64,000 nt of DNA from Nitrobacter sp. NHB1 (GTDB lineage: Bacteria > Pseudomonadota > Alphaproteobacteria > Rhizobiales > Xanthobacteraceae): positions 3,138,001-3,202,000 of the forward strand of contig NZ_JBAMDA010000001.1 in NCBI RefSeq assembly GCF_036964665.1. Direction: 5' to 3'. This document shows positions 1-64,000 of the stretch, piece after piece. Made by a program: the position numbers and the translations under genes. The notes below the pieces were generated by a model. It was not told where the DNA came from and did not search any database. It saw only the letters and a program-made list of their open reading frames with translations. The stretch's first letter is position 1. Each line of letters starts with the position of its first letter.

Positions 1-8
1 CAACCGTC

Positions 9-521
9 ATGGTTGCTGCCGGTCCGGAAGCATCGGGCAGGCGACCCGCGGAGACGCGATGGGACATCATCGAACTGCTGTTCTTCGCCTATCGCGATTT
101 CGTCGGCGATCCCGATCATGTGCTGGAAAAATTCGGTTTCGGCCGCGCGCATCATCGCGTGATGCATTTCGTCCACCGTTATCCCGGCCTCGCGGTCGCG
201 GATCTGCTCGACGTGCTGCGCATCACCAAGCAATCGCTGGGGCGGGTTCTCAAGCAGCTCCTCGATGAGGGCTATATCGTGCAGAAGGCCGGCGACGCCG
301 ACCGGCGCCAGCGCCTTCTTTTCGCCACCCCGAAAGGCGAGGCGCTAGTGGCGCAACTCGCGGGTCTGCAGACCGACCGCATCATGCGTGCGTTGCGAGG
401 CCTCGACGCGTCCGGCGCCGAGGCGGTGCGCAAATTTCTGCTCGGGATGATCGACCACGACGATCCCGACAAGGTGCTGGAGGCGATCCTGCGGGTCGAC
501 GGCAAAATGGTGAAGGCATGA
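9..521 (+). CDS. MarR-family transcriptional regulator
   Basis: This 170-aa protein has a MarR-type winged helix-turn-helix. Residues about 55-105 carry the recognition helix (ITKQSLGRVLKQLLDEGYI) followed by the wing with DRRQRLLFATPKG. MarR proteins are dimeric DNA-binding regulators that often respond to small ligands or oxidants; no ligand can be inferred here. The stop overlaps the ATG of the next gene (ATGA at 518-521), so it is translationally coupled to a two-component system, a less usual partner for MarR. The first ATG at 9 is close to the window edge, so a further upstream start cannot be excluded. Confidence 0.88.
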   Translation: MVAAGPEASGRRPAETRWDIIELLFFAYRDFVGDPDHVLEKFGFGRAHHRVMHFVHRYPGLAVADLLDVLRITKQSLGRVLKQLLDEGYIVQKAGDADRRQRLLFATPKGEALVAQLAGLQTDRIMRALRGLDASGAEAVRKFLLGMIDHDDPDKVLEAILRVDGKMVKA

Positions 522-1246
522 CGGTCACGCAAACGGCAGGAGTCGTGCGGCCGCCGGTGAGGCCGGCCGACGACGCCCCGCATCTGCTGCTGGTCGACGA
601 CGACCGGCGTATCCGCGATCTGCTGTCGCGCTTTCTGGTGGGGGAGGGGTACCGCGTCACCACCGCCATGAGCGCCAGGGACGCCCGCTCGAAACTGCTC
701 GGGCTGTATTTCGATCTGTTGATCCTCGACATCATGATGCCCGGCGAAACCGGCTTCGATCTCGCCCGCTTCATCCGCGTCTCGTCCTCGGTGCCGATCA
801 TCATGCTGACGGCCCGGCACGAGGCCGAGAGCCGCATCGAGGGCCTGCAGATCGGCGCCGACGACTATGTCGCCAAGCCGTTCGAGCCGCGCGAACTGGT
901 GCTGCGGATCGGGAACATCCTCAAGCGTACGATGCCGCTGCCGACGGTGCGAGCCGGATCGATCGCGTTCGGGCCTTACGTCTATCATCTGGAGCGCGGC
1001 GAGCTGCGGCAGGGCGACGACGTCGTTCATCTCACCGATCGCGAGCGCGAGATGCTGCGCGTGCTCGCCGCCACGCCCGGCGAGACGGTTCGCCGCGGCG
1101 AACTGAACGGCGGCGGCACCGTGAACGAGCGCGCCGTCGACGTGCAGATCAACCGGCTGCGGCGGAAGATCGAGCGCGATCCGGCCAATCCGCTGTTCCT
1201 CCAGGCGGTGCGCGGCGTCGGCTATCGCCTTGTCGCAGCGCCTTGA
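518..1246 (+). CDS. OmpR-type response regulator
   Basis: This 242-aa response regulator has an N-terminal receiver domain. The acidic pair is in HLLLVDDDRRIRD, the phospho-acceptor is Asp71 in LLILDIMMPG, and the conserved Thr and Lys lie in MLTARHE and YVAKPFEPRE. A C-terminal OmpR/PhoB winged helix (about 140-240) includes LTDREREMLRVL and VDVQINRLRRKIE. It should bind DNA when phosphorylated by the kinase encoded immediately downstream. It overlaps both neighbours (4 bp with the MarR gene, about 17 bp with the kinase gene if that starts at TTG 1230), so all three form one tightly coupled operon. Confidence 0.93.
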   Translation: MTVTQTAGVVRPPVRPADDAPHLLLVDDDRRIRDLLSRFLVGEGYRVTTAMSARDARSKLLGLYFDLLILDIMMPGETGFDLARFIRVSSSVPIIMLTARHEAESRIEGLQIGADDYVAKPFEPRELVLRIGNILKRTMPLPTVRAGSIAFGPYVYHLERGELRQGDDVVHLTDREREMLRVLAATPGETVRRGELNGGGTVNERAVDVQINRLRRKIERDPANPLFLQAVRGVGYRLVAAP

Positions 1247-2654
1247 GCTGCCGATGCTGCCGATGATGAGCACGCTCGACGCCGGCCTGACGCTGATCCG
1301 CACCGCGTCCCGGCGCGTCTCGGTAGCCAATAGCCGGATCGAGCGGGCGTTCAAGAACTGGATGCCCAAGGGACTCTATGCCCGCGCGCTGCTGATCATG
1401 ATCGTGCCGATGGTGGTGCTGCAATCGGTGGTGGCCTTCGTGTTCATGGAGCGGCACTGGAACACGGTGACGCGACGGCTGTCGGCGGCGGTCGTGCAGG
1501 ATGTCGCCGCGCTGATCGATGTCTACAAGGACTACCCGCAGGACAAGGATCGCGCGACGATCCGGCGCATCGCACAGCAGCGGCTCGGGCTCGTGGTCGA
1601 TTTTCTGCCGCCGGGCGATATGCCGCCGCCCGGGCCGAAGCCGTTCTTCTCGCTGCTCGACCAGTCGCTCTCAGTGCAGATCAGCAGGCAGATCGGCAAG
1701 CCGTTCTGGATCGACACGGTCGGCCGGTCCAATCTGGTGGAGATCAGGATCCAGCTCGATGACGCGGTGATGCGGGTGTTCGCGCAGCGCAGCGCCGCCT
1801 ATGCCTCAAACTCTCAAATCTTCATCTTCTGGATGCTGGGCACGTCCTCGATCCTGCTGTTCGTCGCGGTGCTGTTCCTGCGCAATCAGATCAAGCCGAT
1901 CCTGCGGCTGGCGGATGCCGCCGAGAGTTTTGGCAAGGGCCGCGACGCGCCGAACTTCCGTCCGCGCGGAGCGCGCGAGGTCCGGCGCGCCGCGCAGGCG
2001 TTCATCGAAATGAAGATGCGTATCGAGCGCAGCATCGAGCAGCGCACCGCGATGCTGGCCGGCGTGTCGCATGACCTGCGCACCATCCTGACCCGCTTCA
2101 AGCTGGAACTGGCGCTGATCGGCGACAGTCCGGAAGTTGACGGTATGCGCAAGGATGTCGATGAGATGGCGGGCATGCTGGAGGCCTATCTTGCCTTCGC
2201 GCGCGGCGACAGCGGCGAGCCGGCGCAGCCGACCGACATGGCCGCCGCGCTGGATGAGTTGCGCAGCGACGCCGAGCGCAACGGTCACGCCGCAACGAGC
2301 ATTTTTTACGGACTGCCCGTTGTCACCGTCAAGCCGGCGGCGTTCAGGCGCTGCCTCGGTAATCTGGTGTCGAACGCGGCACGCCATGGCGATTCCATCG
2401 CGATCAACGGCCATCGCGATCATCGCTGGCTCACGGTCATGGTCGACGATGACGGTCCGGGCATCCCGCAGGACATGCGCAAGGAAGTTTTCAAGCCGTT
2501 CCTGCGGCTCGACAGCGCGCGCAATCAGGACGAGAGCGGCTCCGGCCTCGGCCTCGCCATTGCGCGCGACATCGCGCGCTCCCATGGCGGCGACATCACG
2601 CTCGGCGACAGTCCGATGGGTGGTCTGCGCGCAACGGTGCGGGTGCCGGTGTAA
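1230..2654 (+). CDS. EnvZ-like sensor histidine kinase
   Basis: This inner-membrane sensor kinase has 474 codons from TTG 1230. ATG 1254, 8 bp after the regulator stop, is an equally good start. Two membrane helices (about residues 50-70 and 190-212, the latter FIFWMLGTSSILLFVAVLFL) flank a periplasmic sensor region. A HAMP-like linker follows, then the H-box with His281 in GVSHDLRT, the N-box LGNLVSNAARHG, and G boxes DDDGPGIP and GSGLGLAIARDIARSHGG. All catalytic motifs are intact. The stimulus is unknown. It is the cognate partner of the regulator upstream. Confidence 0.92.
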   Translation: MSQRLELPMLPMMSTLDAGLTLIRTASRRVSVANSRIERAFKNWMPKGLYARALLIMIVPMVVLQSVVAFVFMERHWNTVTRRLSAAVVQDVAALIDVYKDYPQDKDRATIRRIAQQRLGLVVDFLPPGDMPPPGPKPFFSLLDQSLSVQISRQIGKPFWIDTVGRSNLVEIRIQLDDAVMRVFAQRSAAYASNSQIFIFWMLGTSSILLFVAVLFLRNQIKPILRLADAAESFGKGRDAPNFRPRGAREVRRAAQAFIEMKMRIERSIEQRTAMLAGVSHDLRTILTRFKLELALIGDSPEVDGMRKDVDEMAGMLEAYLAFARGDSGEPAQPTDMAAALDELRSDAERNGHAATSIFYGLPVVTVKPAAFRRCLGNLVSNAARHGDSIAINGHRDHRWLTVMVDDDGPGIPQDMRKEVFKPFLRLDSARNQDESGSGLGLAIARDIARSHGGDITLGDSPMGGLRATVRVPV

Positions 2655-2857
2655 CGATCGATGGAGCGGTACTCGGTTCGCGCGAGATCGGCATGGTGGC
2701 GGCATGCGGCATCGCGGAAGTCAGTGTTGCCGGAAGGAACTGGTGCAGCCGGGTTCACCGCTCCGGGCCGCCGCGATCTACGATACCAACCGCGCGATCC
2801 GCTGCGGCGATAGATGAAAACGGCGGTGATGCGGAGCGGGATGCGGGCGGAAAACCG
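2655..2857. other. Intergenic gap between convergent genes
   Basis: About 200 bp separate the kinase stop from the convergent mobA stop. I see no gene, RNA or strong terminator hairpin here. Confidence 0.5.
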
Positions 2858-3511
2858 CTACACACCTTTCCTCATCCCGCTCTCATCCCCATCGAGGGCC
2901 GCCAGCCGCTCCGCTTCTTCGATGTCCTCGACCGTATTGGCATTGAAGAACGGATCGACCGGTTCTATCGGCCAGCTTACGGCCGCGAGCGGGTAACGTG
3001 CGGTCCAGCGGTCGACCTTGCGGATGCCTTCATTGACCAGCGCACGGCGCAGTTCCTCGCGCAGGCCGACATGCCAGAGCCCGATCACCGGATGCGATTG
3101 TCCGCCGGACACGGCGACCGCGAGTTGGGCCTTTTCTTCCGCGCGGCGCTGATGCAGGCGCACGACCAGATCGCGCGGCAAGAACGGGCAATCCGCGGCG
3201 GCGCTTAGCACCCATTCGACCTCGGGGCGGTTCGCGGCCGCCCAGTCGAGCGCAGCAAGAATACCGGCGAGCGGTCCGGGAAAATCGGGCACGTTGTCGG
3301 CGACGACCGTGAGCCCGAATGGAGCGAACCTTCCGGGATCGCCATTGGCGTTGAGGATGATCCCGTCGCATTGCGGCTTCAGCCGCGCAATGACGCGCTC
3401 CAGAACGGTTCGGCCGCCGATCGTCCGCATCGGCTTATCGCCGCCGCCCATGCGTCGCGCAAGGCCGCCGGCGAGCAGCACGCCCGGGGTCGGCGGAATC
3501 TCAATCGTCAT
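2858..3511 (-). CDS. mobA: Molybdenum cofactor guanylyltransferase
   Basis: MobA transfers GMP from GTP to molybdopterin to make the bis-MGD cofactor of DMSO-reductase-type enzymes in the cytoplasm. The protein shows the nucleotide-binding start [18 protein letters not shown], the metal-binding region [11 protein letters not shown], and [14 protein letters not shown] near the C-terminus, all typical of MobA. The start chosen is ATG 3511 (217 aa), because the motif normally lies within about 15 residues of the N-terminus; the reading frame is open to 3556. The start overlaps the end of the upstream small gene, suggesting co-transcription. Confidence 0.9.
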
Positions 3512-3710
3512 CGCCTTCCCCCTTGCGCTTGTGCCGCGTCGACTCTTCCTCGACATAAGTGAGGTTCTGATTGTAGACGATGCGCTCTTCGCCCGACAAC
3601 GCGATGAAGCGTTTTCCCCACGCGCGTCCGACCAGCGTCACCAGCGTAAACGGCGGCGGCTGATCGAGAACCTGTTTGCAGGTTACGCGAACACGCATGG
3701 TCGGCGGCAA
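3501..3710 (-). CDS. Small conserved-looking protein upstream of mobA
   Basis: This 69-aa ORF reads as a plausible soluble protein ([39 protein letters not shown]) with an acidic, charged tail. It overlaps the mobA start by about 11 bp, which suggests translational coupling. No known family is recognised. A second start (MRVRV) lies four residues in. It may be a helper or regulator of molybdenum cofactor use, but that is only an inference from position. Confidence 0.55.
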
Positions 3711-3917
3711 GACGACCTCTGGCGACTATTTCATTCGTTCCGATATAGCTATAGGCTTCCGACTTCCGATACGAGTGCTGTGTGATAAGCGATAAGCGCA
3801 GGTAGCGGCAATGGCGGATCGACCCCAAAAAATCCTGATGTGCTCATGTGAGGACACGATGAGCCTGGATTCGGCCGCGGTCCGAAGGGCGTGTTCCGAC
3901 GTCGAGATTTCCAAAGC

Positions 3918-4028
3918 ATGAGCGAGGATGGGTTCAATCCGTTTGTCGACGTTTCCGAGCGTCCGGCGCCGCGCATCACCGACGGTTATCTGCGAACGCG
4001 AACAGGAAGCAAAAAGCTGACTATTTGA
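3918..4028 (+). CDS. Possible 36-aa protein
   Basis: A short ORF starting ATGAGCGAGGATGGG encodes a protein with NPFVDVSERPAPRITDGYL. It lies in the roughly 400-bp gap between two divergently transcribed genes (3711-4105), where nothing else is recognised. No clear ribosome binding site precedes it, so support is weak. Confidence 0.28.
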   Translation: MSEDGFNPFVDVSERPAPRITDGYLRTRTGSKKLTI

Positions 4029-4105
4029 CGCGGGCATCCGGCGAACCGATAATCTCATCCGTCAACGGGTTCCAGCGCCGGATCATATGGTAATCAGGTC
4101 CTCGC

Positions 4106-5251
4106 ATGAAGGATGATCGACAGAAAAGCCTGCTGCAATGGCTCGCTCCCGAACTCGCAGCGAACGGCGTCCTGCGAAACGAACCGTGGGTCCAGATCAG
4201 CGCGCATCAGGTCGAGGACATGTTCTCGGTAAAGCCATTGGCTATCGCGGCCGTGACGATGGTCGTGGTCGAACCGTTCGCGATCGACTATCTGAGGCAA
4301 GCTCCGGTCCTTGTGGTCGCGGCGGCGCAGGGCATGGAGTGCTGCCGGCCAACGGAACGAGAATTTGTCCTGCAGAATTGGCAGGCGATCATCCATGACC
4401 GCCCGAAATTGCGCGATCTCTTGAGATACTATGGACTCGTCCGCCCGTTACGGGCGCTCAAAGGGCAAGCGTTCCGCGCCGGCCCGACCGAATATCAGGT
4501 CATTACGAATTTGTGCGACATTCCGCCGTCGCCGCTGGCGCAGGCGATTCCGACCTCTATCCGCAAGCAGCACAGCTGGCTGCGCGCGCTCGGTGAATGG
4601 TCCGACGCAATGTGTCGTCGTGAGCAGAGTGCCAAGGCACTTTTTGACTGGGCCGTATGCGCAATGGGCGATCATACGAGAAGCATGGCAGATGGCACTC
4701 TGGATCAGGCATCCACTGTTGCGGATTACGCGGCATTTCATATCGATAGTTTCAATCGACGGTGGAGATATCAACGTGCTTTCCGGGCCGCGCTCGAATG
4801 GCATGAGGAACTCGCGCGCGCGAGCAACGAGAAGGCATACTTTCTAACCCATAAGATGGGATGGGACGATGCGATCGATTACGGAGACCTGCCGGGCAGC
4901 GTGACCATCGAGGGATACGAAATTGTCGCGCTCCAGTCCGGCGCGGCGCTTCACGCCGAGAGCGCGGATATGCATCATTGCGTCGCGAGCTACGCGGGGA
5001 ATGTCATACGAGGATTCAGCCGCATTTTCTCGGTGCGCCGAGACGGCCGGCGAGTCGCGACATTCGAGGTCGGCAAGTCAGGCTTCTTGCTTGCGTCGGG
5101 CGAGTTTCTTCAATTGCCATCTGGCAAAAGACCGCCTTACAAGCTCATTCAACTCAAGGGACCGTATAATGCCGAGGTCCCGCATGAGGTCGAAAAGGTG
5201 ATTCATGCCTTTATTACTGGTGTGAACGAAACAATCCGAGCCGCCGGATGA
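4106..5251 (+). CDS. PcfJ-domain protein
   Basis: This 381-aa protein has the hallmark of the PcfJ family near the C-terminus: an ALHAESADMHHCVASYA segment (about 288-304) followed by a strand-rich part, IFSVRRDGRRVATFEVG. PcfJ-like proteins occur on plasmids, phages and integrated elements; their biochemical role is not established. The N-terminal 250 residues are mostly helical and match no domain I know. The ATG at 4106 is the first in frame. It stands alone, with gaps of about 300-400 bp on both sides. Confidence 0.7.
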   Translation: MKDDRQKSLLQWLAPELAANGVLRNEPWVQISAHQVEDMFSVKPLAIAAVTMVVVEPFAIDYLRQAPVLVVAAAQGMECCRPTEREFVLQNWQAIIHDRPKLRDLLRYYGLVRPLRALKGQAFRAGPTEYQVITNLCDIPPSPLAQAIPTSIRKQHSWLRALGEWSDAMCRREQSAKALFDWAVCAMGDHTRSMADGTLDQASTVADYAAFHIDSFNRRWRYQRAFRAALEWHEELARASNEKAYFLTHKMGWDDAIDYGDLPGSVTIEGYEIVALQSGAALHAESADMHHCVASYAGNVIRGFSRIFSVRRDGRRVATFEVGKSGFLLASGEFLQLPSGKRPPYKLIQLKGPYNAEVPHEVEKVIHAFITGVNETIRAAG

Positions 5252-5559
5252 GCATGTCGTCGCCGATCACGCACGAACAGCTTTTCGCCGATAACGTCAC
5301 GTCCACGTAAAACGGGGCTTCTGCATTAAAGCCCGGCTGGATCGCAACTGTGTTACCGCAAGTGTCCGGCCCACCGATCGCTCACCTTGAGATTCCGTGG
5401 CTACCCGAACGACGATCGCGCCGCGGTGCTGGATGCCGCCGGAGCCTGGCAATACCTGCACAAGGACAGGCAGCCCTGTCGATGCAGTGACAAGCGGTTG
5501 CCAGGTTGCGCATCGGAGCGGCGAGGTCGGTTCGCTCTAGGACCTGGCTTGGCGCGGGC
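5252..5559. other. Gap without a recognised gene
   Basis: About 300 bp lie between the PcfJ gene and the convergent hisN stop. Only short random reading frames are present. A weak GGGCTT...AAGCCC inverted repeat near 5315-5334 could act as a terminator for the upstream gene but has no T-tract. Confidence 0.4.
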
Positions 5560-6342
5560 CTAGCGATTCAGCAGCTTGAGCGCGGCCTCGTGCACGCGCG
5601 GGTCGCCGGCGGCGACGATGCGGCCGCCGCCCTGCGCGGGCTCGCCCTCCCATGTTGTGATCAAGCCGCCCGCTCCGCTGACGATCGGGATCAATGCGGC
5701 GATGTCATAGGGTTTCAGTTCCGTCTCGATAACGAGGTCGAGATGGCCCGCGGCCAGCATGCAATAGGAATAGCAGTCGCCGCCGTAGCGCGTCAGCCGT
5801 ACCTCGGCCTCGACACTGCCGAAGGCTGCGCGATCGTCGGGATTCATCAATAGCGGGCTGGTCGTGAACGATGTCGCCTCGTTCAGCGAGGCGCACCGGC
5901 GCACCGCGAGTTTGCGCGCGCTCGAAGGGCCGCGATAGCTCGCGGAGCCGTTGTCGCCGCTGAACCGCTCGCCGATGTAGGGCTGGTGCATCATGCCGTA
6001 CACCGGCAAGCCGCGATGAAGCAACGCGATCAGCGTGCCCCAGATCGGAAAGCCGGCGATGAAGGATTTCGTGCCGTCGATCGGATCCAGCATCCAGACA
6101 TATTCGGCGTCTTCGTTCTGGTTGCCGAATTCCTCGCCGACGATGCCGTGTTGCGGAAAGCTCGCCTTGATCATCCGGCGCATGACCGCCTCGGCTGCCC
6201 GGTCCGCCTCCGTGACCGGATCGAAACCGCTGACGCACTTGTTTTCGACGCCGAGAAGAGACGTTCTGAAGAACGGCAGGATGGTTTCGCCCGAGGCCGT
6301 CGCGAGACGATCTATGAAGGCAGTAAAATCGATCACCGTCAC
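5560..6342 (-). CDS. hisN: Histidinol-phosphatase (inositol monophosphatase fold)
   Basis: This 260-aa enzyme is of the Mg-dependent inositol monophosphatase superfamily, HisN group, which removes phosphate from histidinol phosphate in histidine synthesis. Metal-binding motifs are all present: GIVGEEFG, the signature WMLDPIDGTKSF, and YDIAALIPIVSGAGG with the C-terminal Asp. In this bacterial group hisN is usually next to N-formylglutamate amidohydrolase and cpdR, as here. The assignment to histidinol phosphate rather than inositol phosphate rests on that context and the SFIAGFPIWGT segment. Confidence 0.85.
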   Translation of the reverse strand: MTVIDFTAFIDRLATASGETILPFFRTSLLGVENKCVSGFDPVTEADRAAEAVMRRMIKASFPQHGIVGEEFGNQNEDAEYVWMLDPIDGTKSFIAGFPIWGTLIALLHRGLPVYGMMHQPYIGERFSGDNGSASYRGPSSARKLAVRRCASLNEATSFTTSPLLMNPDDRAAFGSVEAEVRLTRYGGDCYSYCMLAAGHLDLVIETELKPYDIAALIPIVSGAGGLITTWEGEPAQGGGRIVAAGDPRVHEAALKLLNR

Positions 6343-6613
6343 GCTTCTACCTCACCGGGCGGCGATCGCACTGCGCGCGCGCCCCAAGCTGAACGTCTCC
6401 TATACATGCCCAGATCGGAGGCCGCATCGTCTGCAATTCCATTGCGGAGTAGTTATCCCGCGCTCGAATCATTCGTCCGTGGGTGTGGCATGTGATTATA
6501 TTCGCGGGTCGGCAGACCGGAAATCGCGGCCTCAAGTATTGCGGCCGGATCGTGACAATCATGCCGGAATCTGCTTAAATATATGTTATCATTTAACAAA
6601 CTAGTTGTATGCG

Positions 6614-6645
6614 TTGACGCTCGAAGACATGAAGTTATGTATAAT
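6614..6645 (+). promoter_or_regulatory. Candidate promoter of a small RNA
   Basis: A TTGACG box (6614-6619) and a perfect TATAAT (6640-6645) face rightward. The 20-nt spacing is longer than ideal, so the true -35 may differ. No coding gene starts downstream before the terminator at 6762-6792. Confidence 0.5.
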
Positions 6646-6651
6646 TATTGA

Positions 6652-6793
6652 AAGAGATCGTCCGAATCCCCTTGCGTTTTGTGCAGCGCAGTCGCATATT
6701 GCTGCGGTGCGGTAGCCATTGCGCTATCGCTGCCCTCCTTGGGCGTTTCCTCCCTAGACTTGGGCCGCTTGTTTTGACGAGCGGCCCTTTTTC
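6652..6793 (+). ncRNA. Candidate trans-acting small RNA (AbcR/alpha-r15-like?)
   Basis: A rightward promoter-like TATAAT is followed about 140 bp later by a strong intrinsic terminator with no credible reading frame between them. The 3' part holds GTTTCCTCCCTAGACTTGGG, a pyrimidine-rich CCTCCC stretch complementary to ribosome binding sites. Such anti-Shine-Dalgarno motifs are typical of the AbcR (alpha-r15) small RNAs of Rhizobiales, which repress ABC-transporter mRNAs with Hfq. The family name is a suggestion; the existence of a short transcript is better supported. Confidence 0.5.
6762..6792 (+). terminator. Intrinsic terminator of the small RNA
   Basis: GGGCCGCT pairs perfectly with AGCGGCCC across a 10-nt loop and is followed directly by TTTTT. 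It also lies downstream of the N-formylglutamate amidohydrolase gene on the other strand, about 70 bp away. Confidence 0.85.
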
Positions 6794-6864
6794 TTTTCCG
6801 CCCCGTTTCAGATTTAGAGGTTCGCTTGTCGATCCGCCGGGCGGCGACGTGAGCGGCCGACGAC

Positions 6865-7749
6865 CTACTCCGCGGCAGACCGGAACGCCCCGAGATCGCC
6901 GAGCGGGATGGCGGCAAGCGCATCGGCGAGCGTCGTGAAATCCGCTGCAACCTGCCGGAAGCGCGGACCGCGCTCGCGCCGCCGTTCGTCCATGTAGACC
7001 GCGCGGTTGAGTTCGAGCTGAACCGTGTGCAGTCCGCTGGCCGGATTGCCGTAATGTTCGGTGATGAACCCGCCGGCATAGGGTTTGTTGCGTGCGACCG
7101 AATAGCCGAGGCCGCTCATCACGTCCTCGATGACGTTCGGAAGCAACGGCGCGCAACTGGTGTCATAGCGATCACCGATCACGATATCCGGCCGCCTCGG
7201 TTCGTCGTGCGAGATGCCGGCCGATGGCATCGAGTGGCAATCCACAACAATGGCCGTCCCGAACGTCTGGTGGGCCTTGTGGATCAGCCGGCGCAGCGCG
7301 CGATGATAGGGTTTGTAGAGCAACTCGATCCGGCCGAGCGCGTCGTCCACGCTGAGGCGCTCGCGATAGATCTCCTGGCCGTCGCCGACCACGCGCGGAA
7401 TGGTGCCGAGGCCGCCCGCGACCCGCATCGATCGCGTATTGGCGAAGCTCGGCAACCGTCCGGTGAACATCCGGGGATCGAGTTCGTAAGGCTCGCGGTT
7501 TACATCGACGTAGGAGCGGGGAAAGTTGACCCGAACCACTGGAAAGCTGGCGGCCAAGCCTCCGATCAGTTCATCCATGAACGAATCTTCGGACCGGCGC
7601 AGGCTGGCCAGATCGATTCGCGACGCGACCAGGAATTGCTCCGGATAGACCGAGCCGGAATGTGGGGAATTAAAGATGATGGGAGACCGCCATATCGCCG
7701 GCTCCGCGATCTCGAAAGGAGGCGGCTGGCCGCCGTCAAACTGGGTCAT
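6865..7749 (-). CDS. N-formylglutamate amidohydrolase
   Basis: This 294-aa protein belongs to the N-formylglutamate amidohydrolase / HutG family, zinc-dependent hydrolases that convert N-formylglutamate to glutamate and formate at the end of one histidine degradation route. Family motifs are present: IIFNSPHSGSVYPE, ELIGGLAASFPVVRVNFPRSYVDVNR, VVDCHSMPS and YAGGFITEHYG. It lies between hisN and cpdR, the arrangement usual in this bacterial group. Confidence 0.9.
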   Translation of the reverse strand: MTQFDGGQPPPFEIAEPAIWRSPIIFNSPHSGSVYPEQFLVASRIDLASLRRSEDSFMDELIGGLAASFPVVRVNFPRSYVDVNREPYELDPRMFTGRLPSFANTRSMRVAGGLGTIPRVVGDGQEIYRERLSVDDALGRIELLYKPYHRALRRLIHKAHQTFGTAIVVDCHSMPSAGISHDEPRRPDIVIGDRYDTSCAPLLPNVIEDVMSGLGYSVARNKPYAGGFITEHYGNPASGLHTVQLELNRAVYMDERRRERGPRFRQVAADFTTLADALAAIPLGDLGAFRSAAE

Positions 7750-7937
7750 CGCCGGGCGTCGTCCCTGAAATTGCGCCGCCGCCTGCCGAACGTCGTCTGG
7801 ACAGACGTCTTATGGGCCTGCATTGTCGATAATCGCAGCCATTCTGCCAAGCCAAAGTTCGCCTTCACCCCAAATTTACCAACCATCAGGCTTAGTGGGG
7901 CGACTGCTCCTCCAAGCCGGGCCCCGACACCATCGCC

Positions 7938-8297
7938 ATGCACAAAATCCTCCTCGCCGAAGACGACAACGACATGCGCCGATTTCTGGTCAAGGCGCTG
8001 GAAAACGCCGGTTTCAAGGTGTCATCCTATGACAACGGTCTGTCAGCCTATCAGAGACTGCGCGAGGAGCCATTTGAAATGCTTCTCACGGATATCGTGA
8101 TGCCGGAAATGGACGGGATCGAGCTGGCGCGTCGCGCATCAGAGCTCGATCCCGACATCAAGATCATGTTCATCACCGGCTTTGCGGCCGTGGCGCTGAA
8201 TTCCGATTCGGAGGCGCCCAAGAATGCCAAGGTGCTCTCCAAACCCGTTCACTTGCGAGAATTGGTCAGCGAAGTGAACAAGATGCTGGCGGCCTGA
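7938..8297 (+). CDS. cpdR: CpdR-type single-domain response regulator
   Basis: This 119-aa stand-alone receiver domain starts AEDDNDMRRFLVKALENAGF. It has the phospho-acceptor Asp52 in LLTDIVMPEMDG and the conserved Lys in VLSKPVHLREL. In Caulobacter and relatives CpdR is phosphorylated through CckA-ChpT and, when unphosphorylated, takes ClpXP to the pole to drive cell-cycle proteolysis. The near-typical length and the neighbouring genes fit CpdR. It is divergent from the amidohydrolase gene, with a roughly 190-bp shared upstream region. Confidence 0.9.
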   Translation: MHKILLAEDDNDMRRFLVKALENAGFKVSSYDNGLSAYQRLREEPFEMLLTDIVMPEMDGIELARRASELDPDIKIMFITGFAAVALNSDSEAPKNAKVLSKPVHLRELVSEVNKMLAA

Positions 8298-8371
8298 TTC
8301 GGGCTTTACTCGTCCTTGCCTGTCCGCGCCGGAGCCGATATAGGACGCGGCGACCCCATGCGGAAGTTTCC

Positions 8372-8446
8372 GGGCGCGTAGCTCAGCGGGAGAGCACTAC
8401 CTTGACATGGTAGGGGTCACAGGTTCGATCCCTGTCGCGCCCACCA
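8372..8446 (+). tRNA. tRNA-Val (GAC)
   Basis: This 75-nt tRNA has acceptor arms GGGCGCG/CGCGCCC, a D-arm GCTC..GAGC, an anticodon stem ACTACC with loop TTGACAT (anticodon GAC), a T-arm with GGTTCGATCCC, and an encoded CCA end. The dense accessory region begins immediately after it, in keeping with tRNA genes as insertion sites. Confidence 0.97.
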
Positions 8447-9265
8447 TCCAGTACTAAGTGTCTGATATTTCTCGTAAAAATAGCAAATGGCCTATTTTAT
8501 AGGGCAGGCGCGCGCGCATTTTTGCGGTCTCCGTCTCTGTTCCTAAAATTTGCTATTTTTCAGCGTCAGTCTCTGTTGGAAAAATTCCCGTTCCTGGGAA
8601 CGAGAGATTAGTTCGAAGACTGGGTGGTAGGGCACTCAGTTCGATCTCTGTCAGCTCCACCACCCAGTCTACAATTTTGTCATTGTATAGAGACTGATAG
8701 AAAAGGCCCGCCGTTGGCGGGGTTTTCCGACCTTGGTTTTGTGGGTGGCTGTCTCCGTTCGTGGATCTGTCCATTTTTGGGCCCCTGTCTCTCGTCCAAA
8801 AATTCCCGTTCCTGGCACGGTTCCATTCGGCTCAGAATAAACGGCCTGCTGCCACGCGTGGCGCAGATCCCCGGCGCGTGACACTGGATGATGCCAGACG
8901 AGTGGTCGTTGCGGACGGATGGGGTATTTTGCTGTGACGAGGGGTTTGGCGCCTCGGTCGCTTCGCCGGATTGCAACCGCGCCTGAATGGTCCTGGCCTG
9001 CTTCGGTGACCTGCCAAACTTGACGGGATACGAAGGATCAGTCCTGCGGAGAAGGCGTCGGTTTTGGGAGCGAGTGTCGCAAGCCGCCGAAGCTGAATAC
9101 TCCATTCACGCGAGGGCGGCGTTTGCGGATTGCGCTTGATCGCGTCGAGGGTCGCCACGACCATCCGGGTGCGCAGACAGCACCTTCAACACGCCAATCT
9201 GAAACGATACCAACACCAAAAGTGACAAGGTTGGTATGCGCAGCCGCCATTTCCGGAAAACATAA
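8447..9265. other. Non-coding stretch after tRNA-Val with relics
   Basis: About 800 bp contain no credible gene. They hold a decayed tRNA 3' end (8626-8662) and two copies of a short repeat, AAAAATTCCCGTTCCTGG, at 8580-8597 and 8798-8815. Neither the repeats nor the AT-rich start of the stretch (8450-8580) matches a family I can name. Confidence 0.6.
8626..8662 (+). repeat. Decayed tRNA 3'-end copy (possible att relic)
   Basis: This segment runs GGTAG...GTTCGATCTCTGTC...CCACCA, closely resembling the T-arm and CCA end of the tRNA-Val at 8372-8446 but with several changes and no 5' half. It lies about 180 bp downstream in the same orientation, as expected for an old attachment-site duplication at a tRNA gene. 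Confidence 0.5.
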
Positions 9266-10900
9266 CTAAAGCGTTGGCAATCCAAGCTTTGTATACTGTT
9301 TCGACCACTCGGGAGGTGCATCGCGTAGTTCCGCGATGCCTATGCCACGGGGCAGGCGACCTTCGATTGCGGCCTTGACCAGTGGCGGCGCGAGGAAGGC
9401 CATCGACAGCGTCAGATTGATTTGCCGAACGCTGCATTTTTGCCTGACCGCAATGTCTTCGATTGTTAATCGTCCGGAGACGATCTCGTCCAGCCATTGC
9501 CGGCCGCGTGCAATGGCGCGGATCAGGCCAGCGCGACGCTCTGCGCGGATCGGTCGTGTTCGCTGGGTCGAAGCGGATGCGGGTTGGATCACGTCTCGGA
9601 ACTTGCGCATCGGCGGCTTGGTCCAGGGAATCAGGATGACCTCGCCTTGATCGAGCGTGGTGCCAGCATCGTCGTGTTGAGCCAATTCGCGATCATGATC
9701 TGGCGTCGGTTCAATCGCCTTAAGGGTGACAGCCAAGCGTTTGGCGCGAACCTCGATTTTTGCGACATGGGTTGAAACGGCATTTTGTTCCGAGAGCAAC
9801 TGTGACCGGTCGTCTGACTCCATCAGTCGGCCACGCACGGCGTTGGTGACCAGCGCCTCGATCTGATCTGCGGGGACGCGAGAGATGGACCCCACCGGAT
9901 CATCGGAATGACCGCGTTGCAGCGGTTGGGACATATAATAGCGGTACCGCACGCGGTTCTTGGTCGCGTGAGTTGGGACCATTCTGTTGCCAGCATCGTC
10001 GAACAGCAGTCCCGATAGAAGCGCTTTGGATTTTTGCTTGGCTCTCGTCCGATGCGACCATTGTTCGGTCAGCTTTGCCTGAACGGCATCGAACAGGGAT
10101 CGCTCAAGCAAAGCCGGTTGTGGTCCGGGCAGGACCTCACCCTTGAATGTAACCTCGCCGATATAGAACCGGTTGCGCAGCATATAGAACAGCGGGCCTT
10201 GGGTGAACGGCACGCCGCCCCGGATGGCACCGCTCGAGAGCTTGCGAACTTTGGAGGTCAGTCCCTTGGTCTTGAGATCAGCGACCAACCGATTGACGCT
10301 ACCCAATTCAAGGTAACGCTCGAAAATGAGCCGGACGGTTTTTGCTTCGTCCTGGTGGATGGAGAGCTTGCCATCGTTGAGCGAGTAACCGAGCGGAACC
10401 ATTCCTCCGACCCACAAGCCCTTGCGCTTGGAGGCGGCGATCTTGTCGCGGATGCGCTCGGCTGTGACCTCGCGTTCGAACTGAGCGAAAGACAGCAGAA
10501 CATTCAGGGTCAAACGGCCCATCGATGTCGTCGTGTTGAACTGCTGGGTCACCGAGACGAATGACACGCCATGAGCGTCGAACAGTTCAACCAGCTTGGC
10601 AAAGTCGGCCAGAGAACGTGTCAGGCGGTCGACCTTATAGACGACAATGACATTGATCTTGCGTGCCCTGACATCATCGAGCAACTTTTGAAGGGCAGGG
10701 CGGTCGGTTGATCCGCCCGAGAACCCTCCATCGTCATAGCGCATTTTGATCAGCGTCCAGTTTGCATGCGCCTGGCTGCGGATATAGGCTTCGGACGCAT
10801 CATACTGGGCATCAAGCGAGTTGAATTCCTGATCGAGCCCAGCATCGGTCGAGACGCGGGTGTAGATCGCACACCGGGCGGATTTGCCAGCCGACGTCAT
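9266..10900 (-). CDS. Large serine recombinase
   Basis: This 544-aa site-specific recombinase starts with a resolvase domain: AIYTRVSTD carries the catalytic Ser, and YKVDRLTRSLADF and SFAQFEREVTAERIRDKIAA are conserved. A recombinase domain (about 170-290) and a zinc-ribbon-like/coiled-coil region follow. The start at ATG 10900 overlaps the end of the DUF2924 gene (ATGA); the frame is open to 10951 but the motif position favours 10900. The trio with DUF2924 and DUF3489 is common in Rhizobiales islands and prophage-like segments. It probably mobilises, or once mobilised, the region next to tRNA-Val. Confidence 0.88.
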   Translation of the reverse strand: MTSAGKSARCAIYTRVSTDAGLDQEFNSLDAQYDASEAYIRSQAHANWTLIKMRYDDGGFSGGSTDRPALQKLLDDVRARKINVIVVYKVDRLTRSLADFAKLVELFDAHGVSFVSVTQQFNTTTSMGRLTLNVLLSFAQFEREVTAERIRDKIAASKRKGLWVGGMVPLGYSLNDGKLSIHQDEAKTVRLIFERYLELGSVNRLVADLKTKGLTSKVRKLSSGAIRGGVPFTQGPLFYMLRNRFYIGEVTFKGEVLPGPQPALLERSLFDAVQAKLTEQWSHRTRAKQKSKALLSGLLFDDAGNRMVPTHATKNRVRYRYYMSQPLQRGHSDDPVGSISRVPADQIEALVTNAVRGRLMESDDRSQLLSEQNAVSTHVAKIEVRAKRLAVTLKAIEPTPDHDRELAQHDDAGTTLDQGEVILIPWTKPPMRKFRDVIQPASASTQRTRPIRAERRAGLIRAIARGRQWLDEIVSGRLTIEDIAVRQKCSVRQINLTLSMAFLAPPLVKAAIEGRLPRGIGIAELRDAPPEWSKQYTKLGLPTL

Positions 10901-11391
10901 TGCGGCCTCGCAGTTGCTGCCCGCAGGCCAAAGAACCGCGGTCCATTCCATTTGGTCCCGGTGATGGCAAAGGCGACCTTGGACAGGCTGTCATAGGTTT
11001 TACCCTCAAAGGCAAAGCCATCGGCGAGCACCATCACCCGATGGTCTCGTTCATTCCATTCGCGGGTCAAGATCGCGCCGGGCGCGAGCTCCTGGTTGCG
11101 CTGATCGAGCTTGTCGGTAAGTTTGGTGATCGCAGCCGGTCCGCCTGATCCAACGGCAGCCTTCAACATCTGCACCATCCCCGCATCAAGATCGCCGAAG
11201 GCATCGGCTTGGATGCGATACGCGAGCATTGCGTACAGCAGATGCCTCAGTAGGTGAACTGGTGCCGAGCGACCCGTCACACCCTCCCATCGGAGGCGAA
11301 GGGCCTTGAGATCAAGATCACCCAGACGCGCGATCTCGATCTCAAGAGATGCCGCATCAATGGTGCGACGTGATTGTCTTCGAGGCACCAT
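10897..11391 (-). CDS. DUF2924 protein
   Basis: This 164-aa protein has DUF2924 features: EIARLGDLDLKALRLRWEG near the N-terminus, LRHLLYAMLAYRIQADAFG in the middle, and the C-terminal motif LTREWNERDHRVMVLADGFAFEGKTYDSLSKVA (here split by normal variation). Function is unknown; it is nearly always found beside serine recombinases and DUF3489 proteins and may assist recombination or act as a recombination directionality factor. It is coupled by a 4-bp overlap to the recombinase. Confidence 0.85.
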   Translation of the reverse strand: MVPRRQSRRTIDAASLEIEIARLGDLDLKALRLRWEGVTGRSAPVHLLRHLLYAMLAYRIQADAFGDLDAGMVQMLKAAVGSGGPAAITKLTDKLDQRNQELAPGAILTREWNERDHRVMVLADGFAFEGKTYDSLSKVAFAITGTKWNGPRFFGLRAATARPQ

Positions 11392-11394
11392 CGA

Positions 11395-11841
11395 TTAGGC
11401 GGCCTTAGCCGATTTGCTGACCCCATCCGCTGTAGGTTTGATGCGATAGCGTCGGACCTCATCAACAAGCTCGGAATCAAGATCGAGCTTCAGTTTCTTG
11501 CGAACGACACCGGCAAAGAATCCACGCACCGAATGCTGCTGCCAACCCGTCGCCTTAACGATGGCTTCGATCGTGCAGCCGTTTGTCGATCGCAGCAGAG
11601 CGAGTACCCGAGCTTGCTTGGAATCGGCGCGAGCGCCTGATGCTTTCGTTGGCAAGGCGGATGAGTCGGCAGCCGGCAATACCTTCGATGCCGCTGGCCT
11701 TTTTGTCTTGGTGCCAACTTGTTTGGCTTTAACGGATCGGGTAGCAGCTAATTTTGAGGCAGGTCTGGTCGCAGCTGGCTGCTTTGCTTTGGCTTTCGTC
11801 ATGAGGATCTCCGTCGTTGCGGGGCATCCATCGCGCCCCAC
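11395..11841 (-). CDS. DUF3489 protein
   Basis: This 148-aa protein has a low-complexity Ala/Lys-rich N-terminal half and a C-terminal DUF3489 winged-helix-like domain ([41 protein letters not shown]). It ends 3 bp before the DUF2924 start, so the three genes form an operon read leftward. The basic tail suggests DNA binding. A role as excision or control factor of the recombinase is inferred from context only. Confidence 0.85.
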
Positions 11842-12063
11842 CGCCGCGACCCCGCAGTGGCCAAAAGCCGGCGGGGCATGATCCTGACGAGCCTATTCGC
11901 TCGCTATAACAGCCATAGTAACGCTCCGTTGCCGCAGCAAAGCCAGTCCTTTCTGAGCAATCTTGTTGCTCAACTGGTTCGTATTGCTCTGTAAACCGGC
12001 GCTGAACAAAACCCCTTGAAGCTGGCAGTGGTAATCCTTGTGAGAAGTAACGGAATCTGCGTC

Positions 12064-12102
12064 GGAGTGGGGTCACGATCGGCGCCGATCGTGACCCACT
12101 CC
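12064..12102. repeat. 39-bp near-perfect palindrome
   Basis: The left arm GGAGTGGGGTCACGATCGGC and the right arm GCCGATCGTGACCCACTCC are reverse complements except for one extra G. It is followed by GGCTTTTTTCC, so the transcript would form a long hairpin with a T-tract (terminator-like). The core GGGGTCACGATNGGCGCC also occurs once at 52661-52677 next to an IS end, pointing to an IS-derived origin. Confidence 0.75.
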
Positions 12103-12429
12103 GATCGGCTTTTTTCCGATTGTCTTTATGGCGTTACTGCCGGTACCTGCAGCGATCTGACCCTGTGCCGATTCACAGGCAAGCGGATCATTCGGAGAAA
12201 ATGGGAAGATGCCAGGCGGCGGACACCCGTTCGCCAGCGGGCGACGGACGGCGACGGGATCAGGCGGTGCGCGGTGCGTGCCGGTTTTGTCGGGCGTGGA
12301 TTCTTGAACTTCTCGCCGGGAGCATCACGCAGGAGGAGTTTCAGTGTTTGCATTTGGCAAAAATCCCAACGTCTTCGACAGCGAGTTCAAGCGTGGCATG
12401 ACAATACAATCGGCCCCGTTTGGAAAAGG
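12103..12429. other. Gap without a recognised gene
   Basis: About 330 bp upstream of the IS3 relic. Open frames exist on both strands but none has family features or a good start. It may hold the 5' control region of the large helicase gene. Confidence 0.4.
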
Positions 12430-12565
12430 CCGGCTTGGATGAAGACGATGATCACCTTGTTTCGATATGGAGCCTGATTGGGGAGCGCGACCGCTGCAAA
12501 ATCCTAAAGCGGAATGAAAAAATACTTTGGGCAAGTGCACGCTTTCTGCGTGCTGAAGCTGAATT
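12430..12565 (+). pseudogene. Relic of IS3-family OrfA
   Basis: Just upstream of the large helicase, and in its frame, the translation contains ERDRCKILKRNEKILWASA followed by FLRAEAEL. This matches, with decay, the C-terminal leucine-zipper end of IS3 OrfA (pattern ERxRxKxLxREN...ILRKASAFFAxAEL). It is the type of OrfA that would partner the OrfB fragment at 52770-53301. The homology is read by eye over about 40 residues. Confidence 0.45.
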
Positions 12566-12635
12566 GATCTCGTACTATCGGACCAGTGACCCTGCGTTCG
12601 GGGAGCGCAGGCGCACGTTCAGGTTAGTCTCGTAT

Positions 12636-15600
12636 ATGTCTTTCACGCAGCAGGGCGCGGCCAAAGCGTCGGAGTTCGATACCGACGAAGAAAATGTAAC
12701 CATCGCCGGAATGGTGCGGCAGGGCATTCGAAAAGCCCGCGAAAAGCTGATCGATTTGAGCCTCCGCAATGGCATGTTGAATTATCGCCATTCGGAATCC
12801 TCAAGCCGCCATGTCCGCGTTGTTCATCAATTGCCAGGTGCGGTGGTTGAATGTCTTGCGTCCGAGAAAAGCATCGATCTGCTGCCGTTGCCCCCGGTTG
12901 AAACCATCCCGCGTGATGAAGACACCGATATTTTCCGCGCGAAGCTGAAGGAAGCCAAAGCCGTCGATCCCGAATGGCTTGCGGCGGAAGACGCGAAGCG
13001 CGCTGCGGGCAGTCGACGTCGCAGTAAAGATAAAGCTGCCGAGCGTTCTCTGCGGGATCGCTTGCGCACGCAGCTTGGGATGCCAGAATGGCGAGCGGCT
13101 ACGGATCCGAAAGTTCGCGCGCAGGAACTGGGTATCAACCCGTCCTATGATCTCGAAGCCGGCGCGAACGGGAGTGTGGCCGCAGGACAGACGAAGATTC
13201 AAACACTTTTTTTCCCTGACCGGCTCGAGCCTAAGCTCTCCGCTATCCACGCAAGCGCGCGCACTTTGCAAGAAGACGCGGGCATCAGCGCGTTGTCATG
13301 CGCGGTTGGCTTCCTAGAATGGTACGAAACCGACGACGGTGTTACACCGGCCTACGCACCTCTATTATTATTGCCAATCAACATGGAGAAACGTGTCGCC
13401 GGTGGCGAATACGTCTTCTCAATCGTCGGCCGCGACGATGACGAGACCACGAACGTCGCCCTGCGCGAGAAGCTGCGGCAGCACGGAATCGAGCTGCCCG
13501 AATATGATCCGGAGCAAGGCGCGGAACATTACCTCGCATTTGTAGCCGAGGCCGTGCGCAACCGTCCGCGCTGGCACGTACGCCGTTGGGTCACCATCGG
13601 AATTTTCTCGTTTTCACGGCAGGCGATGTGGACCGACCTCGATCCCGACCGGTGGCCTGCTGCGGTGCGCCCCGATGAACACGCGTTGCTTCAACAGATT
13701 TATGGTGACACGCCGGTCGGTGAATTGAATACGCTCGCCCCCGTACACGATATCGATCACCCAGACGTTGAGCCTCGAGCGCCGGTGCTCGTAACCGACG
13801 CGGACGCATCGCAGGTGAGCGCTGTGATTGATGCCGCTGGGGGCAAAAGCCTTGTCATTCAAGGTCCGCCCGGCACCGGGAAGTCGCAGACGATTACCAA
13901 CATCATAGCCAATGCGATGTGGGAGGGAAAATCCGTTCTGTTCGTCTCGGAGAAAATGGCAGCTCTCGGGGTGGTGAAGGATCGGCTCGATCATATGGGG
14001 CTTGGCCTCTTCTGCCTTGAAGTTCATTCCGCAAAGGCGTCAAAGGCGCAGGTGCTCCACGCCCTGAAAGAGCGCATGGATGCAGGCCGTATCCGCTCCA
14101 ACGGTGAAGAGATCGAGCGAGCGCGGACGGCGCTCCAGCAAGCGCGCCAGCGGCTAACTGACTATGCCGGCGTGATGAATGCCGCAGCGGGCGATACAGG
14201 CTTTACAACCCACGACATTCTCTGGGGCGATGCCAGTCGGACGGTCCCGCCGAACGGGGTGCCGCCAGCGGCGGTCGAGATCCGCTTCCCCGATCCTGTC
14301 TTGATCGACCGCTTCAGGCTGCGAGAGCTCAAGAGCGCAGGGAAAGCGCTGGACGATCAGGCGACTGCCATGGGCGACTTCGCCGAACCCGCCCGGCAAG
14401 CCTGGCGCGGTGTCGGCAATCTCAACATCACCCGCTTTGACCGGGCAAGCGCCATCGAGGCGGTGACCGAGTGGTTGGCTACCCTAGATCGGGTGTTGCA
14501 GGCAGTCCGCGCCATTCGAGTCGGGACTCAATGGGAGGGGATCGAGAATCTCGAGGACGCGCTGCAAGCTTACGAGAGCGTCCAATCGCTGCCCCCCCTT
14601 GAGGCAGAGGTCGATCCCGCGTTGTTGTCCCTGACGCTTGAGCCATCCTCCGCGCATGCTTTATCGCGCTGGGTGGAGTTAGTGCTGTCGGCACTCCAAC
14701 TCGAAGCGTTGATCGACGAGGTGTGCGAGCGCGAAAGATTGTCGTCCCAGTTGAATGACGTGCCAGACTTGGTGGGGTGGGCGGAAACCCTAGGCGTGCA
14801 AGCCGCCACGTTGGCGGAGTTAAAAGCGCATCACACCGAGTCCCGGACCCGAGCCGATGGGCTGGAGCGTGCGGTTGTTTTGATACGGCAGGTCTTGAGT
14901 GTCACGGACAGGGATCCCGGGGCTGACATCGACATTCGGGCCGAGGCCTTAGCGGCGAGCTTCCTTCGCAACGTTCAAACCTTTCCTCACGCGAAGGCCC
15001 ATTTGCGGTCAGCACGACTGGCTGACGACGGGGTCATTGAAGATATTAACGTTGCCAAGGACATCGCTTCGCAAGCGGCCGCTGCCGCTTCAGAAGCGCA
15101 GTTTGGCGAAGCCCCGACGCCGGCTTTTGCTGCATTTCTACCTGCCGCCCGAGATATGCGTGCGGCGGCCGCTATTATTACGAGTACCTCGTGGGTAGGA
15201 AAGCTCTTGAGCGGCGATTGGCGGCGCGCCAAGGCCACATGGCGGCAAGCGTTCCCCGCCGAGAGGAATGTATCTACCTCAAGTGCCGCGCGGCTTGTCG
15301 CAGCAGCGAAGTGGAAGGAAGCGCTGGACGCGCTAGAAGGCTGCGTGAACGCTAAGGATGCCATTGGACGGAATTGGCGCGGCATCGCCACTCCATTTTC
15401 CGATATTTGCGCAGTAGCCGAATGGATGCGTGCCGTTCAGAAAGTAACCCCACTCGTCGTCACCGGCGCGCGCGCGTTACGGCGGCTGCTCTTCGAGGGT
15501 GCATCCGAGGAAATTCATAGTTTGGCAGATGCGGCGAGTTGCGCCGATGCGATCGACCTCATCGGTATTTTCAGCGCGTGCTACGCGAAACAAAGGTCGG

Positions 15601-17855
15601 TCAGCCAAGAAGCACGATCCGAATTCGAGCGCACCGGTCAACTAGAAGCTTTGCTCCAGAAAGTGGATGCAACCGGGCTGAGGCCCGGCGTCGCGGTTGG
15701 GAAATTGAACGAAGCGGCGACGACCCTACGAAGAGCTTTGAAAAACCGCGCTATGCTCGCAATACCTACGGTCGTCACGCATGCGATCGGAGTGGTATCC
15801 GCGGATAACGAAGCAGCCCGGGCGCGCACCATTCTTGCAACGCTCGAACGTGCCAAAGAGGTTACTCGCGCTGGGCTGCCCACCAGCGTTGTCAAGTGGC
15901 TACTTCATCAGGCCCACGCGTCGCGTATCGAGACGCTCACCAAGATGGCCGTGGCGCTCGGACGCGCCATAGAGGCCGAAGTTCCGGTCCGCGGGAGAAC
16001 TGACGGGTTGCTGCATATTGATCCGGTTGCTTGGTGCGGTGGGGAATTCGCCGCTGTTCTCATCGAACGGCTCGTCGATAAAGCGTTGCGCGCGGTACAG
16101 GCGCCGGACGACCTCGAAAAGCAAATCACCTTGCTCGCCACGGAGGACGAGGCGCGCCGTCTTGGCCTCGGCGACCTCATCGACGCCTGGACTAAGGAAG
16201 GTCTGCGCTACCAAGGCGTCGCATGGACTGTGGAGGCCACATTCTATCGGTCGGCGGCAGCGTACCTAATGCGCGAGCAGCCGGCTTTGATGCGGCATAC
16301 CGGAAGCACACATGAACAGGTTCGCAAGCGGTTTCAGGAACTCGACAAGGAAATCCTTTCGTTGAACCGCCGCCTTGTGGCCGCGAAGCTTTTCACCCGG
16401 CCCGTTCCCGTCGGCCAACGCGCGCAGTCGACACGCGACTATACCGACAACCAGATGCTCGATCACCAGACAAGCTTGCAGAAGCCGCGCATCGCGCTGC
16501 GTCGTTTGTTCGGCAACTCGGGTGCGGCGATTCGCGCTTATAAGCCCTGCATCATGATGAGCCCAATGTCGGTCGCGCAGTATCTAGAGCCCGGCAAACA
16601 CCACTTCGACCTGCTCATTATCGACGAAGCGTCGCAGATGCGCCCCGAAGATGCGCTTGGAGCGCTGATCCGCTGCACGCAGGCGGTGGTGGTCGGCGAT
16701 CCGGAACAATTGCCGCCGAGCGATTTTTTTGTAGCGGCGGAAAGCCGGGACGACGAAGAGATCGAAGACTCACCCGAGGAATCGATACTTGAACTGGGGA
16801 GGCGCTGTTGGCGGCCAATGCGAATGCTAGGGGTCCACTACCGCTCGCGCCATCAATCGCTGATCGCTTATTCTAACCGGGAATTCTACGACGACAGGCT
16901 TTTGGTCTATCCGAGCCCGGTTCTGGACGACCCCGATTTCGGAGTTACCTGCCAAAAGGTCGCTGACGGTGGCTACGAAGCGGGCCAAGGTCGCAATCCA
17001 GAAGAGGCACGGGCGATAGTTGCGGAAGCCGCTTCTCTCATGAGAAAGCGGATAGATCGATCCATCGGTATTGTCGCCGTCAATAAGGCTCAGAGTGAGC
17101 TGATCGAGACGCTGATGGACGAATTAATGGCGTCCGATCTCGAGATTCAGGCCTACCGCCAGCATTGGGACGGCACGCTTGAGGCCTTCTTTGTGAAAAA
17201 CCTCGAAAACGTACAAGGCGATGAGCGTGATATCATCCTTGTCTCGACGGTCTACGGTAAAACGGCCGAAGGGGTTTTCCACCAAAATTTTGGTCCCATT
17301 AATAAGGCCTACGGCCATCGCCGCTTGAACGTACTCTTCACTCGCGCAAAGCGTAGACTTGCGCTGTTTACTTCACTTGATCCCTCCCAAATCGTCGCCG
17401 AAGGCAAGCAACGTGGCGTGCGTGTGCTCAAAGAGTTTCTCGAATATGCGGCGAGCGGCGCGTTCCAGCACGGGCGGCAAACTGGACAGGAACCAGACAG
17501 CGATTTCGAACGGTGGTTTCTCTCGCGCCTTAAGTCGGTCGGCTATGTCGCCCATCCGCAGGTCGGCGTAGCCAAGTACCGAATCGATATAGGTATCGTT
17601 CATCCAGACAAGCCTGGCAGCTACATCGTCGGCCTCGAATGCGACGGTGCGACGTATCATTCGTCAAAATCTGCGCGCGATCGTGATCGCTTGCGGCAGA
17701 GCGTTCTCGAGGAATTGAACTGGCGCATTCACCGCGTATGGTCGACCGATTGGTATCGCGACCCTGAGCGAGAATTCAGTCGGCTTGTTCAGAAAATCGA
17801 AAGCTTGCGAGAAATAGCTGAACCTAACGCCGCGGCGCGAGCCTCTATATTCTGA
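12636..17855 (+). CDS. DUF4011-helicase-Vsr-type nuclease (Hhe-like)
   Basis: This very large protein (1739 aa from ATG 12636; the frame is open from 12420) starts with a DUF4011-like region, RKAREKLIDLSLRNGMLNY. An SF1 helicase follows, with Walker A QGPPGTGKSQTI near residue 410, a long coiled insertion of about 900 residues, DEAS box LLIIDEASQMRPEDALGAL and VVVGDPEQLPPSDF near 1330-1360, and LNVLFTRAKRRLALFTS. The last 120 residues are a PD-(D/E)XK nuclease of the DUF559/Vsr/MTES_1575 type (YRIDIGIV, GLECDGATYHSSKSARDRDR). This order is that of the single-gene antiphage protein called Hhe. All motifs look intact. The true start may be as late as 12711. The lower GC of the coding sequence suggests transfer. 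Confidence 0.85.
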   Translation: MSFTQQGAAKASEFDTDEENVTIAGMVRQGIRKAREKLIDLSLRNGMLNYRHSESSSRHVRVVHQLPGAVVECLASEKSIDLLPLPPVETIPRDEDTDIFRAKLKEAKAVDPEWLAAEDAKRAAGSRRRSKDKAAERSLRDRLRTQLGMPEWRAATDPKVRAQELGINPSYDLEAGANGSVAAGQTKIQTLFFPDRLEPKLSAIHASARTLQEDAGISALSCAVGFLEWYETDDGVTPAYAPLLLLPINMEKRVAGGEYVFSIVGRDDDETTNVALREKLRQHGIELPEYDPEQGAEHYLAFVAEAVRNRPRWHVRRWVTIGIFSFSRQAMWTDLDPDRWPAAVRPDEHALLQQIYGDTPVGELNTLAPVHDIDHPDVEPRAPVLVTDADASQVSAVIDAAGGKSLVIQGPPGTGKSQTITNIIANAMWEGKSVLFVSEKMAALGVVKDRLDHMGLGLFCLEVHSAKASKAQVLHALKERMDAGRIRSNGEEIERARTALQQARQRLTDYAGVMNAAAGDTGFTTHDILWGDASRTVPPNGVPPAAVEIRFPDPVLIDRFRLRELKSAGKALDDQATAMGDFAEPARQAWRGVGNLNITRFDRASAIEAVTEWLATLDRVLQAVRAIRVGTQWEGIENLEDALQAYESVQSLPPLEAEVDPALLSLTLEPSSAHALSRWVELVLSALQLEALIDEVCERERLSSQLNDVPDLVGWAETLGVQAATLAELKAHHTESRTRADGLERAVVLIRQVLSVTDRDPGADIDIRAEALAASFLRNVQTFPHAKAHLRSARLADDGVIEDINVAKDIASQAAAAASEAQFGEAPTPAFAAFLPAARDMRAAAAIITSTSWVGKLLSGDWRRAKATWRQAFPAERNVSTSSAARLVAAAKWKEALDALEGCVNAKDAIGRNWRGIATPFSDICAVAEWMRAVQKVTPLVVTGARALRRLLFEGASEEIHSLADAASCADAIDLIGIFSACYAKQRSVSQEARSEFERTGQLEALLQKVDATGLRPGVAVGKLNEAATTLRRALKNRAMLAIPTVVTHAIGVVSADNEAARARTILATLERAKEVTRAGLPTSVVKWLLHQAHASRIETLTKMAVALGRAIEAEVPVRGRTDGLLHIDPVAWCGGEFAAVLIERLVDKALRAVQAPDDLEKQITLLATEDEARRLGLGDLIDAWTKEGLRYQGVAWTVEATFYRSAAAYLMREQPALMRHTGSTHEQVRKRFQELDKEILSLNRRLVAAKLFTRPVPVGQRAQSTRDYTDNQMLDHQTSLQKPRIALRRLFGNSGAAIRAYKPCIMMSPMSVAQYLEPGKHHFDLLIIDEASQMRPEDALGALIRCTQAVVVGDPEQLPPSDFFVAAESRDDEEIEDSPEESILELGRRCWRPMRMLGVHYRSRHQSLIAYSNREFYDDRLLVYPSPVLDDPDFGVTCQKVADGGYEAGQGRNPEEARAIVAEAASLMRKRIDRSIGIVAVNKAQSELIETLMDELMASDLEIQAYRQHWDGTLEAFFVKNLENVQGDERDIILVSTVYGKTAEGVFHQNFGPINKAYGHRRLNVLFTRAKRRLALFTSLDPSQIVAEGKQRGVRVLKEFLEYAASGAFQHGRQTGQEPDSDFERWFLSRLKSVGYVAHPQVGVAKYRIDIGIVHPDKPGSYIVGLECDGATYHSSKSARDRDRLRQSVLEELNWRIHRVWSTDWYRDPEREFSRLVQKIESLREIAEPNAAARASIF

Positions 17856-17945
17856 CTCTTTGCCGCAATCTATTTTGCGTGCGGCGACGATCTTCGGGCC
17901 GCACTGTTTTGTAACACCACTAAGTCCCGAGGTCGGTCTAGATGC

Positions 17946-18026
17946 TGTCCCTGTCGCAATCCCCATCCAGCTAGCGGTTTATCGAGAATCGGGCGATGCT
18001 GCTGCTCGATGTTGGATTTGTGCAGA
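17946..18026 (+). repeat. Solo left end of the rve-type IS
   Basis: About 80 bp match the left end of the IS at 39588, starting TGTCCCTGTCGCAA and running through TCGAGAATCGGGCGATGCTG to TTGTGCAGA, after which similarity stops abruptly. It lies in the 303-bp gap between the Hhe-like gene and the AddB-like gene. It shows that an IS once inserted there and was mostly deleted, so the two sides need not have been adjacent originally. Confidence 0.75.
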
Positions 18027-18158
18027 TAACCAACCTCACGTTCTCTGCTAAGTCGTAGTTGAGATTTCGATTCCGCGCATGGGACGCGTATCCTTGGTTT
18101 TCAGTCGATTCGATGCACGTCGTCGAAGGAATCGGTATGCAAGGGGTAATACGTAATC

Positions 18159-20810
18159 ATGCAGCACCGTCGAACCTTGATCGTGCATTCGCTTCTCACC
18201 GGCCACATGAGTCGGGTGGACGCCGCCCGTCGCAACGAGACCGGCATGCAGGTCATGACGATGGGCCAGCTTGCCGCAAGGCTCGCGGGCGGCTTCCTGC
18301 GACCAATCGACATCGACGTGCTCACTGAAACAGTCCGAGGCGCGTTGCCGGACGTCGAGATGGGCGAGCTTGAACCGATCAAGGACCTGCCGGGAATGCC
18401 GGCGGCCGTTACCGCCACTTTCGACAAGGCATGGCGCGCCGGCGTTGATTTGTCGGAAGTGGGCCACCCGCGAACCGCGGCGCTGGCATCGCTCGAGCAG
18501 GTTGTCGTCCAGCGCCTGCCGGCGTCGATGAGGCGCCCGGGCGATCTGGTGGCGTTGGCGCTGCAACGGGTCGGACACGCACCGGCTGTGATCGGTCAAC
18601 TGGAAATCCACGGCCACAGCGAGATGTCGCCGTGCTGGCGGCGGCTCCTGATCGCGCTCGCCGAGAGCGTCCAGGTGTCTTGGATTGCCGGCCCCAGGCA
18701 TGTTCCGGAATGGCTAAAGGGGTCGAAGGTCGGGGTGGTGACGGCACCGCCGGCCGAGCCACCGACGGAGCTATTCTCCTGCGCGAACCAGCTTCATGAG
18801 GTGGGCGAGGCGTTTCGCTGGATGAGGGCGCTGCTGGCAAAAGAGACACCGGCTTCGGACATAGCGATCGCGTCGTCGAGCCCGGGCGACTATGCGGACC
18901 ATGTGTATTCTTCTGCGCGGGACAGCAACCTTCCGATCCACTTCGTTGGCGGCATCAAGGCGCTGACGACGGCCGAAGGGCAGGCGGTCAGCGCGCTCGC
19001 CGAAGTGCTGGTCAAAGGTTTGTCGCAAGAGCGGGTGCGCCGACTGCTCGCGTTGCTGCGGGGTGGCCCCGCGCTGCGCGATCTGCCGAGAGAGTGGACG
19101 CGGCTCCTTCCTGCCGATGCCCCGCTGACCTCGGTCGAGCGCTGGGAGCGGGTGCTGACGCAGGCGGACGTCGCCGCCTGGCCCGACGGCAAGAATAGGT
19201 CCGCCGACGTGATGGCAGTGATCCGGCTCCTCGACCGCGGCGCCGAGGCGGCGGAAGAGGCCGGCGAGACGCTGTTGAGCGGATTGCAACGGTCGCTATG
19301 GCAGCGCGCGCTGCGGGAGGGGCCGGCTCAGGCACTTCCGGTGAGCTTAGCGCGCTTGCGCATCGACGACAACATCGAGCCCGCCGCCAACGCGATCTGG
19401 ACGTCGGCGATTGCGCTGGCGTCGTCGCCGCGCCCGCACGTCTGGCTGATGGGGCTGAATGCCGGCCGCTGGCCGCGGCGGATTTCGGAGGACCGGCTTA
19501 TTCCGGATCACGTGCTGCCAATCGAGAAGCTCGATCCGCTTCCGGTGGCGGACGGCGACAAACGGGATTTTCGGACCATCGTGACGACGGCGCGGAGCGT
19601 CGCGATCTCGTTCAGCCGGCGCGACGCCGAAGGCCGCATGCTCGGCCGATCGCCGCTGATTGCGGAGATGACGGAGACTTATCTCGACCACGCCGGCACG
19701 CCCGGCCACGCCGCCAGCGAGTCCGATCGGCTTCTGGCCCGTCCGTCGGAATTCATGAAGCTGCCGATCGCTGTCTCGGGACTGGCGTGCTGGCGGGACT
19801 GGCATCGCAACGAGATCACGGAGCATGATGGCCTAATTGCGCCGGCGCATGCGCGGCTCACCAAACTGTTCGAGCGGCCGCTGTCGGCGACGTCGTTGAA
19901 GATGCTGTTGCGCGATCCTATCCGCTTCGTCTGGCGCTACGGTCTTGGGTGGAAGGCGCCGGAGGATGCCGACGAACCGCTGACGCTCGATCCCAATGCC
20001 TTCGGCACGCTTGTTCACGCCCTGCTCCGGGTTGCCGTTGAGCGCCTTGAAGCAGACGGCGGCATGGCCGGCGCTGACCAGCACCAGATCGAGGCTGCGC
20101 TTGCCGCTGCGCGCGACCGGACCATCGCGGACTGGGAGGATGCCCAGCCGGTGCCGCCGGACGTGATCTGGCGGAGCACGACCGCCCGCGGTCATGCGCT
20201 GGCGGCGGTCGCGCTTGCCTATGACGTCGGCGAGTTTCCTGGGCAGCAGACTTGGTGCGAGATTCCGTTCGGCGAAACCGATCCGGACAAGAGCGGTCGG
20301 GACCTCCCGTGGAAGACCGACGTCACTGTTGAGATCCCGGGCACCGGCCTCCTGATCAAAGGACAGATTGATCGGCTTGATCTCGCGGGCGACCACTCGC
20401 GCGCCCGCGTCGTCGACTACAAAGCGGGCAAGCTCGCGAAGAAGATGAACGAGGTGATCATCAAGGGCGGCACCGAGTTGCAGCGTTGCCTCTATGCCTT
20501 CGCCGTCAAGACTTTGCTCGGCACCGACGTGGCGATCGAGGCGTCTTTGCTTTATCCGAACGCTGGCGAGGGCGAACAGGCGCTGTTTCCGCTTGCTGAC
20601 CTTGCTGGCGCGCTAACGAAGGTGTCGACCGCGGCAGCTGCGTCACGCGATGCGTTGCTGTCCGGCGTGGCGCCGCCCGGCGAGGATGCCGCCAGCGATT
20701 ACAACGATCACACATTCGCGTTGCCGGCCAACGCCGGCTATTTGCAGCGGAAGCTGCCGTTGGCGAAGGACAAGCTCGGCCCGGCCGCAGCGGTCTGGGG
20801 GGAGCCATGA
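18159..20810 (+). CDS. AddB-like PD-(D/E)XK nuclease subunit
   Basis: This 883-aa protein has an AddB/RecB-nuclease organisation. A helicase-like N-terminal part without a usable Walker A (TLIVHSLLTGHMSR where AddB has its P-loop) and a UvrD-like middle (EAFRWMRALLAKETPASDIAI) precede a C-terminal Cas4/RecB-type nuclease (about 570-850). The nuclease carries NAFGTLVHALLR, IKGQIDRLDL, ARVVDYKAGK and the QxxxY motif in LQRCLYAFAV, the complete active-site set. AAGGGG about 13 nt upstream of ATG 18159 is a plausible ribosome site. It overlaps the AddA-like gene by 4 bp. The iron-sulfur cysteines of classical Bacillus AddB are not seen. Confidence 0.82.
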   Translation: MQHRRTLIVHSLLTGHMSRVDAARRNETGMQVMTMGQLAARLAGGFLRPIDIDVLTETVRGALPDVEMGELEPIKDLPGMPAAVTATFDKAWRAGVDLSEVGHPRTAALASLEQVVVQRLPASMRRPGDLVALALQRVGHAPAVIGQLEIHGHSEMSPCWRRLLIALAESVQVSWIAGPRHVPEWLKGSKVGVVTAPPAEPPTELFSCANQLHEVGEAFRWMRALLAKETPASDIAIASSSPGDYADHVYSSARDSNLPIHFVGGIKALTTAEGQAVSALAEVLVKGLSQERVRRLLALLRGGPALRDLPREWTRLLPADAPLTSVERWERVLTQADVAAWPDGKNRSADVMAVIRLLDRGAEAAEEAGETLLSGLQRSLWQRALREGPAQALPVSLARLRIDDNIEPAANAIWTSAIALASSPRPHVWLMGLNAGRWPRRISEDRLIPDHVLPIEKLDPLPVADGDKRDFRTIVTTARSVAISFSRRDAEGRMLGRSPLIAEMTETYLDHAGTPGHAASESDRLLARPSEFMKLPIAVSGLACWRDWHRNEITEHDGLIAPAHARLTKLFERPLSATSLKMLLRDPIRFVWRYGLGWKAPEDADEPLTLDPNAFGTLVHALLRVAVERLEADGGMAGADQHQIEAALAAARDRTIADWEDAQPVPPDVIWRSTTARGHALAAVALAYDVGEFPGQQTWCEIPFGETDPDKSGRDLPWKTDVTVEIPGTGLLIKGQIDRLDLAGDHSRARVVDYKAGKLAKKMNEVIIKGGTELQRCLYAFAVKTLLGTDVAIEASLLYPNAGEGEQALFPLADLAGALTKVSTAAAASRDALLSGVAPPGEDAASDYNDHTFALPANAGYLQRKLPLAKDKLGPAAAVWGEP

Positions 20811-23800
20811 ATGTGATTCCCGACCTGGCTGCGCGGATGACTGCGCTGACCGCCGTCGACCGTACCCTGCTGGTCGAGGCGGGTGCTGGTTCCGGCAAGA
20901 CGTCGGTGATGGCGGGACGGGTCGCCGTGCTGTTCGCCGCCGGCGTCGAACCGAAGCACATCGCCGCGGTCACCTTCACGGAATTCGCGGCCAGCGAGCT
21001 CCGACTCCGGATCGAGCGGTTCACGACGGCGCTTTCCAGGGGCGAGGTGCCTCGCGACCTGAGACAGGCTTTTCCGGACGGCGTCAGCGAGGCGCAGAAG
21101 GCCCATGTCCATCGGGCTTGCGAGAATTTCGACCAACTGACCTGCAGCACGATCCATGGCTTCGCTCAGGCGCTGATCAAGCCTTATCCTGCGGAGGCGG
21201 GCATCGATCCGGGGGCGAACATCGTCGACCCCGCCGAGGCCGATCTGGCGTTCAAGGAGCGATACGACGCCTGGCTGAAGGAACGGCTGTCCGGAGAGGG
21301 GGGCGACGGTTTGATCGCCGAGCTCATCCTGGCAAGCGAGTCTTCCGGATTGAAGCTCGTGGGCGAAGTAGCCCAGTTCCTGCGGAAAAATCGCGATGCC
21401 GATTGTGCACAGGCTGCATGGTCACCGAAGGCGATGACCGACCTGATTGCGGCGGCAAAGCAGTTCGAAACCGAGATCGGCGGTTACGGCTATCAGGAGG
21501 AGAAGACCTCGGCCGCCTGCCGGATATTGCGCGATCTCGCCGATCTGCTCGACGGCCACAAGCTCGCCGACGCGACGCCCAGCAACGCCGCGCTGATCGC
21601 GGCGCTGAACTTCGAGCGCGACGAGACCTGCTTCACCCAGACGGGCAGCGCGAGAGCGCTTCAGGCCAGCGGAAAATGGCAAGACGCCGCCGCCAAGGCG
21701 GGCCATTCCAAGACCCACGGAAAAGCGGCCTTCGACGCGGTCGTTCCCCGATACAAGGCATGCCACGAGGCCCTGGAAGCCTTGCTCGGCGCCATCGCCG
21801 GTGAACTGCTTTCTCGTCTGCGCAACGAGTTGCGGAGTCTTCGCGACGACTGGCGCGACTACAAGCGGGACGCGGCGCTATTGGATTTCGACGACCTGCT
21901 TTACACCGCGCGCAATCTGCTTCGGGACCACGAGGAGGTGCGGCGGGCGCTGTCGCAGCGCTTCCGACACGTCATGGTCGACGAATTCCAGGATACCGAT
22001 CCGCTGCAGATCGAGATCCTGTGGCTGATCTGCGGGGAGGAATGCGAAGGAATCGACGCGCTGGCGCGTCCGCTGCGCCCCGGCGGGCTGTTCATGGTGG
22101 GCGACCCAAAGCAGGCGATCTATCGTTTCCGCGGCGCCGACGTGAACGCCTACATCGCCGCGCGGTCGGCGATCGATGCCGGCTCCCAGATCAAGATCAC
22201 GGCCAACTTCCGGTCGGTCGAGCCGATCCTCGCATTCGTCAACAAGCGGTTCGAGCCGGTGCTGTCGGCTGCCGGGCAGCCGGGTTTTTCCGAGTTGTCG
22301 TCGATCCATCCCGCGATCGGTTCGAAGCCTTGCGTCTGCGCGCTGGATGTGGTCGTCGAGGGCGAGAAGCCGAAAGCCGCCGCAATACGCGACGGCGAAG
22401 CACTGGCGGTGGCCGATCTCTGCAACAGGCTGGTCGGCAACCTGCAGGTCCGCGACCATCACACCGGCGAGATGAGGGCATGTCGTTTCGGCGACATCGC
22501 GCTGTTGGCACCGGTTGGCACCGAACTTTGGAGGTTCGAGGAGGCGCTGGAGGAATTGGCGATCCCGGTCTCCACCCAGGCCGGCAAGGGTTTCTTCCGC
22601 CGCCAGGAGATCCAGGATCTAATCGCGCTGACCCGTAGCCTGGCGGACCATCGCGACACGCTCGCGTTTGGCGCGCTGCTGCGCGGGCCGCTGGTCGGCC
22701 TGACCGAGACCGATCTGCTCGACATCTCGGAAGCTCTGCCGGTTGTTTCGGACCGGCGGGGGCTGCCGATGCTCACGCTCCGGACCGATCCGGCAAGCGT
22801 GAACCATGCGCTCGCCAAAGATGTCCTGATGAAGCTGTCGTCGCTGCGCCGGCGCGTCCGGACCACGACGCCAAACGCGCTGCTCGCCGATGCGATCGCG
22901 GCGCTTCATGTCCGCCCGCAGATCCGTCAGCGCTTCAAGGCCGGCGCCGAGCGGGCGGTCGCCAACGTGGATCTCTTCCTCGAAATGGCGCGGGCCTACG
23001 ACGTTCGCGGATTGCGGGCTTTCGCTAGCGAGATGCGCGCTAACTGGGAGGAGGCAGTCCGTCAGGTCGAGGGCCGGCCCGACGCCGAGCAGGAGGCGGT
23101 CTCCCTGATCACGGTACATGCGGCCAAGGGGCTCGAGTGGCCGGTCGTGATCCCTATCAACATGACCGGTAAGCCGAAGTCCGAATCCGGCCTGGTGCAG
23201 GATCGCTCGAAGAACTTGTTCTCGATCCCGATCCTCGGCAACTGCCCGGCGGATTATGCCGGTATCGAGGCCCGCGCCGAGGAGGAGCAGCGGCGCGAGC
23301 GCGTGCGGCTTTGGTACGTGGCCGCGACCCGCGCACGCGACCTGCTGATCCTACCTCGGCATTCCGCCGCGCTGTCCGACAAGTGCTGGGCGAAGCTCGT
23401 CGATCTCGGCGTTACCGATCTGCCGCCGATCAAGCTGGAGGAGATCGGTGCCGCGAAGGAGCGAACGGTATCGCCGCAGGAAAACGGCCAGACTCGGGAG
23501 ATCTTCGCCGCCGAGTCCGCCGCGATATTCGCCGGCCGCAAGACCGTGACCTGGCGCCGTCCAAGCCGAAGCGAACTCGATCAGGTCGGCCAGGGGGAAG
23601 CCAAGATCGAAAGCGCCGAAATTCCGGAAGCAATTGAGATTGCCCCGGCTGCCGTCCTCGGCAGTTCGACGCGCGGCACGATCCTTCACAAGCTGATCGA
23701 GGAGGTGCTGACCGGTGAGGCCGGAGACGCGAAAGCGGACCTGGAAGCCAGGGCCGCCGACCTGATCCGTCAGATGGGGCAGGAGCCGGTAGCGGACCCC

Positions 23801-24142
23801 AAGAGGGGAATCTGCGCGGCGGAGTTGGCCGGCGCGGTGCTCCGAACGCTTATGCTTCCTGACGTCGCGGCGTTGCGCCAGCGCCTTGTCCCGGAATTGC
23901 CGTTGTTCGGCAGCGAGGTGCGTGACGGCCAGGACATCCTGCTCTCGGGCCAAGCGGATGCGGTCGCGTTCGACGAGACCGGCGCCATCGACGTCGTGGT
24001 CGACTGGAAGAGCGACGTGTCTCCCGAACCGTCGAGCATCGGTCACTACCGGCAACAGATCGGCGACTACCGCAGGCAGACCAAGGCCAAGCGGGCGCTG
24101 CTGGTGTTCATGACCACGGGACAGGTCGTCGATGTCGCTTGA
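20807..24142 (+). CDS. AddA-like UvrD helicase-nuclease
   Basis: This 1111-aa SF1A helicase has all motifs in order: Walker A VEAGAGSGKTSVM (about 24-33), AAVTFTEFAASELRLRIE, VMVDEFQDTDPLQIE (about 390), MVGDPKQAIYRFRGADV (about 430), ITVHAAKGLEWPVVIP (about 767) and LWYVAATRARDLLIL (about 838). A C-terminal RecB-like nuclease (about 960-1105) contains LSGQADAVAF, VVVDWKSD and YRQQIGDYRRQ. With the upstream protein it forms a two-subunit ATP-dependent helicase-nuclease resembling AddAB. The context (Hhe-like gene before, NucS-like and unknown genes after) is not the housekeeping addAB locus, so it is probably a second, accessory copy. Confidence 0.88.
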   Translation: MNVIPDLAARMTALTAVDRTLLVEAGAGSGKTSVMAGRVAVLFAAGVEPKHIAAVTFTEFAASELRLRIERFTTALSRGEVPRDLRQAFPDGVSEAQKAHVHRACENFDQLTCSTIHGFAQALIKPYPAEAGIDPGANIVDPAEADLAFKERYDAWLKERLSGEGGDGLIAELILASESSGLKLVGEVAQFLRKNRDADCAQAAWSPKAMTDLIAAAKQFETEIGGYGYQEEKTSAACRILRDLADLLDGHKLADATPSNAALIAALNFERDETCFTQTGSARALQASGKWQDAAAKAGHSKTHGKAAFDAVVPRYKACHEALEALLGAIAGELLSRLRNELRSLRDDWRDYKRDAALLDFDDLLYTARNLLRDHEEVRRALSQRFRHVMVDEFQDTDPLQIEILWLICGEECEGIDALARPLRPGGLFMVGDPKQAIYRFRGADVNAYIAARSAIDAGSQIKITANFRSVEPILAFVNKRFEPVLSAAGQPGFSELSSIHPAIGSKPCVCALDVVVEGEKPKAAAIRDGEALAVADLCNRLVGNLQVRDHHTGEMRACRFGDIALLAPVGTELWRFEEALEELAIPVSTQAGKGFFRRQEIQDLIALTRSLADHRDTLAFGALLRGPLVGLTETDLLDISEALPVVSDRRGLPMLTLRTDPASVNHALAKDVLMKLSSLRRRVRTTTPNALLADAIAALHVRPQIRQRFKAGAERAVANVDLFLEMARAYDVRGLRAFASEMRANWEEAVRQVEGRPDAEQEAVSLITVHAAKGLEWPVVIPINMTGKPKSESGLVQDRSKNLFSIPILGNCPADYAGIEARAEEEQRRERVRLWYVAATRARDLLILPRHSAALSDKCWAKLVDLGVTDLPPIKLEEIGAAKERTVSPQENGQTREIFAAESAAIFAGRKTVTWRRPSRSELDQVGQGEAKIESAEIPEAIEIAPAAVLGSSTRGTILHKLIEEVLTGEAGDAKADLEARAADLIRQMGQEPVADPKRGICAAELAGAVLRTLMLPDVAALRQRLVPELPLFGSEVRDGQDILLSGQADAVAFDETGAIDVVVDWKSDVSPEPSSIGHYRQQIGDYRRQTKAKRALLVFMTTGQVVDVA

Positions 24143-24353
24143 TCACATCGACGAGATAACCCACGAACCAAGGCTGCTTTTCACGGAGCCATGGGATCCG
24201 TCGCGCGTAAGAAGGCATTACCATTGCCACGAACGCCGCGATCGTTCTCAAAACGGCACAGGGGACGACCCTGCATTGACGGAATTTGTGCAGGAGTTGT
24301 TTGAAACGAAGCAGTATCAGGACATTGTCAAAGCGATAGGCGGCCGAAGGTAA
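24132..24353 (+). CDS. 73-aa protein coupled to the AddA-like gene
   Basis: This small ORF starts inside the AddA-like gene (11-bp overlap with its stop). It encodes an acidic-basic protein with EITHEPRLLFTEPWDPSRVRR and a helical end, LTEFVQELFETKQYQDIVKAI. It ends 4 bp before the next gene. No known family is recognised. Tight spacing on both sides indicates one transcript and supports it as a real gene of the cluster. Confidence 0.6.
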   Translation: MSLDHIDEITHEPRLLFTEPWDPSRVRRHYHCHERRDRSQNGTGDDPALTEFVQELFETKQYQDIVKAIGGRR

Positions 24354-24357
24354 CGTA

Positions 24358-25421
24358 ATGGCTATACATGAGTTAACTCGCGACGGCTTAGTACCGCTCA
24401 AGGCGGTCACGTTTGCATCTCAGAGCATTCGAGAGCGGGAGGATCTACAACGTATCCTGCGAACTAATATAAGCGCAGTAGCACCCGACACGTTTGTTCT
24501 TGCGGAGGAGTTTTCAGATTGGGAGGACTCCTGGCGAAGCATTGACCTGTTGTGTCTAGACAAACAAGCCAATTTGGTGGTCGTCGAGCTGAAACGAACG
24601 GACGATGGTGGCCACATGGAATTGAGGCGATCCGCTACGGGGCGATGATCAGCAAGATGACCTATGCGGACGCTCTTGCTGCGCACATGAAATTTCTTTC
24701 CAAGACAGGCGGCGAACCGAGTAGTGCCGAGAATGCCATATTGACCTTCCTCGGGTGGGATGAGCCTAAGGTAAGCGAATTTGCACAAGATGTTAGGATT
24801 GTGCTTGTCTCAGCTAATTTCTCAAAAGAGATCACGACGTCGGTTTTATGGTTGAACGAGCGCGACCTCGATATCCGCTGTGTGCGTCTAATTCCATACC
24901 AGCTGATAGACAAAGTGCTGCTGGATATCCAGCAGGTCGTGCCATTACCTGAAGCAAACGAATATCAAATCAGGCTAAAGAAGAAAGCTGCCGAGGAGCG
25001 TCAAAAAGAAGAGGGTGGGGCGGATTGGACGCGCTACGATCTTCGCATCAGCGACAAGGTTTGCCCGAAGCTCTACAAACGGCAGCTGTTCTTGGCAGTG
25101 GTTCGAGCTTTGGTCGAACGGGGCGCCTCGGTGTCAGATCTTCAGGGGGTGCTTCCCGCGAGAAAATTCGTCGGAGTAGGAGGCAAGCTATCAGGACCTG
25201 AATTCCGAGCAGCGGTCGCGGAACTGAGGACGCATAGTGGAGGACTTTACGACTCAAGGAGGTATTACTTCGAGGACCCAGAACTGTTTATCTCTGATGG
25301 AAAGACTTGGGCTTTGAGCAACCAGTGGTCCATCACCTATATCTCTAATCTCGATCAGCTTATCTCGAAATATCCTGATGCAAGGATCAGCTATTCGGTG
25401 GCAGCTCAGGATTCCGCCTGA
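24358..25421 (+). pseudogene. NucS/DUF91-like endonuclease with a frameshift
   Basis: The first frame (24358-24648) encodes IDLLCLDKQANLVVVELKR, an E-x-K nuclease core like that of NucS/DUF91 endonucleases, and reaches GGHMEL before running out of frame. The continuation (EAIRYGAMISKMTYADALAA... to the stop at 25421) is in another frame. Reading across about 24621-24627 with one base added (ATGGAATTG[N]AGGCGATC) gives the expected MELxAIRYGAM and a product of about 354 aa. So a single-base deletion just after the active site either inactivated the gene recently or is a sequence error. It belongs to the cluster by spacing (4 bp after the 73-aa gene). Confidence 0.72.
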
Positions 25422-25476
25422 CTGGGCGGCTCGTGTTGCAGGCGTGGGGTCGGCTGGAACGAGGGGAACTGGAGTA

Positions 25477-26769
25477 ATGGTAGCGGACGGCCGCACCTTC
25501 GTCGTTGCTTCTGATGAAGCGCTTATCAAGCTGATCTTAGGGGCACGCAATCGTCTCGTGGTGATTGCCCCGGCGCTGACGCAAGCTGTCGCAGACGCGC
25601 TTTCAGAACGTCTACACGATCTGAACGACAGGGTAACGATCATTCTGGATTCCGATCCCGAAGTGTATCGTCTCGGCTTCGGTGACCAGGCCGCTTTGGA
25701 CAAGATTCGCGAAGTCAGTGCCGATAGCCATGTCGGTCTTCGCGAGCAGCGGGGTGTACGGATCGGCGTTGTGATCGCCGATGATACGACAATGGTCTTT
25801 TCGCCGGTCTCAAGGAACATCGAGGCGGGCTCAACATCGATGGACAAGCCGAATGCAATCGTGCTGTCTGGCAATGCTGCCAATCGCCTCGCTACGGCGG
25901 CTGGATCAGATAGCCGTGACGATGCGCCCCCGGGGGAAGTCGGAACAAAGGCTCTTGATGCAGCCAAGGTGCTCGCGATGCAAGCAGACCTGAAGGCAAA
26001 TCCTCCAAAACCGTTCGACATCACGCGCAAGATGAACGTTTTCTCATCAAGAGTTCAATACGTTGAATTCTCAGCGTCGAACTACCGGTTGACCACCAGG
26101 CAAATACCATTGCCGCCAGAGCTCATCGACGTCGATGACGCCGATCTAAAAAATCGGATCAATAGCCGGATTCGTCCACCATTCGATGGCATCGGAAAAT
26201 TGGCGATCAGGATCGAAAGCGGCGGAAAATCAGAGTCAATCCAGGTCGACGATACTTGGCTCAAAAATGAAAGAAAGCGGATCGAAGACGAGTTTACCTT
26301 TCAGATAAACAATTTTGGACGGGTGATCCTTTACGGCGACCGGGAAGCATTCGACAACGCAACGTCTAGGTTTAAACAAATTATCGAAGCGTATCAAAAG
26401 GCGCTAAGCAAGAAACTTGTCGAGGAAAAAACCGCCTTCGAGGAACGAATCGTAGAGGAGTTTTGGCGCAGATGGGAAAACAATCCGCCTAAGTATTTTG
26501 CGCGATGGAACCTGGAAACCAGCTCTGAAAATATCAGACGTGAACTGGGGCGATTGGCCGAAGAGCTTTTCAAAAGCGCAATTTCGTTTGAGGCGCCAGT
26601 CATCAAGATTCTCTACAAGAACGTCGCGCCGGAGAACATTCGAGATTCCAGTTTTCTGGAATCGCTCCGGCGAATAATGATCAAGCGGCGGGTGCCGCCG
26701 ACGATTATCGATACGCTGTTTGAGTCAGGTGAGGCCGCACCGGAGAGCGGTGCGTTTTTTGGTCGATAA
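25477..26769 (+). CDS. Protein of unknown function, possibly PLD-like
   Basis: This 430-aa protein starts at ATG 25477 (GGAG upstream; the frame is open from 25378). The N-terminal 130 residues have an alternating strand/helix pattern (SDEALIKLILGARNRLVVIAP, VTIILDSDPEVYRLGFGD, RIGVVIADDTTMVFSPVSRN) that resembles a phospholipase-D-like fold, but the HKD catalytic motif is not evident. The C-terminal half is helical and charged (RIEDEFTFQINNFGRVILYG, KALSKKLVEEKTAFEERIVE). No family is firmly recognised. It is the last gene of the helicase-nuclease cluster, about 55 bp after the NucS-like gene. Codon use is less GC-rich than in the chromosome genes. Confidence 0.68.
   Translation: MVADGRTFVVASDEALIKLILGARNRLVVIAPALTQAVADALSERLHDLNDRVTIILDSDPEVYRLGFGDQAALDKIREVSADSHVGLREQRGVRIGVVIADDTTMVFSPVSRNIEAGSTSMDKPNAIVLSGNAANRLATAAGSDSRDDAPPGEVGTKALDAAKVLAMQADLKANPPKPFDITRKMNVFSSRVQYVEFSASNYRLTTRQIPLPPELIDVDDADLKNRINSRIRPPFDGIGKLAIRIESGGKSESIQVDDTWLKNERKRIEDEFTFQINNFGRVILYGDREAFDNATSRFKQIIEAYQKALSKKLVEEKTAFEERIVEEFWRRWENNPPKYFARWNLETSSENIRRELGRLAEELFKSAISFEAPVIKILYKNVAPENIRDSSFLESLRRIMIKRRVPPTIIDTLFESGEAAPESGAFFGR
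26737..26760 (+). terminator. Intrinsic terminator inside the 3' end of the last cluster gene
   Basis: GCACCG and CGGTGC pair across GAGAG and are followed by GTTTTTT. The hairpin and T-tract lie within the last codons of the 430-aa protein, just before its stop at 26767-26769. This marks the end of the operon. Confidence 0.75.
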
Positions 26770-26984
26770 GAAATGGCAGGTCCCCAAAACCCACCCAGCT
26801 TTGTCGAACTGAGCGCAAAAGGCGGCGTGGGATAACGGCTATCGGTTGGAATGCGGCGTCGACCAACTGTCGCAGATAACAATGCGTATGGGACGCAGCA
26901 CATCATCTCGAAAGGGGCAATCCTGAGTTCCGGGCACCAAATGGCGGTTGGTCATCCCGGCATGCTGTTGCTCGGCATAGTCGT

Positions 26985-27165
26985 GCTAATGACGGCGTTG
27001 CGGATTATGGTGTTCTCGTCATTCGGCTACGCGCCGCGCAGCAAAACGATGGGTATCGACGACAAGCGGATTCAATGGACGGCGTTTGTGATCGCCGGAA
27101 CGGCCGCGGGAATCGGCGGCGGGCTGTTTGCGTTTCTCAAGGGGATCGTCGGCATGGTCCGGTCT
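26985..27165 (+). pseudogene. Fragment of a LivM-type ABC permease
   Basis: The translation here includes RIMVFSSFGYAPRSK followed by GIDDKRIQWTAFVIAGTAAG and IGGGLFAFLKG. This is the characteristic cytoplasmic loop and next membrane helix of branched-chain amino acid permease LivM. Sequence before and after is unrelated, so only an internal fragment remains. The flanks (26770-26984 and 27166-27515) contain no credible gene. Confidence 0.6.
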
Positions 27166-27515
27166 CTTCAGGCGCGCCGCGGCTGGCCAGCGAAATTCGC
27201 CACCCTCGCGACGGCCCGGCACAGGACGGTGGCACCAATGGGTTGGTTATCGTCAACGACTGCCAGGTTGATGGTGTTCAAGCTGCTCTGCGCCGCATCA
27301 AAGCGCCGCATCAAAGACCTGGCGGCGGCTCAAAGGCACATATCAGTTGCCGAAAGTCATCGCAGGTATCAGTTTCGAAGACGGCATCGAGGTCATCGAA
27401 GTGCTGGCAAGCCACACCGCCTGATCGCCTCGTCACCCAAAATCCCGCATAGCTCAGCTTTTGGCGGATGCCGAGCTGTTTAAGATCTCACCTGCGTGCT
27501 ATGTCTTTTGTGTCC

Positions 27516-28673
27516 TAGCATTACAGTCGTAATTTGTATTGCGCGCTTTAGCGAGTTCTGACTCGATGCATCACCATGATTCGACATCAATCATGGACGA
27601 CGGGCGTGTCGATCGAAATCGTATTCGTTTTCGCGCGAGCCGCTGCGCTATTCTGCGGATTTCCTGGACCGACCAACGGATGAGGTCTCGCGCGTTCGGA
27701 TTGCGCGCGATGTGTTTTTTTGGGACGGCGCGTTGGCTTTTCGGCGAATGGCGGCCATCATGGCGAAGGTCAACATGACAAACGACACGTGACGATGCCA
27801 GCCATGCCAGGATCGCGTTTCATTGTGATCGAGGCCGAACTCGTTCTTGGCGGTCTCAAAGCTGTCTTCGATCGCCCAGCGATGTCCTTCGACGGCGACC
27901 AGCTGCTTGATGGACGTTCCGGCGGGACACCAGGTGGTGAAGTAGGCGAGTTCGCCATCGACGATATGGCGTCGGATCAGCAGGCCGCGCGTCCACAAGC
28001 CGCTCCTCATTGAACTCACCGGCGTCGAGATCGGCGAGTTCGAGATACGCCCAGTCATGCAGCCGCGGCCCCTTGGTTCCGCTGCCTGCCGACAGGCGGC
28101 GCCAATCGGTCGGCTTCAGCGCTTTGGCGATCTTTTCCGCCGAACCGCCGATCAGCCGCTTCCGGCTCCAGGATCCGAACCAGTGGTTGGCGGCAACGCC
28201 GAGCACATAGCCTTTGCCAGCCTGGCGCAAATCCCGCTCCATGTCGCCGACGCCATAGACCGTATCGCCTGCAACCCAGACGAATGGGACGCGCGCCGCA
28301 ATGGCCCGCGCGATCATCTTGGCCGCGAGCCGCGGTTTCGTCGAAAATCCGACATCGCCTGGCGCATGCGCGGCTTTCAGGCGGCGCGGATCGTCCGTCT
28401 AGCTCTTCGGCAGATAGAGCGCGCGGTCCATGAAGGCATGACCGTGACGCGACACATAGGCCGCGAATACCCCGATCTGGCAATTCGTGATCTTTCCGGC
28501 CGAACCGGTGTATTGTCGCGCCACTCCGCAGGAGGCTTTGCCCTGCTTCAGAAAGCCGGTCTCGTCGACGACCAGCAACCTGGCTATGTCATCGCATGGT
28601 CGCTGTGGCGACGCGCTCACCAGGCCGTCGCTCAAAAAACCCACATCAAACAAAAATTACGACTGTAATGCTA
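27516..28673 (-). mobile_element. Degenerate IS701-family element
   Basis: The ends are inverted repeats: AGCATTACAGTCGTAATTTG at the left and its complement, with a slightly longer A-run, at the right, flanked by CTAG/CTAA as for the 4-bp targets of IS701. The element is about 1.16 kb, shorter than a full IS701 element because the 5' part of the transposase gene is deleted. Its right end abuts the left end of an IS5-type fragment. Confidence 0.78.
27648..28653 (-). pseudogene. IS701-family transposase remnant
   Basis: The sequence encodes [40 protein letters not shown] and GHRWAIEDSFETAKNEFGLD, the three acidic active-site regions of IS701 transposases. Three defects are visible. The N-terminal part is missing before about 28625. 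An in-frame TAG at 28399-28401 stands where the family has Trp after LPKS. A frameshift lies near 28010 between EFNEE and SGLWTRGLLIRRH. It cannot make a working enzyme. Confidence 0.85.
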
Positions 28674-28884
28674 AGGAAGCTCTGAACAACTTGGCGACTA
28701 TAGCACTCTTCGATCATTGATTCGGGGAGGCGCTCGGATGGGCCAGCTGAGTTTCGCGTCGCTCGATTATGCGGCCAAGAAGAAGCGCACGAAGCGAGAT
28801 GTGTTTTGGCTGAGATGGCAGGCGTGGTGCCTTGGGTCGCGCTCGAAGCTTTGATCGAGCCGCATTATCCCAAGGCGGGTCCGA
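28671..28884 (+). mobile_element. Left part of an IS5-type element
   Basis: This segment starts with CTAAGGAAGCTCTGAACAAC and is nearly identical for about 100 bp to the left end of the element at 30231. It encodes MGQLSFASLDYAAKKKRTKR and then, after a +1 shift near 28810, AEMAGVVPWVALEALIEPHY, the start of an IS5 transposase. It stops at about 28884, where it truncates the secreted protein gene on the other strand. Confidence 0.8.
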
Positions 28885-29412
28885 GTGTCGGTCGAGGTGT
28901 AGATGTCACCGCCGCTGACGGCCGCCGCAAGCTTGCTGCCGTCGCTCGATGAGGCGATGCTGGTCCAACTCCGTGAGCCTGCAGCCGTTTGGTCGGTCCA
29001 GGTATAGCTGCCGGTGCAGGCACTGGCGCATGCCGTGGTCGCCCAGGGCAGCCAATTGGTGCCGTTGCACGTCGCATAGTATGGCGCCCCGCCACTGAAA
29101 TACTCACGCCCTCCCGCGCGGCCTGCCACGCAGGTGCCGCTGGGCGTGCCGCAGCTTGGATTGACCCACACCGATCTGTTGCAGAAATACTGCTCATTGC
29201 CAAAGCGATCGACTTGGCCGCCGCGGCCGGTGCAAGTGGTGTCGCTGACGACGCCGGTGATGCTGACGTAACCGGCCGCCGTGCAAAGTCGGATGGTGCT
29301 GCCGTTCCAGTGAAGGCCGCCCGGGCACCGCATTCGGGCTAATACAGGGGCCAACGGCAGCCCAGGCTGGCAGCGCTGACAAAACCAGCAACGCGAGCAG
29401 CGCGCGCATCAT
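28885..29412 (-). pseudogene. Truncated secreted repeat-type protein
   Basis: The gene starts MMRALLALLVLSALPAWAAV, a clear signal peptide. One extra base near 29332 (between CISPNA and CPGGLHWNGS) shifts the frame. The rest encodes a Cys-rich region (FCNRSVWVNPSCGTPSGTC) and then WTSIASSSDGSKLAAAVSGG, which looks like a BNR/beta-propeller repeat. The 3' end is cut off by the IS5 fragment, so both a frameshift and a truncation are present. Its start overlaps the stop of a small secreted-peptide gene upstream (TGATG). Confidence 0.6.
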
Positions 29413-29519
29413 CAGTTATTGGTGCCGGGCGGATAGGTCTTCGAGTCATGCGGCGGAAAATCCGCAGCGCTCGCGCAGACAAGCGTTGCAAAAATAAAGA
29501 ATAATGAGCGCACCTTCAT
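29412..29519 (-). CDS. Small secreted peptide, 35 aa
   Basis: This short ORF encodes a signal peptide MKVRSLFFIFATLVCASA followed by a short Pro-rich mature part with DFPPHDSKTYPPGTNN. Its stop overlaps the ATG of the next gene. It looks like a short exported peptide co-translated with the secreted repeat protein. No function is known. Confidence 0.55.
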   Translation of the reverse strand: MKVRSLFFIFATLVCASAADFPPHDSKTYPPGTNN

Positions 29520-29806
29520 GCGTCGAAGGTGCGCGCGGGCTATGTTGTCCGCAACGCTGCTGCCTGAACGATGGGCACTAAATTCTGAAAGGCTTTAAGG
29601 GGTAACTGCTCAATGTAGCACGGAGCCATCAAGCCAGGCTACGAACACGCGCTCGCCCGCAAGGCCTTAGGCGGCGGTCGGCCGGATTGATACGGTGTTG
29701 GCGGCGATGAGTTGTCACAGGTGTGTGCTGGCGGCTGCTCCGTGGCCTACTTTGTCACCGCCGTACACATCCTGAGCTGATTTCTAAACAAATATGCCGG
29801 CTGCGA
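29520..29806. other. Gap without a recognised gene
   Basis: About 290 bp. Near 29790-29843 a unit of about 26 bp (AATATGCCGNCTGCGATNATCCC) is tandemly duplicated; the second copy spans the 3' end of the next gene on the minus strand. Otherwise nothing is recognised. Confidence 0.45.
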
Positions 29807-29950
29807 TTATCCCACGAATATGCCGACTGCGATCATCCCAACGACAATGAGACCAAGACCTCCGATCAGCATCGGCACCAAAGTGTCAGCAGGATCGAAC
29901 GATGGTACATCGACATGGAACTGATTGTATCTGTTAGCTCTGTTCATCAT
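29807..29950 (-). CDS. Small membrane protein, 47 aa
   Basis: The chosen start ATG 29950 follows AAAGGAGAGGT, a strong ribosome site (the frame is open to 30031). The product begins MMNRANRYNQFHVDVPSFDP and ends with a single membrane helix, LVPMLIGGLGLIVVGMIAVG. Its short tail-anchored form suggests an inner-membrane micro-protein. The last codons are part of a 26-bp tandem duplication that extends past the stop. Confidence 0.6.
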   Translation of the reverse strand: MMNRANRYNQFHVDVPSFDPADTLVPMLIGGLGLIVVGMIAVGIFVG

Positions 29951-30145
29951 ACCTCTCCTTTGTGAAAGACCGCTCCTTGCGGTTGCCAAGACATTGTGTT
30001 CACGGCTGAACCATTCGACTCTTTCTGGCATTGCTGCTCCTTCAGTCGCGGATCACGATCGGCGAGGCAGGATCGCGACCTATCCTGCCTAAGCCTTGCT
30101 GCGGCTAGCCGAGACACCGACGCCGCACGTTCGGGGGTTGCTCTT

Positions 30146-30170
30146 AAAGATGCATTTATAATGTATCTTT
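30146..30170. promoter_or_regulatory. Inverted repeat, possible operator
   Basis: AAAGATGCATT and AATGTATCTTT form 11-bp arms around TAT with one mismatch. The AT-rich dyad stands out from the GC-rich surroundings and lies about 60 bp before the IS5 element and 200 bp upstream of the small membrane gene. No regulator can be named. Confidence 0.35.
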
Positions 30171-30230
30171 ATCCGCGTCGACCGCAACCGAAACCCCAGC
30201 GATGCGGTGACAACTTCCTGTGACTGAGTG

Positions 30231-30728
30231 CTAAGGAAGCTCTGAACAACTTGGCGACTATGGCACTCTTCGATCATTGATTCGGGGAGGCGCTCGGATG
30301 GGCCAGCTGAGTTTCGCGTCGCTCGATTATGCCAACGACCGCGAACAACGACAGGCGGAAGCAGCGGGCGTTCTGTGGGCCGTGAAGGCGAAAGCGAAGC
30401 CCGGACGCCCCCTGTCTATATCGCAACGCCGGCGCAATCGCCGCTTCGGAAAAATCCGTGCCAAGGTCGAGCACGTGTTCCGGGTGATGAAATGCCAGTT
30501 CGGCTATCGCAAGGTTCGCTATCGCGGCATCGCCAAAAACGGCGCACAGGTCTTCGGGTTGCTCGCGCTCGCAAACCTATTCCTTGCCCGCAGGACACTT
30601 GCGTCCGCTTGACAAAGTCGCCGGGCGAATGCCACCCGCGGCAGGTGCAAACAAAGAACCCTTCACCGCCAACGCAAACCTGTTGCGACTGCTTCAGAAA
30701 AAGTCACGTTGCTCAGAGGTTCCCTAAG
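30231..30728 (+). mobile_element. Internally deleted IS5-type element with both ends
   Basis: The left end CTAAGGAAGCTCTGAACAAC is matched inversely by the right end GTTGCTCAGAGGTTCCCTAAG. The ORF 30298-30612 (104 codons from ATG 30298) joins the first 12 residues of an IS5 transposase (MGQLSFASLDYA) in frame to the C-terminal part (GKIRAKVEHVFRVMKCQFGY with the final Glu). The DDE core between is lost, so it is a non-autonomous, about 500-bp derivative that could be moved in trans. Confidence 0.8.
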
Positions 30729-30776
30729 TGGCCGTTTCGAAAAGGGTTGAGTGGCTGAAGTCCGAGTGATTCCAAG

Positions 30777-31052
30777 GTGATTGCTGATTCCCACTTTGGA
30801 GCCTTCATGTGGACCCCTGCCACTCGCGAGAAGTATAGCTGCCACACATTGCGCTACCAGAGCGATGTTACCGATCAGGAATGGCTGGTGATCGAGCCGC
30901 TTTTTCCAAAGCCGAAGACCAGAGGACGGCGATGGCGCTGGCCGTTGCGCGAGATCGTCAACGCGATTTTCTATGTCATGCGGTCGGGCTGCACCTGGCG
31001 ACTGCTTCCTGCGGACTTTCCGCCCTGGAGCACGGTCTATCGCTGGTTCCCC
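30777..31052 (+). pseudogene. IS5-family (IS427-like) OrfA fragment
   Basis: The fragment encodes SDVTDQEWLVIEPLFPKPKT, REIVNAIFYVMRSGCTWRLL and FPPWSTVYRWF, the N-terminal domain of IS5/IS427 transposases. Similarity ends at about 31050 and the rest of the element is absent. It directly precedes the small lipoprotein gene, whose ribosome site lies at the junction. Confidence 0.8.
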
Positions 31053-31077
31053 ACGGCGAGCCGGAGAGGATGGATTG

Positions 31078-31278
31078 ATGATCCCCCTCCGTGCCATCCT
31101 GATCCCGCTGGCCGCGGCGGCGCTGATCGTCCTGGCCGGCTGCGGTCCATCCGACCCGACCGAGTCCGACATGGCGGGATGCGCGGTGCGCGGTGGCGGT
31201 CCACCGATCTCAAGTCGTGAGGTCGCTGACTGTGCGGTTGATCGCGCGGAGATAGAGCGGGGGCGCGAGCGCAAGTAA
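31078..31278 (+). CDS. Small lipoprotein (copy 1)
   Basis: This 66-aa protein has a signal sequence and lipobox LIVLAGC, so it should be a lipid-anchored envelope protein after cleavage before Cys. The mature part contains GPSDPTESDMAGCAVRGGGP and SSREVADCAVDRAEIERGRE, with three further cysteines at most. GGAGAGGA lies 8 bp upstream of ATG. It is closely related to the gene at 37888-38076. Function is unknown. The start region abuts an IS5 fragment, so the promoter may have been replaced. Confidence 0.65.
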   Translation: MIPLRAILIPLAAAALIVLAGCGPSDPTESDMAGCAVRGGGPPISSREVADCAVDRAEIERGRERK

Positions 31279-31310
31279 TCCGTGCCGGACGGAATCCGGT
31301 AATCCTCCGC

Positions 31311-31334
31311 GAGCTTGCTTAGAAGCTCATTTTT
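31311..31334. terminator. Terminator between convergent genes
   Basis: GAGCTT pairs with AAGCTC across GCTTAG and is followed by ATTTTT on the + strand. It serves the lipoprotein gene and overlaps the stop of the convergent membrane gene. Confidence 0.6.
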
Positions 31335-31515
31335 GCGGTTGAGGCTGTGTTACGGCGTTCGGCGCATTATCGACTGACTTCGGATGCGTGCCGCGCCCAG
31401 TGTAGAAAACGGAAAAACTGAGCAGCAGCACGAGGATTGCGCCGCCGATGGCCCAGCCGATGTAAACGCGAGTTATACTGGCCATTTTTCTGGTAACTAC
31501 CATGCTATGCTCCAT
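31327..31515 (-). CDS. Small membrane protein, 62 aa
   Basis: The product has one membrane helix, VYIGWAIGGAILVLLLSFSV, near the N-terminus and a Pro/Gln-rich tail outside. ATG 31515 (MEHSMVVTRK) is chosen; MASIT ten residues later is an alternative, and the frame is open to 31548. No family is recognised. Confidence 0.5.
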   Translation of the reverse strand: MEHSMVVTRKMASITRVYIGWAIGGAILVLLLSFSVFYTGRGTHPKSVDNAPNAVTQPQPQK

Positions 31516-31629
31516 TCCTGTTCCATGACGCGTTCGGCCTTGTGCCAAGATTCGATATTCTCCGGTCTAGGCCATGCTCCGCCACAAAGCCAATGCGGCG
31601 CTGGTTGATGATTTTGGAGAGGGGTGATG

Positions 31630-31839
31630 TCATAGCAGCGGCCTCAGAAATCCGAAGTGGGTTTCGCTGCCGAAGCTCGACGTCGACATTTCGGTGTGAC
31701 GGCGCGTCCTCTTCCCGGGGTTCAACACTGTCATCTTGCACCACGGCATCGCGTCCGGATCGACGGGTACAATCACCTCGTCCACACGCATGCGCCGCCC
31801 ATCACGCGCGATCCACTCTGAGCCAATATCAGGTATCAT
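31630..31839 (-). CDS. Small soluble protein, 69 aa
   Basis: This ORF encodes MIPDIGSEWIARDGRRMRVD and VIVPVDPDAMPWCKMTVLNP, a strand-rich pattern like small conserved proteins common in Bradyrhizobium, ending with a short C-terminal extension. GGAGAG precedes the ATG. Function is unknown. Confidence 0.55.
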   Translation of the reverse strand: MIPDIGSEWIARDGRRMRVDEVIVPVDPDAMPWCKMTVLNPGKRTRRHTEMSTSSFGSETHFGFLRPLL

Positions 31840-31975
31840 CCTCTCTCCATCCTAGTCCGAACCGGAGGCGGTGTCAGGGGCGTTAGTGGCGCGGGAACCG
31901 ATACGCCGGCCGGTCCATTGACTCACTCACGGGGTAAGCCAGTCGCCGCGCGATCTGCAATCGAAGGATCAGTCC

Positions 31976-32164
31976 ATGACATCAGATTTGAAGTACGGCC
32001 CCGGAGGACAACTCGACGACGGCAAACCGCGCTTGTCCGAGGATGATATTCAACGGAATCAGTTCGGGCCTCGCGGAGTCCTGGGGAAACCGGATCCCGC
32101 CAAAATGACGCCTCAGCGCGAGAAAAAGACGCCCAAGAATGTTGATCCCGGACATACCGCGTAG
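31976..32164 (+). CDS. Small hydrophilic protein, 62 aa
   Basis: This ORF encodes a charged protein without membrane segments (DLKYGPGGQLDDGKPRLSED, RGVLGKPDPAKMTPQREKKT), likely unstructured. GAAGGATC lies before the ATG as a possible ribosome site. No family is known. Confidence 0.5.
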   Translation: MTSDLKYGPGGQLDDGKPRLSEDDIQRNQFGPRGVLGKPDPAKMTPQREKKTPKNVDPGHTA

Positions 32165-32790
32165 GGAGCGTCGGCCGTGTTCGTAATGGCAACAAAGGCC
32201 GCATAAAAATCGCCACCGGAGCTGAATAAGTCCGGGAGACCTTCAGGCAGCCTCAGGACGAAGCCCGGCAAACGGCCAAGGCATTCCTCGATCGTTGGCC
32301 GGCCGCGACATGTCAGAGGTCGAATCCTAGCGGGATCTGCCCAGCGGCGAGATCGAGTTCACGATGAAGCGGCTAAAGACCGCCGATTGACCTTGGCGTC
32401 CCCCTAGTCCCCCTTAGCATCGCGGCTCTTTGCCTCCTCTTGGGCGGCCCAATAACCCGCCTCAAGCGGTAACTTATCGAAGTCTGTGTTTCGGCGCGGG
32501 GTCTCGACCATGATCGGCAAGGGGGTCCCATCATTCCAACTCAACGAAATCAATGGGCTGAAGGGGTCTCCATGATGCCGATGGGGGTCATTTTTCGATC
32601 AGCATTCACACATGGCCGCAGAATAACGTAAGCGTCGCGCGCGGGGTAGGGGTTAGCGTCTCGCCAGCCTAACGCCAGGGCCGCCGTCGATCGATTGGCC
32701 ATCCGCCAGGAAGATGATGCCAGCGGTTTCGAGGGCGGCGCGTGGATAAGCGAGCAAGTCGTGTTGCTGCATCATGACCCCGTTGGGTGG
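32165..32790. other. Gap without an intact gene
   Basis: About 630 bp of broken sequence. On the minus strand near 32655-32745 a reading frame gives ETAGIIFLADGQSIDGGPGV, which could be the tail of a lost gene of unknown type. Frames are otherwise interrupted and no start or RNA structure stands out. Confidence 0.4.
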
Positions 32791-33201
32791 TCACGCTAGA
32801 TCCATTGCAAAGCGTTTGAGATCGGCGAGCGAGCAATATGTCAGCGCACCCTCATGAGTGGCGCGCAAGACCACTCGTGGCGCTTGGTTTGCTTTGAATG
32901 CTTCCTGCCAGCGGGGTGCACATAAGCACCACCGGTCACCGGGTTTCAGGCCTGGGAAACCGAACTCCGGCAATGGTGTCGAGAGATCGTTGCCGCGCGA
33001 TTTAGAAAAACTGAGAAACCCGGCAGTCATCACGACGCAGACCGTGTGACTGCCTATGTCCTCTGTCCCAGTGTCGCAGCAGCCGTCCCGATAAAACCCC
33101 GTAATCGGTTTGATCGAACAGAGTTGAAGTGGCTCGCCGAGCACATTCCGACCTGTACGGCGCGGAGGGCCGCCCCCACTATCCCGATCGTCCCTTAGCA
33201 T
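32791..33201 (-). CDS. DUF2237 protein
   Basis: This 136-aa protein is of the DUF2237 family. The motifs NVLGEPLQLC, TGFYRDGCCDTGTEDIGSHT, FLSFSKSRGNDLSTP and GLKPGDRWCLCAPRWQEAF are all typical. The function is unknown; the conserved cysteines suggest metal or redox chemistry. The likely start is ATG 33201, but the first 15 residues are not conserved in type and a later start is possible. Confidence 0.85.
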   Translation of the reverse strand: MLRDDRDSGGGPPRRTGRNVLGEPLQLCSIKPITGFYRDGCCDTGTEDIGSHTVCVVMTAGFLSFSKSRGNDLSTPLPEFGFPGLKPGDRWCLCAPRWQEAFKANQAPRVVLRATHEGALTYCSLADLKRFAMDLA

Positions 33202-33261
33202 TGCCGCACCTTGCCTTCACCCCTGCATCTGGCACCGATCAAAAGCGGCGTCGATGGCAGC

Positions 33262-33609
33262 CTAAGACTTAAGCGTATCGAACGCAGAAATGATATCTGC
33301 GTACGGGGTCGCGTTCGAGAACGAATACAGGACCGCGCCATCTGTGCTGTCCTTGCGAAGCTCGACGGTTCGTGCGGTGTGATTGTAAGAAAACGCGTAT
33401 CGGATTCCGTTGAATTTCACCCAAAGGACGTTTTTCGTGTCGCCCTCTGAACCCATCGGCTCAATAGGATCGGCATCTTTTTTCCAGACGATCGCGCCCG
33501 TAAGAGCCAAAATCACACCATCCACGTTTCCCGGATGATGTTTCACCCGACCCATTGCAGCTTCAAGGTAACTCTTTAACGCGTCGACGTCATTTACCTG
33601 AATCGCCAT
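33262..33609 (-). CDS. Unknown protein, 115 aa
   Basis: This intact ORF (MAIQVNDVDALKSYLEAAMG start) has a probable helix followed by beta-rich segments (VILALTGAIVWKKD, VLWVKFNGIRYAFSYN). AGAGAG precedes the ATG. No family is recognised. It lies 60 bp from the DUF2237 gene in the same direction and may share its transcript. Confidence 0.55.
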   Translation of the reverse strand: MAIQVNDVDALKSYLEAAMGRVKHHPGNVDGVILALTGAIVWKKDADPIEPMGSEGDTKNVLWVKFNGIRYAFSYNHTARTVELRKDSTDGAVLYSFSNATPYADIISAFDTLKS

Positions 33610-33919
33610 GTTCCGCTCTCTTTTGGAGAAGGATATTTGTCACACTGTTCGCAAGGTGATGCAAGCGGGCGCCACGCGGCGGCCTTATGCATTTTCGACC
33701 GAAGGAACCGGCGTCTGTCAATGGCGGTCGGAATCCGGGCCACTGCGGCGGCGTAAAACCAGGCCAGTTCGGGTGCGGCGGAGGCCGCTCGCGAAACGCG
33801 CTTTTCGATAGCGCCGTAGCGAGCGAGCGGTCGGTGGGATTTGGTCGGCTGGTTGCGGCTTAGACGATTGCCGGATCGACTGCAGGGGCATCGACTTGAT
33901 TGTCTGTTTCGGCGATGGC
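33610..33919. other. Gap without a recognised gene
   Basis: About 310 bp. Both strands have open frames of high-GC type but none shows family features; it borders an IS21 relic. Confidence 0.4.
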
Positions 33920-34076
33920 CTAGTTTTGCCCCGCCGCGTTGGTCGAGGTGGCTGCTCGGCGGCGGCCGGCGGATTGCTTGAGGCGGTAGCTGTCGCCGTT
34001 CATGTTCAGGATATGAGGGTGGTGGGTCAGCCGGTCGAGCGGCGCACCGGTGAGCCGCTCGGAACCGAACAACAGA
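33920..34076 (-). pseudogene. istB: 3' fragment of IS21-family istB
   Basis: The minus strand reads LLFGSERLTGAPLDRLTHHP, then LNMNGDSYRLKQSAGRR and STNAAGQN-stop. This is the typical C-terminus of the IS21 helper ATPase IstB. Only the last 50 residues remain. The 5' side is replaced at about 34077 by an integrase fragment. Confidence 0.85.
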
Positions 34077-34134
34077 GGCTGCCGCCATTCTCGACGGAGT
34101 GGTGTCTCATTTAACGGTCGTAAACCCGCGCCAC

Positions 34135-34564
34135 GGCCTTGCGGGTCAGCGTCTCGAGCTCATGACACCGCGCTCGGGACATGGTCCGGCCTTCGTCGTT
34201 GTTCGATTAACCGACGCGGCCTTGAAGGCGCTAGAGGTGGTCCGCGAGCGCACCGGAGGCGAAGGTCTAATCTTCCCCGGCAGGCGACGCGGCAAGCCGA
34301 TTAGCGACGTGTCGCTCGCGAAGGCGATTGCGCGCCACACTTAAAGAGCAGGCGACGACGCACGGCTTCCGTTCGACGTTCCGCGATTGGGCTGGCGACA
34401 TGACGAACTTCCCGCGCGAGGTGTGCGAGCAAGCATTGGCCCATGCTGTGGCGGACGAAACGGAAGCGGCTTATAGGCGTTCGGATGCGTTGGTGAAGCG
34501 GCGGCGGTTAATGGATGAATGGGCAACGTACTGTGCCGGTGGCCGGAGTGTTCGGCACGGCTGA
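34135..34564 (+). pseudogene. C-terminal fragment of a tyrosine integrase (P4 type)
   Basis: Two frames give RLTDAALKALEVVRERTGGE, then LIFPGRRRGKPISDVSLAKA, and after a shift near 34340 ATTHGFRSTFRDWAGDMTNF and EAAYRRSDALVKRRRLMDEW. These are the HxxR box and active Tyr region of prophage/island integrases. The N-terminal two thirds are missing and there is a frameshift. Integrases of this type use tRNA genes, so this may be the remains of the enzyme that once acted at the tRNA-Val. Confidence 0.8.
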
Positions 34565-34576
34565 CGTCTGAAGCCG

Positions 34577-34831
34577 TTAAGGCATTTCGCGCCTTGAGGC
34601 TGATGCCACGCCGCTATATATCGCCGCGTGGACCGCCGCGTCTTTTGCGGCTCTAATTTCGCGTGCGACTTTGAGCGCCCGGCGCAGAAACGGGTCTTCT
34701 GTCTCTTTGGTCAGAGTAATCAGCTTGTTGCAGTTGAGGCAATTAACCTGTGCTCCATCGCGGACGCGACTGGCATTCTCCCAGAAAATATGAGTGCAGG
34801 CCGGGCAGCGGATTTTCACCTTGTCATCCAT
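34577..34831 (-). CDS. Zinc-ribbon protein, 84 aa
   Basis: The protein starts MDDKVKIRCPACTHIFWENA and has a second pair in VNCLNCNKLITLT, forming a CxxC...CxxC zinc ribbon of about 30 residues. A charged helical tail follows (RRALKVAREIRAAKDAAVHA). The first half resembles MJ0042/DUF-type ribbons fused to regulatory proteins. It is probably cytoplasmic. AAGGGATATTGCC precedes the start. Confidence 0.6.
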   Translation of the reverse strand: MDDKVKIRCPACTHIFWENASRVRDGAQVNCLNCNKLITLTKETEDPFLRRALKVAREIRAAKDAAVHAAIYSGVASASRREMP

Positions 34832-34990
34832 GGCAATATCCCTTGTGAGAAAGGGTAGTGTTGCGCAACGGGATTACAAAATTCTGAAAAGGATCGATAG
34901 CAATGCATGTTCCCCGTCAGCCCCCTGAGACAAATTGAGGGGCTTTCCGAAGGGAGGATTTCTGGTTCATCGTAGCCGCAGGGAGCGAAG

Positions 34991-35330
34991 ATGAGACAGA
35001 AATCCGGACCGGGTAAAGCGCCCGCAGAACAAGTGCTAAAGGACATCCGGCGCCAGACGCGTCGGCAGTATTCGGCGGAGGAGAAGATCCGCATCGTGCT
35101 GGAAGGACTGCGCGGTGAGGAGAACATCTCCGAGCTGTGCCGCCGGGAAGGCATCGCCGCCTCGATGTATGGCTGGTCCAAGGAGTTCCTGGAGGCTGGC
35201 AAACGCCGGCTGGCGGGCGACACTGCGCGAGCCGCAACGCCTGGCGAGGTGAAGGATCTTCGCCGTGAGGCCACCGCTTTGAAAGAGGTCGTTGCCGATC
35301 TCACCCTGGAGAACCGTCTGCTTAAAAAAA
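34991..35330 (+). pseudogene. IS3-family OrfA, interrupted by an IS110-type element
   Basis: The OrfA encodes RQYSAEEKIRIVLEGLRGEE, ISELCRREGIAASMYGWSKE and the leucine-zipper end ADLTLENRLLKK, with a normal helix-turn-helix. At about 35330 it breaks off. The missing end (KSMSGDGEDQA-stop) is found at 36691-36722, on the other side of the IS110-type element, and overlaps the OrfB start as usual. So one insertion event split this gene. Confidence 0.88.
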
Positions 35331-35345
35331 CGTATGGCTCGCCCC

Positions 35346-35590
35346 GTCTGCAAGTGTTTTGTTAATTTGGCTGATCAATCTGCACCAACGTATCCGGTCT
35401 CAGGAACGTATCCTGGCCAAGATGGAGCTCCGCGCATTCCGATCCTCATAAGCATGACGGCGATTATCGCCATTTTTTTAATCAGGTTTTCGAAATGCCG
35501 TTCGACTGTCGGCCATCTTCACACTACCACCCACAGACATTCGAAGGTCTTGGACGTCTTATATGTTGAACAGTCCTCGACCGGTTGTGA
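35346..35590 (-). ncRNA. Candidate IS110/IS1111 guide (bridge or seek) RNA region
   Basis: The 245 bp between the transposase stop and the element end contain no gene. In IS1111-type elements this downstream non-coding end encodes the RNA that pairs with target and donor DNA and directs the DEDD transposase. The position, size and orientation fit; the RNA loops were not folded here, so exact limits are unknown. Confidence 0.45.
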
Positions 35591-36622
35591 TTATGCAGGC
35601 TCTCTCACCGCCGCTGCCTTGAAAGCGGTACCGTTCCGCAGCACACACCAGATAATCCGCGCCATCTTGGCAGCCAGCGCGACGACGACCTTGTTGATAT
35701 GCGCTCTTGCCAACAAATTCCGCAGCCAGCTTCCCAGGATTGTCTGGCCTTTTGACAGCGTCGGCAACGCTGCTCTGGCACCGTGGATCAGCATCTTTCG
35801 CAAGTAACTATTTCCTCTCTTGCTGATCCCCAAGAGTTTAGGCCGTCCGCCGGTCGTCATCTGACGGGGCACAAGACCAAGCCAGGCAGCAAGATCCCGA
35901 CCATGGCCAAAGGCCTGCGCATTGTCGATCGCCGCCACGAAAGCTGTTGCGTTCAAAGGACCCACACCCGGGATCGTCACCAGAAGCCTGCATGCTTTGT
36001 CCGAGCGGGCATAAGCCTTAAACTCCTCATCAAACGCCGCGATGCGACGATCCAGATCGTGCCATTGACCTTGCATGTCCTCGATGAGGGTTCGGATTCT
36101 TGGGCTGACAGGAGCAATATCTGCGTCCATCAGCACCGCGAGGCTAGTTTCCAGCTTTCTGCGGCCTCGAGACATGATGATCCCACGCTCCAGCAAGATG
36201 GCCCGCAATTGATTAATGAGCGCTGTTCGCTCTGCAACAAGGCGATCACGCGCGCGATGTAATATCTGCATGTCGAGTTGTTCTTCGCTTTTCAGTTCAA
36301 CGAAACGCATCGTTGGCCGGCTGGCGGCCTCGGCGATCGCCTCCGCGTCACGATCGTCGTTCTTCTGCGCTTTGACGTAAGGACGAACATATTCCGGTGG
36401 CATTAGCCGTATCTCATGCCCCTGTTTCTGAAACAGGCGTCCGAGATGATGAGCCCCACCACAAGCCTCCATTGCAACCACACAGGCCGGCAGGCCCGAA
36501 ACGAATTTAATTACGCTCTCACGCCGCACGCGACGGCGCAGGAGAACGCGCCCCGCGTCGTCGAGACCTGCCATGCTGCAGCTATTCTTCCCGAGGTCGA
36601 TACCCAGAATTGCGATCTGCAT
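35591..36622 (-). CDS. IS110-family DEDD transposase
   Basis: This 343-aa transposase appears complete. The N-terminal RuvC-like DEDD domain has Asp9 in ILGIDLGK, Glu52 in VVAMEACGGAHHLGR and the Asp pair near 89-92 in QKNDDRDAEAIAEAA. The C-terminal Tnp_20 domain has TIPGVGPLNATAFVAAID, AAWLGLVPRQMTTGG and ISKRGNSYLRKMLIHGARAA with the conserved Ser region. It is likely active. It should act with a guide RNA from the element's non-coding end. Confidence 0.93.
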   Translation of the reverse strand: MQIAILGIDLGKNSCSMAGLDDAGRVLLRRRVRRESVIKFVSGLPACVVAMEACGGAHHLGRLFQKQGHEIRLMPPEYVRPYVKAQKNDDRDAEAIAEAASRPTMRFVELKSEEQLDMQILHRARDRLVAERTALINQLRAILLERGIIMSRGRRKLETSLAVLMDADIAPVSPRIRTLIEDMQGQWHDLDRRIAAFDEEFKAYARSDKACRLLVTIPGVGPLNATAFVAAIDNAQAFGHGRDLAAWLGLVPRQMTTGGRPKLLGISKRGNSYLRKMLIHGARAALPTLSKGQTILGSWLRNLLARAHINKVVVALAAKMARIIWCVLRNGTAFKAAAVREPA

Positions 36623-36720
36623 TGCTCTACTCCTATGCTTGATGGATCCTGAGCATCAATGCGCCAGGAAGGAGGGGCGAGCCATTCCATAAGTATGAGC
36701 GGGGATGGGGAAGACCAGGC

Positions 36721-37088
36721 ATGAGATATCCCGCATCCGAGAAGGCCGAGATCATCGAGCTGGTCGAGCAGTCACATCTACCGGCCAAGCGCACGCTGGA
36801 CAAACTCGGCGTCCCGCGGGCCATATTCTACCGCTGGTATGATCGTTATTGTAATGGCGGGCCTGAAGCGCTGACTGATCATCGCTCACGACTGGACCGC
36901 GTCTGGAATCGCATCCCGGACGATGTCCGCCGCCAGATCATTGACCTGGCGCTGGAGCTTCCTGAACTCTCGCCGCGAGAGTTGGCCGTGCGGTTCACCG
37001 ACGAGAGAAAGTACTTTGTCTCGGAGGCTTCGGTCTATCGGCTGTTGAAGGTCCATGACCCCATCACCAGCCCGGCTTATGTGGTGAT
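36721..37088 (+). pseudogene. IS3-family OrfB, 5' part only
   Basis: The frame begins at the OrfA stop overlap (GCATGAGATAT) and encodes RYPASEKAEIIELVEQSHLP, RAIFYRWYDRYCNGGPEALT and VWNRIPDDVRRQIIDLALEL, the N-terminal HTH part of an IS3 OrfB. It ends after PAYVVI at about 37088 where family members continue with the DDE domain. The rest has been lost, replaced by an unrelated IS-end repeat. Confidence 0.88.
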
Positions 37089-37116
37089 CTATGTGAATCG
37101 GCGCCGGGGTTAGGCG

Positions 37117-37208
37117 CCGGTGTTGACCCCACCCCGGCGCGGGTTATGTCAACTGCGACAAGGAATTGTGGCCGATAGTTCACGGGGCCAAGTTCGGCGC
37201 CGATTAAT
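37117..37208. repeat. Dispersed IS-end-like repeat, copy 1
   Basis: A stretch containing TTATGTCAACTGCGACAAGG, then AATTGTGGCCGATAGTTCAC and CCAAGTTCGGCGCCGATTAA recurs with few changes at 52680-52767 and in part at 62637-62657. It adjoins truncated IS copies at the first two places, so it is probably the end of another IS. Confidence 0.6.
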
Positions 37209-37297
37209 AGCGGGGGATTGGCTTGGCGATGGAGTACGTCCAGAGCAGCCGAGATCGTCGAGGCCATGGCGCGCACGGCAAGCCACTCGCGCTGCTA

Positions 37298-37738
37298 CTA
37301 TGCCCGCTCGCGCCGCGCGGCAGCCGGCGCGCCTTGCGCCCGCATGGTGCCCGGCTCGGCCGCCGTCGCGCGCACCGCACCGTGCGGAAGCTGCAGCACG
37401 GTGGCGATCTGGCCTTCGACCAGACGGGTAAGCAGCACGATCTCGCCGTTGGCAAATTCGAGCGCGTCGTGATGCGCCGTCGGCTTGTCGAGCGCGACCT
37501 GGCGGAAACGCGCCACCCGCTCGCCGATCCGATGCTTCGGCATCAAGGGAAAGTTCGGCGCCGCCTTGACCTCGCGGTCGAACGCAATTTCCGTCCCCGG
37601 AAGTAGGCAAATCACGACGGCGGGCTCACCGATTTCGGTGAAACCGCACGTCATCGATGTGGGGAACCGGGTCGTTACCAGTCGCTGGCCGGCGGCGGCG
37701 GGACGAGAAGCAACGTGCTGCAAGCTGTAATCGCACAT
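37298..37738 (-). CDS. Conserved protein of unknown function, 146 aa
   Basis: The N-terminus MCDYSLQHVASRPAAAGQRL and the segments VICLLPGTEIAFDREVK, VARFRQVALDKPTAHHDALE and QIATVLQLP match a protein type widespread in Rhizobiales with no known function. The family usually ends soon after the last motif; here about 25 extra Ala/Arg-rich residues follow, perhaps because the original 3' end was lost to the neighbouring IS fragment. The ATG at 37738 has GATGGAGGC upstream. Confidence 0.7.
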   Translation of the reverse strand: MCDYSLQHVASRPAAAGQRLVTTRFPTSMTCGFTEIGEPAVVICLLPGTEIAFDREVKAAPNFPLMPKHRIGERVARFRQVALDKPTAHHDALEFANGEIVLLTRLVEGQIATVLQLPHGAVRATAAEPGTMRAQGAPAAARRERA

Positions 37739-37887
37739 CAGAAGCCTCCATCGTGAGCCAGCCCCGATCTGCAGTCCTCAGCATACCCAACACCTTTGGC
37801 TGAACTAAGTTTCGGGCCGTCGGCGAAAACCGCTGCCGGGGCCGCAGTGGCGTCGAAGGCACAGATACAGATAGAGGCGGTGAAACG

Positions 37888-38076
37888 ATGTCGGCGGTGA
37901 AGCTTGTCGCAATCGCTGCTCTCCTGCTGTTGACTGGCTGCGGTCCATCCGGCCCGACAGAGGTCGACATGGCGGGATGCGCGGTGCGCGGCGGCGGCCC
38001 ACCCATCTCAAGTCGTGAGGTCGCCGACTGTGCGGTTGACCGCGCCGAGAGAGAGCAGCGTCGCGCGCGCCAGTAG
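37888..38076 (+). CDS. Small lipoprotein (copy 2)
   Basis: This 62-aa protein has a signal sequence with lipobox LLLLTGC, and a mature part with DMAGCAVRGGGPPISSREVA and DCAVDRAEREQRR. It is clearly paralogous to the gene at 31078-31278 over the whole mature region, at DNA level as well. AGAGGCGGTGAAACG precedes ATG. An intrinsic terminator follows directly. Function is unknown. Confidence 0.68.
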   Translation: MSAVKLVAIAALLLLTGCGPSGPTEVDMAGCAVRGGGPPISSREVADCAVDRAEREQRRARQ

Positions 38077-38077
38077 G

Positions 38078-38109
38078 CCGCCGAGATTTTGGCTCCGGCG
38101 GGGTTTTTT
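38078..38109 (+). terminator. Intrinsic terminator after lipoprotein copy 2
   Basis: CCGCCG and CGGCGG pair around a 12-nt loop, followed by GGTTTTTTAT. Confidence 0.75.
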
Positions 38110-38187
38110 ATCTCGAGAATTTGATGGGAACGGACGCACTGTTTCTCCGTTGGGCCGTAACCGTTAGGCTGTAAAAGGAGAGGCGAC

Positions 38188-38469
38188 ATGAAAACAGTTC
38201 TCTCAGCAGTTCTGGCAATAGGAACACTGGTTAGCGCCAGCGCGCCAGCATTAGCTCAACATCGGACGTTGGCTCAATTTCGGGCGACGTTCGCTCAATA
38301 TCCGGTGATCGCTCAATATGATGCCTACTGCTTGCAGGGCGAGGGTTGGGGCCAGCCCGGTGATTGCCGGTTCTCGACCTTTGAGGCATGCAGAGCGACA
38401 GCGTCAGGAATTGGCGGAACGTGCGATAGAAATCCGATGTCGAACGACTATCCTACTCCTGGGTGGTAG
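38188..38469 (+). CDS. DUF3551 secreted protein
   Basis: This 93-aa protein has a signal peptide (MKTVLSAVLAIGTLVSASAP, cleavage after ALA) and a DUF3551 core: YDAYCLQGEGWGQPGDCRFS and TFEACRATASGIGGTCDRNP with conserved cysteines. It is a small exported protein family of Bradyrhizobium relatives of unknown role. Unusually, four AQ-starting units (AQHRTL, AQFRATF, AQYPVI, AQY) precede the core, from a repeated GCTCAA unit at 38254-38322. AAAAGGAGAGGCGAC is a strong ribosome site. Confidence 0.82.
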   Translation: MKTVLSAVLAIGTLVSASAPALAQHRTLAQFRATFAQYPVIAQYDAYCLQGEGWGQPGDCRFSTFEACRATASGIGGTCDRNPMSNDYPTPGW

Positions 38470-38484
38470 CACCGGCTTCAAAGT

Positions 38485-38514
38485 CCCCGTCAGTCCAGGC
38501 TGGCGGGGTTTTCT
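38485..38514 (+). terminator. Intrinsic terminator after DUF3551 gene
   Basis: CCCCGTCAG and CTGGCGGGG pair across TCCAGG and are followed by TTTTC. Confidence 0.8.
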
Positions 38515-38749
38515 ATTCAGGCCGCAAATGCGCCTCGATCAACTCCCGTGCCGCCTCGTAAACGCGTTGCACGGCGGGATCGGCGCCCTGTTGTATTTCG
38601 ATCATCATCAGGGCGTTTTCATAAATCTCATTGGCATCCTGCTGAGTCAGGACGCCGCGATTGACCAGTGCCGGGATCAGTGCTGCAAGCACCGATGCCG
38701 AAACCAATTCGGACGCGGATACGGATTCGAGAGGATCTAGGTCTGGCAT
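38513..38749 (-). CDS. Small acidic protein, 78 aa
   Basis: The protein begins MPDLDPLESVSASELVSASV and continues ALVNRGVLTQQDANEIYENA and VQRVYEAARELIEAHLRPE, all helical and acidic. This pattern matches a small protein type seen in Rhizobiales genomes with no assigned function. It is convergent with the DUF3551 gene and shares its terminator. Confidence 0.6.
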   Translation of the reverse strand: MPDLDPLESVSASELVSASVLAALIPALVNRGVLTQQDANEIYENALMMIEIQQGADPAVQRVYEAARELIEAHLRPE

Positions 38750-38833
38750 CCAGTGGACCCCGTGGGGTTAGCGGTCGCGGAATAGCCCGGAGAGAGACTA
38801 TTGCCGGGGCCGGGTGCGCAAAGGAGGCGCCGG

Positions 38834-39034
38834 TCAACTTGTTTTCTTTGCAAGCACGTCCCGCTCGTTGGCCAGTCGCTCCAGTTCTTCCGTTTGTTGA
38901 GCGATCCTGTCTGACACCAAGGCATCGCTTTCAGCCCCTGACGTCGCGGCAGCCTGTTCAATCAATTGCCGGATATTGTCCCGGATGATGCCCATCCGGG
39001 CCTCGATCTCTGAGAGAACATGCGTTCCAGCCAT
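38834..39034 (-). CDS. Small coiled-coil protein, 66 aa
   Basis: This ORF encodes a helical protein with heptad-like spacing (IEARMGIIRDNIRQLIEQAA, IAQQTEELERLANERDVLAK). No membrane or secretion signal is present. CGGAGAAGCGCCG precedes the ATG. The function is unknown. Small helical proteins of this type are frequent in the group. Confidence 0.55.
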   Translation of the reverse strand: MAGTHVLSEIEARMGIIRDNIRQLIEQAAATSGAESDALVSDRIAQQTEELERLANERDVLAKKTS

Positions 39035-39282
39035 CGGCGCTTCTCCGCATTTCGGCAGATCTTAGCTCATTTTTGGAGGTAAAATCCATGGGTGAGATCG
39101 TCGCTTTGCCTGACATCCGGCTTGAGCGGGACGCGCTGAGCGATAGCGGTGAGGCCGCATCAAAGCCCACCGTGCGGCGCCCAACCTGTTAGGCGAGTTG
39201 TTCTTGCGGTCACGTTGCCGCGTCCCCTATTGGCTGCTGATTTCGTGTTAATGTTCACCTAGGGCGGGTAGGAACTCGCAAC

Positions 39283-39507
39283 ATGAAAAAGCCGAGCAGA
39301 ACAGCCGGAGAACTTGAAGCGTCGATCAAGGTAGAGATGGAAAACATTTGCGACCTGCCTACCGACATGACGATCTCCGTTCAGCCCGACGGCGACACAT
39401 GGAAAGTGGTAATCTCGGAAGACGCTGCGGCTCTCGACCCGAGCCGTCGTCAGATGATCCTTCAGGTCGCCGAAGGACTCCGATGCGAGTTTGATTTGAA
39501 GGGGTGA
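39283..39507 (+). CDS. Small protein, 74 aa
   Basis: The ORF encodes KKPSRTAGELEASIKVEMEN, a Thr/Asp-rich turn, and ISVQPDGDTWKVVISEDAAA followed by a helix, an alpha-beta-beta-alpha layout. It is preceded by a GGGCGG run rather than a clear ribosome site. It is intact and ends 80 bp before the IS left end. Function is unknown. Confidence 0.5.
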   Translation: MKKPSRTAGELEASIKVEMENICDLPTDMTISVQPDGDTWKVVISEDAAALDPSRRQMILQVAEGLRCEFDLKG

Positions 39508-39680
39508 CTGCATCGCGGCCACCGCCGCCCGTCAGCACCAGCCCGGCCGGCATGCAGCGGTCGCCGCTGCACACGTAGCGGTGTGTCTGTCCCTGTCGCA
39601 AACTCAATCCGGCTGGCGGTTGATCGAGAATCGGGCGATGCTGCTGCCCGATGTTGGATCTGTGCAGACTGATCTTTGGA

Positions 39681-40541
39681 ATGGTGATGGACCTGCTGCG
39701 GTCGCGGGTAGCGCTTGAGGCAGAAGTTCTGGTCTTGCGGCAACAAATCAATGTGCTGCGGCGAACCCGTTCCAGGAGGCCTCCTTCATCTCGATTGACC
39801 GTCTGATATTGGGAGGTATCTGCGGACTGTTTCCAAAAATGTATGATGTACTGGCGATCGTCCGACCGGACACCGTGATCCGCTGGCATCGTGCTGGTTT
39901 CAGATCGCATCGGCGCTGGGAATCGAAGCGTCGCTACGGTCGACCGGCCGTACCGTTGGAAATTCGCCGGCTGGTCCGCGAGATGAGCACCGCCAACCCG
40001 CTGTGGGGAGCACCGCGGATCCATGGCGAGCTGCTCAAGCTTGGCATCGAGATTGGCCAGACCAGTGTGGCCAAGTATATGGCGCGGAGGAGGGCCCCTC
40101 CGTCGCAGGGGTGGAAGACGTTCCTTCGTAACCGTGCTGACAGGATCGCCGCGATGGACCTGTTCGTCGTGCCGACAATCTTCTTTCGTCCTGTCTATGG
40201 GTTGCTGATCATGGGCCATGGCCGGCGGCAGATCCTGTGGTTTGGGGTCACCGCGCATCCGACAGCCGAATGGATCGCCAACCAACTGACGGAGGCGTGT
40301 GGCTGGGAGCAAATCCCTCGTTACCTGATCCGGGACCGCGATGGCGCATACGGCGAAATATTCATGCGTCGGGTTCGGTCCATCGGTATTCGAGATCGCC
40401 CGACGTCTCCTCGCTCACCCTGGCAAAACGCATACGCCGAACGGCTGAACGGATCGATCCGCAGGGATGCGTTGATCATATCGTGGTATTCGGCGAACGC
40501 CATCTGCGCCACGTGCTGCTCTCGTACATGAGCTACTACAA
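39681..40541 (+). pseudogene. rve-type transposase of IS A, 5' part
   Basis: The gene runs MVMDLLRSRVALEAEVLVLR (frame shifted near 39785), then IVRPDTVIRWHRAGFRSHRR, NPLWGAPRIHGELLKLGIEI, ILWFGVTAHPTAEWIANQLT and YLIRDRDGAYGEIFMRRVRS with the DDE motifs. A second single-base loss near 40468 precedes RECVDHIVVFGERHLRHVLL. It reaches SYMSYYN and is then cut by the recombinase element; the tail (GTRTHLSLNKDAP... to stop) is at 43200-43323. Besides the insertion, two frameshifts make it inactive. Confidence 0.88.
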
Positions 40542-40565
40542 TCCTGTTTCATAACACACATCTGT

Positions 40566-42638
40566 CTATGTGATTGGAGAGAAGAGGCTTTGCTGATCTG
40601 GATGCGATCCCGTGGGGTGATTTGGGTTTTGCCTCGCGCGACGAACGAGGCGCTGAGCCGCCGGTTTGCTGAGCGTTGATCGGCTGAAGATCCAAGGACC
40701 ATCCGGCAGAGGATGACCCGCCTCGATCTCGCCCGCTGCGGCGGCGAGCCTAAGCGTCTTCGGTGCAATGCCGAGCAAACCCGCCGCCTTGTTCAGATTA
40801 AGCCATGGCTCGTTCCCATCCGGCGCCGGCCGAAAGACCGGGATCTTATGATGCGACCTGAGCGCGGTGACCCGCTCCCGTATCCAGCGATTGCCGTGGC
40901 CGGTCACCAGGCCGTTCCGGTTGAGAATGCCGGCGATCAGATCATCATTGGCGATGAGAACCAGTTGGCGGACGGCGGCCAGCATGTCGGCGGAGATGCT
41001 ATTGCGCTGTCCGCGGCGGCGCCTCGGCAGGCGCAGTTCGGTATGAACGCCGCCCATCCAATGGGTCAGGAGAACGATCTCTGACGCTTCGTCATCGATA
41101 TCGGCGACCACCTCGTGGATGACGGTGCGCACGATTCGCTTCTTGAGCCTCGCGTCGGTCGACGGCGCCGACCAGACCGCCTTGAGATCAGCGGCCAGCG
41201 CGGCGAGGTGGACTGGCGCCCGTGATGGTGCCGATGTCGCGGCATCATGCGCGGCAATCCTGATCTCGATCTCGCCGACACGTGTGAGCGCGCCGTTCCA
41301 TCGCAACTCCAGTTCCGCCGCGATCAGGCGGTTCTGCGGATCGACGGCATCGTACTGCCGGAATGCCCGATCGGCGCTGTAGCGCGCCGCCTCGAGGTCG
41401 CGCACCAGCGCCTCACGAACCTGATCGCGGCGGTTGGCCGCTTGTGCTTCGGCCTCGACGGCCGTAGCTATCGCTCCCGGTTCGACAACCCGCAGAAGAG
41501 CTTCCTCGATGGCGTCGTCGACACGCAATCCTCCGAATGCGATGCAGCGTGGCTCGCCATTGTCGAGCGAACCCCGCCAACAGGAATAGCGCGGAATGTT
41601 ATGCTTGGCGCCGGTGTAGCGAATCGTCAGCTTGCGTCCACAACGCCGGCAGCGGACAAGGCCGGCGAGCAAAGCGTCGCCGTGCTTCGGCGCTCCGTGA
41701 TGTCGGCCTGTGGGCATGTTGTCGCGCACCATCTTGCGGATCGCCTCCGACCGCTCCCAGCTGACGTAACCCACATGGACGCCTGGGATCAGCGCCAGCC
41801 ATTCGGCTCGCGCCTTACGACGGCGGCTGGGTCGGATCACGCCTGCTGCGTCATATCCTGTCGCGACACGACTCTTACCATAGGCGTAGGCGCCGCCGTA
41901 GATCGGGTTCTCGATCATCCGGTGGATGGTCGCATAATTGGGCCTGCGCCAGACCACGTCACCGTTGTTGCGCTTGGCGGGCAAGTCCAGCCCATGCTCG
42001 ATGAACCAGAGCAGGGCTTGCCGGACACTGCCGAGCTCGGCGACCTTGTCGAAGACCAGAATGACGGCTTCCTGGACACGGCGATCGGGATCCTTCTCGA
42101 GCCTGTCGCCGACCTTCACAAAGCCGACCGGGGCCGCGACGATGAGTTCGCCGCGCCGGGCCTTCTCATAGCGGGCCGACAGGGAACGCTGGCGCAGAAG
42201 ATCGAGCTCATACTCGTTGAGGCTGCCCTTCAATCCCAGCAACAGCCGGTCGTTGCCCTGACGCGGCGCATAGACCATCTCCTGATCGATCAGCACGGTA
42301 TCGACGACGCGGCACATCTCGATCAGCTGCTGCCAGTCGCGGCTGTTGCGGGCGAAACGCGAGACTTCCCGCGCCGCGACCGCACCGACCTTGCCCAGGC
42401 AGACCTCGGCCACCATTCGATCAAAGCCGGCGCGCGCGACGCCGCCCGCCGCCGAGCGCCCGAGATCGTCATCGACCGTTTCGATGCGAGACCAGCCCAG
42501 CGCCGTCAGACGATCGCGCATCGCATATTGCAAGGCGCTGCTCTCGCGATTGTGGAGAACCTGATGGGCGGAGGACTGCCGGACATACAGGATCGCCTTG
42601 CGCTCCAGATGGTGCGGCCTGATCTTCTCAGACATCAT
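40566..42638 (-). CDS. Large serine recombinase of the element, copy 1
   Basis: This 690-aa protein has an N-terminal resolvase domain with [12 protein letters not shown] (Ser22 likely nucleophile), [20 protein letters not shown] and [21 protein letters not shown] recombinase domain (about 190-290) follows with [21 protein letters not shown] zinc ribbon carries [15 protein letters not shown]...YSCWRG. C-terminal helix-turn-helix parts are seen around [20 protein letters not shown] and [20 protein letters not shown]. It should cut and join DNA at the TACAA core. The start overlaps the 74-aa gene by 11 bp. Confidence 0.93.
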
Positions 42639-42852
42639 GACGCATCTCCTCCCGTTCCCGAACGAGGTCGCCGTCGGCGTGGCCGAAGATCAGGCGGACC
42701 AGCAGCTTCGTCAGCGTATGGCGCGTCTCGGCGGGCAACGCCTGCCATTGCGGCGTCTGCGCCGCGGCGTAGGGCGGGTCGCAGAACAGATCGAACTGAC
42801 GTGCATTGCTGTGAGGATGGCGATGAGCGGTAGGCGGGCGTGGCATGGACAT
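42628..42852 (-). CDS. Small accessory protein of the element, copy 1
   Basis: This 74-aa ORF reads [20 protein letters not shown], then [20 protein letters not shown] and [20 protein letters not shown]. The second half resembles the short helical proteins found upstream of such recombinases (ALPAETRxTLTxLLxRL). GGGGAGATGTCC lies before the start and it overlaps the recombinase start by 11 bp, so the two are co-translated. A role as a recombination helper is an inference. Confidence 0.75.
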
Positions 42853-43199
42853 CTCCCCGATTCGTGTCGTGAGAGCCCAATGCTGCGCTTGAATCCCGCA
42901 ATTGCGATGGTGCGCCCGAAACGGACGTCACATCCTGCAGCAGCGTTGCCAAGGCGGTCAGCACCGCAATGTCAACATAGGGTGCGGCGCCGACACACCA
43001 GGCCGCCCGATCGAACATCCACGCCGGAATCTCCAGCCATCGCGCGGATGCCCGACCAATGAGGCTGCACCGGAAAACTTCTCCGCCAGCCTTCTCGATG
43101 ACCTCATGAATATGGACCAGGCATCCGGCCCATGGATGCCACGGATAAAGAAGCTCGCGCTCCTCGGTCCCGTGGGCGTTCTGTCGTCGTGTTGTACAA
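42635..43199 (-). CDS. DUF5372-like gene of the element, copy 1, lacking its own start
   Basis: From the right end the minus strand reads [20 protein letters not shown] and then [38 protein letters not shown] and [20 protein letters not shown]. This resembles DUF5372-type proteins that accompany serine recombinases. No ATG, GTG or TTG suitable as start lies inside the element at the N-terminal side. In the inserted state a start could come only from flanking DNA. The frame remains open to 42635, overlapping the 74-aa gene in another frame, so the real C-terminus is uncertain. Confidence 0.6.
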
Positions 43200-43323
43200 C
43201 GGCACGCGCACCCATTTGTCATTAAACAAGGACGCGCCGATGTCACGCGTCGCCGAGACAGCCGGACGCATTAGCTGTCGTCCGATTCTGGGCGGACTGC
43301 ATCATCAATATACCCGGATTTGA
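43200..43323 (+). pseudogene. rve-type transposase of IS A, 3' part
   Basis: The tail begins directly after the TACAA core: GTRTHLSLNKDAPMSRVAET, AGRISCRPILGGLHHQYTRI, stop. Joined to 40541 it completes the transposase C-terminus. Confidence 0.88.
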
Positions 43324-43491
43324 TTTGCGATAAGGACAACCGGCGCCAGAGGCCGTGTAATGGCCGGCTCTGCTACGCGGACCAGCTTCGCTGGCCTCAC
43401 CAGCCATGGCGCCAAAACCGATCATGCACTAACATTCAACCCAGACCACCCGTGGGGGCGGACCATCAGTGGACGAACCAAAGGCGGAATA

Positions 43492-43791
43492 ATGACTAAG
43501 AAGAGCAGTGAACGCCCGCAATCCGAGCCTGAAATTATCCTGCCAGGTAATCAACCCGATTCCGGCATTTGGGCCTCTAAGACGACGCACGGAACTCACC
43601 GTATCTATGTCACAAGGCTTGGCCCATTCGGGATCACCATTTTTGCTGCGGCAATCGGCGCAATTTTGATGCTAGCCGTCGTTCTTCTGCTTGGCTTCTT
43701 TTTGATCTGGATACTACCTTTAATAATGACATTGATCATCATTGCCGTCGTGATCCGTTTCTCGCGTCGAATTTTCACCAACAACAAATAA
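43492..43791 (+). CDS. Small membrane protein, 99 aa
   Basis: The start ATG 43492 is preceded by AAAGGCGGAATA; the frame is open from 43360. A hydrophilic N-terminal part (EIILPGNQPDSGIWASKTTH) is followed by two closely spaced hydrophobic stretches, FGITIFAAAIGAILMLAVVL and LIWILPLIMTLIIIAVVI, and a short basic tail. It is an inner-membrane protein of unknown function, intact between two IS regions. Confidence 0.6.
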   Translation: MTKKSSERPQSEPEIILPGNQPDSGIWASKTTHGTHRIYVTRLGPFGITIFAAAIGAILMLAVVLLLGFFLIWILPLIMTLIIIAVVIRFSRRIFTNNK

Positions 43792-43807
43792 CCGCATAAG
43801 GCGGCTG

Positions 43808-43950
43808 GACCTACCACATATCAAATCTGAGCATATTGATGGTGCAGTCTGCCCGGAATTGGATGGCAGATAATGCGTCCAGATGTCTCGGCGGCGCGTG
43901 ACTTCGGCGCGTCTTTGATCAATGACAAATGGGTGCGCGTGCCGTTGTGG
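43808..43950 (-). pseudogene. Right end and transposase tail of an IS A relative
   Basis: On the minus strand [20 protein letters not shown] and GRIICHPIPGRLHHQYAQI-stop match the IS A transposase tail, followed by a decayed right end. It begins at ACAACGGCACGCGC, the position where the recombinase element sits in IS A. It is joined head-on to a left-end fragment. Confidence 0.78.
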
Positions 43951-44075
43951 TCCCTGTCGCAAATCCCATCCGGGCGGTTATTGTGCAAACTGATCTTTGG
44001 GACGGTGATTGATCTGCTACGGTCGCGCGCCACGCTTAAGGCAGAGCGTTTAGGTGTGCCCGCGCAGGCAAGCGA
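43951..44075 (+). repeat. Left end of an IS A relative
   Basis: TCCCTGTCGCAAATCCCATC, then CTGATCTTTGGGACGGTGAT and GATCTGCTACGGTCGCGCGC match the IS A left end and transposase start (LIFGTVIDLLRSRATLKAE). It points rightward, opposite to the tail fragment it abuts. Confidence 0.75.
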
Positions 44076-44232
44076 TGCTAGCACCGTCGCCGCTGCCGGA
44101 TCAATTTCGCCGCAATAGGCACCCCTGCAGCGGATCAATGCCGCGCGGGCAGGGCGGTAGCTCCGGCCGCGCCAATCGTCCCCACGTGCCGTTTCTGGCG
44201 CGTTGCGCCGCTGTAAAATCTTCCGTGCTTCC

Positions 44233-44343
44233 CTATATCCGATAGAGTTCCACGCGAACGGTCATCCCGTCGCGTTTGATCTCCGCAGAAAGCGGTGAAG
44301 AGTCAACATCTGGATCGTCCGTTGGGTCATCGTCGGTTGGCAT
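44233..44343 (-). CDS. Small acidic protein, 36 aa
   Basis: This ORF reads MPTDDDPTDDPDVDSSPLSA and then EIKRDGMTVRVELYRI. The layout (acidic start, then a short strand with RDGxTVxVExYRI) matches the beginning of a longer Bradyrhizobium-type protein, so this is probably a truncated copy. No known function. Confidence 0.45.
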   Translation of the reverse strand: MPTDDDPTDDPDVDSSPLSAEIKRDGMTVRVELYRI

Positions 44344-44581
44344 GGCGCCAGTTTAGCCGGTGATTTGTAAGCGCAATTTCTCGTTTCGATTTGCGGGTGC
44401 AAACCCGCGATCGGAACTTTCAAAAACTGGCATATCTCAGACCGCCTCGTGGCGGTCCCGGTTATTGCCGTTTTCGTATTCTGGATCTGCTGAAAAGCGA
44501 TCGCATGAGCGTTACGGCAAACATTGCTTGCGCCCGCGGAGAAGAGTTTCATTATTGTCCATCCCTGAAAGGAGATACGAC

Positions 44582-44759
44582 ATGCGCTTTGTCTTTAGGG
44601 TAATAGCGGCTTGCACAATTCTGGCCGCGGCCTGTTCTTCCAGTTTAGCTGCGGATGCCAAGCCTCACCACGTCACAATCCAAGTGGACCAGAACGATCC
44701 GGCTATTATGAACATCGCGTTGAACAACGTCACCAATATCCTGGAAACATACAAGGAAA
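44582..44759 (+). pseudogene. DsrE-like periplasmic protein, truncated by an IS5-type element
   Basis: The gene starts MRFVFRVIAACTILAAACSS with a signal peptide, then HHVTIQVDQNDPAIMNIALN and NVTNILETYKES, the N-terminal part of a DsrE/DsrF-like family. At 44760 the IS5 element begins and the frame runs into it. The missing C-terminal half is not found beyond the IS, so sequence was deleted. CTGAAAGGAGATACGAC is a good ribosome site, showing the gene was once expressed. Confidence 0.75.
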
Positions 44760-45662
44760 GCCTGTTTGGAAATTGGGCTAGGCGGGGATTCCGGTATCGC
44801 AGCGAATATGATTCACACTTGGGATGTGGACACGTAAGCAGCGAAGCCGGATGGCCAGGATCGCCCGAAAGACCAAGCGATATCCGTCTGATCTGACGGA
44901 CGAGGAATGGGAACGGATCGCGCCGCTGATGCCGAAACCAGGACGCCGGGGCCGGCCGCGTGAAGTCGAATTTCGCGAAGTGATCAACGCGGTGCGCTAT
45001 CTCGTGCGCTCGGGCTGCGGCTGGCGGATGCTGCCAGTGCATTTCGGTCACTGGCGGACGGTTTATGGCTGGTTCCGCGAGTTGGCGCGGCGCTTCCTGT
45101 TCCAGACGATCCATGACGTCGAACTGATGCTCGATCGGGAACGGCAGGGGCGCGAAGCAAGCCCGTCGGCTGCGGTGATCGACAGCCAGTCGGTCAAAGC
45201 CCCGCATAGCGAGACGCGCGGCTATGACGCCGGCAAGAAAATCGTCGGTCGAAAGCGCCACATCGCGGTCGACACGGACGGGCGATTGCTGATGGTCAAT
45301 CTGACAACCGCCGACATCTCCGACAGTGCAGGCGCACAAGCGATCCTCGATGCGATCCGCAAACGCTGGCCGTGGGTGAAACATCTGTTCGCCGACGCCG
45401 CCTACGACCGACTGAAACTGATGGACAAAGCCGTCTATCTGCAGTTCGTACTCGAAATCATCCGACGCCGCGACGGGCAGAAGGGCTTCGAAGTCCTGCC
45501 GCGCCGCTGGGTGGTCGAACGAACTTTCGGCTGGATGATCCGCTGGCGCAGGCTCGTGCGTGATTACGAACGTCGCATCGATGTCTCAACCGCCATGATC
45601 CATGTCGCCATGGCCGGTGTCCTCATCCGCAGAAACGCTCATCCCTGATTTTCCAAACAGGC
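44760..45662 (+). mobile_element. Intact IS5-family element
   Basis: The 903-bp element has inverted ends GCCTGTTTGGAAA and TTTCCAAACAGGC and one complete transposase gene. It truncates the DsrE-like gene. Confidence 0.88.
44824..45648 (+). CDS. IS5-family transposase
   Basis: This 274-aa transposase is complete: SDLTDEEWERIAPLMPKPGR at the start, then the DDE residues in SAAVIDSQSVKAPH, HLFADAAYDRLKL and RRWVVERTFGWMIRWRRL. ATG 44851 (MARIARKTKR) is an alternative start. With intact ends it is probably an active element. It is the DU4096/IS427-like type with a single ORF. Confidence 0.92.
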   Translation: MWTRKQRSRMARIARKTKRYPSDLTDEEWERIAPLMPKPGRRGRPREVEFREVINAVRYLVRSGCGWRMLPVHFGHWRTVYGWFRELARRFLFQTIHDVELMLDRERQGREASPSAAVIDSQSVKAPHSETRGYDAGKKIVGRKRHIAVDTDGRLLMVNLTTADISDSAGAQAILDAIRKRWPWVKHLFADAAYDRLKLMDKAVYLQFVLEIIRRRDGQKGFEVLPRRWVVERTFGWMIRWRRLVRDYERRIDVSTAMIHVAMAGVLIRRNAHP

Positions 45663-45830
45663 TCTTAGGACCGGGCCAATAAACATCGACGATATTTAAC
45701 TTAGCGCGCCTCTAGCTTCACCGCAGGCTCCTTTGAATTCAATCAAACAAAATCAAACTCGACTGAAATAAAATCAAATGGCTAGAGACGGGGCAAGACT
45801 TAACGCTGGAGGAGCGATCCCAATGCGTCT

Positions 45831-46151
45831 CTATCTCCCTCTGAGCAGCATGATGACGGGACGCCCCTGACCGTCGCATACGGCGTGCAACTTCGAATTC
45901 AGGCCGCCCTTCGTACACCCGATACGACGGGGAACAGAGGAGGCTCCAGCGCACGAAGCGGTTATAGGTCTTGTGCGGGTCATACTCACGCGGCGCATCG
46001 CGCCAGCGCAGCCGTTCCTGATGACGAAGATGATGCCGCTGATCACCCGCCGGCCGTCAACCCTCGCAACCCCATGCGACAACGGAAAATAGGGTTCAAT
46101 CCGGCGCATCTGCGCCTCCGGCAGCAACAACAGATACCCATCGATCCGCAA
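45831..46151 (-). pseudogene. IS5-family transposase remnant
   Basis: The minus strand reads LLLLPEAQMRRIEPYFPLSH, then GVARVDGRRVISGIIFVIRN and later KGGLNSKLHAVCDGQGRPVI. These are the N-terminal and middle segments of another IS5 subgroup, brought together by internal deletions and frameshifts. It ends 4 bp before the lpxD stop. The gap 45663-45830 holds no gene. Confidence 0.7.
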
Positions 46152-46154
46152 CCA

Positions 46155-47195
46155 CTATTTCGGTGCGTTGTCGCTTCGATGGGATTTTGCGATTCGCCCT
46201 AAGGCTGTGGTCTGTCTGTGAAACTGCCGGATTGGTACAGCGGGCGCGCCGCCAACCGTGATAAGAGGCGGCACGTCGCGCATCACCCCGCTACACGCCG
46301 CGATGCGCGCGCCGGATCCAATCACGATATGATCCGCTATCGCTGCTTGTCCACCAATCATCACGCCGTCGCCAAGGTTAGCGCTGCCAGCAATTCCGAC
46401 CTGAGCCGCTATCACGCAGGAGAGACCGATTCTTGCGTTATGACCAATTTGCACCAAGTTATCGATCACGGTGCCCGCACCAATGACGGTGTCGCCAAGC
46501 CCGCCTCGGTCTATTGTCGTGTTGGCACCGATTTCGACATTGTCTCCGATAACGACGCGACCAAGTTGTGGTATGCGGATTGGTCCGCGCGGTCCTGGAG
46601 CAAATCCGAAACCGGCTGTGCCAATCCTTGCGCCAGCAAAGATTTCCACCCCATTGCCTATCAGCGCATGGCTGACCGAAGCGCCATCACCCACAATACA
46701 GCTATCGCCGAGTACGACGCCTTGCCCGATCACAGTATTGCAGCCGATCTGGCAGCGGGACCCCAATACAACGCCTGTACCTAAGACGGCGCTCGGCTCG
46801 ATTTGGCAGTCGGCGCCGACTATCGCGTTACCGCAAACCGCGACTCTCATCCTGACCACGCTGCCTCGCACTGCCTCAGGATAGAACAACCACGCTACAG
46901 AAGCGTAGTGTAGGCGCGCGGTCTCGGAAAATATCAAACCAACACCTAACCGGGGAAATTTTTCGCTCAAGTTTCGAGTGGTAAGCACCGCGCCGGCTGC
47001 TGTCGTTATGTAAGAGGAATAGTATCGAGGGTCTACAAACGGGCTGAGATGTGTGATTTCGGCATCTTCGAGCGTCGCCACATCCGTGATGATTAGATTG
47101 CCCTTTGCCGCATCTCCCAGATGCGCTCCGATACGCTCTGCAATCTCAGCGAGGGAGAAAGGTCCGGCGCGCTGGAAGAAACGGGCATCGGGCAT
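46155..47195 (-). CDS. lpxD: UDP-3-O-acylglucosamine N-acyltransferase
   Basis: This 346-aa LpxD adds the second 3-hydroxyacyl chain to UDP-acylglucosamine in lipid A synthesis. Start ATG 47195 ([20 protein letters not shown]) fits the usual N-terminus; the frame is open to 47258. The N-terminal uridine-binding domain is followed by a long left-handed beta-helix of hexapeptide repeats, with the catalytic His in [20 protein letters not shown]. It stands apart from the usual bamA-lpxD-fabZ-lpxA cluster, so it is probably a second, accessory copy. Many dense repeats are well preserved, so it looks functional. Confidence 0.88.
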
Positions 47196-47415
47196 GTTGC
47201 GCGGTCCTTGTACGGCCCCAGCCTTGATAAGTTGACATAGTGTCATTGACGAGATCAAGGCTTAGAACCGCTGGGACGCGCGAACGTCGCCTCGAGGGCT
47301 TGATGAGTCTTTGAGAGCATTCTGCGGCGTGCTGCGAGATGACATTTAGCTAATGCAAAAAAGCGGACATTCCTATTTATTGCTATAGGGTTTGAACAAC
47401 CGGGGAGATCGTCGG

Positions 47416-48643
47416 GTGTGGTTTCTATCCAATCTCTTGAGGCGCTTTATCCGCCAAGGCACCCTACGAATCCGCGATGCCGGCGGCAAGGTCCATGTGT
47501 TTGGCAATCGATTGCCAGGACCCGATGTCTCCATCGGCCTGCACAATCGTAATTTGTACATGAAGTTGTTCATCAATCCGGAGCTCTACGCCGCCGAAGC
47601 CTATATGGATGGAACGCTGACGCTGGAGAACGACACGCAGATTTACGACTTCTTGCTTCTGTTCTCGGTCAATCGAACGGCGCTTTATTCGTACGGCTCA
47701 CAGAGACTGATGCGGCGGGTCTGGCGCGGCTTGCGGCGCTGGCATCAGGCCAACCCGATCGGGCTCGCGGCTGCGCATGCGCGCCATCACTACGACATCT
47801 CGACCGAACTTTATCGTCTGTTTCTCGACGATCAGATGCAATACTCCTGCGCCTATTCTCGCAATCTGGAGCATGACACGCTCGAACAGGCGCAACACAA
47901 CAAGCTGATCCACGCCACCACGAAATTGCAATTAAAGCCTGGAATGACGGTAGCGGAGATCGGCTCCGGCTGGCGCGCCTTTGCCATTCATCTGGCGCGT
48001 GAGACCGGCGCCCATGTCACTGCGGTCAACGTCTCGCCGGAGCAGATCAAGGCGGCGCGCGGCTATGCCGAAGCCGCCGGGGTTTCCGATCGTGTTAGTT
48101 TCGCGAGTTGGACTACCGCAATCTGACTGGACAATTCGACCGTGTGGTTTCGGTCGGCATGATGGAGCATGTCGGAATTGGACATTTCGATGAATATTTT
48201 CGCAAGATTCGCGAGCTGTTGAAGGCCGACGGCTATGCATTCATTCACTGCATCGGGCGCATGTCGCAGCCGGGCACAACCGGGCCGTTCATCCGCAAGT
48301 ACATTTTTCCGGGCGCCTATGTGCCGGCCCTGTCGGAAACGTTCGCCGCCACCGAACGTTGCGGACTATGGTGCGATGACGTTGAGGTTCTGCGATTGCA
48401 CTACCGCTACACTGTGAAGCACTGGCGAGAGCGCTTTACCAAAAATCGAGCCAAGGCAGCGGCGATCTACGCTGAGCGATTTTGCGGATGTGGGAATTCT
48501 ATCTAGCCGCCGTCGAACTGGAATTCTTGCATGGGTCGCACATGGTGTTTCAAATTCTGCTATCGATCAACCGTGGGGCGGTGCCGATCACCCGCGATTT
48601 TATGGTCGACGCCGAGCGTGCAGCCATGAAGACGGCCAGCTGA
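47416..48643 (+). pseudogene. cfa: Cyclopropane-fatty-acyl-phospholipid synthase, two frameshifts
   Basis: The gene begins at GTG 47416 and encodes the N-terminal part (ELYAAEAYMDGTLTLENDTQ), then HHYDISTELYRLFLDDQMQYS and the SAM site VAEIGSGWRAFAIHLARETG. Near 48103 one base is missing (after RVSF) and the sequence goes on in another frame with LDYRNLTGQFDRVVSVGMME and HVGIGHFDEYF. A second loss near 48493 precedes MWEFYLAAVELEFLHGSHMV to the stop at 48641-48643. Family length is nearly complete, so the decay is recent, or these are sequence errors. Confidence 0.85.
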
Positions 48644-48689
48644 GTCACGCTGATGCGAGAACCTTCGCGCCACCGCTACCGCTCTGCTT

Positions 48690-49032
48690 TGAACCTCACC
48701 CCCAATTGCCGAACGCCTTGAGCGGAATCCCGTGCGCCTAGCAATACTCTCGCTGATATTATCTGCCTGCGGCTTGGCTCCGACAATGGCGATCCAATCG
48801 GAGCGCCTCGGCGACGAACTCAGGGCCGTTGTCTGAACGTATGTGCCCAGGGATGCCCCGCGAGACGCAGAGTGCTTCGATGACATCGGTCGGCTTGAGC
48901 TTCCGTGCGACACGGATGGCCAGGTCTCACGGGTGAACTCGTCGATGATGCACAACATCCGGAACGCCTTGCCATCGTGGGTGGGGTCAGCGACGAAGTC
49001 ATAGGACCAGACATGGTTGGGCCGCGCCGGCC
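48690..49032 (-). pseudogene. IS3-family OrfB remnant
   Basis: The minus strand contains RPARPNHVWSYDFVADPTHD, FRMLCIIDEFTRE and, in another frame, PGHIRSDNGPEFVAEALR. These are the first two Asp regions of an IS3 DDE domain. Frameshifts and loss of both ends make it a relic. Confidence 0.75.
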
Positions 49033-49035
49033 GCA

Positions 49036-49120
49036 GACGCCAGCTGGACGCATTATCTGCCATCCGATCCAGGGCGGACTGCATCATCAATATACCCGGA
49101 TTTGATTTGCGATAAGGACA
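49036..49120 (+). repeat. Right end of an IS A relative
   Basis: The plus strand gives AGRIICHPIQGGLHHQYTRI-stop and then the right end TTTGATTTGCGATAAGGACA, matching the end of IS A at 43270-43338. It is a solo right end. Confidence 0.75.
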
Positions 49121-49330
49121 CCCGGCCGCCGCAGAGCGTTTCTCGATTGATGGCCCGCCGTGGCGTATATGTCGGAAGTCGAGACATGGTGATAGCTTCC
49201 GGGCGGCGATATCGTATGAATGAAGCGGCTACGGAGCGCCAATTGACCGCAAACGGGGAGTAGCATTCCTTGTGTGTGCCGAAAACCTCATCCGAGTTGA
49301 TGATGTGACGGAATCGCCTAGGCTGGTGGA

Positions 49331-49862
49331 ATGATCGGGCTGCTCTGTTTCTCTCTGGCTGTCCTGGCCTCGCCATTCAAGTCGAATTTGCGACTTGAGG
49401 CTGAGAATGCTGTGCTGCTACATCAGTTGATTGTTTTGCGGCGCAAGCTGCGTGGCCGTGTTCGACTCGCAAACAGCGATCGCTGGTTCTTTGTCCAGCT
49501 GTATCGCTGGTTTCCGTCGATTCTGCAGGTTCTCACGATTATCCGGCCCGAGACGCTGGTGCGTTGGCATCGGGCTGGCTTTCGCCGCTATTGGCGCTGG
49601 AAGTCACGATCTTTGGGAGGGCGACCTCAGATCGAGACGGAGCTGCGCGCGCTGATCTGGCAGATGAGCATCGAAAATCCGCTTTGGGGCGCTTGCGCGC
49701 CATGGGCATCCGGGACAAGCCCACCGCACCAGCTTCACCCTGGCAGAATGGCTTTGCCGAACGGCTGATCGGATCGATCCGGCGTGAGTGTGTGGACCAC
49801 ATCATTATCCTGGGTGAGGTGCATCTGCGTCGAGTCCTGCAATCCTACGCCGACTATTACAA
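49331..49862 (+). pseudogene. rve-type transposase of IS B, 5' part
   Basis: The gene encodes AENAVLLHQLIVLRRKLRGR, then RPETLVRWHRAGFRRYWRWK and IWQMSIENPLWGA. A large internal deletion near 49693 removes most of the catalytic core and shifts the frame. It resumes with MGIRDKPTAPASPWQNGFAE and RRECVDHIIILGEVHLRRVL, QSYADYYN, and stops at the recombinase element. The rest (SVRTHRSLNKDAP...) is at 52521-52644. Confidence 0.85.
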
Positions 49863-49886
49863 TCCTGTTTCATAACACACATCTGT

Positions 49887-51959
49887 CTATGTGATTGGAG
49901 AGAAGAGGCTTTGCTGATCTGGATGCGATCCCGTGGGGTGATTTGGGTTTTGCCTCGCGCGACGAACGAGGCGCTGAGCCGCCGGTTCGCTGAGCGTTGA
50001 TCGGCTGAAGATCCAAGGACCATCCGGCAGAGGATGACCCGCCTCGATCTCGCCCGCTGCGGCGGCGAGCCTAAGCGTCTTCGGTGCAATGCCGAGCAAA
50101 CCCGCCGCCTTGTTCAGATTAAGCCATGGCTCGTTCCCATCCGGCGCCGGCCGAAAGACCGGGATCTTATGATGCGACCTGAGCGCGGTGACCCGCTCCC
50201 GTATCCAGCGATTGCCGTGGCCGGTCACCAGGCCGTTCCGGTTGAGAATGCCGGCGATCAGATCATCATTGGCGATGAGAACCAGTTGGCGGACGGCGGC
50301 CAGCATGTCGGCGGAGATGCTATTGCGCTGTCCGCGGCGGCGCCTCGGCAGGCGCAGTTCGGTATGAACGCCGCCCATCCAATGGGTCAGGAGAACGATC
50401 TCTGACGCTTCGTCATCGATATCGGCGACCACCTCGTGGATGACGGTGCGCACGATTCGCTTCTTGAGCCTCGCGTCGGTCGACGGCGCCGACCAGACCG
50501 CCTTGAGATCAGCGGCCAGCGCGGCGAGGTGGACTGGCGCCCGTGATGGTGCCGATGTCGCGGCATCATGCGCGGCAATCCTGATCTCGATCTCGCCGAC
50601 ACGTGTGAGCGCGCCGTTCCATCGCAACTCCAGTTCCGCCGCGATCAGGCGGTTCTGCGGATCGACGGCATCGTACTGCCGGAATGCCCGATCGGCGCTG
50701 TAGCGCGCCGCCTCGAGGTCGCGCACCAGCGCCTCACGAACCTGATCGCGGCGGTTGGCCGCTTGTGCTTCGGCCTCGACGGCCGTAGCTATCGCTCCCG
50801 GTTCGACAACCCGCAGAAGAGCTTCCTCGATGGCGTCGTCGACACGCAATCCTCCGAATGCGATGCAGCGTGGCTCGCCATTGTCGAGCGAACCCCGCCA
50901 ACAGGAATAGCGCGGAATGTTATGCTTGGCGCCGGTGTAGCGAATCGTCAGCTTGCGTCCACAACGCCGGCAGCGGACAAGGCCGGCGAGCAAAGCGTCG
51001 CCGTGCTTCGGCGCTCCGTGATGTCGGCCTGTGGGCATGTTGTCGCGCACCATCTTGCGGATCGCCTCCGACCGCTCCCAGCTGACGTAACCCACATGGA
51101 CGCCTGGGATCAGCGCCAGCCATTCGGCTCGCGCCTTACGACGGCGGCTGGGTCGGATCACGCCTGCTGCGTCATATCCTGTCGCGACACGACTCTTACC
51201 ATAGGCGTAGGCGCCGCCGTAGATCGGGTTCTCGATCATCCGGTGGATGGTCGCATAATTGGGCCTGCGCCAGACCACGTCACCGTTGTTGCGCTTGGCG
51301 GGCAAGTCCAGCCCATGCTCGATGAACCAGAGCAGGGCTTGCCGGACACTGCCGAGCTCGGCGACCTTGTCGAAGACCAGAATGACGGCTTCCTGGACAC
51401 GGCGATCGGGATCCTTCTCGAGCCTGTCGCCGACCTTCACAAAGCCGACCGGGGCCGCGACGATGAGTTCGCCGCGCCGGGCCTTCTCATAGCGGGCCGA
51501 CAGGGAACGCTGGCGCAGAAGATCGAGCTCATACTCGTTGAGGCTGCCCTTCAATCCCAGCAACAGCCGGTCGTTGCCCTGACGCGGCGCATAGACCATC
51601 TCCTGATCGATCAGCACGGTATCGACGACGCGGCACATCTCGATCAGCTGCTGCCAGTCGCGGCTGTTGCGGGCGAAACGCGAGACTTCCCGCGCCGCGA
51701 CCGCACCGACCTTGCCCAGGCAGACCTCGGCCACCATTCGATCAAAGCCGGCGCGCGCGACGCCGCCCGCCGCCGAGCGCCCGAGATCGTCATCGACCGT
51801 TTCGATGCGAGACCAGCCCAGCGCCGTCAGACGATCGCGCATCGCATATTGCAAGGCGCTGCTCTCGCGATTGTGGAGAACCTGATGGGCGGAGGACTGC
51901 CGGACATACAGGATCGCCTTGCGCTCCAGATGGTGCGGCCTGATCTTCTCAGACATCAT
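49887..51959 (-). CDS. Large serine recombinase of the element, copy 2
   Basis: This 690-aa protein is identical in translation to the copy at 40566-42638 except Glu for Lys near the C-terminus (STLSEPAAQ versus STLSKPAAQ). All catalytic and zinc-ribbon residues are kept, so both copies could be active. Confidence 0.93.
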
Positions 51960-52173
51960 GACGCATCTCCTCCCGTTCCCGAACGAGGTCGCCGTCGGCG
52001 TGGCCGAAGATCAGGCGGACCAGCAGCTTCGTCAGCGTATGGCGCGTCTCGGCGGGCAACGCCTGCCATTGCGGCGTCTGCGCCGCGGCGTAGGGCGGGT
52101 CGCAGAACAGATCGAACTGACGTGCATTGCTGTGAGGATGGCGATGAGCGGTAGGCGGGCGTGGCATGGACAT
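51949..52173 (-). CDS. Small accessory protein of the element, copy 2
   Basis: Identical in translation to the 74-aa protein of copy 1. It overlaps the recombinase start by 11 bp. Confidence 0.75.
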
Positions 52174-52520
52174 CTCCCCGATTCGTGTCGTGAGAGCCCA
52201 ATGCTGCGCTTGAATCCCGCAATTGCGATGGTGCGCCCGAAACGGACGTCACATCCTGCAGCAGCGTTGCCAAGGCGGTCAGCACCGCAATGTCAACATA
52301 GGGTGCGGCGCCGACACACCAGGCCGCCCGATCGAACATCCACGCCGGAATCTCCAGCCATCGCGCGGATGCCCGACCAATGAGGCTGCACCGGAAAACT
52401 TCTCCGCCAGCCTTCTCGATGACCTCATGAATATGGACCAGGCATCCGGCCCATGGATGCCACGGATAAAGAAGCTCGCGCTCCTCGGTCCCGTGGGCGT
52501 TCTGTCGTCGTGTTGTACAA
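51956..52520 (-). CDS. DUF5372-like gene of the element, copy 2, lacking its own start
   Basis: Same frame as in copy 1. In this insertion the flanking DNA gives a different N-terminal context; the longest start inside the frame is an internal Met (52339, MFDRAAW). That fits the view that the inserted gene has no proper start of its own. Confidence 0.6.
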
Positions 52521-52644
52521 TAGCGTCAGAACCCATCGATCCCTGAACAAGGATGCCCCGGTTTCTCGCCCGGTTCAGCGAACCGGTGTGATCAGGTCAC
52601 GCGCCATTCTGGGCGGACTTCATCACCGCTACGCCCGTGTTTAA
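52521..52644 (+). pseudogene. rve-type transposase of IS B, 3' part
   Basis: It begins after the TACAA core with SVRTHRSLNKDAPVSRPVQR and continues TGVIRSRAILGGLHHRYARV, stop. The right end of IS B follows. Confidence 0.85.
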
Positions 52645-52660
52645 GTTTTCGGTACACACA

Positions 52661-52767
52661 GGGGTCACGATAGGCGCCGATGTTGACCTCACCCCGGCCC
52701 GGATTATGTCAACTACGACAAGGAATTGTGGCCGATAGTTCACGGTGCCAAGTTCGGCGCCGGTTAA
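52661..52767. repeat. Dispersed IS-end-like repeat, copy 2
   Basis: GGGGTCACGATAGGCGCC, then TTATGTCAACTACGACAAGG and CCAAGTTCGGCGCCGGTTAA. This is about 90% like the copy at 37117-37208, and its start resembles half of the palindrome at 12064-12102. It abuts the right end of IS B on one side and an IS3 OrfB fragment on the other. Confidence 0.6.
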
Positions 52768-53301
<534 letters not shown>

Positions 53302-53339
53302 CTCAAACCAAACGGCCTCCGGCAAACCCGGGACGGTTC

Positions 53340-53527
53340 ACCGAAACCATTGCTGTGAAGTATTGGGGTAACCTGAATCTCAGCCAGCTTCGGGATACAT
53401 ATCGGGATACATATTATCCCTACTGCTTATTCCTACTGCGAGATGCCAAGGCCAACCTTGAATACATTCATGTCGGCGCCATCGATGGGCAAGTTTTATA
53501 ACGCCAACATCAAGGGTTCGGGAAAGG
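53340..53527. other. Short gap with a 12-bp tandem repeat
   Basis: At 53393-53418 GGGATACATATC is followed directly by GGGATACATATT and then ATCCC. No gene is seen in the 190 bp around it. Confidence 0.4.
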
Positions 53528-53803
53528 ATGGGCCGTACGACTGTAGAACCCATCGGAAGCCGAGCTACTGACGTCAACAGGGTCCTTTCCGAGTGGCGGC
53601 CGGAAGCCATTCGGCGGCTCGTGGACATCGGGCTGAAGGCCAAGGGGCAAACGAGTTGGGCGATATGGGCACGGCGCCCGTCGTTTGGCCGTCGCGTCCC
53701 GTCAGCGAAAGTCGGTGCTGCGCAGGATGAGACCGGGCGGCTTGCCCTCGAATTCGGAGTTCTGGAACTTGCGGATCGCGCAATCCTCGATCCGGTCGCG
53801 TAA
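53528..53803 (+). CDS. Possible small protein, 3' part doubtful
   Basis: The first 45 codons read TDVNRVLSEWRPEAIRRLVD and IGLKAKGQ, a helical segment resembling small proteins of this group. The rest lies antisense to the DUF1488 gene and is not convincing. It may be a gene that lost its stop. Confidence 0.3.
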   Translation: MGRTTVEPIGSRATDVNRVLSEWRPEAIRRLVDIGLKAKGQTSWAIWARRPSFGRRVPSAKVGAAQDETGRLALEFGVLELADRAILDPVA

Positions 53804-53977
53804 TCGCTCGAACTGCGCCGCGCGCTGGGCAGGCGCGATGCGCCCGGATTTTCCCAGGCTGTCCAGCGCGTCGGTGCTGATGGCGCAGGGGATTTCCACC
53901 TTGTCGTTCATCATCGAGAACAGCACGACCATGCGGTCGAATTCGAAGCCGCGAAAGGCTCCGCGTGTCAGCGTCAT
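53702..53977 (-). CDS. DUF1488 protein
   Basis: This 91-aa protein has family features along its length: TRGAFRGFEFDRMVVLFSMM, DKVEIPCAISTDALDSL, PAQRAAQFERLRDRIED and GKPPGLILRSTDFR at the C-terminus. DUF1488 proteins are small, strand-rich and of unknown function, common in Rhizobiales. AAGGAAACAATG gives a good ribosome site. Confidence 0.85.
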   Translation of the reverse strand: MTLTRGAFRGFEFDRMVVLFSMMNDKVEIPCAISTDALDSLGKSGRIAPAQRAAQFERLRDRIEDCAIRKFQNSEFEGKPPGLILRSTDFR

Positions 53978-54088
53978 GACATTGTTTCCTTCCCTGTAGC
54001 GAGCGCACCAGATATCCGGCGCTCGATTTCACGTTCATCGAGCCGCTGCGGAGCAGTCCGCGTCCGACCCAGGCGAACCTGTTCGCCC

Positions 54089-54385
54089 TCAGCCTTCACC
54101 GGAGAGCCTGGCAAAATCCGCGATCACGGCCGCGACGAGGTCGCGATGATGGGTATCGGTGTCGGCGAGGCTCGCGGCATACAAGTTTAGCACGTAGCGG
54201 GCCTTCGCGGCCGCCTCGTGCCACGAGGCGGCCGGAACCGCCAGTAGCTCTATTTCGAGGATGCCCTGCTGTTCGCGAAGAATTTTCGCATGGGTCTCGA
54301 TCTCCGCCAGCACGCGGCGGATATCGGTGGCCTTTTGCGCGGCCATGCCGCGATGCTTGTCGAGATCGACAGGAGTATCACTCAT
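54089..54385 (-). CDS. Conserved small protein, 98 aa
   Basis: ATG 54385 (MSDTPVDLDKHRGMAAQKAT) is chosen over 54394. The protein is helical (IRRVLAEIETHAKILREQQG, YVLNLYAASLADTDTHHRDL) and recalls a small protein common in Bradyrhizobium of unknown role. Its start lies within the end of the upstream gene, so the three genes 54895-54089 form one operon. Confidence 0.65.
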   Translation of the reverse strand: MSDTPVDLDKHRGMAAQKATDIRRVLAEIETHAKILREQQGILEIELLAVPAASWHEAAAKARYVLNLYAASLADTDTHHRDLVAAVIADFARLSGEG

Positions 54386-54647
54386 GTGATGCACTCGCGT
54401 CGTTGCGCTGCGCGTCCGACAGATCGACCGAACTGATAGTCACCATTTCCATCGTCGCTGTATGCGAGGCTGCGCTCGGCACCATGATCATGGTGGCGAC
54501 ACGGCGAAAGCAGGAAAACGACAACCCCTCGATCATCTCGTCGTCGGTGACGATCTCGTAAGGACCGGCGGGCAGCAGGCGACCGACGCCCTTCATGTTG
54601 AAGGGATGTTTGAAGTAAACTGTTTCCCGCCGCGTTCGGGTCGTCAT
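54378..54647 (-). CDS. Conserved small protein, 89 aa
   Basis: The N-terminus TRTRRETVYFKHPFNMKGVG followed by LPAGPYEIVTDDEMIEGLSF and RRVATMIMVPS matches a protein type common in Rhizobiales, a small beta-rich fold. Function is unknown. It overlaps the upstream gene by 4 bp (ATGA) and the downstream gene by 8 bp. Confidence 0.7.
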   Translation of the reverse strand: MTTRTRRETVYFKHPFNMKGVGRLLPAGPYEIVTDDEMIEGLSFSCFRRVATMIMVPSAASHTATMEMVTISSVDLSDAQRNDASASHE

Positions 54648-54895
54648 GATCCGTCTCGCCTGTTTCGCCGCAGCGGAAATGCTATGTCGTCATAGAGGCT
54701 GCGAATCTGGTCCACGGTGAACCGCTCCTCGCCGACCTCGAGCAGCGCATTCTCAAGCAACTCTGGCGTGAGGCTTTCCATGGCAAAATGGATCGCCTCG
54801 GCCGCGTTCGAAAAGCGCCGGTACGTCGTTTTCCGGTGCGCCTTCATGCCGGAGCGCTTCGTGTAGAGGTCCGCGCTGGCGTCATAGTTGAACAT
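54644..54895 (-). CDS. Conserved small protein, 83 aa
   Basis: MFNYDASADLYTKRSGMKAH, then RRFSNAAEAIHFAMESLTPE and ERFTVDQIRSLYDDIAFPLR, resembling small Bradyrhizobium proteins of unknown function. It is the first gene of the three-gene operon. Confidence 0.7.
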   Translation of the reverse strand: MFNYDASADLYTKRSGMKAHRKTTYRRFSNAAEAIHFAMESLTPELLENALLEVGEERFTVDQIRSLYDDIAFPLRRNRRDGS

Positions 54896-55427
54896 GTCCG
54901 GATAATGCGCTCTTTCGGCCCGGCTCGCTAACGATAACTTTCAGCCGAAGGCAACGCGAGCCACGTCATCGTGCGGTGAAGGCCTTGTATCGTCAGGCTT
55001 TGTCGCCACCTGTACAGGACGACTGCGTTTATTTGTGGCGCAGCCCGCCTCACCTTACGCCGCAGCGCCAAAGGCGGCTGGACGATTTGTGTCATCTATG
55101 ATGTCTGCAGGATCAGGCTTGCGACCGAAGTTCGCTCCGCCTTCCACTCCGCCCAATCAATCAGCATCGGACAACCTTCTCGCCAAGTTCTATTCTATTC
55201 TCGTCACAGCGGTGCACAACCTTCTGGTATCCGCGGTGACGGTGGTCAGCATGGCGCGGCCGCCGACTGGCTGTCTCGCACGCGAAACCGGCTTTGCGAG
55301 ACCTGCTCAAGACAGGGGTCGCATCCAGAGCCCAGTACACTTCAGCGGGAGCGCGAATACTCAACCCAATGAAGCAAGAAGCTAATTCGATAACTTTGAT
55401 GGCGGTCATGCCTCGATAGCTGTCGGC
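54896..55427. other. Gap without a convincing gene
   Basis: About 530 bp. An open frame (55035-55385, +) has the composition of chance coding (many Pro, Ser, Ala) and no family features. No RNA or repeat is recognised. Confidence 0.45.
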
Positions 55428-55556
55428 TCACGGCTTCTTTTTGCCCGCACCGAAGTTTGGCTGCCAGGCCACAGTGCCCTTTTGACTTGGTGCTGCCGCG
55501 ATGATCTTTGCCTTTTCCTTTTTTGGCTTCTTCGACTCTCGATTGCTTTTTGCCAC
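55428..55556 (-). CDS. Small basic protein, 42 aa
   Basis: The ORF starts at GTG 55556 behind GAGAGGAGATCCCC, a strong ribosome site. It reads AKSNRESKKPKKEKAKIIAA and APSQKGTVAWQPNFGAGKKK. The Lys-rich start and GTVxWQPNFGxGKKK end recur in Rhizobiales genomes, so this is a real micro-protein, probably nucleic-acid binding by its charge. Confidence 0.6.
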   Translation of the reverse strand: MAKSNRESKKPKKEKAKIIAAAPSQKGTVAWQPNFGAGKKKP

Positions 55557-55600
55557 GGGGATCTCCTCTCGTTGAGAACGCGTCTCTTTAAACAGCGCAC

Positions 55601-55852
55601 TCACATCGAGCAGTAGCGTTTCGTACTTCGAACTGCGTCGTCGATCTCGTCGGCCAACTCGGTTTCACTTATTTGATGAAGGTTGTCGGCCAATGTCGAA
55701 GCCTGAACCGAACTCATGGAGAGCGGTTCACGATCTGCGTAGCAGAACTTGATGCGCCAAACGCCTTCCCGGTTTCGATGCGGTTCGATCAAAGTTATCG
55801 GAAGATCTGGTAATCCGTTTTCAGAAAATAGCATCGACAGCGCGCCCGTCAT
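55601..55852 (-). CDS. Small protein, 83 aa
   Basis: It reads MTGALSMLFSENGLPDLPIT and continues REGVWRIKFCYADREPLSMS and SETELADEIDDAVRSTKRYC. No family is recognised. It overlaps the gene upstream by ATGA, so both are co-translated. Confidence 0.6.
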   Translation of the reverse strand: MTGALSMLFSENGLPDLPITLIEPHRNREGVWRIKFCYADREPLSMSSVQASTLADNLHQISETELADEIDDAVRSTKRYCSM

Positions 55853-56100
55853 GGCATCGCACTAAATTCGTCTGGGATCTGTCCTTCCCGATAAAAGACC
55901 GTCGGCTCCTCGTCATAGTCGCCGGTTTCATCATCAGAGGTTATCGAGAAGGCAACGACGCCTGCCTTGGACAGTGCGAGCCTCTGCGCGGTCCGACGGG
56001 CGCCCTCTGCTGATCGACACACAATCGGCCTGTCTGGCTTCAACTGGTCGCCTTTTGCGGCGTTAAAAGCCTGCACGAGAAATTGCGTTTGAGGCGACAT
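55849..56100 (-). CDS. Conserved small protein, 83 aa
   Basis: MSPQTQFLVQAFNAAKGDQL, then ARRTAQRLALSKAGVVAFSI and GDYDEEPTVFYREGQIPDEF match a protein type frequent in Bradyrhizobium (RTAERLALSKxGVVAFS). Function is unknown. Confidence 0.7.
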   Translation of the reverse strand: MSPQTQFLVQAFNAAKGDQLKPDRPIVCRSAEGARRTAQRLALSKAGVVAFSITSDDETGDYDEEPTVFYREGQIPDEFSAMP

Positions 56101-56365
56101 TCCGTAGACGTGCGCTCTTTCCGGTCTAATAGCTATTTATTAATTCCGGACCTGCCCTCATAACGCAGGACACCAAATGTGACGTGATTTGACCGGGCCC
56201 TTGTATTTTCCCTAAGTCACCATATGTAGGTCAAATTCGAACTGTCGCTCTGGCTTGTTGACCGCGCCGAAACCGGCTCTACTCCCCAAGACATCGCTGA
56301 ACTCGGATCAAACTTGCACGGACGTCGTGCGAGCGAACGCGCTTTCGCGCATCTTGGAGACTATA

Positions 56366-56575
56366 ATGGCAACTGGAACAGTGAAGTGGTTCAACGCGAC
56401 AAAGGGCTTCGGCTTTATTCAGCCTGACGGTGGCGGACAGGATATCTTCGTTCATATCAGCGCGGTCGAACGCGCTGGTCTGAGTTCCCTCAATGACGGT
56501 CAGAAGGTTTCGTTCGAAGCCAAGACCGACAGCATGCGCGGCAAGACCAGTGCTGAAAACCTTCGCGTCGATTAA
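56366..56575 (+). CDS. Cold-shock protein
   Basis: This 69-aa CspA-family protein is a single-stranded nucleic acid chaperone. RNP1 KGFGFIQP and RNP2 DIFVHISAV are intact and the length is that of the family. ATG 56366 after TTGGAGACTATA is the start; the frame is open from 56255. A long upstream stretch (56101-56365) fits a 5' leader as in many csp genes. A strong hairpin lies about 100 bp downstream. Confidence 0.95.
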
Positions 56576-56672
56576 ATCCGCCGATTTGAGATACCCACGG
56601 ATGTACTGGGACCTCTAGATCGGCTGCGCGTCTCTCAATGGGAGGCGTTCTCCAGGTTATCGAAGTGTGATG

Positions 56673-56702
56673 GAACCCGTCGGCTGCGAAGCCGACGGGT
56701 TC
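56673..56702 (+). terminator. Perfect hairpin after the cold-shock gene
   Basis: GAACCCGTCGGCT and AGCCGACGGGTTC form a perfect 13-bp stem with a GCGA loop. A T-tract is lacking, so it may stabilise the 3' end or act as a weak terminator. Confidence 0.6.
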
Positions 56703-57017
56703 TCAGTTATCGGGCGGCATTTGTGCCAAGATAGCCATGGCTACTTGGCTTGAAAGAGCGCATGAATACGAAGCGCCTAATTATAGCGCTGGCGCGGAAT
56801 TCGGCAGCAATTCGACCTTGTTAAAGCTCGGTCGCGACACGTCCGCTGAATGTGGGCATGAAGATTTCGTTGCCGCCACCTGAACCGCGATGCTGTGCAT
56901 CGCGAACGACGCATTAGCTTAGCTTTTAAATCAGGATCGCGCCGCGCTCACAGCAGTGAGCGGCGTTACCCCATCTCGTGTCGGTTCGATTTGTGAGCCG
57001 GAGGCCCGGGAGGCCAT
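56703..57017. other. Upstream region of the manA operon
   Basis: About 315 bp without a gene. No promoter is clear. CGGGAGGCC before the GTG start is the ribosome site of manA. Confidence 0.4.
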
Positions 57018-57977
57018 GTGACGATCGAACATGCCGTTATGCAAATGCATCGCAAGCCTTGGGGAAGCACCGATTTGCTGCCATGGGCTGCGGCACCTGC
57101 AAACGGAGATGCGATCGGTGAGCTGTGGTTCGAACGTGCTGATGCCGTCGCGCCAAAATCGGCGTTGCTTCTCAAGTTGTTGTTCACAGCCGAGCCGCTA
57201 TCCATTCAGGTTCATCCGGACGACGATTTTGCGCGGTCCATCGGCCTGCCGAACGGCAAAACTGAGGCCTGGTATATTCTCTCTGCGAAGCCCGGCGCGC
57301 AGGTTGCCGTTGGTTTGAAACATCCGCTGTCATCAGCGGAGTTGCGCGCTTCGATCGAAGACAGTTCCATCGCTGATAAGGTGCAGTGGCGCCCGGTTCG
57401 TAACGGCGATGCGATCTTCGTCTCTGCGGGCACCATTCATGCCATCGGCGCCGGAATCGTTCTTGCGGAAATCCAGCAGCAAAGCGACGCCACCTTTCGC
57501 CTGTTCGACTATGGACGGCAACGTGAATTGCATGTCGATCATGCCGTGGCCGTTGCCAAAACAGGACCGGCCGAATCTCAGCTACCGCCGCATAAGCTGA
57601 CCGAAGCAAGAACCGCGCTCGTCGTCAGCCCGCATTTTGTACTGGAGCAGTTCGATCTTCCGGTAAATTCCATCTGGATGCTCGACGCGCCGGAAGAGAC
57701 CTGGGTTTTGGTTCTCGGAGGCCATGCCCGGATCGGTTTGATCGACGCATCTCGCGGCGATGCCATTTTTGCGGACGCGGATCGGGCCGGAATCGAAACC
57801 GGTGATGAGGGTGTGATGGGCTTGCTCGCCTATCTCGGCCCGAATGTAAATTCCAGCGCGCTTGAGCAGCAGAGCAATATCGGCACCGTTACCGGTCCGG
57901 TTTCTGCGTGCGCGCCATCAACGCAGACTGCGTCCGAACACCTGCCGCCGTTCGCAGAACAGGAGGCACAGACATGA
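57018..57977 (+). CDS. manA: Mannose-6-phosphate isomerase, class I
   Basis: This 319-aa enzyme interconverts mannose 6-phosphate and fructose 6-phosphate. It is of the compact type I form. The zinc-binding set is visible: PLSIQVHPDDDFARSIG, GKTEAWYILSAKPGAQ and FVSAGTIHAIGAGIVLAEIQ. GTG 57018 follows GGGAGG; ATG 57039 is an alternative. Its stop overlaps the ATG of the glycosyltransferase (ATGA). With the next two genes it suggests mannose-containing glycan metabolism. Confidence 0.9.
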   Translation: MTIEHAVMQMHRKPWGSTDLLPWAAAPANGDAIGELWFERADAVAPKSALLLKLLFTAEPLSIQVHPDDDFARSIGLPNGKTEAWYILSAKPGAQVAVGLKHPLSSAELRASIEDSSIADKVQWRPVRNGDAIFVSAGTIHAIGAGIVLAEIQQQSDATFRLFDYGRQRELHVDHAVAVAKTGPAESQLPPHKLTEARTALVVSPHFVLEQFDLPVNSIWMLDAPEETWVLVLGGHARIGLIDASRGDAIFADADRAGIETGDEGVMGLLAYLGPNVNSSALEQQSNIGTVTGPVSACAPSTQTASEHLPPFAEQEAQT

Positions 57978-60250
57978 CCACGCTGAATCGCATGGCGTTG
58001 ATTGGCAACTCATTGCCCCGCCGGTGCGGAATTGCGACCTTCACCACCGATCTCCAGCGCGCCGTCGCCGACTCTCGTCCGGATCTCGAAGCTACCATCG
58101 TGGCCATGACCGATCATGATCAGCTCTACGATTATCCGCCCACCGTCGGTTTCCAGATCAACGATAGCCGCCTCGAAGACTATATCGGGGCAGCGGATTT
58201 CCTGAACGGCGGTAAGTTCGAGGCCGTCTCTCTGCAGCACGAATTTGGTATTTTCGGAGGCGAGGCCGGCGATCGCATCATGGTGCTGCTGTCGCGGCTC
58301 ACCATGCCGATCGTCACGACGCTGCACACGGTTCTGTCCGAACCGACAACCGCGCAGCGCGACGTGCTTTCGCGCATCGTGGCGGTTTCGTCCAAGATCG
58401 TCGTCATGGCCGAAAAGGGCCGCGAACTGTTGCGCGCGGTCTATCAGGTGCCCGACGAAAAGATCGAAGTCATCCCTCACGGCATTCCGGAGTTTGAATT
58501 CGTCGAGCCGGACGGAGCCAAAGCCAAGCTCGGATTCACCAACAGAGCGGTAATTCTGACGTTCGGTCTGCTCTCACCCAACAAGGGCGTCGAGGTCATG
58601 ATCGATGCCATGCCGTCCATTCTCAAAAGCCGGCCGGATGCCGTCTACGTCGTTCTCGGCGCCACCCATCCGAACCTGGTGCGGGATCAGGGCGAGGCTT
58701 ATCGTGAGAGTCTCATCGAGCGCGCCCGCAAGGCCGGCGTCGAGGATCACGTGGTGTTTCTGGATCAGTTTGTCGATCAGAAGACGCTGCTCGATTTCAT
58801 TTCCATGTGCGACGTCTACGTCACGCCTTATCTCAACGAAGCCCAGATGACGTCAGGCACGCTGGCTTACAGTTTTGGGCTGGGGAAAGCCGTCGTTTCC
58901 ACGCCATATTGGCATGCGAGGGAATTGCTTGCTGACGGCCGCGGCATTCTGGTGCCGTTTGGCGATGCTGCAGCGATCGGCAGCGAGATTGCAAAGCTGC
59001 TGAAGAACGACGCGCTGCGGCAGGCGATGCGAAAGCGTGCCTATTCGAGCAGCCGCTCCATGACGTGGGAACGAACGGCGGATCGCTACATGTCCGTGTT
59101 TGAAAATGCCGGCCGCAGGCATCGGCTCAAGACGATTGCCCGATCGGACACCAGCACGTTGTTGCGAGACAGCCATGCTCCGCCGGAAATGCAGATCGAT
59201 CATTTCCTGTCGATGTGCGACGATACCGGCCTGTTTCAGCACGCCGTTCACTGCGTGCCGGATCGCTCTCACGGCTATTGCATTGATGACAATGCGCGCG
59301 CGCTGCTGTTGGCATGCGCGCTCAACAATCCCGGCGAGCAACGCCTGCCTGAGGTGCTGACGGCCCGCTTCGCCGCTTTTGTCCAGCATGCATGGAATCC
59401 CGACACGAAACGTTTCCGCAATTTCATGGGCTTCAATCGCAGCTGGCTTGAAGACGCGGGATCGGAGGATAGCCATGGCCGAACGCTCTGGGCGTTGGGC
59501 GTGTGTGCGCTTGCTGACGCAAACCCGTCCCGGCGGACATGGGCGGCGGCGCTGTTCGCCGACGTCATGTCAACCGCGGAGAAACTTGGTTCACCGCGCG
59601 CGTGGGCATTCGTGTTGCTGGGGCTCGACGCCTACTGCGCCGCGGTTGTCAATGATGCGCGGGCGATCAGCCTTCGCCTTCTTCTCGTGAATAGATTAAT
59701 GTCGATTCTTGCCGCGGTCGAGACGCCGGACTGGCTCTGGTTCGAGGAAGGGCTGGCCTATGACAATGCTCGCTTGCCGCAAGCACTGATCCTGACCGGC
59801 ATCGCCACTAAGACATCGGCCTATCTCGAAGCCGGTCTGAAATCCCTGCACTGGCTCGTGACGCAGCAGACCTCCACCACCGGTCAGTTCAGACCCGTCG
59901 GCACCGAAGGATTTTCCGACAGGCGAAAGCCGCCCCAGGCGTTCGATCAACAGCCGCTGGAAGCGGCCGCGACCATCGCCGCCTGTCTTGCGGCGTGGCG
60001 CGCCGATCATGACGTGGAGTGGAAGGCCGAAGCGGCGCGCGTGTTCGCATGGTTCCTCGGCAGCAATGATCTGTCGGTCTCTCTGGTCGATCTGGAAACC
60101 GGGAGCTGTCGCGATGGCCTGCACCCCGATCGTCCCAACGAGAATCGCGGGGGCGAATCCGTGGTGTCTTATCTTCTAGGTCTTTGCGAAATTCGCCAGA
60201 TTGCGCGCCTCAGCGAGAGCCGCGCGAATCTCCTGCCGCGCGTGGCCTGA
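57974..60250 (+). CDS. Glycosyltransferase (GT4) with a C-terminal alpha-helical domain
   Basis: This 758-aa protein begins at ATG 57974 behind AGGAGG. Residues 1-380 are a GT-B glycosyltransferase of family 4 (LIGNSLPRRCGIATFTTDLQ, VVLGATHPNL, GLLSPNKGVEVMIDAMPSIL, TSGTLAYSFGLGKAVVSTPY). Residues about 400-740 are a helical repeat domain like an (alpha/alpha)6 glycosidase barrel (HGYCIDDNARALLLACALNN, WFEEGLAYDNARLPQALILT). The two-domain form likely makes or trims a mannose glycan. It is coupled to manA upstream and GH130 downstream. Confidence 0.88.
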   Translation: MTTLNRMALIGNSLPRRCGIATFTTDLQRAVADSRPDLEATIVAMTDHDQLYDYPPTVGFQINDSRLEDYIGAADFLNGGKFEAVSLQHEFGIFGGEAGDRIMVLLSRLTMPIVTTLHTVLSEPTTAQRDVLSRIVAVSSKIVVMAEKGRELLRAVYQVPDEKIEVIPHGIPEFEFVEPDGAKAKLGFTNRAVILTFGLLSPNKGVEVMIDAMPSILKSRPDAVYVVLGATHPNLVRDQGEAYRESLIERARKAGVEDHVVFLDQFVDQKTLLDFISMCDVYVTPYLNEAQMTSGTLAYSFGLGKAVVSTPYWHARELLADGRGILVPFGDAAAIGSEIAKLLKNDALRQAMRKRAYSSSRSMTWERTADRYMSVFENAGRRHRLKTIARSDTSTLLRDSHAPPEMQIDHFLSMCDDTGLFQHAVHCVPDRSHGYCIDDNARALLLACALNNPGEQRLPEVLTARFAAFVQHAWNPDTKRFRNFMGFNRSWLEDAGSEDSHGRTLWALGVCALADANPSRRTWAAALFADVMSTAEKLGSPRAWAFVLLGLDAYCAAVVNDARAISLRLLLVNRLMSILAAVETPDWLWFEEGLAYDNARLPQALILTGIATKTSAYLEAGLKSLHWLVTQQTSTTGQFRPVGTEGFSDRRKPPQAFDQQPLEAAATIAACLAAWRADHDVEWKAEAARVFAWFLGSNDLSVSLVDLETGSCRDGLHPDRPNENRGGESVVSYLLGLCEIRQIARLSESRANLLPRVA

Positions 60251-60293
60251 CGAACTCGAACGTTCACACCTCGTCAAACAATCCGAGGATTCC

Positions 60294-61592
60294 TTGTCTC
60301 AACATCCATTCCTGAACCGTCAGGCGCTATCTCTGCGGCCCGACCCGAGCCGCGTAATTGTGCGGTCTTTCAAACCGGCAACCGAGCCACGCGACCTCAA
60401 CCCGACGGACAAGACCCGCGCCAACCATATCGTGGACAGAGTTTTAAGCCTTGATGCCGATGCCGCAGCGAGCCAGTTGGCCGACGTCCTGGAGAATTTT
60501 CAGGGGCGGCACCGCAACCTGCTGCGGGTATTCGAGACGCGCGCCGAAGAGATGGAAGGCGCGCTGGCCGAGCACGCCGCTTTCACGCAGGTACAGCGCC
60601 AACTGATTGGCGCTTACTTCCTGAATGAATATTCGTTTGAGGCATCCGCGCTATTCAATCCCAGCATCGTGGCGCATCCGGATCAGTCGGACACGCCGAA
60701 AGGCAGTCTGCGGTTTGTTCTGAGCCTTCGCGCGGTCGGCGAAGGCCATGTGTCGTCGTTGACGTTTCGATCCGGCGTTATCGCTGCCGACGGAACCGTC
60801 AGCGTAGATTCCGCTGCCCGCCTTGCATCGAGCCCCAAGATCGTCGATCCGGTCTATGATCTTGAGAAAGACGATATCGAGGTCGCATTCCAGGCCGATG
60901 AAGATATCAGCGAGCGAGTGATTTTTCCCGTCACGGCATCGCAATCCAACGGAATCGAGGATGCGCGCTTCGTTGAATTCCGCGAGGGCAGCCGAAGAAC
61001 TTACTACGCAACCTATACCGCCTACAGCGGACGGGCGATCCGGTCCGAACTGATCGAGACCTCCGACTTCGTTTCGTTTCGCCTGTCGGTGCTGAACGGC
61101 AGCGCGGCGCGCAACAAGGGCATGGCGCTATTTCCCCGCAAGATCGGTGGCAAATACGCGATGATCGCGCGACAAGATAACGAGAACGTCTATCTGATCT
61201 ATTCGGATGATCTGTACACCTGGGATGGCGGGCAGGCGATCTTGAAGCCACAATTCCCGTGGGAGTTCGTACAGATCGGCAACTGCGGATCGCCGATCGA
61301 ACTCGACGAGGGATGGCTGTTGCTGACGCACGGCGTCGGACCGGTCCGGAAGTATTCGATCGGAGCAGCGTTGCTCGACAAAAATGATCCTTCGAAGGTG
61401 ATCGGCCGTTTGCGCGAGCCCTTGCTTCGGCCCGACCCCTCGGAACGAGAGGGATACGTTCCGAACGTCGTTTATACGTGCGGCGCAATGCGACACAACG
61501 ACAAGATCATCTTTCCTTACGCGGTCTCCGATACCTTTTCCAATTTTGCGACCATCGAAATCGCCGCCTTGATGAAAGCCATGGGCGGGTGA
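60294..61592 (+). CDS. GH130-family glycoside phosphorylase or hydrolase
   Basis: This 432-aa protein has the five-bladed propeller features of GH130: LFNPSIVAHP near residue 118, NGIEDARFVEFREGSRRTYY, KGMALFPRKIGGKYAMIARQ, NCGSPIELDEGWLLLTHGVG and PNVVYTCGAM. GH130 enzymes act on beta-mannosides, usually by phosphorolysis. The start is taken as TTG 60294 with GAGGAT upstream; the frame is open from 60201 but overlaps the previous gene. It completes a three-gene mannan operon. Confidence 0.87.
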   Translation: MSQHPFLNRQALSLRPDPSRVIVRSFKPATEPRDLNPTDKTRANHIVDRVLSLDADAAASQLADVLENFQGRHRNLLRVFETRAEEMEGALAEHAAFTQVQRQLIGAYFLNEYSFEASALFNPSIVAHPDQSDTPKGSLRFVLSLRAVGEGHVSSLTFRSGVIAADGTVSVDSAARLASSPKIVDPVYDLEKDDIEVAFQADEDISERVIFPVTASQSNGIEDARFVEFREGSRRTYYATYTAYSGRAIRSELIETSDFVSFRLSVLNGSAARNKGMALFPRKIGGKYAMIARQDNENVYLIYSDDLYTWDGGQAILKPQFPWEFVQIGNCGSPIELDEGWLLLTHGVGPVRKYSIGAALLDKNDPSKVIGRLREPLLRPDPSEREGYVPNVVYTCGAMRHNDKIIFPYAVSDTFSNFATIEIAALMKAMGG

Positions 61593-61629
61593 TGATGGCC
61601 GTCCCAGTTCAACGTCAGGGAGATCCGAC

Positions 61630-61845
61630 ATGAGTGAACGGCTCGATACATTGAAGAAGGCGCGGGATCGAATGATCGAAGACCGCGATGCCCATGCCAA
61701 GGTGCTCGCCGCGCCATTTGACCGCGACAAGGCAGAGCGCGCTCGAACGAAATTCATGGAGATCCAGGGATTGGTGGACGCGCTCGACCGTGCGATCCGC
61801 GGTGAGCAAGCCGCGCCGAATCTCGGTCCGTCACCGACTTCATGA
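61630..61845 (+). CDS. Small conserved helical protein, 71 aa
   Basis: MSERLDTLKKARDRMIEDRD, then HAKVLAAPFDRDKAERARTK and FMEIQGLVDALDRAI, entirely helical and charged. GGGAGATCCGAC is a good ribosome site. It resembles small proteins of the group and may be the end of the mannan operon (37 bp gap). Confidence 0.68.
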   Translation: MSERLDTLKKARDRMIEDRDAHAKVLAAPFDRDKAERARTKFMEIQGLVDALDRAIRGEQAAPNLGPSPTS

Positions 61846-62038
61846 TGATTTTGGCTGCTGCTGGTGTCGTGTCGGTAGTTGGTAACTCCAGAAGTCCTAA
61901 AAAATCTGCGAACAGCTTTTGCGGCAGAGTTTAGACCGCCGCCGGGCTTCCCATATAGAAATAATCGCCAGCACACTATCATCGGCGCCGGCGACAGAGA
62001 GACGTTCCCGTGCTCCCCGCCCACAGAGGGAGCCAGCT

Positions 62039-62284
62039 ATGAACGCTATCATCTATCCAATTCATCTTCAGAGAAGCTCAGAGCGCAAATGGGCAAACCG
62101 CGTCGCTCGTGAATTGCCTATTCGAAGTTCGCGACCCGAGGGGACTGATACCTGCGCTTGCGGGTATATCGTAACAGCACCCGTGAGCTCACAATATTCG
62201 CTCCATGCCGTTACCAACAAATGGCACTGCTCTAAGTGCAATGCCCGGTGGACGACGGAAGCATCCCTTTGGTGCAGCACCTAA
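62039..62284 (+). CDS. Small zinc-ribbon-like protein, 81 aa
   Basis: ATG 62039 follows AGAGGGAGCCAGCT. The protein has CACGY and then NKWHCSKCNARWTTEA, a CxC...CxxC pair that could bind zinc. A basic N-terminal part precedes it. No family is recognised. Confidence 0.5.
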   Translation: MNAIIYPIHLQRSSERKWANRVARELPIRSSRPEGTDTCACGYIVTAPVSSQYSLHAVTNKWHCSKCNARWTTEASLWCST

Positions 62285-62441
62285 CGGATCGAGCCTCCCT
62301 GATTCGGCTTCCTCGCCGCAAAAGTCGAATAATGAACGGCGCTTGCGGCGTTCTGAGCGCTCCTCACCGCCCGGACTCCGGCGTTTTATCGGTGACTGAG
62401 AGTGTTGCGCTCCCGCCTTCGGCAAACAAAGGAGCCACGCC

Positions 62442-62558
62442 ATGCAGACTCGACCTCGCTTTCCACAGAATCCCAAATCGCTATATCAACGCCTCAAGTA
62501 TGCCTTCGGGCGGCGCTTCGCCTTAGCCGAGGTTGGGATCATCGCCGCGCGGCCATAA
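62442..62558 (+). CDS. Small basic protein, 38 aa
   Basis: AAAGGAGCCACGCC precedes ATG 62442, a strong ribosome site. The ORF reads MQTRPRFPQNPKSLYQRLKY and AFGRRFALAEVGIIAARP, an Arg-rich small protein. No family is known. The good start signal is the main support. Confidence 0.42.
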   Translation: MQTRPRFPQNPKSLYQRLKYAFGRRFALAEVGIIAARP

Positions 62559-62844
62559 CGGATGCCACGCTCGGGGATAATACGATCGGCGAAGTTGTGC
62601 ACGTCTCCCGCTTGATCCCTTGAGAGCGGTCATCTGCCAAGTTCGGCGCCGATTAATATTCACGGCTTAGGCTTGAAACTCCATTTGTGAAATTCTCGGG
62701 CAACAGCCTATGACGGCAATGTGGACAGGCCGTGATCATATTCCGAGATCACCACACATTATCAAGTGCTTTGACGGTCAAGGAAGATAAGTTGGTTGGT
62801 CTCTCAAGGAACCGTCGGCATCATCGATTCCGCGGGTAACGCCT
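62559..62844. other. Gap without a recognised gene
   Basis: About 290 bp. Its only recognisable part is CCAAGTTCGGCGCCGATTAA at 62637-62657, a third, partial copy of the dispersed IS-end-like repeat. Confidence 0.5.
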
Positions 62845-62957
62845 CTATTTACTTATTCCGCCGCCACCCGCTGACGTCAGGGAAGCCAACGGCATGTCGA
62901 TCGCGTAGACGAAACCTGCCGGCTGATACGTCAATTGCACGTCGCCCTTGAGCAGGG
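62845..62957 (-). pseudogene. C-terminal fragment of an unknown gene cut by an IS256-type element
   Basis: The minus strand reads LLKGDVQLTYQPAGFVYAID and then MPLASLTSAGGGGISK-stop. The frame begins at the IS256 end, so the gene was truncated there. I do not recognise the family. Confidence 0.4.
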
Positions 62958-64000
62958 GGATGTCCCGGGTTCTGTTGAATTTTTGAAGAGGTCGGCGTTG
63001 CCCACCTTGAGCCGGTAGGCTCGGGGTGCTGATTCCACAAGGAGAGCAACGCCATGACGAGAGATATCACACCGGCTGGTTTGCCGGCGACCGGAGCTGT
63101 GGACGAAGCGTTTGCGGAAGTGCGGGCGAGCTTCGATCGGTTCTGCCTTACGGCAGGGATCGAAGTGCTCGGCACGATGATGGAGGCGGATGTCACGGCG
63201 GCCTGCGGGCCGCGCCACGGTCGCGATGCGGCGCGGCGGGCGCACCGTTGGGGCCGAACGCGGGGACGGATCGGCTTCCACGGCGGCAAGATCGAGGTCG
63301 AGCGCCCGCGGGCCCGGGGCGTGGACGGCCGCGAGATCACGATCCCGAGCTGGGAAACGGCGGCGCAGGAGGACTGGCTCGGTCGCTGGGCGATGAACCT
63401 GATGCTGATCAATGTGTCGACGCGCCGGTTCGGTCGCGCTGTCCGGCTGCCCGAGGGTGACGTGCTGGCACCGCCCGGATCGGGGGTTTCGAAGTCGGCG
63501 GCCTCGCGGAGGTTCGTAGCGCTGTCGGCGGCGCGGCTGGCCGACTTCATGGCTGCCGATCTATCCGCGCTCGACCTTCTGGTGGTGCAAATCGACGGGT
63601 TGCATCTCGGCGGCGATCTCGTGCTGGTCGCCGCGATCGGGGTTGACGGCGAAGGCAATAAGCATCCGCTGGCGCTGGTGGAAGGGGCGAGCGAGAACGC
63701 CGCAACGGTTCAGGCCCTGCTGGACAACATGGTCGCGCGCGGGCTCGACCCGACGATGCCAAGACTGTTTATCGTCGACGGCGCGAAGGCATTGTCGAAG
63801 GCGATCCGCCGCACCTTCGGTTCGGCCGCTGCGATCCAGCGCTGCCAGATCCACAAGGCGCGCAACATCATGGAACGCCTGCCGAAAGAGCATCATGCGG
63901 CCACCCGTCGGGTGCTGCGTCAGGCTTGGGAGCTCGATGACGCCGACAAGGCTGAAAAATTGATCCGCAATCTCGCGCGTCGACTCGACCAGCAATGGCC
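62958..64000 (+). mobile_element. IS256-family element, left part, continuing past the window
   Basis: GGGGATGTCCCGGGTTCTGT near 62957 begins the IS, 95 bp before the transposase start. The right end lies outside the window. Confidence 0.75.
63054..64000 (+). CDS. IS256-family transposase, 3' end outside window
   Basis: From ATG 63054 (AAGGAGAGCAACGCC upstream) the frame is open to the end of the window, 315 codons. It has the mutator-type motifs RWGRTRGRIGFHGGKIEVER, LLVVQIDGLHLGGDLVLVAA (first Asp), RLFIVDGAKALSKAIRRTFG (second Asp) and IQRCQIHKARNIMERLPKEH. No defect is seen in the visible part. Confidence 0.9.
   Translation, partial: MTRDITPAGLPATGAVDEAFAEVRASFDRFCLTAGIEVLGTMMEADVTAACGPRHGRDAARRAHRWGRTRGRIGFHGGKIEVERPRARGVDGREITIPSWETAAQEDWLGRWAMNLMLINVSTRRFGRAVRLPEGDVLAPPGSGVSKSAASRRFVALSAARLADFMAADLSALDLLVVQIDGLHLGGDLVLVAAIGVDGEGNKHPLALVEGASENAATVQALLDNMVARGLDPTMPRLFIVDGAKALSKAIRRTFGSAAAIQRCQIHKARNIMERLPKEHHAATRRVLRQAWELDDADKAEKLIRNLARRLDQQW

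Follow-up and report, generated by a model that had tools for sequence, protein, structure and literature searches.

How did two virtually identical copies of one DNA element come to interrupt two transposase genes at the same codon? The question arises in a 64,000-nt stretch of Nitrobacter sp. NHB1 (contig NZ_JBAMDA010000001.1), hereafter the window, to whose positions all coordinates refer. One element runs from TA core to TA core at 40537-43196 (2658 bp plus the second TA), and a second, delimited by sequence comparison with the first, at 49858-52517. Both carry a large serine recombinase (LSR) of 690 amino acids on the minus strand, at 40566-42638 in copy 1 and as an open reading frame at 49887-51959 in copy 2, the two LSR frames differing by a single base. 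Indeed, the copies agree at 2657 of 2658 positions, with the sole mismatch at 40667. Each one splits the plus-strand gene of an IS3/IS481-type transposase, whose 5' part was identified with rve_3 and IS3/IS481 models and whose 3' part was identified by reading the joined flanks. For copy 1, these parts occupy 39809-40536 and 43197-43323; for copy 2, they occupy 49564-49857 (C-terminal domain only) and 52518-52644. Joined across the element, the flanks of both copies translate into the motif. Thus, the original prediction was right that two 2658-bp copies are present and that both fall at the same codon of the YYN..RTH.SL motif. It had also described the hosts as two different ISs; they are indeed diverged, yet they are related, with 239 of 371 (64.4%) positions identical in the left flanks and 76 of 117 (65.0%) in the right ones.

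The same placement is repeated throughout the source genome (3.79 Mb, 4 contigs), which holds five full copies, any two of them matching at 2657 or at all 2658 positions. In all five, the insertion follows the Y in YYN or HYN and precedes the xxR(T/P)H.SL of an rve transposase, the motif being YYN-GTRTH in three, YYN-SVRTH in one and HYN-TERPH in one. The host flanks are 80-93% alike among the three GTRTH copies, those of the SVRTH host are 61-67% like the GTRTH hosts, and the flank of the HYN host cannot be aligned to the others over a useful length. Since the element is nearly identical while its flanks have diverged, the five copies represent separate insertions and not one duplicated segment. 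A single large segmental duplication including the flanks, which the original prediction had named as the case that would speak against it, is ruled out for the two window copies, as the elements match at 2657 of 2658 positions and the flanks at about 64%. By informal judgement, five copies that share a single codon position across three types of transposase are not expected by chance. The empty sites that had been proposed as a check also exist, as the uninterrupted GTRTH transposase occurs in two congeners (L180 and L184 in genome G003, L181 and L185 in genome G005).

The enzyme itself is of a known kind; what is new is the targeting rule and a split gene, which is described below. The LSR scores above the Pfam cut-offs for the Resolvase (66.1 bits), Recombinase (50.1 bits) and zinc-ribbon (Zn_ribbon_recom, 32.8 bits) domains, and its length and domain order are those of large serine recombinases (N-terminal Resolvase, 450-750 aa). 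Among solved structures, the closest chain is that of YokA from SPbeta (E 2.9e-8), and residues Y17, R19 and S21, invariant across seven aligned relatives, form what we take to be the Y.R.S motif with the catalytic serine. DUF4368 is absent from the Pfam matches of this LSR at E <= 0.001. The element has no DDE, HUH or DEDD transposase of its own: the main gene has LSR domains only, and transposase matches were lacking for both smaller frames, gene A and ORF B. A phage origin is unsupported, as only one of the 110 IMG/VR stretches that fitted our search patterns, which limit the search, encoded a relative. Judging by its sequence, the element is probably active in recombination and autonomous.

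Relatives of the LSR came from several collections. A scan of GTDB contigs provided 80 loci out of at least 418 passing relatives, and a plasmid collection contained 532 records with a match at E <= 1e-5, three of which were taken for analysis. Genome searches, which differed in their queries and limits and in which the genome at the centre of the search was counted where it matched, found relatives in 10 of 200, 11 of 385 and 3 of 144 genomes, and further searches of this type in 21 of 149, 3 of 149 and 11 of 299. Among the matches listed, we kept 153 LSR records, merging those with identical left ends (for example, L002 into L001) and skipping 16 duplicate or off-family loci. By their identity to the window LSR, measured as that of the best tblastn stretch, 94 records are close (at least 54%) and 59 are more distant. 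Targets were labelled from phmmer clusters of the frames entering the left end and from the reading of flank translations, partly by eye, the families of the cluster representatives being named by Pfam/NCBIfam. Some labels come from one element end only, and those for L089 (IS66 tnpB) and for L015 and L137 (tyrosine recombinases) come from flank reading without a family match.

Within the close group, 85 of the 94 records lie, by at least one end, at the YN..R(P/T)H codons of IS3/IS481-type transposases. The remainder comprises one insertion in IS66 tnpB, two outside mobile genes (L037, intergenic and behind a stop codon, and L086, in an unnamed frame at FYYA codons) and six without an assigned target. 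In the three cases scanned (L004, L064 and L098), the rve left halves end at positions 351-352 of 369 in the IS3 model and 266-267 of 284 in the IS481 model. With right ends picked by motif, 53 sense sites could be read at both ends; they form 19 clusters (50% identity over 55 aa), some singletons being contig-end fragments, and 46 of the 53 joined frames are free of stops. An alignment of 50 joined sites shows no variation in the TA, in the AA of the codon for N, in the G of that for R or in the CA of that for H, and third codon positions are poorly conserved; Y/F-N and R had been imposed by the search pattern, H had not. In addition, TAC encodes the target tyrosine in 46 of 50 sites, compared with 46 of 64 tyrosine codons elsewhere in the same left halves. 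The idea that the site is conserved because it encodes a protein motif is therefore supported by the share of insertions at the motif, by the 19 clusters and by the conservation at codon positions 1-2. The check that had been suggested, whether insertions always fall in the YYN-RTH motif, gives 85 of 94, with two records outside mobile genes, and a few insertions are reversed.

Which bases are exchanged can be read from the element borders. TACAA is seen at both borders of both window copies, as had been pointed out, but this repeat is composite: only TA would be exchanged, the left CAA belonging to the element and the right CAA to the target. Left ends carry TACAA in 70 of 72 readable cases, while the right ends read GTTGTACAA in 54 of 65, GTTGTATAA in four, GTTGTTCAA in three and two further forms in two each. 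Targets with a TAT codon make up 4 of the 65 right ends, and in these T follows TA at the right and C at the left, so that TA alone is common. The left flank is reversed in 5 of the 85 motif insertions. In three of them (L045, L065 and L173), both ends fit a reversed insertion and share only TA; L073 is reversed as read at its left end only, and L031 is rearranged, with 3' transposase halves on both sides. TACAA was rejected as the exchanged core because the TAT-codon and reversed sites share only TA, and the core is most probably this TA, the 2 bp common to attP and attB. From the TAT-codon targets and the reversed insertions in relatives, we place it at 40537-40538 (left) and 43195-43196 (right) in copy 1, and it falls at 49858-49859 (left) and 52516-52517 (right) in copy 2. 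Both insertion orientations can be explained by TA being self-complementary. In sister lineages, the cores placed by hand (that of L018 being uncertain by one base) are CC or AC in IstB, GC or CG in the GRKN group of IS66, and CA in an IS91 member.

The distant relatives extend the picture to other enzymes, as 45 of the 59 lie in genes of other mobile elements: 15 in IS66, 13 in IstB, seven in group II intron reverse transcriptases (RT), four in IS91, two in tyrosine recombinases, and one each in IS110, IS4, IS1634 and IS3 at another site. Three more lie elsewhere (L094 in a four-helix/23S IVP-like gene, L121 in a nucleoside hydrolase-like gene and L161 in a peptidase M15 gene), and 11 have no assigned target. 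Among all 153 records, five (L037, L086, L094, L121 and L161) are thus outside mobile-element genes and 17 lack an assigned target. Survivorship could inflate the share of insertions in dispensable genes. The same protein resumes at the right flank in 7 of 9 IstB, 6 of 7 RT, 2 of 3 IS91 and 3 of 10 IS66 cluster members. Since these relatives sit at other mobile-enzyme motifs, the targeting principle reaches beyond DDE transposases, and a restriction to such enzymes was rejected in view of the IstB, RT, IS91, tyrosine recombinase and other targets.

In a control comparison, the 38 frames that run up to the element matched only nine transposase/HTH families (rve in 19, rve_3 in 19), compared with 54 varied families for 39 frames located 3.2 kb off, where the 25 families listed include no rve and about seven members of other mobile-element families; the two sets are not a strict pair, as the test frames were chosen by a shared phmmer score and the control frames by length. 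Moreover, a quickly built tree of 118 LSRs in 13 label groups needs 19 target changes against 50.3 after shuffling, with unassigned targets counted as one label group and with long branches that make deep joins unsure.

Taken as a whole, we consider it likely that this is a minimal integrative element, made of the LSR and gene A, which enters YN..R(P/T)H codons through a TA core, has sister lineages at other motifs, and contains in A and LSR an integration switch. The attP of the circle (..GTTG-TA-CAAT..) would recombine with the Y-N..R(P/T)H codons of IS3/IS481-type transposases via TA. Because third codon positions are free to vary, many diverged IS genes would provide abundant and dispensable sites, from which the element would presumably benefit. 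Sister lineages have shifted to other conserved mobile-enzyme motifs, with other core dinucleotides. We also lean, if only slightly, towards a broader view, in which the deep LSR clade consists largely of hyperparasites of the mobilome, with each lineage homing on the codons of a catalytic or core motif of a mobile enzyme and thus using conservation at the protein level as an address in DNA, the core dinucleotide changing with the target, and integration beheading gene A and, via the overlap of A with the LSR, keeping the recombinase down until the element is excised. The motifs concerned are the DDE-transposase tail, the IstB Walker A, IS66, the IS91 HUH, the group II RT, IS110 and the tyrosine recombinase.

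One could instead imagine an LSR of loose specificity that needs little beyond TA, the insertions outside transposases being harmful and lost. Off-target insertions do occur (at FYYA codons in L086, intergenic in L037), and the surroundings have a background of mobile genes (about 7 of the 39 control ORFs 3.2 kb off, among the 25 families listed). However, many diverged transposases are struck at the same codon, and as transposases are dispensable along their full length, the loss of other insertions cannot explain a single codon. This explanation, which also has to contend with separate LSR subclades holding to separate motifs, seems improbable to us. Even harder to credit is a spread of the copies inside duplicated ISs, with one insertion followed by IS transposition or homologous recombination. 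Three copies of the source genome do sit in one IS type, and the flanks of L031, L048 and L067 resemble halves of different ISs, suggesting recombination between copies. Nevertheless, elements identical at 2657-2658 of 2658 positions lie in flanks that are 80-93% alike, about 64% alike or not alignable, the transposase is broken in every copy, and the relatives occupy many diverged transposases. As a general explanation, duplication of the ISs is already contradicted.

The integration switch concerns gene A, whose split was absent from the original prediction. The body of this gene, DUF5372-like in relatives, lies on the minus strand at 42635-43194 in copy 1, where its stop codon overlaps the LSR start (ATGA), and at 51956-52515 in copy 2, where the flank (L003) is open for three codons upstream and has no in-frame start. 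Two possible start codons, at 40550-40552 and 40559-40561 on the minus strand, lie at the element's other end and are in frame with the body only across the circle junction; at this left end, the LSR stop is followed by 4 nt and then by ATG. When the ends are joined as a circle, the left-end ATG, 11, 14 or 23 nt from the core, is in frame in 47 of the 49 close relatives (out of 94) that could be evaluated, so that attP lies inside gene A. The two exceptions are L068, which is in frame once its right end is correctly placed, and L173, which has extra bases at the left junction. The ATG is likewise in frame across the circle in all 13 elements whose cores were placed by hand, which span 38-100% identity and have rve, IstB, IS66 or IS91 targets. 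As far as the nucleotide record goes, gene A is whole only in the free circle.

Gene A was found by tblastn in 104 loci, with Y, HP, WM, P and L positions invariant in the alignment. Its stop overlaps the LSR start (RTGA-type) in 104 of 128 loci, a count that leans towards overlap as the LSR start nearest to the A stop was picked. The overlap is present in 9 of 12 IstB, 11 of 13 IS66 and both tyrosine-recombinase insertions and in the IS110, IS4 and IS1634 members, but in only 1 of 6 RT and 0 of 3 IS91 members.

With attP in the first codons of gene A and the A stop overlapping the LSR start, formation of the circle would assemble gene A and, by translational coupling, more LSR would be made; integration would take away the start of gene A and LSR synthesis would fall. 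In the integrated state, 39 of 61 elements have no in-frame ATG within 240 nt of flank and 22 have one. Since some in-frame start (ATG, GTG or TTG) is offered by the flank in 45 of 61, gene A would not always be silent when integrated. Shine-Dalgarno sequences are not enriched in the main clade (58 elements; mean longest match 3.50, versus 3.73 after shuffling); enrichment is confined to the distant set, where 14 of 30 have a match of at least 5 nt (mean longest match 4.40, versus 3.44 shuffled).

It is also possible, although less likely than not, that gene A, rather than being mainly a translational trigger, assists the recombinase as a directionality factor or by binding DNA, a function that only the circle would require, for integration. 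Its being whole only in the circle, its small size and its conservation in 104 loci would all suit such a role, and an AlphaFold2 model (mean pLDDT 78.8, pTM 0.54) shows a small beta barrel plus a helix, weakly like small SH3-like barrels. Foldseek with this model returned nothing below E 0.12, the best hits being SH3-like and chromodomain chains. Against a helper factor, searches with the gene A family matched no known cofactor, and the overlap of A with the LSR start suits coupling equally well. DUF5372 (PF17342) was above the cut-off in one of seven gene A bodies (L099, 29.1 against 25), below it in L021, L132 and L100, and unmatched in L001 (the window copy), L043 and L020. A helper role and the translational trigger that we prefer can coexist.

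Several known systems share parts of this behavior. In Tn4451, the circular intermediate forms a promoter for the large resolvase TnpX; thus the circle joint raises LSR expression by a promoter, whereas here it joins a start codon to a coding body that precedes the LSR. Conserved codons or other mobile elements, IS genes included, also serve as sites for group II introns and homing elements. Those systems are RNA- or endonuclease-based, while in our set the RT gene of a group II intron is itself the target in seven records. Satellite integrases embedded in helper phages likewise form one clade with subclades tracking target sites, all inside another mobile element. However, these are tyrosine integrases of large satellites placed in prophage late genes of a specific helper phage, whereas our element is about 2.7 kb, uses a serine recombinase and is aimed at motifs conserved in the enzymes of many different IS and intron families.

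Among the LSRs themselves, the accessible part of a survey describes site-specific and multi-targeting enzymes, with competence genes enriched among the targets (PMC10083194). The surveyed enzymes share with ours the Resolvase, Recombinase and zinc-ribbon domains, a 2-bp core, integration into coding sequences and, in some, many sites. Their multi-targeting clade is rich in DUF4368 (63%), and one member uses an AT-rich site with a TT core, in contrast to the window LSR, which lacks DUF4368 and whose site is a mobile-enzyme motif; transposases are not mentioned as LSR targets in that part of the survey (PMC10083194). In mycobacteriophage BPs, attP also lies within a gene whose product is changed by integration (PMC4557955), although there the C-terminus of the repressor is altered, while in our element integration parts the body of gene A from its start codon. 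The gin element of Bacillus cereus gerE is also a non-phage element that interrupts a gene restored on excision by site-specific recombinases, but it concerns a single host gene, developmental excision and three recombinases (PMC5595907). In the literature searched, mostly outside subscription journals, no description turned up of LSR elements whose site is a transposase motif or another mobile-enzyme motif.

If our reading is right, a site-specific recombinase has gained very many dispensable sites while keeping its specificity, and has done so by reading codons that are kept conserved by selection on another selfish element. Each insertion breaks a transposase, and the element may thus restrain IS activity. 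In addition, related LSRs with shifted targets and cores would provide a natural series on the evolution of LSR specificity and possibly new tools, and a gene split by attP would represent a simple and testable integration-dependent switch. Finally, ORF B (74 aa; 42628-42852, minus strand), which has no family match in profile searches, overlaps the 3' part of gene A in another frame and is conserved in 75 loci.

In three Mesorhizobium elements, those carrying the large serine recombinase (LSR) loci L026, L041 and L093, the right end reads GTTGTTCAAC and sits at the F-N codons (TTC AAC) of a single IS type, while the left ends are altered or lost. It may be that the crossover core of these elements has shifted from TA to TT, along with the target.

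The flanks of three other relatives (L031, L048 and L067) resemble, when read by eye, halves from different ISs, and those of L031 are two 3' halves, as if recombination between element copies lay behind these mixed flanks. In another genome, two differing LSR genes (L137 and L149) lie adjacent and in the same direction (G657:C1:6899354-6903837), perhaps as one element next to, or inside, another.

The Nitrobacter genome itself also carries a distant LSR outside the window (L006, G000:C1:3238879-3240243, reading frame from 1287), which shares 34% identity with the window LSR, contains one internal TAG and lies in reversed orientation next to an IstB gene's C-terminal portion. Within the window, a partial, inverted copy of the host IS (43802-43948, 84% identity) covers the IS 3' end (NGTRTHLSL..) and lacks the transposase half that would precede this motif.

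ORF B, a 74-aa frame on the minus strand (window 42628-42852), overlaps the 3' part of gene A, the small gene upstream of the LSR (DUF5372-like in relatives), in a different frame, with conservation in both. Elsewhere in the window (47392-48506), a methyltransferase-like gene, similar to cyclopropane fatty acid synthase, is divided between two overlapping frames and looks broken.
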